NCBI GenBank assembly: GCA_025359215.1
Contig: JANYHE010000085.1
Span: 1-43,260 of the forward strand
DNA from: Hyphomicrobiales bacterium
Lineage (GTDB): Bacteria > Pseudomonadota > Alphaproteobacteria > Rhizobiales > Aestuariivirgaceae
Reading direction: 5' to 3'
Length of the DNA stretch: 43,260 nucleotides
In this document: piece by piece, positions 1-43,260 of the stretch
How the letters are laid out: every line of letters begins with the position of its first letter
Position numbering within the stretch: position 1 is the first letter of the stretch
The notes under the pieces: model-generated
The model's input: the letters and a program-made list of their open reading frames with translations, nothing else
Databases searched by the model: none
Told to the model about the DNA's origin: nothing
Translations under genes and position numbers: made by a program

Positions 1-204
1 GGGTTCAAACCCGCAGGTGGCATTCGAACATCGAAGGATGCCATCGCATGGCTCACGCTCATGAAAGAAGAATTGGGCCGTGAATGGCTGGAACCTAATC
101 TGTTCCGCATCGGCGCCAGTTCCATGCTCGCCGACATTGAGCGCCAGCTCGAACATTTCATCACGGGCCGATATTCCGCTCTGTCCCATCACGCCCTTGC
201 CTGA
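1..204 (+). CDS. deoC: Deoxyribose-phosphate aldolase, C-terminal part (truncated by window edge)
   Basis: The open frame enters at base 1 and ends with TGA at 202-204, giving 67 C-terminal residues. The first residues read GFKPAGGIRT, which matches the KxxGGIRT strand-loop of class I DeoC that binds the substrate phosphate and follows the Schiff-base lysine region. Residues RIGASSMLADIERQL further on fit the last barrel helix of this family. DeoC cleaves 2-deoxyribose-5-phosphate into glyceraldehyde-3-phosphate and acetaldehyde in deoxynucleoside catabolism. The aldehyde dehydrogenase gene starts 10 bases downstream on the same strand, so the two are probably co-transcribed. The catalytic lysine lies outside the window. 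Confidence 0.88.
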   Translation, partial: GFKPAGGIRTSKDAIAWLTLMKEELGREWLEPNLFRIGASSMLADIERQLEHFITGRYSALSHHALA

Positions 205-214
205 GGTTTATTGA

Positions 215-2593
215 ATGCCAACTGTTAAGCACGTTCTCGACACTATGGATTATGGCCCATCACCGGAAGCCAACTCCCACATTATTGAATGGTTGGACCT
301 GCACAAAGCAGGTTTCAATCATTTCATTGGTGGCGCTTTTGTGCCTGCAAGCGATAACGCACAATTTGAAGTTAGAAACCCTGCCAATGACACGCTGCTG
401 GGCCGCGTCGCGCAAGGCTCCAAAGCTGATGTCGATGCAGCTGTGGCTGCAGCGCGCAAAGCATTTCCAGCATGGTCAAAACTTCCGGGTCATGCGAGAG
501 CGAAACATATGTATGCCATTGCAAGGCTCATCCAGAAACGAGAGCGCTTCCTGTCCGTGCTTGAAACCATGGATAATGGCAAGCCCATCCGTGAAAGCCG
601 TGATATTGATATTCCTTTGGTAGCCCGCCATTTTTATCATCATGCAGGTTGGGCAGAGCTTATGGGCAGCGAGTTCAAAGGCTATAGCCCACTTGGTGTG
701 TGTGGCCAAATTATCCCGTGGAATTTCCCATTGCTCATGTTGGCGTGGAAAATTGCGCCTGCAATCGCAGCAGGCAACACAGTGGTTTTAAAGCCTGCAG
801 AATTCACCCCGCTAACAGCCTTGGCCTTCGCAGAGATTTGCCGCGAAGCCGGGCTGCCAGAGGGTGTTGTGAATATCGTTTGTGGTGATGGCGCAACGGG
901 TGCCCATTTGGTGAGCCACCCCGATGTTGATAAGATCGCTTTCACTGGGTCCACAGATGTGGGCCGCATCATCCGTCAGGCCACAGCAGGTTCAGGCAAA
1001 AAGCTTTCGTTAGAACTCGGCGGCAAATCGCCGTTCATTGTTTACGAAGACGCAGATTTGGATGCTGCAGTTGAAGGTGTGGTCGATGCCATCTGGTTTA
1101 ATCAGGGTCAAGTGTGTTGCGCTGGTTCGCGGCTGCTCATCCAAGAAGGCGTTGCTCCCAAATTCATTGCAAAGCTCAAGCGCCGCATGGACACGTTGCG
1201 CGTTGGAGATCCGCTGGATAAATCAATTGATGTGGGTGCCATCGTTGCGCCAGTGCAATTGCAGCGCATAAAGGAACTGGTAAAAAAGGGGCAAAATGAA
1301 GGCGGCACATTGTTCCAGTCCTCCTGCGCCCTTCCCACAAAAGGCAATTTCTTTGCACCCTCTTTGTTTGTCGATGTAGAGCCTGCTTCCACAGTGGTTC
1401 AGGAAGAAATATTTGGACCCGTCGCCGTCGCCATGACTTTCCGAACACCAGAGGAAGCTGTGCAATTGGCCAATCACACGCGATATGGTTTGGCCGCCAC
1501 TATTTGGTCTGAGAATATCAATGTGGCGCTCGACACCGCGGCCCGCGTGAAGGCTGGCGTGGTGTGGGTGAACTCCACCAATTTATTCGACGCCGCCGCA
1601 GGCTTTGGTGGTTACAAAGAAAGCGGCTTCGGCAGGGAAGGGGGCCGCGAAGGCATGTATGAATACCTGTCGGCTGATTTTTTGAAGTCGCTTCCACAAG
1701 CTTCCACCCAAATTGTAAAACTCTCAGTTCTCCCAGCGGTGCAAAGCGAACATGCGAGCATTGACCGCACAGCGAAATTATTTATCGGCGGCAAACAAAC
1801 ACGCCCCGACTCCGGTTATTCCTATTCAGTGTTGAACGCTCAAGGCATAAGCATTGGCGAAGCGAGCCTCGGCAACCGCAAAGATATTCGCAATGCAGTT
1901 GAAGCGGCAACGAAAGCCAGCGGGTGGAGTGGCGCAACGGCCCATAACCGTGCACAGGTGCTGTATTATATCGCTGAAAATTTATCGGCTCGTGCCGCCG
2001 AATTTGCCAAGCGGTTGCAAGCCATGGGGCAAAAACCCAAAGCTGCCGCAGAGGAGGTTGAGTTTTCAATCCGACGTATTTTTTACTATGCGGCAATGGC
2101 TGATAAATATGATGGTCGCGTCCACGCCACACAAAAGCGGAACGTCACTCTTGCCATGAATGAACCTTTCGGTGTGATGGGTCTTTTGTGCGCCGATGAT
2201 GCGCCACTACTCGGCTTCATTTCCCTCGTCATGCCGGCAATTGCCATGGGCAATTGCGTAGTGGCGGTTCCATCAGCGCATCGTCCATTGGCAGTTACAG
2301 ATTTCTATCAAGTATTGGAAACCTCTGACGTGCCTGCCGGTGTTGTGAATATTGTAACGGGAGACCGTGAAGAACTGGCCAAGACATTAGCCGAACATGA
2401 TGAAGTGGCAGCACTCTGGTATCATGGTGATGGCGCTGGTTGTGCGGCAGTTGAAAAGGCATCAGCCGGAAATCTAAAAAGCACATGGACAAATAGTGGC
2501 AAAATTTTTGACTGGCGCAACGAAGCCCAAGGCGAAGAATACTTGCGCCACGCCACACAAGTTAAAAATATTTGGATTCCTTATGGAGAGTAA
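215..2593 (+). CDS. Two-domain aldehyde dehydrogenase, ALDH16-type
   Basis: This 792-residue protein is much longer than ordinary ALDHs (about 490-500). The N-terminal two thirds are a complete NAD(P)-dependent ALDH: PWNFPLLM, FTGSTDVG, general base Glu267 in LELGGKSP and catalytic Cys301 in NQGQVCCAG, then EEIFGPV. Residues from about 520 form a second, shorter ALDH-like domain (LFIGGKQTR, NEPFGVMGLL, VPAGVVNIVTG) in which I see no ELGGK or GQxC motif, so it should be inactive. This layout is that of bacterial ALDH16 enzymes. The ATG at 215 lies 10 bases after deoC. I infer that it oxidises the acetaldehyde released by DeoC; the substrate cannot be read from sequence. Confidence 0.88.
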   Translation: MPTVKHVLDTMDYGPSPEANSHIIEWLDLHKAGFNHFIGGAFVPASDNAQFEVRNPANDTLLGRVAQGSKADVDAAVAAARKAFPAWSKLPGHARAKHMYAIARLIQKRERFLSVLETMDNGKPIRESRDIDIPLVARHFYHHAGWAELMGSEFKGYSPLGVCGQIIPWNFPLLMLAWKIAPAIAAGNTVVLKPAEFTPLTALAFAEICREAGLPEGVVNIVCGDGATGAHLVSHPDVDKIAFTGSTDVGRIIRQATAGSGKKLSLELGGKSPFIVYEDADLDAAVEGVVDAIWFNQGQVCCAGSRLLIQEGVAPKFIAKLKRRMDTLRVGDPLDKSIDVGAIVAPVQLQRIKELVKKGQNEGGTLFQSSCALPTKGNFFAPSLFVDVEPASTVVQEEIFGPVAVAMTFRTPEEAVQLANHTRYGLAATIWSENINVALDTAARVKAGVVWVNSTNLFDAAAGFGGYKESGFGREGGREGMYEYLSADFLKSLPQASTQIVKLSVLPAVQSEHASIDRTAKLFIGGKQTRPDSGYSYSVLNAQGISIGEASLGNRKDIRNAVEAATKASGWSGATAHNRAQVLYYIAENLSARAAEFAKRLQAMGQKPKAAAEEVEFSIRRIFYYAAMADKYDGRVHATQKRNVTLAMNEPFGVMGLLCADDAPLLGFISLVMPAIAMGNCVVAVPSAHRPLAVTDFYQVLETSDVPAGVVNIVTGDREELAKTLAEHDEVAALWYHGDGAGCAAVEKASAGNLKSTWTNSGKIFDWRNEAQGEEYLRHATQVKNIWIPYGE

Positions 2594-2705
2594 GTGTTCA
2601 ACAAGTAACTAAAGTTCATTTTCGGGCGCACTACGGTCAATCAATCAAAGTAGACGATGTGGTGCTATCAGGCTCATTCAAATCTTTAGTCAAAGCGGCG
2701 CGTTA

Positions 2706-3698
2706 TTATTGATCCAAGAAGTTGCGCGCGGCCAAAATAGTATCCGCCTTTATTTGGGGTAGGCGCGCTAACATGCCGGGCTCTTCCCGCCGTGCATCAG
2801 CCCACCCCAAATAGGCAAAATCACGCAACATCAGAAAAAAATCTAATGACTGCTTTTCAAAGCCCTTCAGGGGCGTGCAAGTTTCATAACCTGAAATGAG
2901 CGCCAACTTCATTGTTTCATAATGAGGCTCTTCGCGATTTTTAACCAGCGCGGTTGCCAAATCAAACATGCGAAAGCCAAATCCGGCGTCGTCAAAATCA
3001 ATGAGTTGAGTTTTGCCGTTTGAAATTAAGATATTTTCACGCACCACATCGGCATGAATAAGCCCATAATCTGCACCTTGCGCAGCCAGATAATCTATTT
3101 TTTCTGCTGCGAGGTCCCGGGCCTGACCCAGCAGTAGCTGCTCATCTTTTGTCAGACATGACGCTTGCCAAAATTTCCCCCAACTCGCGGTTTCTCCCAA
3201 GAGTCCCTCACGGTCGAGAGCGTGGCGGCAGAACTCAACTGGCATTGCCCACTGATCAGAAACACTATGCATTCTCGCAAGGTTGCGTCCAAGGTCGAAG
3301 AAAATGGTCTCTAAATCATTTTTAGAATGTGTCAGAGGAACTCTTGATTTTCCGAGCGGCACACCATCCAGCCATGTCAGCAGATCGACGATGTAGCGAT
3401 TACTCTGATTATCGGTAATATCAGCAGTGTATGAACCGTTCTTTGTCAAACAAGGCATAGGCGCCTGAATGCCCGCCGCAACAAGATGGGCCATCCATTG
3501 GAGTTCTGATTCAATTTCTGTCGCCGTGTGGTATCCCGGCCGATGAACGCGTAAAGCAGTGTATCCTGACGAGGTTTCAACTTTGAAAACAGCGTTCTCA
3601 CGATGCATCACAAACACGGGGGAACCCACAACACAGTCCCATTGTTTGATTGCCTTTTCCGCTATGGCAAAGGCAGCAATCAAAGTTTTTGCAGACAA
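2706..3698 (-). CDS. APH-fold kinase, hydroxylysine/homoserine kinase-like
   Basis: About 330 residues of the aminoglycoside phosphotransferase/choline kinase superfamily. The catalytic loop is GLIHADVVRENILI (HxDxxxxN) and the metal-binding motif is LIDFDDAGFG; the N-lobe has YTALRVHRPGY. Such kinases phosphorylate hydroxyl groups of small amines or amino acids. The gene starts inside the 3' end of the upstream aminotransferase-fold gene and has no ATG in a sensible place. TTG at 3698 overlaps that gene by 19 bases, and TTG at 3683 makes a TTGA overlap with its stop. Next to a phospholyase-like partner it is best read as a hydroxylysine or ethanolamine kinase analogue. Substrate is inferred from context only. 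Confidence 0.75.
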   Translation of the reverse strand: MSAKTLIAAFAIAEKAIKQWDCVVGSPVFVMHRENAVFKVETSSGYTALRVHRPGYHTATEIESELQWMAHLVAAGIQAPMPCLTKNGSYTADITDNQSNRYIVDLLTWLDGVPLGKSRVPLTHSKNDLETIFFDLGRNLARMHSVSDQWAMPVEFCRHALDREGLLGETASWGKFWQASCLTKDEQLLLGQARDLAAEKIDYLAAQGADYGLIHADVVRENILISNGKTQLIDFDDAGFGFRMFDLATALVKNREEPHYETMKLALISGYETCTPLKGFEKQSLDFFLMLRDFAYLGWADARREEPGMLARLPQIKADTILAARNFLDQ

Positions 3699-4960
3699 GC
3701 ATCAAGATTTGACAACATCAAATCGGCCTCAGGCTTTCCAAAAGGCATTGGAGGACGAATTTTGAGAACATTATAATTGATGCCATTGGTGCCCATTAAA
3801 ATCCCGCTTTCACGCATAAGATTAACCACGCGGTCCGCCTGATTCTTGGCCGGTTGCTTAGAGCTTCGATCCAAAACCAACTCTGCACCAATGGCTAAAC
3901 CTGAGCCGCGCACATCGCCAATGATGGAGTGCCTATCGGCAAGTTTTTTGAGGCCTGCCCTGATATATTCGCCTGTCACTTCAGCGTTTTTTTGCAAGCT
4001 CTCAGCTTCAATAACATCCATCACAGCATTGGCTGCCGCACATGAAACGGGGTTTCCTCCGAACGTGTTAAAATAACCAAAGGCATTTCGAAACGCGCCC
4101 ATGATTTCAAGCGAGGTCGCCACGGCAGCCACAGGATGACCGTTGGCCATTGGCTTTCCGATTGTCACAATATCAGGAGAACACGCAGCTTTTTGATGTC
4201 CCCAAAAGTGAGTGCCAATACGACCAAAACCAGGTTGAACTTCGTCAGCAATTATCACGCCGCCCGCTTTGCGCACGGCTGAAATTGCATCTTCTAAAAA
4301 TCCAGCATGCAAATCTGGAAAGCCTTCATTGACGAAGCTGGGGCAAATAATCATGCCAGAGACACCATGCCCTGAAGTGATCAATGATTGGCAGGCCTGT
4401 TCCACTTCTTCGGCGAAGGCCTTGGCATTCAGCTCTGCGCTGCCACCTGTGGGGCGATAGCTATCAGGTGCAGTAACATGGCGAATATGCCCACCAAAAC
4501 CACCAATAGGCGGTTTGGTCGTCGAAAGTTGCGACACTGCAGCCGTGTTGCCGTGGTATGTATGATTTGTAGCGATGATACCGGTTTTGCCAGTTACCGC
4601 TTGTGCCATGCGCAACGCAACGTCATTGGCCTCACTGCCAGTGCACACCATAATTGCTGACGTGATGGTGTCGTCAAACGTGGCTGTCAAACGCTCAACA
4701 TAATTCAAGATGCCTTCATGCAGATAGCGGGTGTGTGTATTAAGGGTTGCGGCTTGCTTGCAGATGGCATCAATCACTTGGGGGTGGCAGTGGCCCACGT
4801 GCGGCACATTATTATAGCAATCAAGATATTTGCGGCCATCGGCATCATACACCCAAACCCCTTGGCCACGCACCAGCTGCACGGGGTCGTCATAGAATAC
4901 GCGCATATTTGGCCCGAGCAGTTTTTCTCGGCGTGCCAGCAGTTCAGCATTCGTTGACAT
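3680..4960 (-). CDS. Class III aminotransferase-fold enzyme, probable amino-alcohol phosphate phospholyase
   Basis: A 426-residue PLP enzyme of fold type I. Visible motifs: GSEAND for cofactor phosphate binding, IIADEVQPGFGRIG with the Asp that contacts the pyridine nitrogen, and VTIGKPMANGHP with the Schiff-base lysine. The stretches YLDCYNNVPHVGHCHP and YFNTFGGNPVSC resemble, from memory, the AGXT2L1/AGXT2L2 group (ethanolamine-phosphate and 5-phosphohydroxylysine phospholyases) better than GABA or ornithine aminotransferases. Those enzymes remove phosphate and ammonia to give an aldehyde. ATG 4960 shares one base with the upstream gene's TAA (TAATG), and the kinase gene overlaps its 3' end, so all three are translationally coupled. 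The phospholyase call is inference; the fold is clear. Confidence 0.78.
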   Translation of the reverse strand: MSTNAELLARREKLLGPNMRVFYDDPVQLVRGQGVWVYDADGRKYLDCYNNVPHVGHCHPQVIDAICKQAATLNTHTRYLHEGILNYVERLTATFDDTITSAIMVCTGSEANDVALRMAQAVTGKTGIIATNHTYHGNTAAVSQLSTTKPPIGGFGGHIRHVTAPDSYRPTGGSAELNAKAFAEEVEQACQSLITSGHGVSGMIICPSFVNEGFPDLHAGFLEDAISAVRKAGGVIIADEVQPGFGRIGTHFWGHQKAACSPDIVTIGKPMANGHPVAAVATSLEIMGAFRNAFGYFNTFGGNPVSCAAANAVMDVIEAESLQKNAEVTGEYIRAGLKKLADRHSIIGDVRGSGLAIGAELVLDRSSKQPAKNQADRVVNLMRESGILMGTNGINYNVLKIRPPMPFGKPEADLMLSNLDACLQKL

Positions 4961-6315
4961 TAGCCAATTGCTCCTGAAAGGCCCGCATCTAATGCAGCAA
5001 CAATTTTTTTAACATCAGCGGCGGTGATAACGAGGGGAGGGGACAGAATAATATTTGCCCCCGAAGTACGAACCATCACACCATGGGCATAGGCAACATC
5101 TTGCACTTTTTGCACAACATCTTTTGCTGCCGCAGATTGTTTAGTACGGTCTGAAACCAGTTCCACAGCGCACATCAGGCCTTTGCCACGCACATCACCT
5201 ACAAGCTCATGCTGCGCCTTTAAAGCTTCCAGTCCTGCCATAAGTTCCAAGCCGCGCGCTGCAGCATTGTCTGCAACATTCAATCGCTTGGTTTCAGCTA
5301 GTGTGGCCAAGGCCGCAGCAGCCCCCACAGGATGGCCAGAATAAGTATAGCCATGACCAATTGAAGCCAATGGAGATTTGGATGTTTCAAACACTTCAGT
5401 GAGCTTTTCGTTGATCATCACGGCACCAAACGGATAGTAGGCGTTTGTAATCGCTTTGGCAGTGCAGGCCATGTCTGGTTGAACACCCCACAATCTCGAG
5501 CCAGACCACGCTCCGGTGCGGCCAAACGCAGTGATAACTTCATCGGCGATCATCAAGATTCCATACTTATCACAAATGCTGCGCATGAGCGGCATGAAGC
5601 TTTCATCAGGAACGATAACGCCACCCGCACCCAGCACAGGCTCTATAATAAATGCTGCAATTGTATCAGCACCTTGAAACGCAATTTCATCTTCGAACAA
5701 ATTTGCAATGCTCTGCGCAATCACCACACCATCAGTGGTGCTGAATGGATTGCGATAAGGGAAAGGCGCTGGCAAATGAAAAACACCAGGCAACAATGGT
5801 TCATAAGCGCGGCGAAAATTGGCATTGCCATTGACAGATGCACCGCCGAAATGCGTGCCGTGATAGCCCTTTTTCAAGGCGAAATATTTGGTGCGTTCTG
5901 GTTGGCCTTTAAGCTTGTGATATTGACGCGCCAGCCGCAGCGCGGTTTCAACTGAGTCGGAACCACCCGATGTGAAGAATGATCGGGTCAGCCCGTCCGG
6001 CTTAAAAAAATCAGCCAATTCAAATGAAAGTTCAATAACCGGCGCATTGCTGGTGCCACGAAACGTTGAATAATAGGGCAGGTCATCCAATTGGTCGCGG
6101 ATTGCTTTTTTGACTGGCTCACATGAATAACCGAGATTGACATTCCATAGGCCCCCCACAGCATCTAGCACAGTGTGGCCATCAACATCGGTAATTTCAA
6201 CGCCTTTTGAAGCGGTGATAATCTTGGGAGGGTGGGCCAACATTTCGCCCGCATTCGCCATCGGGTGCCACAAGTGGCGGGCATTATTTTCTTTCAGGAA
6301 ATTGGCACTACGCAT
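4960..6315 (-). CDS. Class III aminotransferase (omega-amino acid:pyruvate type)
   Basis: A 451-residue fold type I PLP aminotransferase. Residues SGGSDSVETALRLAR bind the cofactor phosphate, IADEVITAFGRTG carries the conserved Asp, and CTAKAITNAYYPFGAV carries the PLP lysine. The N-terminal HLWHPMA and GGLWNVNLGYS are typical of beta-alanine, taurine or other omega-amino acid:pyruvate aminotransferases. The start ATG at 6315 is preceded by GGAG at good spacing. It is the third gene of the minus-strand unit that begins with the IclR regulator. Exact amino donor unknown; with the kinase/phospholyase pair and an ALDH nearby it fits catabolism of an amine or non-protein amino acid. Confidence 0.85.
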   Translation of the reverse strand: MRSANFLKENNARHLWHPMANAGEMLAHPPKIITASKGVEITDVDGHTVLDAVGGLWNVNLGYSCEPVKKAIRDQLDDLPYYSTFRGTSNAPVIELSFELADFFKPDGLTRSFFTSGGSDSVETALRLARQYHKLKGQPERTKYFALKKGYHGTHFGGASVNGNANFRRAYEPLLPGVFHLPAPFPYRNPFSTTDGVVIAQSIANLFEDEIAFQGADTIAAFIIEPVLGAGGVIVPDESFMPLMRSICDKYGILMIADEVITAFGRTGAWSGSRLWGVQPDMACTAKAITNAYYPFGAVMINEKLTEVFETSKSPLASIGHGYTYSGHPVGAAAALATLAETKRLNVADNAAARGLELMAGLEALKAQHELVGDVRGKGLMCAVELVSDRTKQSAAAKDVVQKVQDVAYAHGVMVRTSGANIILSPPLVITAADVKKIVAALDAGLSGAIG

Positions 6316-6380
6316 TTTTGGTCTCCATATATTTCAAGCCGAGTTCAATATTTCAAAATGGGCATTGATTATCGACGTCA

Positions 6381-7625
6381 TCAGGGTTTTCCTGCAGGCA
6401 CAATGCCCGCCACCACCCAGGCATCAAAAACCTCCAAAGCTTTAGCGGCAAATGCGGGGCTGTTGATGTGATCGGGAATCTCGTGAAGTTCGATTGGTGC
6501 TTTGACGGCAAGGCGCATAGCTTCGACAAACGCATAGAGACCATCAGGATCATGCAAGGGTTCCCCCACTTGATCCCATTCTTCAATGCCGCCTGTCGGA
6601 AGAATAAGCGCAACCGGGCCCCGCGCACGTTCTAATTTGTGAGCAATGGTGCGGGCGGTTTTCCGCCGCCCTTCAGCATCAGTTGTAATTGAACCAATCA
6701 AGCGGTTGTGAGCATGATAAGGACGATCAGCAAACGCAGTTGGCAGGGGCAACCATGAAGGTAAATCCACCATATCCACGGCACCGGGCGCTACAATCTG
6801 CGGAATTCCCATGCGACCAGCATTTTCTAGTCGGTCCCATCCAGATGAAGTAGCCAGAATGCCATTTTCGTGGTTCACCACCTCTTGCAAACTAAAATCC
6901 ATAACTGCGGCAAATGTTTTTTCAGATGCAACCGATTCAAACGCCCGCCCGCCCATACCTGTAGTGTGGAAAACAACAACCTCATAGCCGCGCTTTTCTA
7001 ATTCGGGTTTAAGCGGGATCATGTATTTTAGACACGACTTGCCGAGAGACGTCATGCCGATGACCGGACGCGTAGTTTGCGGTTTAACGCTGGCGCGTGC
7101 CGCGCCCACCACCGCACCGCAGGCTTGGCTTAACACTGATTTGCAAATGCTGTTGAGGCCATAAAGCCCACCCGCCCACAAAATCATCATCAAATCTGTA
7201 GATATGCGATCCGGCGGAATGAGATGCGAAAATGAAATTGTGGAAACAACAAATTTAGGCACACCCAAAGGCAAAGCATTTGCCACGTCCAAGGCCAAAT
7301 CGGTTCCCATGGAACCACCAAGTATAAGTGCTGCGTCTGCTTTGCCCGCATCATAAAGGCTGCGCGCAAGCATTGAAGCACCTTTAGCCATTAAAGACAT
7401 GGCTGAATTTTCGTCACCTGACCTAATAACTGTTTCAATTGTGATGCCTGCAGCCTCAGCCACATCATGTTTTGAATAGTCAGGTGTGAACTGGGGATCG
7501 CCTAAAATTGAAACATCCATCATCACAGCATGGCCCCCTGCCGTTGTGATGCAATCGCGCATGAAGTTTAGCTCATCAGACTTGGTGTCACCTGTTCCAA
7601 TAACAAGAATTTTTGGATGGTTCAT
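6381..7625 (-). CDS. UPF0261 / Tm-1-like ATP-binding domain protein
   Basis: A 414-residue protein of the UPF0261 (Tm-1-like) family, full length for the group. The N-terminal half begins KILVIGTGDTKSDELNFMRD and contains LILGGSMGTDLALDVANALP, the nucleotide-binding region known from tomato Tm-1. The C-terminal half has PGAVDMVDLPSW and ILPTGGIEEWD. In bacteria these proteins often sit beside catabolic genes, but no defined reaction is established. The start ATG has CGGAG upstream and lies 22 bases after the iclR stop. Its place between a regulator and two PLP enzymes suggests a role in the same pathway. Confidence 0.82.
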   Translation of the reverse strand: MNHPKILVIGTGDTKSDELNFMRDCITTAGGHAVMMDVSILGDPQFTPDYSKHDVAEAAGITIETVIRSGDENSAMSLMAKGASMLARSLYDAGKADAALILGGSMGTDLALDVANALPLGVPKFVVSTISFSHLIPPDRISTDLMMILWAGGLYGLNSICKSVLSQACGAVVGAARASVKPQTTRPVIGMTSLGKSCLKYMIPLKPELEKRGYEVVVFHTTGMGGRAFESVASEKTFAAVMDFSLQEVVNHENGILATSSGWDRLENAGRMGIPQIVAPGAVDMVDLPSWLPLPTAFADRPYHAHNRLIGSITTDAEGRRKTARTIAHKLERARGPVALILPTGGIEEWDQVGEPLHDPDGLYAFVEAMRLAVKAPIELHEIPDHINSPAFAAKALEVFDAWVVAGIVPAGKP

Positions 7626-7647
7626 CGAGCGCTCCGATTCATCATGA

Positions 7648-8406
7648 TTAACTCAATCCTGTGCGACGGCCCGAAAGTTTGTTTGAAATTTCGGTTGCAG
7701 TTTTTTGCACCAAAGCGCCCAACTCAGAAATTGAATTCGGTGTCATGCGCAAGGTAGGAACAGCAATCGCAAGTGTTCCAATAGGTTTGTCGAATTGGTT
7801 ACGAATGGCACCAGCCACACTGCTCACATCATCTTGCAGTGTTTGATTGCTCGTTGCAAAGCCTAGCACTCTGGCCTCCCGCACAGCTTTTGAAATATCT
7901 TCCGCATTCGTCAGTGTTGCTGATGTGAATTGCGGTAACGGTTTGCGAAGAGTGGCATCGATGAATGCTGGTGAAGAAGCCGAAAGAAACGCAATGCCTG
8001 ATGCGGTGGCATGCAGGGGAAGCTTTTGTCCTGGTTCCAAATTAACCCGAATGGGCTTGGTTGAGTGTTCCGTACAAATCGAAAGCAGCATACCTGCACT
8101 ATATTCAGAGGCATGAACCGTCTCGCCAGTTTGCTCACACAGCGCCCGCACAAATGGAGTAACAGTTTTTAAAAGTGAAAAGCGCTCTTCTCGAATCTTC
8201 CCGTAAACCTGAAGGGCAGGCCCCAGCTCATAGTCACGACTGTCTGAATTTTGAACCACATAGCCATTGGCCGCCAGCTCCAAAAGCATGCGCCGGGCCG
8301 TGGCTTTATCAAATCCGGCGGCTTTGGCAATTCCTGTCAAACCCTTGGGACCATTGGCACGCGCCAATATATCAATCAATCCCAATGCTTTGCTCACAGT
8401 GCCCAT
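7648..8406 (-). CDS. IclR-family transcriptional regulator
   Basis: A 252-residue IclR-type protein. The N-terminal winged helix-turn-helix covers about residues 1-65 (KALGLIDILARANGPKG, GIAKAAGFDKATARRMLLEL). The remainder is the effector domain, with GETVHASEY, LPLHATASGIAFL and DVSSVAGAIRNQFD. It is the first gene of the minus-strand unit of five, and is divergent from the permease scar and the ALDH gene at 8777. A control of both directions from the 8407-8547 intergenic region is likely. The effector is not known. Confidence 0.9.
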   Translation of the reverse strand: MGTVSKALGLIDILARANGPKGLTGIAKAAGFDKATARRMLLELAANGYVVQNSDSRDYELGPALQVYGKIREERFSLLKTVTPFVRALCEQTGETVHASEYSAGMLLSICTEHSTKPIRVNLEPGQKLPLHATASGIAFLSASSPAFIDATLRKPLPQFTSATLTNAEDISKAVREARVLGFATSNQTLQDDVSSVAGAIRNQFDKPIGTLAIAVPTLRMTPNSISELGALVQKTATEISNKLSGRRTGLS

Positions 8407-8491
8407 CGGCTAACATAGTCCCGTTTTCTTAACGTGTGAAATAACTTGACACCGCCACAGTTTTTTTGCAAGCCTATATTTGCACTAATGG

Positions 8492-8504
8492 TTCAATAGT
8501 TGAA
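8492..8504. promoter_or_regulatory. Candidate IclR operator palindrome
   Basis: TTCAA-TAG-TTGAA is a perfect 5-bp inverted repeat with a 3-base centre, in the 141-base gap between the divergent iclR gene and the permease scar, 44 bases before the scar's ATG. IclR proteins bind short palindromes of about this size near their own promoter. Assignment rests on symmetry and position only. Confidence 0.35.
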
Positions 8505-8547
8505 ACAAAAACTAACTCAGGTAACGCCAAATTTGGAGGGTAACTCA

Positions 8548-8724
8548 ATGGCAAACACCTCATCGGCGGCTGGCGTAGACCAGTTGCGGAAAAACAGGCT
8601 TGGCCTGGGAGTGGTGACATTTTTGGTCATTTCAGCTGCAGCACTGGTTGACTTGATTTTGGCTATGAAGCTGCAATCTAAGAGCCCCAAGGGTTTTACG
8701 CGCTTAGGCAGCCAGAAAGTTTAA
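8548..8724 (+). pseudogene. Amino acid permease remnant with internal deletion
   Basis: The ATG has a strong ribosome site (TTGGAGGG, 7 bases upstream) and opens a 58-codon frame. The first 30 residues (GVDQLRKNRLGLGVVTFLVI, then SAAA) look like the cytoplasmic N-terminus and start of TM1 of an APC-superfamily amino acid transporter, where AAPLT would normally follow. Instead the frame passes directly into LVDLILAMKLQSKSPKGFTR and LGSQKV, which looks like the polar tail after a last TM helix. An in-frame loss of about 400 residues would explain this. The translation signals are intact, but the product cannot be a transporter. It precedes an aldehyde dehydrogenase, as permease genes do in amine-use operons. 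Confidence 0.6.
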
Positions 8725-8776
8725 AAAGCAATAATGGAGCACCGGAATTTGCTGCTACATTTTTTTGGAGAAGACC

Positions 8777-10261
8777 ATGTCGCAAGCAGAAATAAACCGC
8801 CTTCGCGTTCTTGAGGTTTCGCCGCGCCAATTGTTTGTGGGCGGTAAATTTATGTCTGCTGAAGATGGCGGCACAATGGATGTGATTTCACCTATTGATG
8901 GCAAAGTGTTTACAAAAATTGCCACAGCAACAGTGGCAGATGCAGATGAAGCAGTGAAAGCGGCACGCGCCAGTTTCGAAAGCGGACTTTGGTCTAAAGC
9001 CGCGCCAGCAGAGCGAAAGCGCGTGATGCACCGCATAGCTGATCTGATTGAAAAGCACGCCCTTGAGCTGGCAGTTCTTGGTGTGCGTGATAATGGCACC
9101 GAAATTTCCATGGCCTTAAAAGCCGAACCTGGCAGCGCTGCAGGAACCTTTCGTTATTACGCTGAAACCATAGATAAGGTGTATGGCGAGATAGCCCCCA
9201 CAGCGCAGAATATTCTTGGTCTCATCCACCGCGAGCCGGTCGGTGTTGTGGGCGTGATCGTGCCGTGGAATTTCCCGATGATGATAGGGGCGTGGAAAAT
9301 TGCGCCCGCGCTTGCATCGGGAAACAGCGTGATTGTCAAACCGCCGGAAGCGGCCTCTCTTTCACTTTTGCGCCTTGCAGAGATTTGCGCAGAAGCCGGA
9401 TTGCCGGATGGAGTGTTGAACGTAATTACAGGAAAGGGCTCTATCGTTGGCGAGGCTTTAGGGTTGCACATGGATGTGGATGTGCTGGCCTTCACCGGCT
9501 CTGGCATGGTGGGTCGAAAGCTGTTGGAGTATTCTGCGCGCTCAAATTTAAAGCGCTGCTATTTAGAGCTAGGCGGCAAATCGCCAAACATAGTCTTTGC
9601 CGATGCGCCCGATCTCAACAGCGCAGCAAAAATCTCAGCCTATGGAATATTCCGCAATTCAGGCCAGGTCTGCGTGGCGGGCTCTAGGCTTTTAGTGGAA
9701 GACAAAATTCATGACGAGTTTGTAGCTAAAGTGGCTTCGATCGTAGCAAAAATAAAAGTCGGAGACCCGTTGGACCTCACGACAGAGGCGGGTGCCGTGA
9801 ACAGTTTGGACCAATTGCAAAAAGACCTCGATTTCGTGCAGCGCGCACAAACTGAAGGTGGCAACATCGAAACGGGTGGCAAGCGAATTCTCGAAAACAC
9901 TGGGGGCTATTATATGGCTCCAACGGTCATTTCAAATGTCACGCCGAAAATGGATTTGGCCCAGAACGAAGTTTTCGGTCCTGTTTTAGGCGTGATGAAA
10001 TTTAGTGATGAGCAAGATGCTCTGCGCATAGCCAATTCCACTGTCTTTGGCTTGGCATCGGCCGTCTGGACGTCAAATCTATCGAAGGCCCACCGCATGG
10101 TGCGCGGCATAAAAGCAGGTGTCGTGCATGTAAACACCTATGGTGGTGCCGATAACACTGTGCCACTGGGGGGTGTGAAACAAAGTGGCAATGGCCATGA
10201 CAAGTCTCTTCACGCGCTGGATAAATATTCAGATCTCAAAACGGCTTGGATTCAGCTGTAA
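8777..10261 (+). CDS. NAD(P)-dependent aldehyde dehydrogenase
   Basis: A 494-residue single-domain ALDH of normal length. Motifs: VIVPWNFPMM and VKPPEAA in the cofactor domain, FTGSGMVG, LELGGKSPNIV with the general-base Glu, and NSGQVCVAGSRLL with the catalytic Cys, then QNEVFGPVLGV near the C-terminus. ATG 8777 is chosen over the in-frame TTG at 8765 because GGAGAAG lies just before it. The closest groups seem to be betaine-aldehyde, aminoaldehyde or phenylacetaldehyde dehydrogenases, but the substrate is not decided by these motifs. It follows the permease scar and faces the iclR unit, so it may oxidise an aldehyde made by the aminotransferase or phospholyase. Confidence 0.9.
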   Translation: MSQAEINRLRVLEVSPRQLFVGGKFMSAEDGGTMDVISPIDGKVFTKIATATVADADEAVKAARASFESGLWSKAAPAERKRVMHRIADLIEKHALELAVLGVRDNGTEISMALKAEPGSAAGTFRYYAETIDKVYGEIAPTAQNILGLIHREPVGVVGVIVPWNFPMMIGAWKIAPALASGNSVIVKPPEAASLSLLRLAEICAEAGLPDGVLNVITGKGSIVGEALGLHMDVDVLAFTGSGMVGRKLLEYSARSNLKRCYLELGGKSPNIVFADAPDLNSAAKISAYGIFRNSGQVCVAGSRLLVEDKIHDEFVAKVASIVAKIKVGDPLDLTTEAGAVNSLDQLQKDLDFVQRAQTEGGNIETGGKRILENTGGYYMAPTVISNVTPKMDLAQNEVFGPVLGVMKFSDEQDALRIANSTVFGLASAVWTSNLSKAHRMVRGIKAGVVHVNTYGGADNTVPLGGVKQSGNGHDKSLHALDKYSDLKTAWIQL

Positions 10262-10308
10262 TTTCTGCTCGAACTTCGGTCTCGCTTGCCTGTGATTTCA
10301 ACACTGTC

Positions 10309-10352
10309 TGTCTATTTTGGTTGACAGCCGCATGGCTCATGGCAGATTGACA
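10309..10352 (+). promoter_or_regulatory. PpsR/CrtJ box upstream of bchI, with a degenerate second copy
   Basis: TGTCTATTTTGGTTGACA at 10309-10326 is a perfect TGT-N12-ACA PpsR box. Exactly 8 bases later, 10335-10352 (GCTCATGGCAGATTGACA) keeps the right half TTGACA but has lost the left TGT. PpsR/CrtJ is known to bind paired boxes 8 bp apart. The pair ends 29 bases before the bchI ATG and should give oxygen/redox repression of the bchIDO unit. Confidence 0.7.
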
Positions 10353-10381
10353 CGCATAATTTTGAATTGAGATCTTTTTTT

Positions 10382-11440
10382 ATGGCAAAACAGAACAACA
10401 CGGCCCCTATGAAGGGCGCAGTCAAAAGACCTGTCTTTCCATTTTCGGCCATTGAGGGGCAACAAGAGCTAAAAACCTGCCTCATTCTCACGGCTGTTGA
10501 TCCCTTAATTGGCGGATTGCTTGCCATGGGTGATCGCGGCACCGGAAAATCAACCACGGTCCGCGCTTTTGCTTCATTATTGCCGCCTATCAAAGCTGTG
10601 CGGGGGTGTCCTTACCATTGTGATCCAGCGCAACCACAATCGGCCTGTGAGCAATGCCGCAACGCCGCCAAGCTTGATACAGAAACCATTCAGGTGCCGG
10701 TGGTTGATCTGCCCTTAGGCGCGACCGAAGACCGTGTTGCCGGTGCGCTTGATTTGGAACGGGCCTTATCGCGGGGTGAAAAAGTTTTTGAGCCGGGTCT
10801 GCTGGCCAAAGCCAATCGCGGTTATCTTTATATCGATGAAGTGAATTTGCTGGAAGATCATCTGGTCGATTTGCTGCTGGATGTTGCAGCCTCTGGTGAA
10901 AACCTGTTTGAGCGCGAGGGCCTGAGCGTGCGCCACCCAGCGCGATTTGTGTTGATTGGCAGCGGCAACCCAGAAGAAGGCGAGTTAAGACCGCAGTTAC
11001 TCGATCGGTTTGGCCTTTCGGTTGAAGTGAAAACGCCTCAAGATGTTGCAAGTTGGGTCGAGATTGTAAAGCGGCGCGATGCTTATGAGCGTGACTCAGA
11101 AAGCTTTCTTGCGCAATGGCTGGACGAAGAACAAAAATTGCGCGCGCGCATTGAAGCGGGCCGCAAAAAATTGAAAGACGTTGTCGTGCCGGACTCTGTG
11201 CAGGAAGCCGCGGCCACATTGTGCATCGCACTGAAAACTGATGGCCTTCGCGGGCAACTCACCATCATTCGTGCAGCGCGGGCTTTGGCTGCTTTTGAAA
11301 AGCAAAAAACTGTAGCGCTCACGCACATAAAACGTATGGCCCTGCCATCGTTGCGCCATCGCCTTCGCCGCAATCCTCTGGAAGAAACAGGGTCAACAGC
11401 CCGCATTGAACGCGCGATTCTGGATGTGTTAGGCCCGTGA
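10382..11440 (+). CDS. bchI: Magnesium chelatase subunit I (AAA+ ATPase)
   Basis: BchI forms the hexameric AAA+ motor, with BchD, that drives Mg insertion into protoporphyrin IX by BchH. The 352-residue product begins the conserved part at RPVFPFSAIEGQQELK, has Walker A GDRGTGKST, the cysteine-rich insert RGCPYHC seen in BchI, Walker B YLYIDEVNLLEDHL, and sensor/Arg-finger region NPEEGELRPQLLDRFGL. The ATG at 10382 is preferred over the in-frame TTG at 10367; neither has a good ribosome site, and ATG 10409 is also possible. The stop overlaps the bchD start (GTGA). Confidence 0.97.
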   Translation: MAKQNNTAPMKGAVKRPVFPFSAIEGQQELKTCLILTAVDPLIGGLLAMGDRGTGKSTTVRAFASLLPPIKAVRGCPYHCDPAQPQSACEQCRNAAKLDTETIQVPVVDLPLGATEDRVAGALDLERALSRGEKVFEPGLLAKANRGYLYIDEVNLLEDHLVDLLLDVAASGENLFEREGLSVRHPARFVLIGSGNPEEGELRPQLLDRFGLSVEVKTPQDVASWVEIVKRRDAYERDSESFLAQWLDEEQKLRARIEAGRKKLKDVVVPDSVQEAAATLCIALKTDGLRGQLTIIRAARALAAFEKQKTVALTHIKRMALPSLRHRLRRNPLEETGSTARIERAILDVLGP

Positions 11441-13101
11441 CACGTGACGACATCTCCGATGCCACATGGGTGGCGGGGCTTCTTGCGCTGGATGGTTTTG
11501 GCCTTGGGGGTGCAATTGTCAGCGCCGAGGCAGCTGAAGATTTTATTGCCGCACTCAACACAGCGCGCGGACCAAATGGGGCTATGCGCGTTGTTTCTTC
11601 GACGATGTCGTTAGATGCTTTGACAGGGGCGATTGATCTGGCCGCAACATTGGCATTTGGAAAGCCCGTGCACACTGAGGGGCTGCTGGCGACAAGTCCA
11701 CAGCTGCTCATCCGCCGTGCTGAAAAGTTAGACACGGCTTGCACATCTTTGCTGGCACAAGCACTTGATCGAAACCAAATGTTGCTGCTCGCTATATTGG
11801 ACCCCTATGATCCTGAAGCTATACTCGCTGCAAAACTTGAAGCACGGTTGCCGTTCGTGGTTGATGGGCCCACAGAACACTATTGGACATATTCGGACAT
11901 TGAGCGCGCAAGGACGAAAATTAAAACTGCACTACTCGATCCAAAATGGGTGCAAGACCTTTGCGATGCGGCCCTTGCTATCGGCATTGCTTCTCCAAGA
12001 TTTGTAACGCAGGCTGTTGCCACGGCCCGTGCCCTCGCCGCGTTGCAAGAACAAGACGTTGACGAAAGCACAGTTGCTTTGGCAGCGCGTTTGGTGTTGG
12101 CACACCGTGCGCAACATGCGCCTCCTGAGCAGCAGGACGACGATGAACAGCAGGAACCGCCACCCCAGCCACCATCACCAGATTCCGGCGAGTCTGAAAA
12201 TGACGCCGAACAAAATCCGGGTGATGCAGAATTGATTCTAGAAGCTATAAAATCGGCTTTACCAGCGAACTTACTCAATCTGGCTGCTGATGGATTGGGC
12301 AAGCGCGGAGCAGGGCGCAATGTGAAAAGTGCAGCACCACGTAAATCCGGTGGGCAAAGGGGCAGGCGCATTGGCCATAAACGCGCAACATCTCTTGCCG
12401 GGCAACGACTGGATATTCTGGCTACGTTGCGCAATGCTGCCCCATGGCAAACTTTGCGCCGCACGTGGGCGGGTGCCGACCGCATGGTGGTCACTCGCGA
12501 TGATTTTCGGGTGTCGCGCATCAAACAACGAAACGAAGCCACTGCGATTTTTGCAGTTGATGCCTCTGGCTCCACGGCCTTTCAGCGCTTGGCCGAAGCC
12601 AAGGGCGCTGTCGAAGCCATTTTAGCAGAATGCTATGTGCGGCGCGACCGCGTGGCACTTGTCGCCTTCCGCGGAAAAAAAGCCGAACTCTTATTGCCAC
12701 CCACCCGCTCGCTAGAACGTGCCAAACGCGCGTTGGCCGGATTGCCGGGCGGTGGCGGCACACCGTTAGCATCTGGGCTGGACGAAGCTTATGCGCTCGC
12801 CGTGCAAGTGCGCCGGACCGGGGGCAATCCTATTGTCATTGTGTTGACAGATGGAAAAGGTAACATCACCCGCGCTGGTGTGGGCAACAAAGCCAAAGCA
12901 TTCGAGGAAGCCCAATCGGCAGCAAAATTATTTGCAGCCGAAGGCTTTGATGCCATGATCATTGATGTTTCACCCGAACCACAAAAATCTGCCAGAGGCT
13001 TGGCAGCGGATATGCACGCCACTTATTTGCCAATGCCGCGCGCCAGTGCTTTAGATATTGCACGGCCCATCAGCACGGCCCTGAAATCTATTTCCAGATG
13101 A
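11437..13101 (+). CDS. bchD: Magnesium chelatase subunit D
   Basis: BchD is the AAA+/integrin-I platform that joins the BchI hexamer to BchH in the Mg-chelatase reaction. The 554 residues show a degenerate N-terminal AAA+ domain (no clear Walker A), a Gln/Asp/Pro/Glu-rich linker at about residues 228-262 (EQQDDDEQQEPPPQPPSPDS), and a C-terminal von Willebrand A domain with the MIDAS motif DASGS starting at Asp375 and TDGKGN later. The GTG start at 11437 overlaps the bchI stop by four bases (GTGA), so translation is coupled. Length and layout are normal for alphaproteobacterial BchD. Confidence 0.96.
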   Translation: MTRDDISDATWVAGLLALDGFGLGGAIVSAEAAEDFIAALNTARGPNGAMRVVSSTMSLDALTGAIDLAATLAFGKPVHTEGLLATSPQLLIRRAEKLDTACTSLLAQALDRNQMLLLAILDPYDPEAILAAKLEARLPFVVDGPTEHYWTYSDIERARTKIKTALLDPKWVQDLCDAALAIGIASPRFVTQAVATARALAALQEQDVDESTVALAARLVLAHRAQHAPPEQQDDDEQQEPPPQPPSPDSGESENDAEQNPGDAELILEAIKSALPANLLNLAADGLGKRGAGRNVKSAAPRKSGGQRGRRIGHKRATSLAGQRLDILATLRNAAPWQTLRRTWAGADRMVVTRDDFRVSRIKQRNEATAIFAVDASGSTAFQRLAEAKGAVEAILAECYVRRDRVALVAFRGKKAELLLPPTRSLERAKRALAGLPGGGGTPLASGLDEAYALAVQVRRTGGNPIVIVLTDGKGNITRAGVGNKAKAFEEAQSAAKLFAAEGFDAMIIDVSPEPQKSARGLAADMHATYLPMPRASALDIARPISTALKSISR

Positions 13102-13928
13102 ACTTATCGCAAACCAGTGCAGGCCATTTTGTTGAAGCCAATCGCTTGAAATGGTATGTGGAAGAAATGGGGCAGGGCTCCACCATTCTCTTAGTCCACG
13201 GCACGGCAGCCTCAGTTCACTCATGGCGCGACGTGATGCCATTGCTCGCCAAGAGCCATCATATCGTTGCAATAGATTTGCCGGGTCATGGCCAAACAGC
13301 TTCGCGCTCTTCTGGAGATTTCAAATTGGAGCATATGGGCGATGGCCTTGCCGCCGTCATGAAGGCCATGGCGCTATCGCCCGAAACTGTTGTTGGCCAT
13401 TCCGCTGGAGCAGCCATATTGGCCTATGCCTGCGCGCGCAAACTTTTGCGGCCTCAAAGCTATATTTCATTCAATGGGGCCTTTTATCCATTTGGCGGTT
13501 GGGCGGGCAGCTTGTTTTCACCCATAGCTAAACTTGCGGCGTTTAACTCATTTTTGCCGCGCATCCTCAGCGGCTTGGCCTCACGAGCGATGGTTGAAAA
13601 GCTGCTCCGCGATACCGGTTCCGCGATAAGCCCTGAAGGGGTGGATCTTTATTTTAATCTATTCAAACAGCCAAACCATGTGGCCTCCGCTCTGGGCATG
13701 ATGGCGTCGTGGGATTTATCGGGAATGGACGCTAATTTAGCGCGCTTAGAGCCGCGTGCTGTTTTTGTCGCAGGTGAACAAGACAAAGCGGTGCCGCCAA
13801 ACGCTGCAGACAGGGCCGCAGCCCGTTGCCGAAATGCCAAATCTGTGCACATACAGGGGCTCGGCCATTTGATGCATGAAGAAAACCCAGCTTTGGCCGC
13901 CGAGATTATAAAAGGTACTTATCAATGA
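13098..13928 (+). CDS. bchO: BchO alpha/beta hydrolase of the Mg-chelatase operon
   Basis: A 276-residue alpha/beta hydrolase. The oxyanion region is LLVHGTAASVHSWRD, the nucleophile elbow is VVGHSAGAA with Ser102, and the C-terminal GLGHLMHEENP supplies the likely catalytic His. BchO regularly follows bchID in PGCs and is thought to assist Mg-protoporphyrin formation, but no defined reaction is established. ATG 13098 overlaps the bchD stop (ATGA), and its own stop overlaps the next gene in the same way. Confidence 0.93.
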   Translation: MNLSQTSAGHFVEANRLKWYVEEMGQGSTILLVHGTAASVHSWRDVMPLLAKSHHIVAIDLPGHGQTASRSSGDFKLEHMGDGLAAVMKAMALSPETVVGHSAGAAILAYACARKLLRPQSYISFNGAFYPFGGWAGSLFSPIAKLAAFNSFLPRILSGLASRAMVEKLLRDTGSAISPEGVDLYFNLFKQPNHVASALGMMASWDLSGMDANLARLEPRAVFVAGEQDKAVPPNAADRAAARCRNAKSVHIQGLGHLMHEENPALAAEIIKGTYQ

Positions 13929-15211
13929 ACGCTTCACCCCTCGCAATGCCACCAGACCATCCGCATCGTCGTGCTTTAAACGACGAAGTTCATGCTAGGC
14001 CATCCGATAGTCTTGAGGCGCCCGTTCGCTTGTCATATTTGGTATTGATGGGATCGGGCAGCAGAGCCGATGATTTGGCGATGTTGACACGTCTAATCGA
14101 AGGCTCTGGCGCACCCAAGCCCGCCGCAGACGCCAATCATTTCAGTGCTACGATAGGGGCCCTTCGTATTAAATGGGAAAGGCACACTGAATTCTGCCGC
14201 TACACGTTTTATGTGCAAGGCGCCGAAAAAAAACCTTTCTCCGAGCCTGCTATTTCACTGGTGCCGCAAGATTGGCTGCGTCAGCTCAAAGGCCAAACCA
14301 TTGCGGCCATTCATGCCAACGTTGTGCGCGGCGTCAAAGCGCCAGACCCCATCAAAACATCTGAAACCTATTTTAACGGAAACCCGATTATTGGATCAAT
14401 GATTTCCGGTGGCACGGGCCGCGCTTACACGGATTTTCGCATTCACGCCGATGGGTTTGGTCGCCTGCTTTTGTGTGATCATCGCATGACGTCACGTCAG
14501 GCAGGCCGCTTGGTTCAGCGACTGTTCGAAATCGATACCTATCGCATGATGGCTTTGCTGGCATTGCCAGTGGCGCGAAAACTTGCCCCTCAACTGACTG
14601 CTGCTGAGCTTGAACTGTCTGAGATTTTAAGCGCGATGCAATCTGCCGGTGAAGCCGAGGAGCCCTTGCTTCTGGACCGGTTGACCAAACTTGAGGCCTC
14701 CGTTGAACGGCAATATACTGAAAATCATTATCGGTTTTCAGCAGCCAACGCCTATTATGATTTGGTGCAGCAGCGCATTGAAGAGCTGCGCGAGGGCCGC
14801 ATTGAAGGCTTTCAAACTTTCCGTGAATTCAATGATCGACGTTTCCTGCCTGCCATTGCCACGTGCCGCGCAGTATCTGCGCGACAGAGCGCACTTTCAG
14901 AGCGTGTTGCCCATGCGACTGTTTTGCTGTCAACGCGAGTCAGTGTTTCGCGTGAAAAGCAGAACCAGTCAATTTTGAAATCTATGGACCATCGATCGAA
15001 TTTGCAATTACGTTTGCAACAAACGGTTGAAGGTCTGTCGGTTGCAGCTATTACCTATTATATCGTGGGCTTGGTTTATTATGCGGCCAAAGGCTTTGTT
15101 CCTAAGAGCACAAATGTCTCACCGGAATTCGTGGCTGCATTGGCTATCCCAGTTGCCCTTGTGGTCGTTGGCCTTGGGTTGCGCCGCATTCACAAATCAT
15201 TACATGAGTAG
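13925..15211 (+). CDS. DUF3422 family membrane-anchored protein
   Basis: A 428-residue protein whose N-terminus (HPHRRALNDEVHARP) is the signature of the DUF3422 family. The body is soluble, with predicted helical/coiled stretches around residues 215-290, and two hydrophobic segments near the C-terminus (about residues 370-390 and 400-420) make a C-terminal membrane anchor. No reaction is established for this family. The ATG overlaps the bchO stop (ATGA), so it is translated as part of bchIDO. I do not know it as a usual PGC member; crtA or crtI normally comes next. Confidence 0.8.
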   Translation: MNASPLAMPPDHPHRRALNDEVHARPSDSLEAPVRLSYLVLMGSGSRADDLAMLTRLIEGSGAPKPAADANHFSATIGALRIKWERHTEFCRYTFYVQGAEKKPFSEPAISLVPQDWLRQLKGQTIAAIHANVVRGVKAPDPIKTSETYFNGNPIIGSMISGGTGRAYTDFRIHADGFGRLLLCDHRMTSRQAGRLVQRLFEIDTYRMMALLALPVARKLAPQLTAAELELSEILSAMQSAGEAEEPLLLDRLTKLEASVERQYTENHYRFSAANAYYDLVQQRIEELREGRIEGFQTFREFNDRRFLPAIATCRAVSARQSALSERVAHATVLLSTRVSVSREKQNQSILKSMDHRSNLQLRLQQTVEGLSVAAITYYIVGLVYYAAKGFVPKSTNVSPEFVAALAIPVALVVVGLGLRRIHKSLHE

Positions 15212-15225
15212 ATCGTCGCCTCTTG

Positions 15226-15268
15226 CGTCAACTTAATTTGCAGTCTTTAATGTCACGTAATGTTGACA
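15226..15268 (+). promoter_or_regulatory. PpsR/CrtJ box at the crtI start
   Basis: TGTCACGTAATGTTGACA at 15251-15268 is a perfect TGT-N12-ACA box. A weaker copy, CGTCAACTTAATTTGCAG, lies at 15226-15243, 7 bases before it. The perfect box covers the first possible crtI ATG (15260), which argues that initiation may be at ATG 15278. It would give crtIB a redox-controlled promoter separate from bchIDO. Confidence 0.65.
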
Positions 15269-16771
15269 AAAACCACCATGCCGCATGCGGTTATTGTCGG
15301 TGCAGGCCTTGGCGGTCTTGCTGCCGCGATTAGACTTGGAGCGCGCGGCTACCGCGTAACTGTGCTCGATCGATTAGCAGTGCCGGGTGGCCGCGCTACG
15401 GTTTTCAAACAAGACGGATTTACCTTTGACGCCGGGCCAACAATCATCACAGCGCCCTTCGTTTTGGAAGAGCTCTGGCAATTTGCTGGTCGCAATTTCT
15501 ATGATGATGTAAAGTTGCAGGCGCTCGATCCATTTTACGTCATCCGTTTTGATGATGGCAGCACATTCACCTGTCGTGCAGATGTGAAAGCAATGCGTGA
15601 TGAGGTGGCTCGCATCTCACCTGATGATGTTGCGGGTTATGATAATTTCATGCGGGAAAGCGAAGCGATTTATAAAATTGGCTTTGAACAGCTGGGCCAT
15701 GTGCCGTTTCCCTCCATCGGCAGCATGGCTGCAATTGTGCCAGACCTTTTGAAACTGAAAGCGTGGCAATCAGTGCATTCGCACGTGGCCTCGCATGTGC
15801 GCCACCCAAAACTGCGCATGGCCTTGAGCTTCCATCCCTTGTTCGTTGGCGGCAATCCGTTTCGGGCTACGTCCGTCTATAGCATGATTGCTTACTTGGA
15901 ACGACAGTTCGGCGTGCATTGCGCAATCGGTGGAACCGGCGCGATAGTTCAGGCCATGGTGAAGCTCATTAAATCTCAAGGCGGCGACGTCATATGCAAT
16001 GCAGACGTTGCAGAAATTACCACAGACAATGGACGTGCCACTGGTGTGAGAATGGCATCAGGCAAACTCATAAAAAGTGAGATCGTGGTGTCCAATGCCT
16101 GTGCCGCACACACCTATACAAAGCTCATTGCAGGGGGCGCACAAAAGCGCTGGACCAAGCGCAAAATGGCGCGAGCGCGGCATTCAATGTCGTTGTTCGT
16201 CTGGTATTTTGGCACCAACATGAAATTTGAATCCGTGCCACATCACACAATTTTAATGGGTCCGCGCTACCGTGGATTGATAGACGACATTTTTGAAAAT
16301 AAAATCCTCGCCGATGATATGAGCCTCTATCTGCACCGTCCAACGGCGACTGACGCATCATTGGCCCCAGCAGGGTGCGATAGTTTTTACGTGTTGTCGC
16401 CCGTGCCCAATCAAGACTCGAACATTGACTGGATGCAAATGGCTGAGACCTATCGCCAACGCATTGCCAAGCGATTGGATGAAACCATCATGTCGGGGTT
16501 TGAGAAACACGTAGTAACGCAACGCGTGATGACCCCGCTGAATTTTGAGCACGATCTTCTATCCTATAAAGGTGCGGCTTTCGGGCTTGAACCTGTGTTG
16601 ACGCAAAGTGCTTGGTTCCGTCCGCATAATAAAAGTGAAGAATTTGAAAACCTGTTTCTGGTTGGCGCAAGCACTCATCCTGGGGCTGGGGTTCCCGGTG
16701 TCATATCAACAGCGCGCGTGCTTGATTTAGTGGTTCCACCAGCTGAGGCCTTTGCCAGTGCTCACGCCTGA
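15260..16771 (+). CDS. crtI: Phytoene desaturase CrtI
   Basis: CrtI is the FAD-dependent desaturase that turns phytoene into neurosporene or lycopene at the membrane. The 503-residue product has an N-terminal dinucleotide fold (VIVGAGLGGLAAAIRLGARG), the substrate-entry signature GGRATVFKQDGFTFDAGPTI, and the carotenoid-desaturase C-terminal motif LFLVGASTHPGAGVPGVI. Two starts are possible: ATG 15260, and ATG 15278, which puts the PpsR box wholly upstream; neither has a ribosome site. The 3' end overlaps crtB by 14 bases. Three- or four-step desaturation cannot be told from the motifs. Confidence 0.96.
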   Translation: MLTKTTMPHAVIVGAGLGGLAAAIRLGARGYRVTVLDRLAVPGGRATVFKQDGFTFDAGPTIITAPFVLEELWQFAGRNFYDDVKLQALDPFYVIRFDDGSTFTCRADVKAMRDEVARISPDDVAGYDNFMRESEAIYKIGFEQLGHVPFPSIGSMAAIVPDLLKLKAWQSVHSHVASHVRHPKLRMALSFHPLFVGGNPFRATSVYSMIAYLERQFGVHCAIGGTGAIVQAMVKLIKSQGGDVICNADVAEITTDNGRATGVRMASGKLIKSEIVVSNACAAHTYTKLIAGGAQKRWTKRKMARARHSMSLFVWYFGTNMKFESVPHHTILMGPRYRGLIDDIFENKILADDMSLYLHRPTATDASLAPAGCDSFYVLSPVPNQDSNIDWMQMAETYRQRIAKRLDETIMSGFEKHVVTQRVMTPLNFEHDLLSYKGAAFGLEPVLTQSAWFRPHNKSEEFENLFLVGASTHPGAGVPGVISTARVLDLVVPPAEAFASAHA

Positions 16772-17717
16772 ATTTGCTACACCCGCTGATTTGGCGCTGT
16801 GCCGCCAAATGATCCGCCAAGGATCAAAAAGTTTTCACTTGGCCTCATTGCTGTTGCCAAATTCCTATCGTCAACATTCGCGTGCGCTTTACGGGTTTTG
16901 CCGCATGGCAGATGATCTTGTTGATCATGCCGAAACTCCCAAGGTGGCGGTCGACCAACTGGCCATCCGCTTGGATGCGATTTACGCAGGTGAGCCGTCA
17001 GACAATCCAACAGACCGCGCCTTCGCCGATGTTGTGCAACTATTTGCAATCCCGCGTGCAGTGCCCGATGCCTTGATCGAAGGGTTTGCGTGGGATGCTG
17101 AGGGACGGCACTATAAAACATTGTCTGATGTAACAGCTTATGGTGTGCGTGTTGCAGGCACAGTGGGCGTGATGATGTCGCTCATCATGGGGCAACGCAA
17201 ACCCGATGCGCTGGCCCGCGCCATTGATTTGGGCGTTGCCATGCAGTTCAGCAATATTGCCCGCGACATTGAAGAAGATGAACGATTGGGCCGGACTTAT
17301 TTGCCAGCAGATTGGATCTCCGAGGGCAAAGCAAAAGCTGCCACACGGTTGGTTGCTGAAGCTGAAAGCATTTATCATCGCGCAGCCTCCGGCATTGCAA
17401 TGTTACCTCGGTCATGCCGTGCCGCCATCAACACAGCGCGGCTCCTCTATCGTGAAATTGGCCTTGCAGCTGCAGCACAAAATCATCAAGGCAGGGCCAT
17501 AGTTCCATTGCCGCAAAAATTGAAACTGTTAGCGAGAGCCGTTGCCCAAACACCGTGGCTGCCCAAACAAACATCAGCGCCGTGTTTGGCCGAAGGCCAA
17601 TTTTTGCTCGATGCTGTGGCACAAACAGCAGCATCGCATGCATCTGCAAAAAGTTTCGATGATCAAATGGGCTGGGTGATGAAAATGTTTATGGCAGTGG
17701 AGGCTCGCAAATCATGA
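16758..17717 (+). CDS. crtB: Phytoene synthase CrtB
   Basis: CrtB condenses two geranylgeranyl diphosphates to phytoene. The two Asp-rich Mg-diphosphate sites are seen as MADDLVDHAE and NIARDIEEDERLGRTYLP, with the usual SFHLASLLLP and ALYGFCRMADD upstream. About 319 residues from GTG 16758; TTG 16752 in the same frame is a weaker choice. The start lies within the crtI 3' end, so the two genes are coupled. The stop overlaps the ATG of a 33-codon ORF. Confidence 0.95.
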   Translation: MLTPEFATPADLALCRQMIRQGSKSFHLASLLLPNSYRQHSRALYGFCRMADDLVDHAETPKVAVDQLAIRLDAIYAGEPSDNPTDRAFADVVQLFAIPRAVPDALIEGFAWDAEGRHYKTLSDVTAYGVRVAGTVGVMMSLIMGQRKPDALARAIDLGVAMQFSNIARDIEEDERLGRTYLPADWISEGKAKAATRLVAEAESIYHRAASGIAMLPRSCRAAINTARLLYREIGLAAAAQNHQGRAIVPLPQKLKLLARAVAQTPWLPKQTSAPCLAEGQFLLDAVAQTAASHASAKSFDDQMGWVMKMFMAVEARKS

Positions 17718-17815
17718 ATGGCAACATAATCGGCTTAGTTGAATTGGGATTTACACTTTTCGTTTGCTTGGGCTTAGGTTTTTGGGAATTGTATCGGTTG
17801 AAAAAGGGCAAATAA
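17714..17815 (+). CDS. Unrecognised 33-residue single-TM membrane ORF
   Basis: A 33-codon frame starts with ATGA overlapping the crtB stop and ends with TAA at 17813-17815, two bases before the crtC stop on the other strand. The product has a short polar start (MNGN), one hydrophobic helix of about 22 residues (IIGLVELGFTLFVCLGLGFW) and a basic tail (RLKKGK), so it should insert with a cytoplasmic C-terminus. In Rhodobacter-type clusters this slot between crtB and crtC holds tspO. I do not recognise a family. The tight coupling and clean membrane-protein profile favour a real gene. Confidence 0.6.
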   Translation: MNGNIIGLVELGFTLFVCLGLGFWELYRLKKGK

Positions 17816-17817
17816 TA

Positions 17818-18870
17818 TTAACCCCGCCGCGGCATGCGGAAGGGCAACATCATTTGAACGATCGGACTAACAAATCGATCAAGTGAAAGGCTTTCATGAA
17901 AAGCTTCGCACCGCTCGCCATCTAAGGTCATCTCTATATGGTTGCGGGTATAGAAAGGTGCGTCTTCCAATTTAGTGATAAGGCGCGGCGGCTTTTCCGA
18001 ATGTGCAATGCGAGGCATGCCCCAAATTCCAAAACTTAAAGGGTGAGTTGGAGGTAGACTAGTATTGAAGATATCACCCTGAAGATATCTGCGCCCAAAT
18101 AAAAAACGTGTGCCATCGCGGCGCTCGACATCGTAAAGCACTTGCGCGCCGGTGGTCGTGTTGGCGCGCAGCCACGTCCAATTTCTGAATCCACGCTCTA
18201 ACGGTTCTTCGCCCCAATTCATATCGTGATAGGCAGAGCCTGACCATGAGAGCTTTGGGTGTTCAAACTCCACACTCACGCGGGCTTGCGGTGCAACGGC
18301 CTGCCAAAAATGTTTGTGGTGGGCATCGAGAGCTATTGGTGAATCATAAACTTCTCCGGGCGTCAGCGTCACCCGCCCGCGCAATGAAAAAGGCACAGGC
18401 ACACACCGCTCATTGATATCAATCGCAAGGCTATCATTAACCCACGCCATTGACGAAGGGCCCACACTGAATTTTTGTGGCGAGCGAATGACATGTTTTG
18501 AACCGCGCTCCGTCATGGCCCATCGTCGCTTGCCGCCATAAAGTGCAACATTTATGGCGCAATGATTTTCAGGGTCGCCTCTGCCATGCCTGCGGGCCCT
18601 AGCATAGTAAGGTGAGAATACGCTGCCCACAAAGCCAATGATGGTAAGGCCATTTTGGCCATCGTCGCTCAATGCATCAATATACCACCAGTGGTAACCA
18701 TCGGCCGCTACAGGGACATCAAAGCGCGGTCTTCCAGCAGGGCTTCCGCTGCTCGCATTCCTGCTAGCGCCGCCATTGGCACGCCCGGCCCCGGATGGGT
18801 GCTGCCCCCCGCCAGATAGAGCCCCGGAATTTTCGTGCGGGCCTTTGGGCGTTGAAATGTTGATAACCAT
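17818..18870 (-). CDS. crtC: Acyclic carotenoid 1,2-hydratase CrtC
   Basis: CrtC adds water across the C1-C2 bond of neurosporene or lycopene. The conserved part begins at about residue 50 (RFDVPVAADGYHWWYIDALS) and continues GFVGSVFSPYYARARR, NHCAINVALYG and YHDMNWGEEPLERGFRNWTW, a CrtC hallmark. The only ATG (18870) lies 163 bases inside crtD, and the first ~48 residues are Gly/Ser/Arg-rich, as expected from out-of-frame reading of the conserved crtD end. The next in-frame start, TTG 18672, would remove the conserved WWYID. The true start is therefore unclear and may be a rare codon. Convergent with crtB and the small ORF. Confidence 0.9.
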   Translation of the reverse strand: MVINISTPKGPHENSGALSGGGQHPSGAGRANGGASRNASSGSPAGRPRFDVPVAADGYHWWYIDALSDDGQNGLTIIGFVGSVFSPYYARARRHGRGDPENHCAINVALYGGKRRWAMTERGSKHVIRSPQKFSVGPSSMAWVNDSLAIDINERCVPVPFSLRGRVTLTPGEVYDSPIALDAHHKHFWQAVAPQARVSVEFEHPKLSWSGSAYHDMNWGEEPLERGFRNWTWLRANTTTGAQVLYDVERRDGTRFLFGRRYLQGDIFNTSLPPTHPLSFGIWGMPRIAHSEKPPRLITKLEDAPFYTRNHIEMTLDGERCEAFHESLSLDRFVSPIVQMMLPFRMPRRG

Positions 18871-20129
18871 CCGTGACTGGCCCTTCCATAAAGTGCGCCC
18901 GAACTGCCGGGGTAAAGCGCGGCAAAGTCCTTTACACTGCGACGAGAAATATTCATTGGGTTTAAGACTAGCCCACTTGCGGATAGTCGCTTGAACACAA
19001 CGTTTTCAATATTTTGTAGCGGGTCTTGACCATTTGCTGGTGCGTTAATCAGCAAAAGTTTTCGCCCCTGTGCTTGGTCGCAAACATATACCGTAGGGTC
19101 ACGGGCTGGGCCATGGGCCAAATCAGAAAACTCAGTTTTGTAATCATCAGAGAAAAACACTGTATGATGTTCCAGGGGAACACCTTCTTCTTTGGTCACA
19201 GCGCACCACGTTATTGCTGACAACGAGTTTGCATCAGCGTTGGGCATTGCACCCGCTTGCGTTACTCTATTGCCAAACAACCCGGCCGCAACCGCAGCAC
19301 TATCGGCATTGACGATAACTGAAGTGCAAACATGACGCGTGCCGTTGGCGTCAATAACAGCACTCACTTTATCGCCTGTTGTTTCAATGCGCTGAACTTT
19401 ACAGTTGAAATGAAACGCGACCCCCGATTTTTTGGCACGGTTTTCCATCGCCAGCGCTAAAGCTGCCATGCCCCCTTTAACACGCCACACGCCGGACGCT
19501 TCAACATCCGCCACCAACATTAAAGTGGCCGGAGCTTTGAACGGCGACGAGCCGCAATACGTGGCATAGCGACCAAACAATTGTAGCAGGCGCGGATCTT
19601 TAAAATAGCGCTGCAAAGCATGCCAATAAGTTTCAAAAGGATTGATGACCAACACGTCTAGCAAAGGCATCGCCGCCGCCAAGCCCCAAGGGGTTGGTCG
19701 TTGGCTTTTTAGAAATGGCTTCAACAGTGATTGGTGAATGCGTTTGGAAGCAGCGGCAAATTCTCTGTAACCCTCCGCTTCAGTGCGCCCAGCAAAACGG
19801 CCAATGGCATCGAAGGTCTGCTGCGGATTGGCAAAAATATCCAGCGATTGACCCCCCGACCAATAATGCCGAGCCAGAGTCTCCAGTGGCAATAGAGTGA
19901 GATTGGAATCAAGCCTGTCGCCAGCGCGTTCAAACAAGTCTTCAAACACCCAGCGCATAGTCAGCACGGTGGGGCCGCTGTCAAATTGAGCATCACCCAC
20001 TGTCAAAGGCAGCAATTTTCCTCCTGCGCCCGATTGCGCTTCCAGCACAGTCACGCTCTGGCCCTTAGCGGCCAGTGCGATGGCCGCAGAAAGTCCTCCC
20101 GCGCCTGCTCCAATGATGATTGTTGTCAT
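18708..20129 (-). CDS. crtD: Hydroxyneurosporene/methoxyneurosporene 3,4-desaturase CrtD
   Basis: An FAD-dependent carotenoid desaturase of about 473 residues. It shows the N-terminal TTIIIGAGAGGLSAAIALAA fold, GAGGKLLPLTVGDAQFDSGP substrate-entry motif and C-terminal LYLAGGSTHPGPGVPMA. Sequence and position beside crtC separate it from crtI at 15260. CrtD introduces the C3-C4 double bond into 1-hydroxy or 1-methoxy carotenoids. ATG 20129 is chosen over TTG 20141. It is divergent from crtE, with a PpsR box in the 87-base gap. Confidence 0.94.
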   Translation of the reverse strand: MTTIIIGAGAGGLSAAIALAAKGQSVTVLEAQSGAGGKLLPLTVGDAQFDSGPTVLTMRWVFEDLFERAGDRLDSNLTLLPLETLARHYWSGGQSLDIFANPQQTFDAIGRFAGRTEAEGYREFAAASKRIHQSLLKPFLKSQRPTPWGLAAAMPLLDVLVINPFETYWHALQRYFKDPRLLQLFGRYATYCGSSPFKAPATLMLVADVEASGVWRVKGGMAALALAMENRAKKSGVAFHFNCKVQRIETTGDKVSAVIDANGTRHVCTSVIVNADSAAVAAGLFGNRVTQAGAMPNADANSLSAITWCAVTKEEGVPLEHHTVFFSDDYKTEFSDLAHGPARDPTVYVCDQAQGRKLLLINAPANGQDPLQNIENVVFKRLSASGLVLNPMNISRRSVKDFAALYPGSSGALYGRASHGWLSTFQRPKARTKIPGLYLAGGSTHPGPGVPMAALAGMRAAEALLEDRALMSL

Positions 20130-20154
20130 GATGATTGCCAAACGAAACTGAATG

Positions 20155-20172
20155 TGTCAGGTTACGTTGACA
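20155..20172. promoter_or_regulatory. PpsR/CrtJ box between crtD and crtE
   Basis: TGTCAGGTTACGTTGACA is a perfect TGT-N12-ACA box in the divergent crtD-crtE gap. Just downstream, ACA at 20183-20185 and TGT at 20194-20196 are 8 bases apart, the spacing between facing half-sites of paired PpsR boxes, within an inverted repeat GACAAT-N4-ATTGTC (20182-20197). One operator region could control crtDC and crtEF together. Confidence 0.65.
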
Positions 20173-20216
20173 GTTTAACAAGACAATATCAATTGTCGAT
20201 TTGGGAGACGCCACAG

Positions 20217-21062
20217 ATGGACACTGAAAATCCCATCGAACGGGCCTTGGCAGCAGCATTAAGCGGAGCATTATCTCCCGATTGTCCGCCAAAATTCGCC
20301 AGCGCCATGCACTATGCGGTGTTTCCCGGTGGTGCACGGATTAGACCAAAACTTCTCCAAGCTGTAGCTTATGCTTGCGGCAATGCCGACCCTTTGGCCA
20401 CTATGGCAGGGGCTTGCGCGATTGAGCTTCTCCATTGCGCCTCGCTGGTGCACGATGATTTGCCTTGCTTTGATGGCGCTGCCTATCGTCGTGGCAAACC
20501 TTCGGTGCATGTGGAATTTGGCGAGCGACTCGCGGTGTTGGCAGGGGACGCGCTGATTGTGGAGGCCTTTGCTGCAACGGCAAGCTTTCCGCAAATCACC
20601 CGCATTGTGGCGCAAGCTGCCAGTGCACCACATGGCATTTGTGCCGGCCAAGCGTGGGAGTGCGAAGACAGCATGGACCTGGTGAATTATCAGCGCGCCA
20701 AGACGGGTGCTCTGTTTGCGGCCTGCACAATGATTGGGGCCGTTGCCGCCGGTCGTGAATCGGCCCCATGGCAGCAACTGGGTATGCTTATCGGTGAAGC
20801 ATTTCAGGTGGCTGATGATTTGCGCGATGTTGCCGGAGTCTCCGGTGAAATTGGCAAGCCGACAGGGCAGGATGCAGCGCACGGTTTGCCCAACATGGTT
20901 TCAACGCTTGGTTTTGAAGGTGCTGTGCAACATTTGGATAATTTGCTCGACAGGGTTGTGGGCAGCATTCCAGATTGTCCTGGCCGTTCTGCTTTGGGCC
21001 AGCAGATTGTAACAGTGTCGCGGGCCATGGTGCCAAAACAGATTCACCGTGGCGCTGCCTAG
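20217..21062 (+). CDS. crtE: Geranylgeranyl diphosphate synthase CrtE
   Basis: A trans-isoprenyl diphosphate synthase of 281 residues that makes the C20 precursor for carotenoids and the bacteriochlorophyll tail. First Asp-rich motif: LVHDDLPCFDGAAYRRGKPS; second: QVADDLRDVAGVSGEIGKPT. FPGGARIRPKLL is the usual substrate-binding N-terminal signature. ATG 20217 follows GGGAG at 9 bases; the open frame extends much further upstream but has no family content there. The stop lies 14 bases inside crtF. Confidence 0.95.
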   Translation: MDTENPIERALAAALSGALSPDCPPKFASAMHYAVFPGGARIRPKLLQAVAYACGNADPLATMAGACAIELLHCASLVHDDLPCFDGAAYRRGKPSVHVEFGERLAVLAGDALIVEAFAATASFPQITRIVAQAASAPHGICAGQAWECEDSMDLVNYQRAKTGALFAACTMIGAVAAGRESAPWQQLGMLIGEAFQVADDLRDVAGVSGEIGKPTGQDAAHGLPNMVSTLGFEGAVQHLDNLLDRVVGSIPDCPGRSALGQQIVTVSRAMVPKQIHRGAA

Positions 21063-22125
21063 TTTTCTTCTTCGCTTTCGTAACAGGCTTTTGGCTGATC
21101 CAAAGTTCTTGTCTTTTGCTCAGAGATTTCCTTTCACACGGCCAGTTGCGCGTGCCAAGTCACGAGAATTGTTCAATCTTTTGGCGGGCTTTTCATATTC
21201 GCAAGTGCTCTATGCTTGTGTATCGCTACGCGTCCTTGATCACGTGGGGCAACATGGAATTTCGCCTTCGCAGCTTGCAATCAAAATCGGATTGTCCGAA
21301 AACAAGACGGATCTTTTGATACGCGCCGCTGTGGCATTGGATATTTTAGGCTGGGACAAGGACCAAGTGGCGCTGGGCGCACAAGGTGCGGCACTCCTCG
21401 GCCAGCCATGGATCATGCGCTTTATTGAGCATCACAAATATTTCTATCGTGATCTCGAAGATCCTGTTGGTCTGCTTCAAGGTCAATCTGTGCCCGGTGG
21501 TTTGCGCAGCTATTGGACCTATGACGATACTGAGTCGGATAAGATTGCCTATTCAGCGTTGATGGCGGCATCGCAACAAGCTGTCTCGCAACAAATTTTG
21601 GCGGCGTACAATTTCAAAAGCCATAAATCGCTGCTCGATATTGGCGGCGGCTCCGGTGCGCTTTTGCGGGCGGTTGGCGAATCTTATCCACAGCTCGCCC
21701 TTAATCTTTTTGACCTTCCGGGTGTTGTCAAATTGGCCAATGAGAAACCAAATGCGCCCCCAGTGATTCTGCATGGCGGCGACTTTCGCATTGATCCTTT
21801 GCCGCAAGGCATGGACATCATCTCATTGGTGCGTGTGGTGCATGACCATGATGATATAGTGATTTCGGCTTTATTTCGTAATATCAGAGCAGCGTGTGAG
21901 GTAGGCACAACACTGCTCATCGCCGAGCCTTTTGCGGGCAGCAAAGCTAATGCCGCCGTGACCGATGCCTATTTTAATCTCTATTTTGCAGCCATGGGGC
22001 AGGGGCGCACCCGCAGCCCAAACGCCATTGCCGAATTGGCCGCCGCTGCAGGCTTCGGTCGCCCCAAAGTTTTGTCTACCAACTTGCCGTTGATTAGCGG
22101 CTTGATGACATTACGCGCAATCTAA
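21049..22125 (+). CDS. crtF: Hydroxyneurosporene O-methyltransferase CrtF
   Basis: An S-adenosylmethionine-dependent class of O-methyltransferase that methylates the C1 hydroxyl of hydroxy-carotenoids after CrtC. The 358 residues start with a CrtF-like N-terminus (FLLRFRNRLLADPKFLSFAQ), a dimerisation/winged domain, then the SAM site LLDIGGGSGALLRAVGESYP and VRVVHDHDD, and the end AAAAGFGRPKVLST. GTG 21049 overlaps crtE by 14 bases. Followed by the bchC promoter region. Confidence 0.94.
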   Translation: MALPSFLLRFRNRLLADPKFLSFAQRFPFTRPVARAKSRELFNLLAGFSYSQVLYACVSLRVLDHVGQHGISPSQLAIKIGLSENKTDLLIRAAVALDILGWDKDQVALGAQGAALLGQPWIMRFIEHHKYFYRDLEDPVGLLQGQSVPGGLRSYWTYDDTESDKIAYSALMAASQQAVSQQILAAYNFKSHKSLLDIGGGSGALLRAVGESYPQLALNLFDLPGVVKLANEKPNAPPVILHGGDFRIDPLPQGMDIISLVRVVHDHDDIVISALFRNIRAACEVGTTLLIAEPFAGSKANAAVTDAYFNLYFAAMGQGRTRSPNAIAELAAAAGFGRPKVLSTNLPLISGLMTLRAI

Positions 22126-22132
22126 GCAAAAC

Positions 22133-22176
22133 TGTAAAAACACATTGACATTTAAAAGTGTCAAGTTAAGCTTACA
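22133..22176 (+). promoter_or_regulatory. Paired PpsR/CrtJ boxes of the bchC promoter
   Basis: Two perfect TGT-N12-ACA boxes, TGTAAAAACACATTGACA (22133-22150) and TGTCAAGTTAAGCTTACA (22159-22176), are separated by exactly 8 bases. This is the arrangement established for cooperative CrtJ binding at the Rhodobacter capsulatus bchC promoter. TTGACA at 22145-22150 can serve as a -35 element inside the first box; I could not assign a clear -10. It should drive bchCXYZ and read through into puf. Confidence 0.85.
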
Positions 22177-22229
22177 CAATAAGAAGTCCGAAAACGTGAC
22201 TAGATATTTAGGGGAAGGGAGGGAGCGAG

Positions 22230-23162
22230 ATGAATACAACAGCCGTAGTCTTTACGTCTCCCGGTCAGCTCGCACTCCAATCCCTGCTGTTGGTTCCGCC
22301 TGATGGACCCCACGCCATTGTGGATGTGAATTTCAGCGGCATCAGCACCGGTACGGAGCGGTTGCTCTGGACCGGTGAGATGCCAGCTTTCCCAGGAATG
22401 GGTTATCCGTTGGTGCCGGGTTATGAAACCGTGGCCCGTGTTGCTCAAGCGCCGTCAGGTTCTGGAGTGTCTGAAGGTGATCTGGTTTTTGTGCCTGGCG
22501 CAAATTGTTATGGTTCCGTGCGCGGATTATTCGGTGGTGCCGCCAAGCGCATTGCAATCGCTCCCGCCAAACTCACAAAAATTAATGAAACCATCGGCGA
22601 AAACGGAACCCTGTTGGCTCTGGCAGCAACAGCGCACCATGCCGTTGTGTTGGGTCGCTTGCCTGAATTAATCATTGGCCATGGCGTGTTGGGCAGGCTC
22701 ATCGCGCGCATCACTGTGGCACTGGGTGGCACACCGACAGTTTGGGAAACCAATCAAGATCGCCACTCTGGCGCTTTGGGCTATGATGTTGTGCGGCCCA
22801 CTGAAGATCTACGCAAAGATTACGGTTGCATTCTCGACGCCAGCGGCGACACGCAAGTGTTGGATCGCTGCATGATGCACCTTGCACGCAAGGGCGAAAT
22901 TGTTCTGGCTGGCTTTTACGCTGATCCACTGCATTTTGTTTTCCCACCAGCATTCATGCGCGAAGCATCAATTCGCATTGCAGCACAATGGGAGCCAAAA
23001 GATCTGCAAGCCGCAGTGGACATGGTGTCGAGCGGCAAGCTTTCTCTTGATGGATTAATCACACACCGCAGCCCCGCTGCCCAAGCCTCATCAGCTTATG
23101 AAACTGCATTTAAAAACACCGCGTGCCTGAAAATGGTGCTGGATTGGAGCTCCTTTCAATGA
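22230..23162 (+). CDS. bchC: Bacteriochlorophyllide a dehydrogenase BchC
   Basis: BchC oxidises the C3 hydroxyethyl group to acetyl in bacteriochlorophyllide a synthesis. The 310-residue protein is a medium-chain dehydrogenase-like enzyme: FSGISTGTERLLWTGEMPAF near the N-terminus, PLVPGYETVARV, and a shortened cofactor domain with LIIGHGVLGRLIARI. ATG 22230 follows a purine-rich run containing GGGAGGGAG. It is the first gene after the paired PpsR boxes, and its stop overlaps bchX (ATGA). Confidence 0.95.
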   Translation: MNTTAVVFTSPGQLALQSLLLVPPDGPHAIVDVNFSGISTGTERLLWTGEMPAFPGMGYPLVPGYETVARVAQAPSGSGVSEGDLVFVPGANCYGSVRGLFGGAAKRIAIAPAKLTKINETIGENGTLLALAATAHHAVVLGRLPELIIGHGVLGRLIARITVALGGTPTVWETNQDRHSGALGYDVVRPTEDLRKDYGCILDASGDTQVLDRCMMHLARKGEIVLAGFYADPLHFVFPPAFMREASIRIAAQWEPKDLQAAVDMVSSGKLSLDGLITHRSPAAQASSAYETAFKNTACLKMVLDWSSFQ

Positions 23163-24160
23163 ACTCTCTCAACCACAATTTCCTGACTGACGCTGAACAG
23201 CTGAAAGCTGAAGCTGCGATTGAGCCAGATCCGGTTCACACAGGCGAGATCAAAAAAGAAACTCAAGTCATCGCCATTTATGGCAAGGGCGGCATCGGCA
23301 AAAGCTTCACATTGGCCAATCTGTCTTACATGATGGCTCAATCTGGCAAGCGGGTGCTGCTTATTGGCTGTGATCCTAAAAGCGATACGACCTCACTGCT
23401 GTTTGGTGGCAAGGCATGCCCCACAATTATTGAAACCTCGGCCAAGAAAAAACTTGCTGGCGAAGAAGTAAAAATTGGCGATGTGTGTTTCAAGCGCGAT
23501 GGCGTTTTTGCTATGGAGCTGGGCGGACCAGAAGTGGGCCGTGGCTGCGGCGGTCGCGGCATTATTCATGGTTTCGAACTTCTCGAAAAACTGGGCTTCC
23601 ATGAATGGGGCTTTGATTATGTATTGCTCGATTTCTTGGGCGACGTGGTGTGCGGCGGCTTCGGCCTGCCGATTGCGCGTGACATGTGTCAGAAAGTGAT
23701 CGTCGTCGGTTCGAACGATCTGCAATCACTTTATGTGGCCAACAATGTGTGTTCCGCCGTTGAATATTTCCGCAAATTGGGCGGCAATGTTGGTGTTGCT
23801 GGAATTGTCATCAACAAGGATGACGGCACAGGCGAGGCGCAAGCTTTCGCTGAAAAAGTTGGCATTCCTGTATTGGCTTCTATCCCCGCCAATGACGACA
23901 TTCGCAAAAAATCTGCCAATTATGAAATCATTGGCACCCACACCAGTGAGTGGGGGCCATTGTTTGAAATGCTAGCCATCAATGTGGGCGAAGCCCAACC
24001 CATGCGGCCAACGCCACTCACGCAAGATGGCCTGCTGGGTCTTTTCTCGAGCGACGTCACAGGCCGCAATGTGGTGCTGCAACCCGCCAGCCAAGAAGAC
24101 ATGTGTGGCGGAACACTGACCCAAAAAACCTCACTCGAAGTGATTTACGACGCGGTGTAA
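23159..24160 (+). CDS. bchX: Chlorophyllide a reductase iron protein BchX
   Basis: BchX is the ATP-dependent electron donor (NifH-like) of the three-subunit reductase that saturates ring B of chlorophyllide. The 333-residue product shows the P-loop YGKGGIGKSFTLANL, switch/cluster Cys in GGPEVGRGCGGRGI and LGDVVCGGFGLPI, and the C-terminal Cys of EDMCGGT. ATG 23159 lies in the bchC stop (ATGA) with GGAG at about 9 bases. It shares one base with bchY (TAATG). Confidence 0.97.
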   Translation: MNSLNHNFLTDAEQLKAEAAIEPDPVHTGEIKKETQVIAIYGKGGIGKSFTLANLSYMMAQSGKRVLLIGCDPKSDTTSLLFGGKACPTIIETSAKKKLAGEEVKIGDVCFKRDGVFAMELGGPEVGRGCGGRGIIHGFELLEKLGFHEWGFDYVLLDFLGDVVCGGFGLPIARDMCQKVIVVGSNDLQSLYVANNVCSAVEYFRKLGGNVGVAGIVINKDDGTGEAQAFAEKVGIPVLASIPANDDIRKKSANYEIIGTHTSEWGPLFEMLAINVGEAQPMRPTPLTQDGLLGLFSSDVTGRNVVLQPASQEDMCGGTLTQKTSLEVIYDAV

Positions 24161-25704
24161 TGACAATGACAACAGTGATTGACACAACAGGAAAAATGCC
24201 CGCGCAACAAGCGCCAGCAGCCCCTGTTGCATCAACACCAGAAGGCGCATGCAACAACAAAGTTGAATTGCGTGAGGCCGCTGCCAAGGCTGGCAAGTCT
24301 GAAGTGCTGGACCAATATGCCAAAGATTATCCGGTTGGCCCGCATGATCAACCTCAAAGCATGTGTCCGGCATTTGGTTCTCTGCGTGTGGGCCTGCGCA
24401 TGCGGCGCACGGCCACCATTCTTTCCGGCTCAGCCTGCTGTGTTTATGGCCTGACATTTACCTCGCACTTTTATGGTGCAAAACGCAGTGTGGGCTATGT
24501 GCCCTTCAATTCCGAAACTTTGGTCACAGGCAAACTGTTTGAAGACATTCGCGAAGCCGTGTTCGCCATGGCCAAGCCAGAAGATTATGACGCAATCGTC
24601 ATCACTAATTTATGCGTGCCAACTGCATCGGGCGTTCCACTTCAGTTGCTGCCAAAAGAAATTAATGGCGTGCGCATCATTGGCATTGATGTGCCGGGCT
24701 TTGGTGTGCCCACCCATGCTGAAGCTAAGGATGTTCTTGCGGGTGCCATGCTGAAATATGCCGCAAGCGAAATTCGCAGTGGCCCCGTAGCAAGGCCTCG
24801 CACCAAAGCTGAGTTGCCCACCATCACCATGCTGGGTGAAATGTTCCCGGTTGATCCTATCATGATTGGCCGCATGTTGGCCCCTATGGGTTTGGCCGCA
24901 GGTCCTGTTGTTCCCACGCGCGAATGGCGCGAATTATTTGCAGCATTTGATTGTGCTGCTGTGGCAGCAATTCACCCATTCTACACAGCCAGCATTCGCG
25001 AATTTGAATCTGCTGGCCGCAAAGTGGTAGGCTCCGCTCCAGTTGGCTACGATGGAACCGCTGCTTGGTTAGAAGCAATTGGTAATGCGTGTGGCATTTC
25101 TGCTGAGGCGCGCGCTGCGGCCCAAAACGCAATTTTACCCGCTATCAAAGGCGCCCTCGCTGCCAAGCCAATCAAAGGCCGCATCACGCTTTCCGGCTAT
25201 GAAGGTTCTGAACTTTTAGTCGCACGGCTACTTATCGAAAGCGGCGCAGAGGTTCCTTATGTCGGAACAGCGTGCCCCCGCACAGCATGGTCTGATCCTG
25301 ATCGCATTTGGCTCGAAGAACGCGGCGTGCAAGTGCAGTTCCGTGCATCGCTTGAAAATGATATTGCGGCCATGCTTGATCACAAGCCAGATCTGGCGAT
25401 TGGCACAACGCCTGTGGTGCAAAAGGCCAAATCACTTTCCATTCCTTCGCTCTATTTTACCAATCTCATTTCAGCGCGGCCCTTAATGGGGCCAGCTGGT
25501 GCGGGCTCACTTGCGCAAGTGATCATGGCCGCCATCGGCAATCAACATCGCTTTGATGCGATGAGCGACTTTTTTGAAGGTGTGGGTTCGGGCCATGCCT
25601 CCGGCATTTGGCGCGATGTGCCAGTTGATCGACCTGAGTTCAAAAAGAAATATGCAGGCATGTTGGCCGCAAAAGCCAAGTCTGAAGAATCGGTGGGAAC
25701 ATAG
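24160..25704 (+). CDS. bchY: Chlorophyllide a reductase subunit Y
   Basis: BchY is one half of the catalytic BchYZ heterotetramer, a nitrogenase-like component. The 514-residue protein has Cys residues in [30 protein letters not shown] and [10 protein letters not shown], which fit cluster ligation. The N-terminal ~75 residues are Ala/Pro-rich and variable. ATG 24160 shares its A with the bchX stop. A second ATG (24166) is close. Confidence 0.96.
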
Positions 25705-25706
25705 CC

Positions 25707-27158
25707 ATGCTGGTTCTTGATCATGATAGAGCAGGGGGATATTGGGGCGCAGTTTATGTGTTCGCCGCCATCAAAGGTTTGCAAGTGATCATCGATGGCC
25801 CCGTTGGCTGCGAAAACCTGCCTGTGACTTCTGTACTGCATTACACCGATGCGCTTCCACCGCATGAGCTTCCCATTGTTGTCACTGGCCTCGGCGAAGA
25901 AGAACTGGGCCAACACGGCACTGAAGGTGCCATGCGCCGCGCCCATAAAACGCTTGATCCGGGTTTGCCCAGTGTGGTGGTCACAGGTTCCATTGCTGAA
26001 ATGATTGGTGGTGGTGTCACCCCACAAGGCACTGGCATTCAACGCTTCCTGCCACGCACCATTGATGAAGACCAATGGCAATGTGCTGATCGTGCATTAA
26101 TGTGGCTGTGGACCGAGTTTGGTGCAAAGAAAAAAAACGCCACCACGCGCAAACCAAAAGTCGATGGTGAAAAGCCTCGCGTTAATATTATTGGCACAAT
26201 TTATGGCACATTCAATTCGCCATCAGACTTGGCGGAAATCACCAGGCTTGTTGAAGGCATTGGCGCTGAAGTAAATCTATCGTTCCCAATGGGCAGCCAT
26301 TTGGCCGAAGTGCCACGCCTTGCCAATGCTGATGTAAACATTTGCATGTACCGCGAATTTGGCCGCAAGCTTTGCGAACAATTGGATCGCCCCTATTTGC
26401 AAGCGCCCATTGGCTTGCATTCCACAACGAAATTCTTGCGCACCTTGGGTGAGCTATTGGGCCTTGACCCAGAGCCCTTCATCGAAAAAGAAAAACACAC
26501 CACTATTAAGCCACTCTGGGATTTGTGGCGCTCTGTTACACAAGATTTTTTCGGCACCGCAAGTTTTGGCATTGTTGCCAGCGACACTTATGCGCGTGGT
26601 GTGCGCAACTTCTTAGAAGAAGAAATGGGCTTGCCCTGCAACTTTGCAGTGCCGCGCATTGCGGGCGCAAAAACAGACAATGCAGCCGTGCGTAGAATGA
26701 TCAAAGAAACGCCACCGCTCATTTTGTTCGGCTCGTTCAATGAACGCATGTACATGGCTGAAGCTGGTGCAAAGTGCGCCTATATTCCCGCTTCATTTCC
26801 AGGCGCCATCATTCGCCGCCACACCGGAACTCCCTTCATGGGATATGGTGGTGCTACGTACATTATCCAAGAAGTCTGCAACGGGCTTTTCGATATGTTG
26901 TTCAACATTATTCCGTTGGGCACGGAGTTGGATAAAGTTGATCCCACACCAGCCACCAATAACCGCATGATTGATTGGAGCGATAACGCCCGCGCCATGC
27001 TGGACGAAATTGTGGAAAAGCAACCGGTTTTGGTGCGCATTTCGGCCGCTAAAAAATTACGCGACAGTGCAGAACGGCTGGCCCGTTCTTCAGCCGCAGA
27101 GCGTGTTGAAGAACAAGATGTTTTAAAGGCCAGCCGTGTGCTGGCTGGTGTTGAGTAA
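25707..27158 (+). CDS. bchZ: Chlorophyllide a reductase subunit Z
   Basis: BchZ completes the BchYZ catalytic unit. The 483 residues begin [20 protein letters not shown] and contain [20 protein letters not shown], where the Cys is a likely cluster ligand, then [17 protein letters not shown]-like and [12 protein letters not shown] regions typical of nitrogenase-like subunits. It starts two bases after bchY. Rhodobacter puf transcription begins partly within the bchZ 3' region; pufQ follows 21 bases downstream here. Confidence 0.96.
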
Positions 27159-27179
27159 ATCAAGGGAGACCATGAGACC

Positions 27180-27377
27180 ATGAGCATATCAGTGAAGCAT
27201 AAAAGCAAACCAGGCGAACTTGAATTCAAGTTGCTCTTGGCCTTCATTCTTCCGGTTTTTCTGGTCGCTACGATTATTAAGCGCGTGATGCCTTGGAACT
27301 GGGGCAGTGATCAACGTTCCCTTTTCGCCGCTACACGCTGCGCTGCCTATAGCTGTATTCCGTTCGTCTTCATGTGA
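27180..27377 (+). CDS. pufQ: PufQ
   Basis: A 65-residue protein with one TM helix (LEFKLLLAFILPVFLVATII) in the normal pufQ position between bchZ and pufBA. The basic N-terminus, single helix and a C-terminus resembling the ARAWSEARTITPMIF-like end of Rhodobacter PufQ support the call. PufQ is linked to bacteriochlorophyll delivery or formation, and its mechanism is not settled. ATG 27180 follows GGGAG; another ATG at 27172 only opens a three-codon frame. Confidence 0.8.
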   Translation: MSISVKHKSKPGELEFKLLLAFILPVFLVATIIKRVMPWNWGSDQRSLFAATRCAAYSCIPFVFM

Positions 27378-27394
27378 AGATTGAACGGCTCGCC

Positions 27395-27462
27395 TTTCAT
27401 CTGGGAGACTGGATGAAATCTCGCCCCGGGGATTGCCGGGGTAATTGGGCCCGCAAGGGTCC
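27395..27462 (+). promoter_or_regulatory. Three consecutive hairpins between pufQ and pufB
   Basis: TTTCATC (27395-27401) pairs with GATGAAA (27412-27418) around a loop holding GGGAG. CCCCGG (27424-27429) pairs with CCGGGG (27436-27441). GGGCCC (27447-27452) pairs with GGGTCC (27457-27462), using one G-U pair, across the GNRA tetraloop GCAA. There is no T-run, so they are not terminators. They suit mRNA stabilisation, processing or translational control in front of pufBA. Confidence 0.6.
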
Positions 27463-27487
27463 CAGCCGGAGTAGAAAACATGGCTGA
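27413..27487 (+). CDS. Putative 24-codon leader ORF upstream of pufB (pufK-like)
   Basis: ATG 27413 is preceded by GGGAG at 5 bases, the same signal used by pufQ, and opens 24 codons ending at TGA 27485-27487, eight bases inside pufB. The peptide starts MKSRPGDC and is rich in Arg and Lys. Its codons run through two hairpins, and its start ATG sits in the arm of a third. A short orfK/pufK directly before pufB is known in Rhodobacter sphaeroides and is implicated in translational control of pufBA. Sequence similarity to that peptide is not claimed; position and signals are the evidence. Confidence 0.45.
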
Positions 27488-27710
27488 TAATAACCGATCT
27501 GGCAGCATGTCAGGTCTCACCGAAGCGGAAGCCAGGGAATTCCATGGTGTCTTCGTTACGAGCTTCATTATCTTCACGGTAATCGCGATCATCGCGCATT
27601 TTCTCGTGTGGCAATGGCGCCCGTGGCTCCCAGGAGTTGATGGTTACAAAACTTCACAAGTAGAAAACGTTATGCCTGCGGCTGTACAGCCAATGGCTGA
27701 CTTTGTTTGA
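27480..27710 (+). CDS. pufB: LH1 antenna beta subunit with extended C-terminus
   Basis: PufB carries bacteriochlorophyll in the LH1 ring. Residues [20 protein letters not shown] then [20 protein letters not shown] give the family core: the His of IIAHF ligates the pigment and WQWRPWL is the helix end. The 76-residue length exceeds the usual ~50: about 24 extra residues ([20 protein letters not shown] and ADFV) follow the motif and should lie on the periplasmic side. GGAG precedes ATG 27480 by 8 bases. Confidence 0.94.
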
Positions 27711-27722
27711 GGAGAAAATAAC

Positions 27723-27902
27723 ATGTGGCGCATTTGGCTAATGTTTGATCCAAGACGCACGTTGGTGGCTTTGTTCACCTTCTTGTTCGTGTTGGCGATT
27801 ATCATCCACTTCATTTTGTTGTCAACGAACCGCTTCAACTGGATTGAAGGGCCTCGTAAAGCAGCATTCTTGGATGTCCAAACAACTGAGATGGTCGCTT
27901 AA
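27723..27902 (+). CDS. pufA: LH1 antenna alpha subunit
   Basis: A 59-residue alpha chain partnering PufB. It begins [20 protein letters not shown], a standard alpha N-terminus, continues with [20 protein letters not shown], where His ligates bacteriochlorophyll and the Trp lies near the pigment, and ends in a short polar tail. GGAGAAA lies before the ATG. It is 12 bases after pufB and precedes a strong hairpin. Confidence 0.95.
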
Positions 27903-27918
27903 TTGTGAACCCTCAAAT

Positions 27919-27953
27919 TCTGCGGGCTGGATGGGCAGCTGTCCGCCCGCAGA
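27919..27953 (+). promoter_or_regulatory. Intercistronic hairpin between pufA and pufL
   Basis: TCTGCGGGC (27919-27927) pairs perfectly with GCCCGCAGA (27945-27953), with further GGA/TCC pairing inside the 17-base loop. No T-run follows. In Rhodobacter a pufA-pufL hairpin protects the upstream pufBA mRNA from 3' decay and sets the antenna to reaction-centre ratio; the same role is likely here. Confidence 0.75.
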
Positions 27954-27984
27954 CTACCTTTCATTTTGATTTCGGAGACTTGCG

Positions 27985-28809
27985 ATGGCAATGCTGAGCT
28001 TTGAACGAAAATATCGCGTCCGTGGCGGAACTCTGCTCGGCGGGGACCTTTTTGACTTTTGGGTCGGTCCTTTTTATGTAGGCTTTTTTGGTGTGACCGG
28101 CATGTTCTTTACGCTGATCGGCATTGCCATGATCGCTTATGCGGCTTCGCAAGGGGCCACTTGGAATTTATTTCAAATCAACATAGCTCCCCCTGATTTG
28201 AAATATGGTTTGAGCCTTGCTCCTCTGCGCGAGGGTGGCTTTTGGCAAATGATCACATTCTGTGCCTTTGGCGCTTTCGCATCTTGGGGGTTGCGTGAAG
28301 TTGAAATTTGCCGAAAACTTGGCATGGGGCTTCACGTGCCGATAGCGTTCAGCGTTGCAATTCTGGCCTTCGTAACCCTCAACATTTTCCGCCCCATTCT
28401 CATGGGTGCATGGGGCAACGGTTTCCCATACGGGTTTATGAGCCACCTCGAATGGGTTTCAAACACGGGCTATCGCTATGCGAATTTTCATTACAATCCG
28501 GCCCACATGATCGCGGTGAGCTTCTTCTTCGTCACCTGTTTTGCGCTGGCGCTGCATGGGTCGTTGATCCTCTCTGCAACCAATCCACAGAAAGGCGAAC
28601 CCGTTAAAACAGCCGAACATGAGAACGCATATTTCCGCGATTTCATCGGTTACTCCATAGGCACACTTGGCATCCACAGGCTTGGTTTGTTTGTTGCGCT
28701 GAGTGCAGCGTTTTGGGGTGCGATCTGCATCATCATCAGTGGTCCCGTCTTTGCAGGCAGTTGGCCTGATTGGTGGAACTGGTGGCTTGAACTTCCAATT
28801 TGGTCCTAA
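27985..28809 (+). CDS. pufL: Photosynthetic reaction centre L subunit
   Basis: A five-helix membrane protein of 274 residues that, with PufM, binds the special pair, bacteriopheophytins and quinones. It starts [20 protein letters not shown] like other L subunits. [22 protein letters not shown] contains the accessory and special-pair pigment histidines, LALHGSLIL an iron-ligand His, and the final helix region holds [17 protein letters not shown] with the second iron His. CGGAGAC lies before the ATG. Confidence 0.98.
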
Positions 28810-28820
28810 CGGAGGCACAC

Positions 28821-29777
28821 ATGTACGAATATCAAAATATATTTACGCGCGTTCAAGTTCACGGACCAGCTGATATGGGTGTGCCGCTGCGGCACACAAA
28901 TTTCACCAGACAAGGCACACCCTTTTTCAGTCGATTGCTGGGAAAGTTAGGTGATGCGCAAGTCGGTCCATTTTATATTGGTTTCCTGGGCCTTGCTTCA
29001 ATCATGTGCTTTTTTGTTGCGATCGAAATTATTGGTCTCAACATGTTGGCCTCGGTGAATTGGAGTCCTATCCAGTTTATGAAGCGCTTCTTCTGGCTCA
29101 CACTTGATCCGCCTGCTGCTAAATATGGTTTGGCTCTCGCTCCCCTGAATGAGGGTGGCTGGTGGCAGATTGCAGGCTTCTTCCTCACAGCATCCGTGCT
29201 GATGTGGTGGGTTCGCACTTATCGTCGCGCCCGCGCTTTAGGCATGGGCACGCATGTGTCTTATGCGTTTGCTGCGGCGATCTGGTTGTTTTTAGTACTG
29301 GGTTTCTTGCGTCCGCTACTCATGGGCAATTTTAGCGAGGCTGTTCCTTTTGGTATCTTCTCTCACTTGGAATGGACTAACAATTTCTCGGTTAGCCATG
29401 GCAACTTATTTTACAATCCCTTCCATATGATCTCGATTGCTTTCCTTTATGGTTCAGCGCTGTTGTTTGCGATGCACGCGGCAACAATTCTGTCTGTATC
29501 ACGCTATGGTGGCGAACGCGAAATTGAACAAATTGTTGACCGTGGCACGGCCTCGGAACGTGCGGCTCTCTTCTGGCGCTGGACGATGGGCTTCAATGCG
29601 ACAATGGAATCCATTCATCGCTGGGCTTGGTGGTTTGCTGTTCTGTGCCCGATTGCAGGCGGCATCGGCATCTTGCTCACGGGCACTGTGGTGGATGATT
29701 GGTATAGCTGGGGCATCAAGCACGGTCTTTCGAATGGTTCGCCTTATGACATGACTGCACCATCAACACTGCCTTAA
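28821..29777 (+). CDS. pufM: Photosynthetic reaction centre M subunit
   Basis: A 318-residue five-helix protein pairing with PufL. It has [20 protein letters not shown] followed by FHM with the special-pair His, [20 protein letters not shown] with an iron-ligand His, and [20 protein letters not shown] with the other. ATG 28821 follows GGAGG; the open frame upstream only overlaps pufL. The protein ends soon after the last helix. No pufC or pufX follows: the next feature is a strong terminator. Confidence 0.98.
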
Positions 29778-29838
29778 ATAGAACTCATCGCGGGTAGCAC
29801 TACCCTTCTCAGGCCCGCACCCAACTGCCACACGGCAT

Positions 29839-29870
29839 CCTAGCAGATTTCATATCTGCTAGGTTTTCTT
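29839..29870 (+). terminator. Rho-independent terminator of the puf operon
   Basis: CCTAGCAGAT (29839-29848) and ATCTGCTAGG (29854-29863) form a perfect 10-bp stem with loop TTCAT, followed by TTTTCTTTT. It lies 61 bases after the pufM stop and ends the bchC-puf transcript. Confidence 0.9.
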
Positions 29871-29900
29871 TTGCCTTCACGGCTGGTCATGACAAAGCAA

Positions 29901-29927
29901 AACGCCCGGCACAGTGTGCCGGGCGTT
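29901..29927 (-). terminator. Terminator of the pseudoazurin gene
   Basis: AACGCCCGGCAC (29901-29912) and GTGCCGGGCGTT (29916-29927) are a perfect 12-bp inverted repeat with a 3-base loop. Read on the minus strand it follows the pseudoazurin stop by 21 bases and continues into TTTTGCTTTG. It could also back up the puf terminator on the plus strand. Confidence 0.85.
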
Positions 29928-29948
29928 GTTTGTTAAATATTTTTAAGA

Positions 29949-30398
29949 TTAGGGTGCAGCAGCTAAAGCGAGAGCTGCTTCAATTCGTTTTCCAGCAGGG
30001 CCTGGAACCTTAATTGCTTTCACAGCATCGGTCACTGGCGCATTGCCCACCTGAATCAGCGCCACCATGCCCATTGCAAAATGAGGTGCACACTTGAAGG
30101 CGTAGAAGCCGTCTTTTTCAACTTTGAAATCCAGTTCTTCACTCACCTTACCTTTAACCTCGGCCATGCCTTCTGGCCACATCATCGGCAGGTTTTGCAC
30201 GAAATGTCCTTTGTCTACGGGCATAAACTTGATTGTATCACCAACTGCAGCACGCGCGAATGCGGGTTCAAAAACCATTGCTGTGCCATCAGCGCCTTTA
30301 TTTTTCAGGTTGATAATAACATCTGCAGCAGATGCCGCAAAGCTGGCAGAAGAAAGCATTGCAGCAGTCAAGATTGCAGTTGTGAATATTTTTTTCAT
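29949..30398 (-). CDS. Pseudoazurin (periplasmic blue copper protein)
   Basis: A 149-residue secreted cupredoxin. The N-terminus MKKIFTTAILTAAMLSSASF with AASA is a Sec signal peptide cut near ASA-A. Copper ligands are visible: His in DKGHFVQNLP, and Cys, His and Met in KCAPHFAMGMVALI, the pseudoazurin CxPHxxMGM pattern. ATG 30398 has GAGG 6 bases upstream; ATG 30410 is less likely. Pseudoazurins carry electrons in the periplasm, usually to nitrite or nitrous oxide reductases. Here it is convergent with puf, in the place where a cytochrome gene is often found, so service as an electron carrier for the reaction centre is possible but inferred. Confidence 0.9.
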   Translation of the reverse strand: MKKIFTTAILTAAMLSSASFAASAADVIINLKNKGADGTAMVFEPAFARAAVGDTIKFMPVDKGHFVQNLPMMWPEGMAEVKGKVSEELDFKVEKDGFYAFKCAPHFAMGMVALIQVGNAPVTDAVKAIKVPGPAGKRIEAALALAAAP

Positions 30399-30479
30399 TT
30401 TAATCCTCATGTTTGAAAGTGAACTATAATTAGAAATTAATTGTGGAATAATTATGCCTTGTCTTACGCCTCAGCATTA

Positions 30480-31604
30480 TTATGGATCATCTGAGACAGA
30501 GCGCAACGGGGCTTTTCTAAGCTCAACAAGATTTTGTGAAGCAGTGCAAAAACAAACGATGCGCAGCGCTTTTTCCCATTCGGCCACGTGTGCCATCACC
30601 TGTTCTGGCCCCAATGTTGCCGCGCCCAATAAAGCACCAGCCTGACCCACCAGTGAGGCACCAAAGCGAATAGCTTTTGCACCATCAAGCCCATCAGCAA
30701 TTCCACCAGAAGCAATTAAAGGCATTTCAGGAAAGGCGAGGTGAACAGCGTTCAAACATTCAGCAGTTGGTAGACCCCAATTGCGAAAAACTTCACCAAG
30801 GCTTTGCCCTTGCGCGTCAGCGCGGCGCAGTCCCTCAACTGCTGCCCAGCTCGATCCACCAGTGCCAGCAACATCAATCGCCGATATCCCAGCGCCCTGA
30901 AGCCGCCTCGCCACATCAACAGAAATGCCAGCTCCCACTTCTTTTGCAATCACAGGCACCCCGATGAGCCGACATGCATTTTCAATTGCGTGCAACACGC
31001 CTTTCCAATTCACATCACCACCCAGCTGCAGCACCTCTTGCAGGGGATTGAGATGAAGGATGAGAGCATCCGCCGAAATGGCATCAACAGCACGGCGGCA
31101 GTCGTCCACACTCATGCCTTGCACAAGCTGCACCGCTCCGAGATTGGCGTATAATGCAATGTCAGGCGCGATGCGCCGCACTTCGCGGTCCAAGCCATGG
31201 CCGCTACCACCACCAAGGGCGATGCGCTGAGAACCCACACCCATGGCAAAGCCCATGGCCTGTGCTGCCTCGGCAATGTTGCGGTTGATTATGCCACCTT
31301 GATCAGGGCCACCCGTCATGGAAGAAGCCAGATATGGAAGTTTCAGCGTCTTGCCTAAAAACTGCGTGGAAATATCGATATCGCCGATATTAAGTTCTGG
31401 CAAAGCATTGTGCACAAACCCAATTTCACTGAAGCCACTGCCATGCTCGTGCCGTGCCTTGCCCGAAAGAATAATTTCAATGTGATCTTTCTTACGTTGC
31501 TCAATATCGCCATTGCTATGCGCTGCTGTTGCACCACGTTTGCTAAGTCTGTTTGATCCGTGAAGAGAAGTTATGGTTGCTGGTGTTTTGACATTTTCAA
31601 CCAT
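30480..31604 (-). CDS. fni: Isopentenyl-diphosphate isomerase, type II (FMN-dependent)
   Basis: Interconverts IPP and DMAPP for carotenoid and tail synthesis. The 374 residues are an FMN TIM-barrel of the type 2 family: RKKDHIEIILSGKARH at the N-terminus, LPYLASSMTGG, GVGSQRIAL, HLNPLQEVLQLGGDVNWKGV, PVIAKEVGAGIS and IDVAGTGGSSWAAVEGLR. ATG 31604 follows GGAGG at about 8 bases and beats the ORF-opening TTG at 31610. It overlaps the 3' end of the small membrane protein gene by 34 bases. Rhodobacter PGCs carry an unrelated type I Idi. Confidence 0.94.
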   Translation of the reverse strand: MVENVKTPATITSLHGSNRLSKRGATAAHSNGDIEQRKKDHIEIILSGKARHEHGSGFSEIGFVHNALPELNIGDIDISTQFLGKTLKLPYLASSMTGGPDQGGIINRNIAEAAQAMGFAMGVGSQRIALGGGSGHGLDREVRRIAPDIALYANLGAVQLVQGMSVDDCRRAVDAISADALILHLNPLQEVLQLGGDVNWKGVLHAIENACRLIGVPVIAKEVGAGISVDVARRLQGAGISAIDVAGTGGSSWAAVEGLRRADAQGQSLGEVFRNWGLPTAECLNAVHLAFPEMPLIASGGIADGLDGAKAIRFGASLVGQAGALLGAATLGPEQVMAHVAEWEKALRIVCFCTASQNLVELRKAPLRSVSDDP

Positions 31605-31846
31605 TGCCAAACCTCCAAAATATGAAACAGGAATCCGATGCCGAGAAAAAGCGCCAGCTCATTCGTGCTGTGGTGCAGCAGTGCAGCGCGCAATGCCAGC
31701 ACCAAGCAAGCCCCTGCACAAAGTGTTGCCAACATTCCACGCAGACGCTTAAAATAGAAAATGTAAAAAAGCGCCTCAACCAACAAGATAGCAAGGATAA
31801 CCAGCGTGATTGTGCCAGACCTAATGAATTCATCAAAGTTGATCAT
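31571..31846 (-). CDS. Unrecognised three-TM small membrane protein
   Basis: A 91-residue protein with three hydrophobic helices: TITLVILAILLVEALFYIFY, MLATLCAGACLVLALRAALL and LALFLGIGFLFHILEVWQWL. The last has His and two Trp residues near its end, and the first loop is basic (FKRLRG). The ATG overlaps the tspO stop (ATGA) and its 3' end overlaps fni, so it is translated between an isoprenoid enzyme and TspO. I know no family for it. It could be a small partner of TspO or a pigment/isoprenoid-handling protein, but this is only context. Confidence 0.7.
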   Translation of the reverse strand: MINFDEFIRSGTITLVILAILLVEALFYIFYFKRLRGMLATLCAGACLVLALRAALLHHSTNELALFLGIGFLFHILEVWQWLKMSKHQQP

Positions 31847-32319
31847 GGGTTCAACCTGACAATTTTATAATTCAACGCACCCGCAGTTGTCACCCACAGG
31901 ATGTAGGGAATCAGCAGATAGAACGACGTTTTCGAAACATTGCCCAAAACATAGATTAGAGCGACAATGCTGAGCCAGAACAAGATGAGTTCGAGCATTG
32001 CGAGTTTAGGCTTTTGGAAAGTGAAGAAGATCGCACTCCATGCCATATTAAAAACGCCATTGATGGCTACGGCCCAAATGATGTGTTGTCGTTGCGCAGG
32101 GTCGCCTGCTTCCCAAGCATAAGCAATGGCAAAACTGAGGCAGATAAAAATCGTTGTCCATACTGGCCCAAAGGCCCAATCTGGCGGTTTCCAAGCGGGC
32201 TGACGCAGTGAATAATACCAGGGCGAAAGCTTCGTCAGCACGCCGCCCGCAATGGCCAACACAAAACAGAATATAACACCGCTCAAAAGCGCTTGATAAA
32301 AAGGGGTGGTTGGAATCAC
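31843..32319 (-). CDS. tspO: TspO/MBR tryptophan-rich sensory protein (CrtK)
   Basis: A 158-residue, five-helix outer-membrane-associated protein related to the mitochondrial benzodiazepine receptor. Motifs: PWYYSLRQPAWKPPDWAFGP followed by VWTTIFICLSFAIAYAW and a Trp-rich helix pattern; WSAIFFTFQKPKLAML fits the fourth helix. In Rhodobacter sphaeroides TspO dampens photosynthesis gene expression by affecting tetrapyrrole efflux. There it sits between crtB and crtC; here it has moved beside bchP, and ATGA links it to both neighbours. Confidence 0.93.
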   Translation of the reverse strand: MIPTTPFYQALLSGVIFCFVLAIAGGVLTKLSPWYYSLRQPAWKPPDWAFGPVWTTIFICLSFAIAYAWEAGDPAQRQHIIWAVAINGVFNMAWSAIFFTFQKPKLAMLELILFWLSIVALIYVLGNVSKTSFYLLIPYILWVTTAGALNYKIVRLNP

Positions 32320-33503
32320 GGTGCCACAATTCCTAAAAGATGCGCCATGTCTTTGAAGAAAATGCGCGCATGGGCCATGGCACCAGCCTTCTGCAATTTC
32401 TTTTCAGTATATGCGGCCCATGTCAGGCGCTGCACGTCTTTGTCGCGGCACATGCTCACGAAGCGTTCGCGCCTTGCATCATTGCCATACCAAAAATGTT
32501 GCATCACCGAGAGAACACGGAAGATCATGCCATGTGCGCGCATGAAGCGTTTGCGCGCTTGCGCCAGAACGCGCGCATCACCCGTTTTTAAAAACAACAA
32601 TGCTGTGTCAGCAGCCAATTCACCACCTAGCATGGCATAATAAATGCCTTCACCAGAGGCTGGTGCCACAACGCCTGCAGCATCTCCGGCCAACAAAACA
32701 TCGCGACCATTGTCCCAGCGCTTGAGTGGTTTCAACGGAATGGGAGCACCCTCTTTGCGAAGCGTCTTTCCACCTTCAAGGCCTGCATCTTTGCGCAGTT
32801 TTGCGACAGCATCGCGCAGTGCAAAACCTTTTTGTGCGCTGCCTGTGCCAATGCTTGCCGTTTTTCCATGCGGGAAAACCCACGCATAAAAATCTGGTGA
32901 GTAACGGGCGTTATAATAAACATCGCACCGATCCGATGAATAAGTGTCGGCAGCATTGGGGCGTTCAACAATTTCATGATAGGCAAATACGAGTTTGGTT
33001 TTGTGCGCATCAGCAATGTGGTCGCGACCGAGCTTCGACAAAGCCCCATCAGCACCAATTGCCAGTTTTGTGCGGGCGGATGTTTCACTGCCGTCTTTTA
33101 ATTCATAGTGAAGGCGCAAGGTGCCATCTTCATCACGGGTTGATTTGGTATAGGTTCCCGTGGCACGAACAGCGCCCGCTTTTTCTGCCCGGTCGCGCAA
33201 AAACTCATCAAAGTCTTCACGGTCAACCATGCCCACATAACTGCCATCAACAGGCATATGCGCGAGCCGACCCGTCGGAGAAACAATGCGTGCAGCATCA
33301 ATGCGTGCGACGATCAAATCAGAGGGAATATTATAGTCGCGGATCAAGCGTGGCGGAACAGCACCACCACAAGGTTTGATGCGACCGCCTCGATCAAGCA
33401 GCAAAACTCGCTTGCCAGACTGTGCTGTCATCTGTGCCGTGGTGGCACCGGCTGGTCCACCACCAACAACAATAATGTCAAAAGTTTCATTCATCACGCT
33501 CAT
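32316..33503 (-). CDS. bchP: Geranylgeranyl reductase BchP
   Basis: Reduces the geranylgeranyl tail of bacteriochlorophyll to phytyl in three steps with NADPH. The 395-residue flavoprotein begins FDIIVVGGGPAGATTAQMTA, followed by GKRVLLLDRGGRIKPCGGAV and, later, VLLAGDAAGVVAPASGEGIY, all BchP/ChlP marks. ATG 33503 lies in an ATGA overlap with the upstream carrier gene; ATG 33494 is an alternative. Downstream it overlaps tspO by four bases. Confidence 0.96.
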   Translation of the reverse strand: MSVMNETFDIIVVGGGPAGATTAQMTAQSGKRVLLLDRGGRIKPCGGAVPPRLIRDYNIPSDLIVARIDAARIVSPTGRLAHMPVDGSYVGMVDREDFDEFLRDRAEKAGAVRATGTYTKSTRDEDGTLRLHYELKDGSETSARTKLAIGADGALSKLGRDHIADAHKTKLVFAYHEIVERPNAADTYSSDRCDVYYNARYSPDFYAWVFPHGKTASIGTGSAQKGFALRDAVAKLRKDAGLEGGKTLRKEGAPIPLKPLKRWDNGRDVLLAGDAAGVVAPASGEGIYYAMLGGELAADTALLFLKTGDARVLAQARKRFMRAHGMIFRVLSVMQHFWYGNDARRERFVSMCRDKDVQRLTWAAYTEKKLQKAGAMAHARIFFKDMAHLLGIVAP

Positions 33504-34828
33504 CCCAAATCATGTTGTGCCGCAAGTACAAGCGGATTGACCGTTGCTTTTTCCTGTGCGCCCAAGCGCAAGGCGAGCAAAGCTGAGTAGATGAAAAGTG
33601 CGGCTTCCAATCCAAATACAGTGCCATAACTGATGGCGTTCGAATGTGTAAATAATTTTAAAACATCCACGATCACAGTTCCAACAAGGCCACCAGACGC
33701 AAACGCAATTGCCTGAGATGCACCGAACAGGCCCATGCGAATGCCTTCCCTTGAAGATTGCCCCGCAGCGGCACTGAACATCGATCCGATGGCCGCCACT
33801 GCGAACATGCCATTTGAAAACCCTAGGGCAAAAACATTTTGTTTAAGCGGCCAATCAGCACCAACTTTGGCTGCGCCAACCAGACCAATAAGTGCCACTG
33901 CCGAACAAAGACAGCCGAACACAGTCCAGTTTCGCAAGGTTAAAATTTTGGCTCTGTTCGCAAATGATGAAGCAAAACCAACAACCACCATACCGATGAG
34001 GACACCAGAGTTTTGCGTGCCCGAAAGTGAGGTGGATTGGCCGGGCGTGAAGTTAAAAATAAATCCAGCGAAAGGCTCTAGGATCAGGTCCTGAGCACTA
34101 TAGGCCAGCATGGACATGAAAATAAATATTGCAAAACGCCGTGCGTCACTGTCTTGCCAAACTTCGCGCAAAGCCACAACAAAATTCAATTTTTCAGCTG
34201 CTGGTTTTGGGTCTGCCTTTTTTGTGTGGGCTTTTTCAATTCCCCACACTGCACACGTGCTAACGATAAAGGCTATTGACGTTACAGCCGCCGCAACACC
34301 CACCAGTCTTGTCATAGAGAATGGATCTAGAAAATGTCCTGCAAGAACGGTGGTTAAAATAAATCCGGCAATCATCATGGTCCACACAACAGTTGCAGCT
34401 GCGCCGCGCCGCTCTTGTTTTACGGTCTCCGCCAATAGAACTAAAAGTGACGTGCCTGCGGCACCGACGCCAATGCCAATAAGTGTGAAAGCGAGTGCAG
34501 CCAATGCGAGGCCTGCCCAAAACAATGTTGCGGCAACCCATGCCGAAACGGCTGCTAGAAAACCTCCGAATGCCAAAACGGCCATGCCGCCAATAATCCA
34601 CCGTGTGCGTGTGCCGCCATTGTCAGATCCATGGCCCCAGCGCGGCCGCAAGATTTGCAGTGCGTAATGCCAGGCAACCAGCAAGCCGGGGATGATGGCT
34701 AAAAATGACAATTCAACAATCATCACGCGATTGATTGTCGAGGTCGTCAAAACAACAATTGCACCAAGCGAAGTTTGAACTAATCCTAATCGCGCAATTC
34801 CGGACCAACCTAAATTTTTATCTGCCAT
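33500..34828 (-). CDS. PucC/LhaA-type MFS carrier (BCD family)
   Basis: A 442-residue, 12-TM protein of the bacteriochlorophyll delivery branch of the major facilitator superfamily. LGWSGIARLGLVQTSLGAIV then VLTTSTINRVMIVEL is the usual PucC/LhaA N-terminus, and WHYALQILRPRWGHGSDNGG TRTRWI is the loop signature of the family. Between bchG and bchP it corresponds to Rhodobacter orf428. It is probably involved in pigment delivery to LH complexes. ATG 34828 shares one base with the bchG stop; GTG 34831 is also possible. Confidence 0.92.
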   Translation of the reverse strand: MADKNLGWSGIARLGLVQTSLGAIVVLTTSTINRVMIVELSFLAIIPGLLVAWHYALQILRPRWGHGSDNGGTRTRWIIGGMAVLAFGGFLAAVSAWVAATLFWAGLALAALAFTLIGIGVGAAGTSLLVLLAETVKQERRGAAATVVWTMMIAGFILTTVLAGHFLDPFSMTRLVGVAAAVTSIAFIVSTCAVWGIEKAHTKKADPKPAAEKLNFVVALREVWQDSDARRFAIFIFMSMLAYSAQDLILEPFAGFIFNFTPGQSTSLSGTQNSGVLIGMVVVGFASSFANRAKILTLRNWTVFGCLCSAVALIGLVGAAKVGADWPLKQNVFALGFSNGMFAVAAIGSMFSAAAGQSSREGIRMGLFGASQAIAFASGGLVGTVIVDVLKLFTHSNAISYGTVFGLEAALFIYSALLALRLGAQEKATVNPLVLAAQHDLG

Positions 34829-35730
34829 CACAGGCCCCCTCGAATGGCAATGGCAGATGCCAACATGCCAAGAACATAAAGCGTAACTCCCGTTCCATTA
34901 TACCACGGGGCATATTTTTTTGGATCTTTCAAAAGCCGCTTCATGCATAGAATTTGCAGCACAAGCGAGGCTGCAATGAGAGCAGCATAGAGTGACCTAT
35001 CCCACTTTATCAAAAGTGCAATGACAACAACTTGGGGCAGGGCCATGACAACGCAGGCGAGCTTTGCCGCAGTGGCTTCACCCAAGCGCACCGGCAGAGA
35101 GCCAATGCCCAGCAAGCGGTCGCCCTCGACGGCTTTAAAGTCATTCAAGGTCATAATGCCATGAGCGCCCACACTATAGAGCAGGGCTAAAACAATAACT
35201 TCAGTGGGGGGCTTGCTCATCAGCATAGCAGCGGCAGCGGTGAACCAAGGCAGGCCCTCATAGCAAAGTCCCACTGCGCTGTTGCCCCACCAACCATTGA
35301 TTTTCAATCGCAGTGGCGGTGCACTATAGGCCCAAGCCACGATCAAGCCCACGATAGTCGCGTAGAAAACCCAGACCCCTAAAGTGTAGGCCACCAGCAG
35401 CGACAAAGCCGACCAAAGAATTGCGATATACAGCCCGCCGCGGCCAGGAATTCTGCCAGAAGGAATGGGACGATTGGGCTCATTAATCGCATCAACATGG
35501 CGATCATACCAATCGTTACAAGCTTGCGAAGTGCCACACACCAGAGGCCCACACAAAGCGATGCCAGCAAACAAAGTCCACCAATGATTTTGCAGCGAAA
35601 CACCTGAAGAAACAATGCCACACCCATAGGCCCACATCGGTGCAAACCACGTGACAGGCTTCAAAAGTTCAAGGCTCGCGCGCAAGCTGGTGGCACAGGT
35701 TGGGCGCGTTAATAGAATGGATTGGTCCAT
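34828..35730 (-). CDS. bchG: Bacteriochlorophyll synthase BchG
   Basis: A UbiA-family prenyltransferase that esterifies bacteriochlorophyllide a with geranylgeranyl diphosphate. The 300 residues include the Asp-rich NDWYDRHVDAINEPNRPIPS motif, the second GIMTLNDFKAVEGDRLLGI motif, and about eight TM segments. The N-terminus has LELLKPVTWFAPMWAYGCG as in other BchG. ATG 35730 has no ribosome site and sits 7 bases after a predicted -10 element, which suggests a leaderless mRNA. Confidence 0.96.
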   Translation of the reverse strand: MDQSILLTRPTCATSLRASLELLKPVTWFAPMWAYGCGIVSSGVSLQNHWWTLFAGIALCGPLVCGTSQACNDWYDRHVDAINEPNRPIPSGRIPGRGGLYIAILWSALSLLVAYTLGVWVFYATIVGLIVAWAYSAPPLRLKINGWWGNSAVGLCYEGLPWFTAAAAMLMSKPPTEVIVLALLYSVGAHGIMTLNDFKAVEGDRLLGIGSLPVRLGEATAAKLACVVMALPQVVVIALLIKWDRSLYAALIAASLVLQILCMKRLLKDPKKYAPWYNGTGVTLYVLGMLASAIAIRGGL

Positions 35731-35736
35731 CTAAAA

Positions 35737-35777
35737 AAGATAGGACCATCATCCGAAAGTGTCAATTAAGATTTACA
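35737..35777 (-). promoter_or_regulatory. bchG promoter overlapped by a PpsR box
   Basis: The plus-strand sequence 35760-35777, TGTCAATTAAGATTTACA, is a perfect TGT-N12-ACA box. On the minus strand it contains a perfect -35 TTGACA (35765-35760), followed by a 17-base spacer and TATCTT (35742-35737). The -35 lies in the repressor box, so PpsR binding would block polymerase. The bchG ATG begins 6 bases after the -10. Confidence 0.7.
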
Positions 35778-35787
35778 CTTTTAGGCG

Positions 35788-37221
35788 TCAATTTGAAAGT
35801 TCAGCAACACCCATATCATCAATCCCATAGCGATGGAGTTTGACATAAAGGCTTTGGCGAGACAGACCCAGCATTTCTGCTGCACCGGCACGATTATCGC
35901 CATTCATTTGAAGGGCTGCTTCGATGCACAAGCGTTCAATAATGTCGGTTGATTCACGCACCAATTCCTTCAGCGGAACTTTGCCAACAAGTTTTGTGAA
36001 CTCATCAACTGAACGCAGCAAACCTTTGTCTTGCTTGCTGGTATTGACCTTCTGACGACTGACGTGATGCAGCGCAAAACCGAAACAAGGAGTCTCACCT
36101 TCCATCACTGACACCGCAGAGACCTCCACATCTTCGACAGCGCCAAATTGACCGCGAATGATGGTGTGGAAATTACGAATTTCGCCCTTGTCTTGCAACT
36201 GGCTGACCATTTGGCCAATATCAACACCGCGCCGACCGAGCCATGTATCAAGCGACATACCACGCGCTTGCTCTTCTGATGCAAGTTGCACAAGCTCAAG
36301 AAAAGCTGAGTTTGCTGTCAGAATTTTCATGTCCGTATCGGTAACGATAAATCCATCAGGCATTTCACTGATAATTTTGACAACCTTTGACTGAGCCTTT
36401 GGCAGCACAACGGCCGACGTTCCAATGGCATGGGGAACCATGCGCAAGAGATAGTAAGTCGAATTTTCTTGCCGGAACATGCTGAAGGACAGCACTGCTT
36501 GTTGGCGATCTTCAGAAGGGCGCAACACAATGTCATCAGTCTTGCCAGAGTTCCGCAAGCTTTCCAAAGCACTTTTCACATCAGACCAGTCGTCGCCGAA
36601 CACGTCTTCAATGCTTGCACTTTCAATACGCTTAAGCGGGCGTCCCAATAGGGTAGCTGAAGCCGGATTACACTCAGCAACTCGACCAGTGCGAGCATCA
36701 ACAATCATAATCGCGTCAGTTGCTGATTGCAATAAAACGCGGAACCGTGTTTCCGAATTACGCAGGCGTTGATATTCTTGCTCAACGGCTTGCTCGGCAG
36801 ATAGAAGGCGCTGCTGCAACTTTGACACGTTGCTCATATCGCGACCAATGGCAATGATGTGTCCATGTGGCCCCGCTTTTACAGCACTGTAGCTGACAGG
36901 AAAATCTAGGCCGCCATGCATCGGGTGATTGACTTGACGCCAACGCGGTATGCCAATGCCAACTTCGCCGATAAGCTGTTCAATCTTTGGACGACTCTCA
37001 ACCGTTACAGTGTCGGCGAGTGACTTGCCCGGCCAACCCGTAAACAAATTGCGTGGCAAATCTGACCCTGCAAAAACTTGATCGCAGATTATTCCCTCTG
37101 CTGTCATTAATATTGTGACATCAACTGCCGTCGCTAAAATTGAAGCAACGAGCCCCGGATCTTGCAACCCAATTGCCGGATCTTTCGGCAAGGCACTCGT
37201 AATACTTGATTGCATGGTCAC
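35788..37221 (-). CDS. ppsR: PpsR/CrtJ redox- and light-responsive repressor
   Basis: The master aerobic repressor of photosynthesis genes. The ~477 residues show an N-terminal PAS region (about 30-130), a second PAS (about 165-275, ATDAIMIVDARTGRVAECNP), a third (about 290-400, MPDGFIVTDTDMKILTANSA) and a C-terminal Fis-type helix-turn-helix (RAGAAEMLGLSRQSLYVKLH). A Cys in IIERLCIEAALQMNGDN sits at the entrance of that domain, where CrtJ/PpsR has its redox-active Cys. GTG 37221 makes a GTGA overlap with ppaA and has AAGGA at 8 bases; ATG 37215 is the alternative, with poor spacing. Confidence 0.95.
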   Translation of the reverse strand: MTMQSSITSALPKDPAIGLQDPGLVASILATAVDVTILMTAEGIICDQVFAGSDLPRNLFTGWPGKSLADTVTVESRPKIEQLIGEVGIGIPRWRQVNHPMHGGLDFPVSYSAVKAGPHGHIIAIGRDMSNVSKLQQRLLSAEQAVEQEYQRLRNSETRFRVLLQSATDAIMIVDARTGRVAECNPASATLLGRPLKRIESASIEDVFGDDWSDVKSALESLRNSGKTDDIVLRPSEDRQQAVLSFSMFRQENSTYYLLRMVPHAIGTSAVVLPKAQSKVVKIISEMPDGFIVTDTDMKILTANSAFLELVQLASEEQARGMSLDTWLGRRGVDIGQMVSQLQDKGEIRNFHTIIRGQFGAVEDVEVSAVSVMEGETPCFGFALHHVSRQKVNTSKQDKGLLRSVDEFTKLVGKVPLKELVRESTDIIERLCIEAALQMNGDNRAGAAEMLGLSRQSLYVKLHRYGIDDMGVAELSN

Positions 37222-38111
37222 GATAAATATCCTTTCGCGTCGCCGGATGACAATTGATTTGCCCAACCGTTGACAATTTGTACTGTTGCAGGCGCATCTA
37301 CGGCGTAGGCGTCTGAACCACAAGACTCGATTAATTCTGGCCGCTCAACAAAAAGATGACCACCCACAATTATCTTAACGTGGCGATTTTTAGATTTTTG
37401 GCGCACAACGCGAATCGCTTCCAGAAACGGTTCAACGATTGTTTGCCCACTTAATGACAGGCCCACAATGTCATAAAATTCTTGCGATACAACTTGTCCG
37501 AGTTGCTGGACGTCTTCTACTGGTTTGTTGGTCACCGTCCAACTTTCCCGTAATAAAAATTCTTGCACCAACCGCAGGCCGAACGAATGTTGTTCACCCG
37601 GTGCCGGCAGCAACAACGCATGGCGTCCAAAGCCAGCATTGCTCCAGAGGAAAGAGGGCACACCATCGAACTCTCTTAAGATTCTGTGCATTCGTGCAAC
37701 GCCAAGGGCAACTTCAACGAAGCTGGCCTTATCTTCTTCCCAGCGCTCCCCAAGAACCCGCGCTGCCGGAGCCATAAGCTCTAACAAAACGTCTTGGAAT
37801 GAAACGCCACTGGCCATTAAATGCCTCACATAATCAATTGCAGATTCAGGATCGTCTCTTGTCGTAAGCTCAATAAAGTCGGTAACAGCAACATTTCTCA
37901 ACGAAACTTTTTCTTCGATTATCGCTGCACTATTCACGTGGCTCATAAGAAGCCGAGGAACAATAATATTTTCGATAACCGAAGCAAATTCTTGTAAATG
38001 ACTCTCCGTTGGTCTTGCAACAACGGCTGCAAGAGGCTCAGTGAAAGTTTTTAGGCGCTCAATTCCAAGGTCCTGCTGTTCATCTTGGACCCACTGCAAA
38101 TCACTCGTCAT
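37218..38111 (-). CDS. ppaA: PpaA/AerR cobalamin-binding antirepressor
   Basis: A 297-residue protein paired with ppsR. The C-terminal half is a B12-binding fold: ALLLPAPGEQHSFGLRLVQE, YDIVGLSLSGQTIVEPFLEA and VKIIVGGHLFVERPELIESC. The preceding helical part has LMAPAARVLGERWEEDKASF VEVALG, typical of methionine synthase-like B12 domains. AerR/PpaA binds cobalamin in light and modulates CrtJ/PpsR. ATG 38111 follows GGGAGGG. The ppsR start overlaps its stop, so the two are made together. Confidence 0.92.
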   Translation of the reverse strand: MTSDLQWVQDEQQDLGIERLKTFTEPLAAVVARPTESHLQEFASVIENIIVPRLLMSHVNSAAIIEEKVSLRNVAVTDFIELTTRDDPESAIDYVRHLMASGVSFQDVLLELMAPAARVLGERWEEDKASFVEVALGVARMHRILREFDGVPSFLWSNAGFGRHALLLPAPGEQHSFGLRLVQEFLLRESWTVTNKPVEDVQQLGQVVSQEFYDIVGLSLSGQTIVEPFLEAIRVVRQKSKNRHVKIIVGGHLFVERPELIESCGSDAYAVDAPATVQIVNGWANQLSSGDAKGYLS

Positions 38112-38189
38112 TGCTCGACCCTCCCGGAACGCCAGTCTCTAAATCGCTGATCTATTCCAAGAGGACGTTTTCACACCCATCAAATTAAA

Positions 38190-38299
38190 CGTCAAGTAAA
38201 ATTGACAGGTGCGTCTGTCTCATCAAGTCATTTATATATAGTGTCAACTAAACTAGACGTCAAGAGAAGTTGACACATTGGCAAAAATAGTTCTATTCT
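38190..38299. promoter_or_regulatory. Divergent ppaA-bchF promoter region with one-mismatch PpsR boxes
   Basis: Three near-boxes: CGTCAAGTAAAATTGACA (38190-38207), TGTCAACTAAACTAGACG (38242-38259) and CGTCAAGAGAAGTTGACA (38258-38275), each one base off TGT-N12-ACA. TGTCAACT and AGTTGACA (38242-38249, 38268-38275) also form a larger inverted repeat. Plus-strand promoter: TTGACA 38270-38275, 18-base spacer, TATTCT 38294-38299. Minus-strand promoter: TTGACG 38263-38258, 17-base spacer, TATATA 38240-38235. The two -35 elements are back to back and covered by the boxes, so bchFNBH and ppaA-ppsR can be controlled together. Confidence 0.6.
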
Positions 38300-38354
38300 C
38301 ACTTCGAAGCCCCGCTAAGACACCTCAATGCAGAAGCGGGCTCGGGGAGACGAG

Positions 38355-40129
<1,775 letters not shown>

Positions 40130-40132
40130 TCC

Positions 40133-41647
40133 ATGCAGCTCACCCTTTGGACATATGAAGGCCCACCCCACATCGGTGCAATGCGTGTGGCAACAGGCAT
40201 GACTGGCCTGCATTATGTTTTGCATGCGCCTCAAGGCGACACTTACGCTGATCTTCTTTTCACCATGATTGAGCGCCGCGAAAAGCGCCCACCAGTCACT
40301 TACACAACGTTCCAAGCGCGTGATCTGGGCAAAGATACTGCCGAGCTTTTTAAAACATCTTGTGCCGATGCTTATGAACGTTTCAAACCCCAAGCCATGA
40401 TTGTGGGTGCAAGCTGCACCGCTGAGCTTATTCAAGATGACCCAGGCGGATTGGCCAGCACATTGGGTCTGCCCATTCCAGTGATCGCGCTCGAACTCCC
40501 GGCCTATCAGAAAAAAGAAAACTGGGGCGCATCAGAAACGTTTTATCGTTTGGTTCGCGCACTCGCAAAGCCCGGCCCAAAACGCGCTGCCAACACCTGC
40601 AACATTCTGGGCCCGTCGGCTTTGGGCTTTCGCAACCGCGACGACATTGTGGAAATTAAGCGTTTGCTCGCTGCATTGGGTGTTGAGGTTCTGGTCACAG
40701 CGCCAATGAGCGCATCGCCATCAGACATTGTAAAACTTCCAGAAGCTGCCTTTAACATTTCGCTCTATCCTGAAGTGTCAGATGTAACGGCCAGATTCCT
40801 TGAAAAGAACTTTGGCCAAAAATTCACGACGACGATCCCCATCGGCGTAGGTGCCACACGTAAATTCTTGACGGAAGTTGCAAGCCTTGCTGGCCTTGAT
40901 GCGAGCGCCTTTATTGCAGCAGAGCAGGGCCGCTTGCCCTGGTATTCAAAGTCGGTTGATTCAACTTATCTTACAGGTAAGCGCGTATTCGTATTTGGTG
41001 ATGCCACCCACGCCATGGCTGCAGCCCGCATGGCAAGAGATGAACTGGCCTTTGATGTGGTCGGCATGGGCACATATTCTCGGGAATTTGCCAAGCCCAT
41101 GCGCGAACTGGCGGCTGAACTTGGCATCGAAGCGTTGATCACCGATGACTATTTGGATGTCGAAGCCAAAGTCGCTGAATTGCAGCCAGACTTGGTTCTC
41201 GGCACGCAGATGGAACGCCACATTGCCAAGCGCCTTGGTGTTCCGTGTGCCGTCATTTCAGCGCCTGTGCATGTGCAAGATTTCCCCGCACGCTTCTCGC
41301 CTCATATGGGTTTTGAAGGGGCCAATGTTATTTTTGATACATGGGTGCACCCGTTGATGATGGGCCTTGAAGAGCATCTGCTCCACATGTTCCGTGACGA
41401 CTTTGAATTTAATGAAGCGGCCGCACCTTCGCATTTGGGTCATCAGAAACAAGAATCAGCTGCACCGGCCATGACTTCCGAAATCACCCTCAGCTGGCTG
41501 CCCGAAGCAGAAGCTGAATTGAAAAAAATTCCATTCTTCGTGAGAAAGAAAGCCCGCCGCAACACCGAAACCTATGCTGCCAATCATGGCGTAAACCACA
41601 TCACTGTCGAGACATTGTACGATGCCAAAGCTCACTTCTCCAAGTAG
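40133..41647 (+). CDS. bchB: Light-independent protochlorophyllide reductase subunit B
   Basis: Partner of BchN. The 504-residue protein starts [20 protein letters not shown]. Asp36 in [12 protein letters not shown] is the unusual aspartate ligand of the NB-cluster, at exactly the known position. [18 protein letters not shown] contributes another ligand region, and the C-terminal ~60 residues ([20 protein letters not shown]) are the standard BchB tail domain. It begins three bases after bchN, and bchH starts inside its 3' end. Confidence 0.97.
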
Positions 41648-43260
41648 CGCGCTGCACTGCGTAATCGTAACTCTCGACCATCACTTGGCCGGGACAGTGG
41701 CGCGTGTGAAACAAACACTCTCACGTGAATATCCGGGCATCACACTATCGCTCCATGCTGCGTCTGATTGGAGCACCAATCCTGCAGCTCTTGCAGAGTG
41801 CAAAGTTGAAATCAGCAAGGCCAATATCATCATCGCCAACATGCTGTTCATCGAAGAGCATGTGCAAGCCATTATGCCAGCCCTCGAAGCACGCCGTGCA
41901 GATTGCAAAGCCTTGGCTGTGTTTATGTCTGCAGGTGAAGCGATTAGAATGACCAATCTTGGTCGCTTTCAAATGGGTGGCCCACAAAGCGGTTTCATGA
42001 CATTGCTGAAAAAGCTGAAGGGCAGCAAGGCAGAGAGCGGCTCCTCCGGCGAACGGCAAATGAAGATGTTGCGCCGCTTGCCAAAAATCTTGCGCTTTAT
42101 CCCCGGCACAGCCCAAGATGTGCGCGCCTATTTTGTAACCATGCAATATTGGCTGGCAGGTTCAGAAGAAAACATCGCCAATATGGTGCGCTATCTGGCC
42201 TCGCGCTATGTGCCGGGCCTTGGCGACACGTCAAAACTTTCTGCACCCCGCAGCTATCCTGATGTTGGCATCTATCACCCCAGCATTCCCAATCGCATTG
42301 CTGAAGATCTAAGCAAGCTGCCCTCAGGCAAAGCCAAGGGCACAGTTGGATTGTTACTGCTGCGCTCCTATGTTCTGTCCCGCGACACGGGCCATTATGA
42401 TGGCGTCATCAAATCTCTCGAGGCCAAGGGCCTTCGCGTCATTCCTGCATTCGCAGCCGGGTTGGATTCTCGCCCTGCCATTGAAACCTATTTCCTCAAA
42501 AATGGTGTTGCCACTGTCGATGCGATTGTTTCGCTCAGCGGTTTTTCTCTGGTGGGTGGCCCGGCATACAATGATGCAAAGGCCGCTGAAGCCATCTTGG
42601 CAAAGCTCGATGTGCCTTACGTTGCGGCACACCCCTTAGAGTTTCAAACGCTTGAAGAATGGGGCGCTTCTGATCGTGGCTTGCAGCCTGTTGAAAGCAC
42701 CATCATGGTGGCCATTCCTGAGCTTGAAGGATCAACCGGGCCGATCATATTCGGCGGCCGCTCCAATGGCTCATCAACGGCCTGCACGGGTTGCGAACGC
42801 TCATGCGTGTTCCCTGTTTCAAAGAGTCGTGAAATTTTTGTGTGCAGTGAACGGGCTGAAATGCTGGCTTCTCGCGTTTCAAAACTCATCGCTTTGCGCC
42901 GCAGTGAGCGCGCTGCCCGCAAAGTGGGCATCGTCATTTTCAACTTCCCGCCCAATGCAGGCAACACAGGTACAGCGGCTTATTTGGCCGTGTTTGAATC
43001 GCTGCATAACACCTTGGGTGCCATGCGCGATGGTGGTTATTCTGTTGAAGTTCCAGCAACGGTTGATGCGCTGCGTGATGCAATCATCATTGGAAATAAA
43101 GATCGTTATGGCGCATTGGCCAATGTGGCTCACCGCATTCCAACAGATGATCATGTGCGCCGCGAAAAATGGTTGGGTGCCATTGAAAAGCAGTGGGGCG
43201 CAGCGCCCGGCAGGCAACAAACCGACGGCCAGACTATACATGTATTGGGCGCTCAGTTTG
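41622..43260 (+). CDS. bchH: Magnesium chelatase subunit H, N-terminal part (runs off window)
   Basis: The porphyrin-binding catalytic subunit of Mg chelatase. ATG 41622 opens a frame that stays open to the window end (546 residues seen of roughly 1200). It begins [10 protein letters not shown] and continues [54 protein letters not shown] and [16 protein letters not shown], all BchH features. The start lies 26 bases inside bchB, implying coupled translation. bchL and bchM would be expected further on. Confidence 0.96.

Follow-up and report, generated by a model that had tools for sequence, protein, structure and literature searches.

The window, by which we mean the whole stretch of 43,260 nucleotides analysed here, is a fragment of a Hyphomicrobiales-type genome, and its closest named relatives (L030-L033) carry a Hyphomicrobiales label. 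It contains bchZ (NCBIfam TIGR02014), a short frame at the place of pufQ, the light-harvesting gene pufB, whose ATG stands at 27480, a second light-harvesting frame and two reaction-centre frames (Pfam Photo_RC). The features in and around the gap that precedes pufB, which is the subject of this analysis, are collected in Table 1.

Table 1. Genes, hairpins and other features around the start of pufB (window coordinates).
Feature	Position	Strand	Evidence
Frame of 65 aa in bchZ-pufB interval, at place of pufQ	27180-27377	+	ORF list; stop 27375-27377 in hairpin P1
Hairpin P1, 11 pairs, over stop codon of upstream frame	27360-27388	+	5 genomes: 96.4% of cells paired, 4/11 compensated
Hairpin P2, 10 bp, GAGA loop; contains GGGAG (27403-27407), leader start codon (27413-27415) in 3' arm	27395-27418	+	5 genomes: 100% paired, 3/10 compensated, including start-codon pair
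Match to covariance model R1	27407-27482	+	E 2.7e-10 (training row); sole confident match in whole window genome, next best E 0.97
Lineage-specific leader frame of 24 codons, at place of pufK	27413-27487	+	Open in 5/5 close genomes
5' strand of possible pseudoknot helix S1, UCU (CCC in most relatives)	27419-27421	+	Suggestive
Hairpin P3, 7 bp (GCCCCGG/CCGGGGU), loop GGAUUG	27423-27442	+	5 genomes: 100% paired, 1/7 compensated; wider set: 93.3% of cells paired, 6/7 compensated
Hairpin P4, 6 bp, GCAA (GNRA) loop	27447-27462	+	5 genomes: 4/6 pairs compensated; wider set: 91.2% of cells paired
Hairpin P5 around pufB ribosome site (GGAG, 27468-27471) and start codon	27463-27486	+	Folding; invariant in 5 genomes
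pufB, LH1 beta subunit, 76 aa	27480-27710	+	ORF list; Pfam LHC; NCBIfam NF040862, E 5.4e-24
Second LHC frame at pufA place	27723-27902		Pfam/NCBIfam profile searches

The first-pass annotation had named the frame before the gap pufQ, and both its size and its place are right for that gene. However, searches of Pfam and NCBIfam assigned the frame to no family, although an annotated PufQ (L188) was matched by Pfam at E 2.2e-40; BLASTP of the frame with that same protein gave E 0.041. The frame is not recognised as PufQ; it is perhaps a diverged PufQ or another small membrane protein, and related frames occur at that place in other genomes, as upstream of pufB in L157 (BLASTP E 6e-6). The last codons and the stop of this frame fall within hairpin P1, and because the pairs of P1 are kept, with four of them compensated, the 3' end of the upstream gene is seemingly also under RNA constraint.

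Folding yielded five consecutive hairpins (P1-P5) between positions 27360 and 27486. Three had been described before: the hairpins proved real, both by folding and in relatives, but the region holds five of them. The minimum free energy of positions 27340-27520 was -74.5 kcal/mol, compared with -59.3 +/- 4.6 for shuffled sequences (z -3.3, 0/200), and folding of 27356-27489 gave a z of -5.2. The same five hairpins are predicted in L030-L033, whose PufB proteins are 80-91% identical to that of the window; single-sequence z values of the five genomes range from -2.7 to -5.2, and equally stable shuffles were obtained three times in 200 for L033 and never for the other close genomes. The comparison of relatives for compensatory changes that had been called for came out in favour of the structure: across the window and L030-L033, 99.1% of 215 cells are paired, 12 of 43 pairs have changed on both sides, and all five hairpins are kept in the four relatives, a level of pairing that none of 500 shuffles attained and that slid-partner controls (28-55% paired) did not approach. 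P4 is mostly rewritten among these genomes while its stem is retained, and its loops read GCAA, GAAA, GAAA and GUAA in four genomes and are longer in L033. This last genome also shows a change of the start-codon pair of P2 from U-A to C-G, such that the AUG of the leader frame becomes GUG. P5 is without covariation support in the close group because it is invariant in the five genomes. The five hairpins before pufB are a conserved RNA structure, well beyond what chance would produce.

Many proteobacterial pufB leaders share an architecture that consists of P2, often (U)CCC, P3 with a loop that starts GGG, a linker UAA(C), P4 with its GNRA loop, and the ribosome site, and the AA of the linker and the GG of the loop are nearly invariant unpaired positions. 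P3 and P4, scored together on 73 distinct rows, were 92.5% paired with 8/11 pairs compensated (0/500 shuffles; slid controls 27-43%). These pairing counts, and those for the slid pseudoknot, include a stray antisense match in alignment A2 (L016:1557-1631), which was left out of the 71-row pseudoknot counts, the A2 permutation counts and the GNRA counts. P4 is present as a stem of four base pairs in 47/73 rows, and 32 of those 47 carry a GNRA loop.

We searched for the element with R1, a covariance model derived from a 36-row alignment (A1) that includes the window among its training rows. At E<=1e-3, R1 matched 60/90 pufB loci, namely 32/32 training rows and 28/58 others; the set comprised 90 of 92 non-redundant loci and near-identical copies, with L002-L004 included, and five loci outside it (L015, L016, L018, L130 and L131) were covered by another R1 search, which matched 4/5. 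Placement was uniform, with the ATG of the R1 match at most 12 nt from PufB residue 1 in 60/60 matching loci, some of which are labelled Alpha-, Beta- (Variovorax, Methylibium) and Gammaproteobacteria. Among 289 genomes of the host class, nine matches scored at least 36 bits, eight of them directly before pufB and the ninth before the frame that lies upstream of it in the operon; 17 weaker matches in these genomes (at most 30 bits, E 2.2e-5 to 0.009) fell at loci without an LHC gene. At E<1e-4, 40 genomes with pufB gave 27 matches, of which 26 lay at pufB and the other at the upstream frame; this set is not independent, since 11 of the genomes supplied training rows and seven were chosen for their matches in the class survey. 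The model missed 30/90 loci (E<=1e-3), 14/40 genomes (E<1e-4) and 13/21 host-class genomes with an LHC match. Because R1 matched 24/31 leaders that leave no room for a pufQ-sized gene (as well as 35/58 of those with room), the element does not depend on such a gene. Judged from sequence comparison, a structured leader before pufB is conserved across Alpha-, Beta- and Gammaproteobacteria, with many pufB leaders missed by R1.

One genome of this survey contains a second copy of the element (L157:1501-1576, minus strand), situated before the frame upstream of pufB. The upstream-frame copy recurs on the minus strand in L342, a second species of the same genus, and 4/17 genomes of that family match; in the two species it lies about 390 nt from the copy at pufB, and the start of the upstream frame (MAE) resembles the start of PufB.

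The leaders that we infer to belong to Rhodobacteraceae were compared separately, with 110 leaders drawn from 120 matching genomes among 295 searched (10 left out). These leaders share P3 and a start hairpin, and P4 is absent from its place in them. S1, P3 and the start hairpin together comprise 18 pairs, which were 93.0% paired, with 15/18 compensated (12/14 without S1); none of 500 shuffles was as high, and slid controls reached 40-58%. The start hairpin, which surrounds the ribosome site and is the counterpart of P5, covaries in this family. Of the 78 leaders that show the pattern of its inner stem at the ribosome site, 38 have UUCC-GGA-GGAA and 24 have AUCC-GGA-GGAU. The P3 loop starts GGG in 91/109 leaders. 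L210, which we take to be the R. sphaeroides 2.4.1 genome because its pufB coordinates fit, retains the P3 hairpin at the element (L210:1635-1699, minus strand), with a loop CAGCAU that lacks GGG, and pufK runs over it.

The recurrence of CCC before P3 and of GGG in its loop raises the possibility of an H-type pseudoknot, which can form in 53/71 rows and, in the window, would pair the loop bases GGA (27430-27432) with the S1 strand; its loop and stem lengths fit the classical geometry rules for such folds. Outside Rhodobacteraceae, the pairing of each flank with its own loop exceeded that with permuted partners (521.6 vs 373.5 +/- 25.8, 0/2000). Within Rhodobacteraceae the signal was less clear (708.2 vs 666.2 +/- 16.8, 11/2000), and the A2 set showed a smaller excess (30 vs 23.5, 8/2000), which was not significant for its loops other than GGGA (345/2000). 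Moreover, slid controls for S1 reached similar covariation scores outside Rhodobacteraceae, and S1 by itself showed no excess over column shuffles in Rhodobacteraceae. An H-type pseudoknot at P3 is therefore suggestive, not proven.

We lean, by a modest degree, towards reading the gap before pufB as a conserved structured leader that forms the protected and translation-gating 5' end of a processed pufBA mRNA. The helices, their compensatory evolution and the position of the strong model matches before pufB are what the sequences themselves provide; protection from decay and gating of pufB initiation by the leader would be functions borrowed by analogy from Rhodobacter. In R. capsulatus, RNase E is reported to cleave within pufQ, giving rise to a pufBALMX mRNA of greater stability (PMC6238624), and structure in the 5' UTR to stabilise pufBA (PMC7148126, citing Heck et al., 1996 and others). 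By this analogy, whatever part of the transcript lies upstream would be removed by RNase E, and the hairpins, compactly stacked, would then become the protected 5' end of a long-lived pufBA(LM) mRNA, with the folded end blocking end-dependent decay and P5, at the start of pufB, limiting the loading of ribosomes until it is opened. The result would be LH1 made in controlled excess over reaction centres, and the short frame of the window (as well as pufK of R. sphaeroides) would be a later overlay that may be translated and may help to open the structure. Several observations speak against this explanation: the leaders of Rhodobacteraceae are without P4, R1 misses many loci, the gene upstream is no recognisable pufQ, and S1 exceeds neither column shuffles in Rhodobacteraceae nor slid controls elsewhere.

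The conservation of the linker AA, the loop GG and the GNRA loop also counts against it, as it exceeds what a plain stabiliser would need and hints at a partner or at tertiary contacts. Such a partner is central to an alternative that we consider unlikely, in which a putative sensor, formed by P3 or its pseudoknot together with the GNRA hairpin, would bind a metabolite (e.g., a tetrapyrrole) or a protein and so set access to the hairpin at the pufB start. The near-invariant unpaired positions, the classical geometry of the possible pseudoknot, the covarying hairpin around the ribosome site and the association with one gene speak for a sensor. However, metabolite switches are rarely tied to one structural gene, and we count this against it.

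The first-pass annotation had favoured a different explanation, namely a translated leader peptide of the pufK type: ribosomes translating 27413-27487 would unfold the hairpins and terminate where pufB begins. In a fuller form of this model, the rare codons of the frame would set the pace at which ribosomes enter. The layout on which it was based is all there: the GGGAG precedes the 24-codon frame, the last base of which is base 8 of pufB, the start codon sits in an arm of P2, and the codons cross P3 and the GCAA-looped P4. The analogy of position with pufK is likewise sound: in the presumed R. sphaeroides genome (L210), pufK lies at the same place, with a GGGAGG ribosome site and a start in the same-place hairpin, crosses P3 and stops a single base short of the pufB ATG. 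The frame is open in the window and its four close relatives, with ATG in four and GTG, which is still a start, in one, and the indel seen in the loop of P4, being 3 nt long, leaves it intact. The overlap with pufB holds in part, as the stop precedes pufB in L033, the most distant of the five; in the other four genomes it is a TGA inside the Met-Ala-Asp codons of PufB and so belongs to PufB's own coding sequence.

What counts against the peptide is its pattern of change. Synonymous and non-synonymous codon changes in the leader frame number 1/4 between the window and L030, 2/2 for L031 and 1/8 for L032, as opposed to 8/4, 7/5 and 20/10 for pufB in the same pairs; unlike pufB, the peptide shows no purifying selection visible in these comparisons, and P4 preserves pairs rather than residues. 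Rare codons make up 5/23 of the leader frame vs 6% in 22 long frames of the window, which places it in the lowest 1% of random 23-codon sets, but this rarity fits non-coding DNA as well as a pufK-like leader. Alignment of the leader peptide with the pufK peptide, both very short, returned nothing at E<=100. Frames led by a Shine-Dalgarno site and ending at most 12 nt from the pufB start occur in 31/138 non-redundant leaders, a slight excess over the 19.2 +/- 4.0 expected from shuffling (maximum 30 in 60 rounds), which may be explained by the composition of the hairpins. Among the 110 Rhodobacteraceae leaders, 19 have any ATG frame ending within that distance, two (the presumed R. sphaeroides L210, and L211) have the pufK arrangement, and the 50 upstream ATGs, found in 42 leaders, show no preference of frame (20/16/14). 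The substitution pattern and the frame statistics led us to set aside the leader peptide as a conserved unit; homology with pufK is not supported either, and we regard control by its translation as improbable. From these comparisons, the conserved object is the RNA, which occurs also where no such frame exists, and the short frame looks like a lineage-specific local extra rather than a conserved gene.

Stable GC-rich hairpins between cistrons might suggest that transcription is terminated or attenuated ahead of pufB, once the upstream frame has been passed. This is highly improbable, since neither strand of 27360-27486 has a terminator-like site and both sites found in 27150-27750 lie inside pufB.

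Our preferred reading, that of a structured and protective mRNA leader, connects with what has been described in Rhodobacter. In R. capsulatus, a structure at the same place, between pufQ and pufB, has been credited with stabilising pufBA mRNA (Heck et al., 1996, as cited in PMC7148126). As far as that account goes, the structure is described for one species, whereas the helices reported here covary across three classes, and the P3/P4 motif, the possible pseudoknot and the start hairpin go beyond that description. We thus regard the structure before pufB and its role in stability as already known for R. capsulatus, and a covarying leader across proteobacterial phototrophs as new. The frame of the window resembles pufK of R. 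sphaeroides (Gong and Kaplan, 1996, as described in PMC5725709) in being short, starting in P2, running across P3 and ending at the start of pufB. That source describes pufK as rich in rare codons and proposed as a gate for ribosome entry to pufBA. The likeness ends with the peptide of the window, which is dissimilar and unconstrained, and with the CAGCAU loop noted above.

Structured RNAs before photosynthesis genes are not without precedent. The PhotoRC-I, PhotoRC-II, psaA and psbNH motifs (Weinberg et al., 2010, PMC2864571) are, as that source presents them, cyanobacterial or marine and precede psbA, psaAB and other genes. These motifs are in Rfam and were unmatched here: in Rfam 15 the window had no match at gathering scores, and searches with 12 loci and with positions 27300-27530 returned only E 2.4-6.8, such that no known Rfam family was recognised in either the window or the 12 loci. 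Among the open-licence PMC papers searched, we found no description of the element. A bolder proposal, which we consider possible though on balance doubtful, is that these leaders form an undescribed pan-proteobacterial RNA family, combining a compact pseudoknot with a GNRA hairpin, that would sense a signal or partner and set the synthesis of LH1; the pufK model developed for R. sphaeroides in the 1990s would then rest on a frame laid over a degenerate copy.

The ratio of reaction centres to LH1 units is about 1:14 (PMC10253847). Work on how one operon delivers this excess of LH1 has centred on Rhodobacter, where it dealt with mRNA decay and, for R. sphaeroides, with pufK. Because a conserved and covarying element is present whether or not the leader has room for pufQ, the question can be put to the test in many phototrophs, and R. 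sphaeroides, given that the usual GGG is missing from its P3 loop, may not be a typical model.

Two observations concern light-harvesting genes elsewhere. The contig L071, labelled Longimicrobiales, encodes a PufB relative 59% identical to that of the window and gave no R1 match at E<=10. Several genomes of one genus (L019, L021-L023 and L025-L029) have another gene of LHC-beta type, which follows a pufC-like frame and has a leader of its own, about 60 nt long and similar among these genomes, with gggaaacctgcgtgcaggtccagcacgaaacc in several; by eye, this leader is unlike the pufB element.
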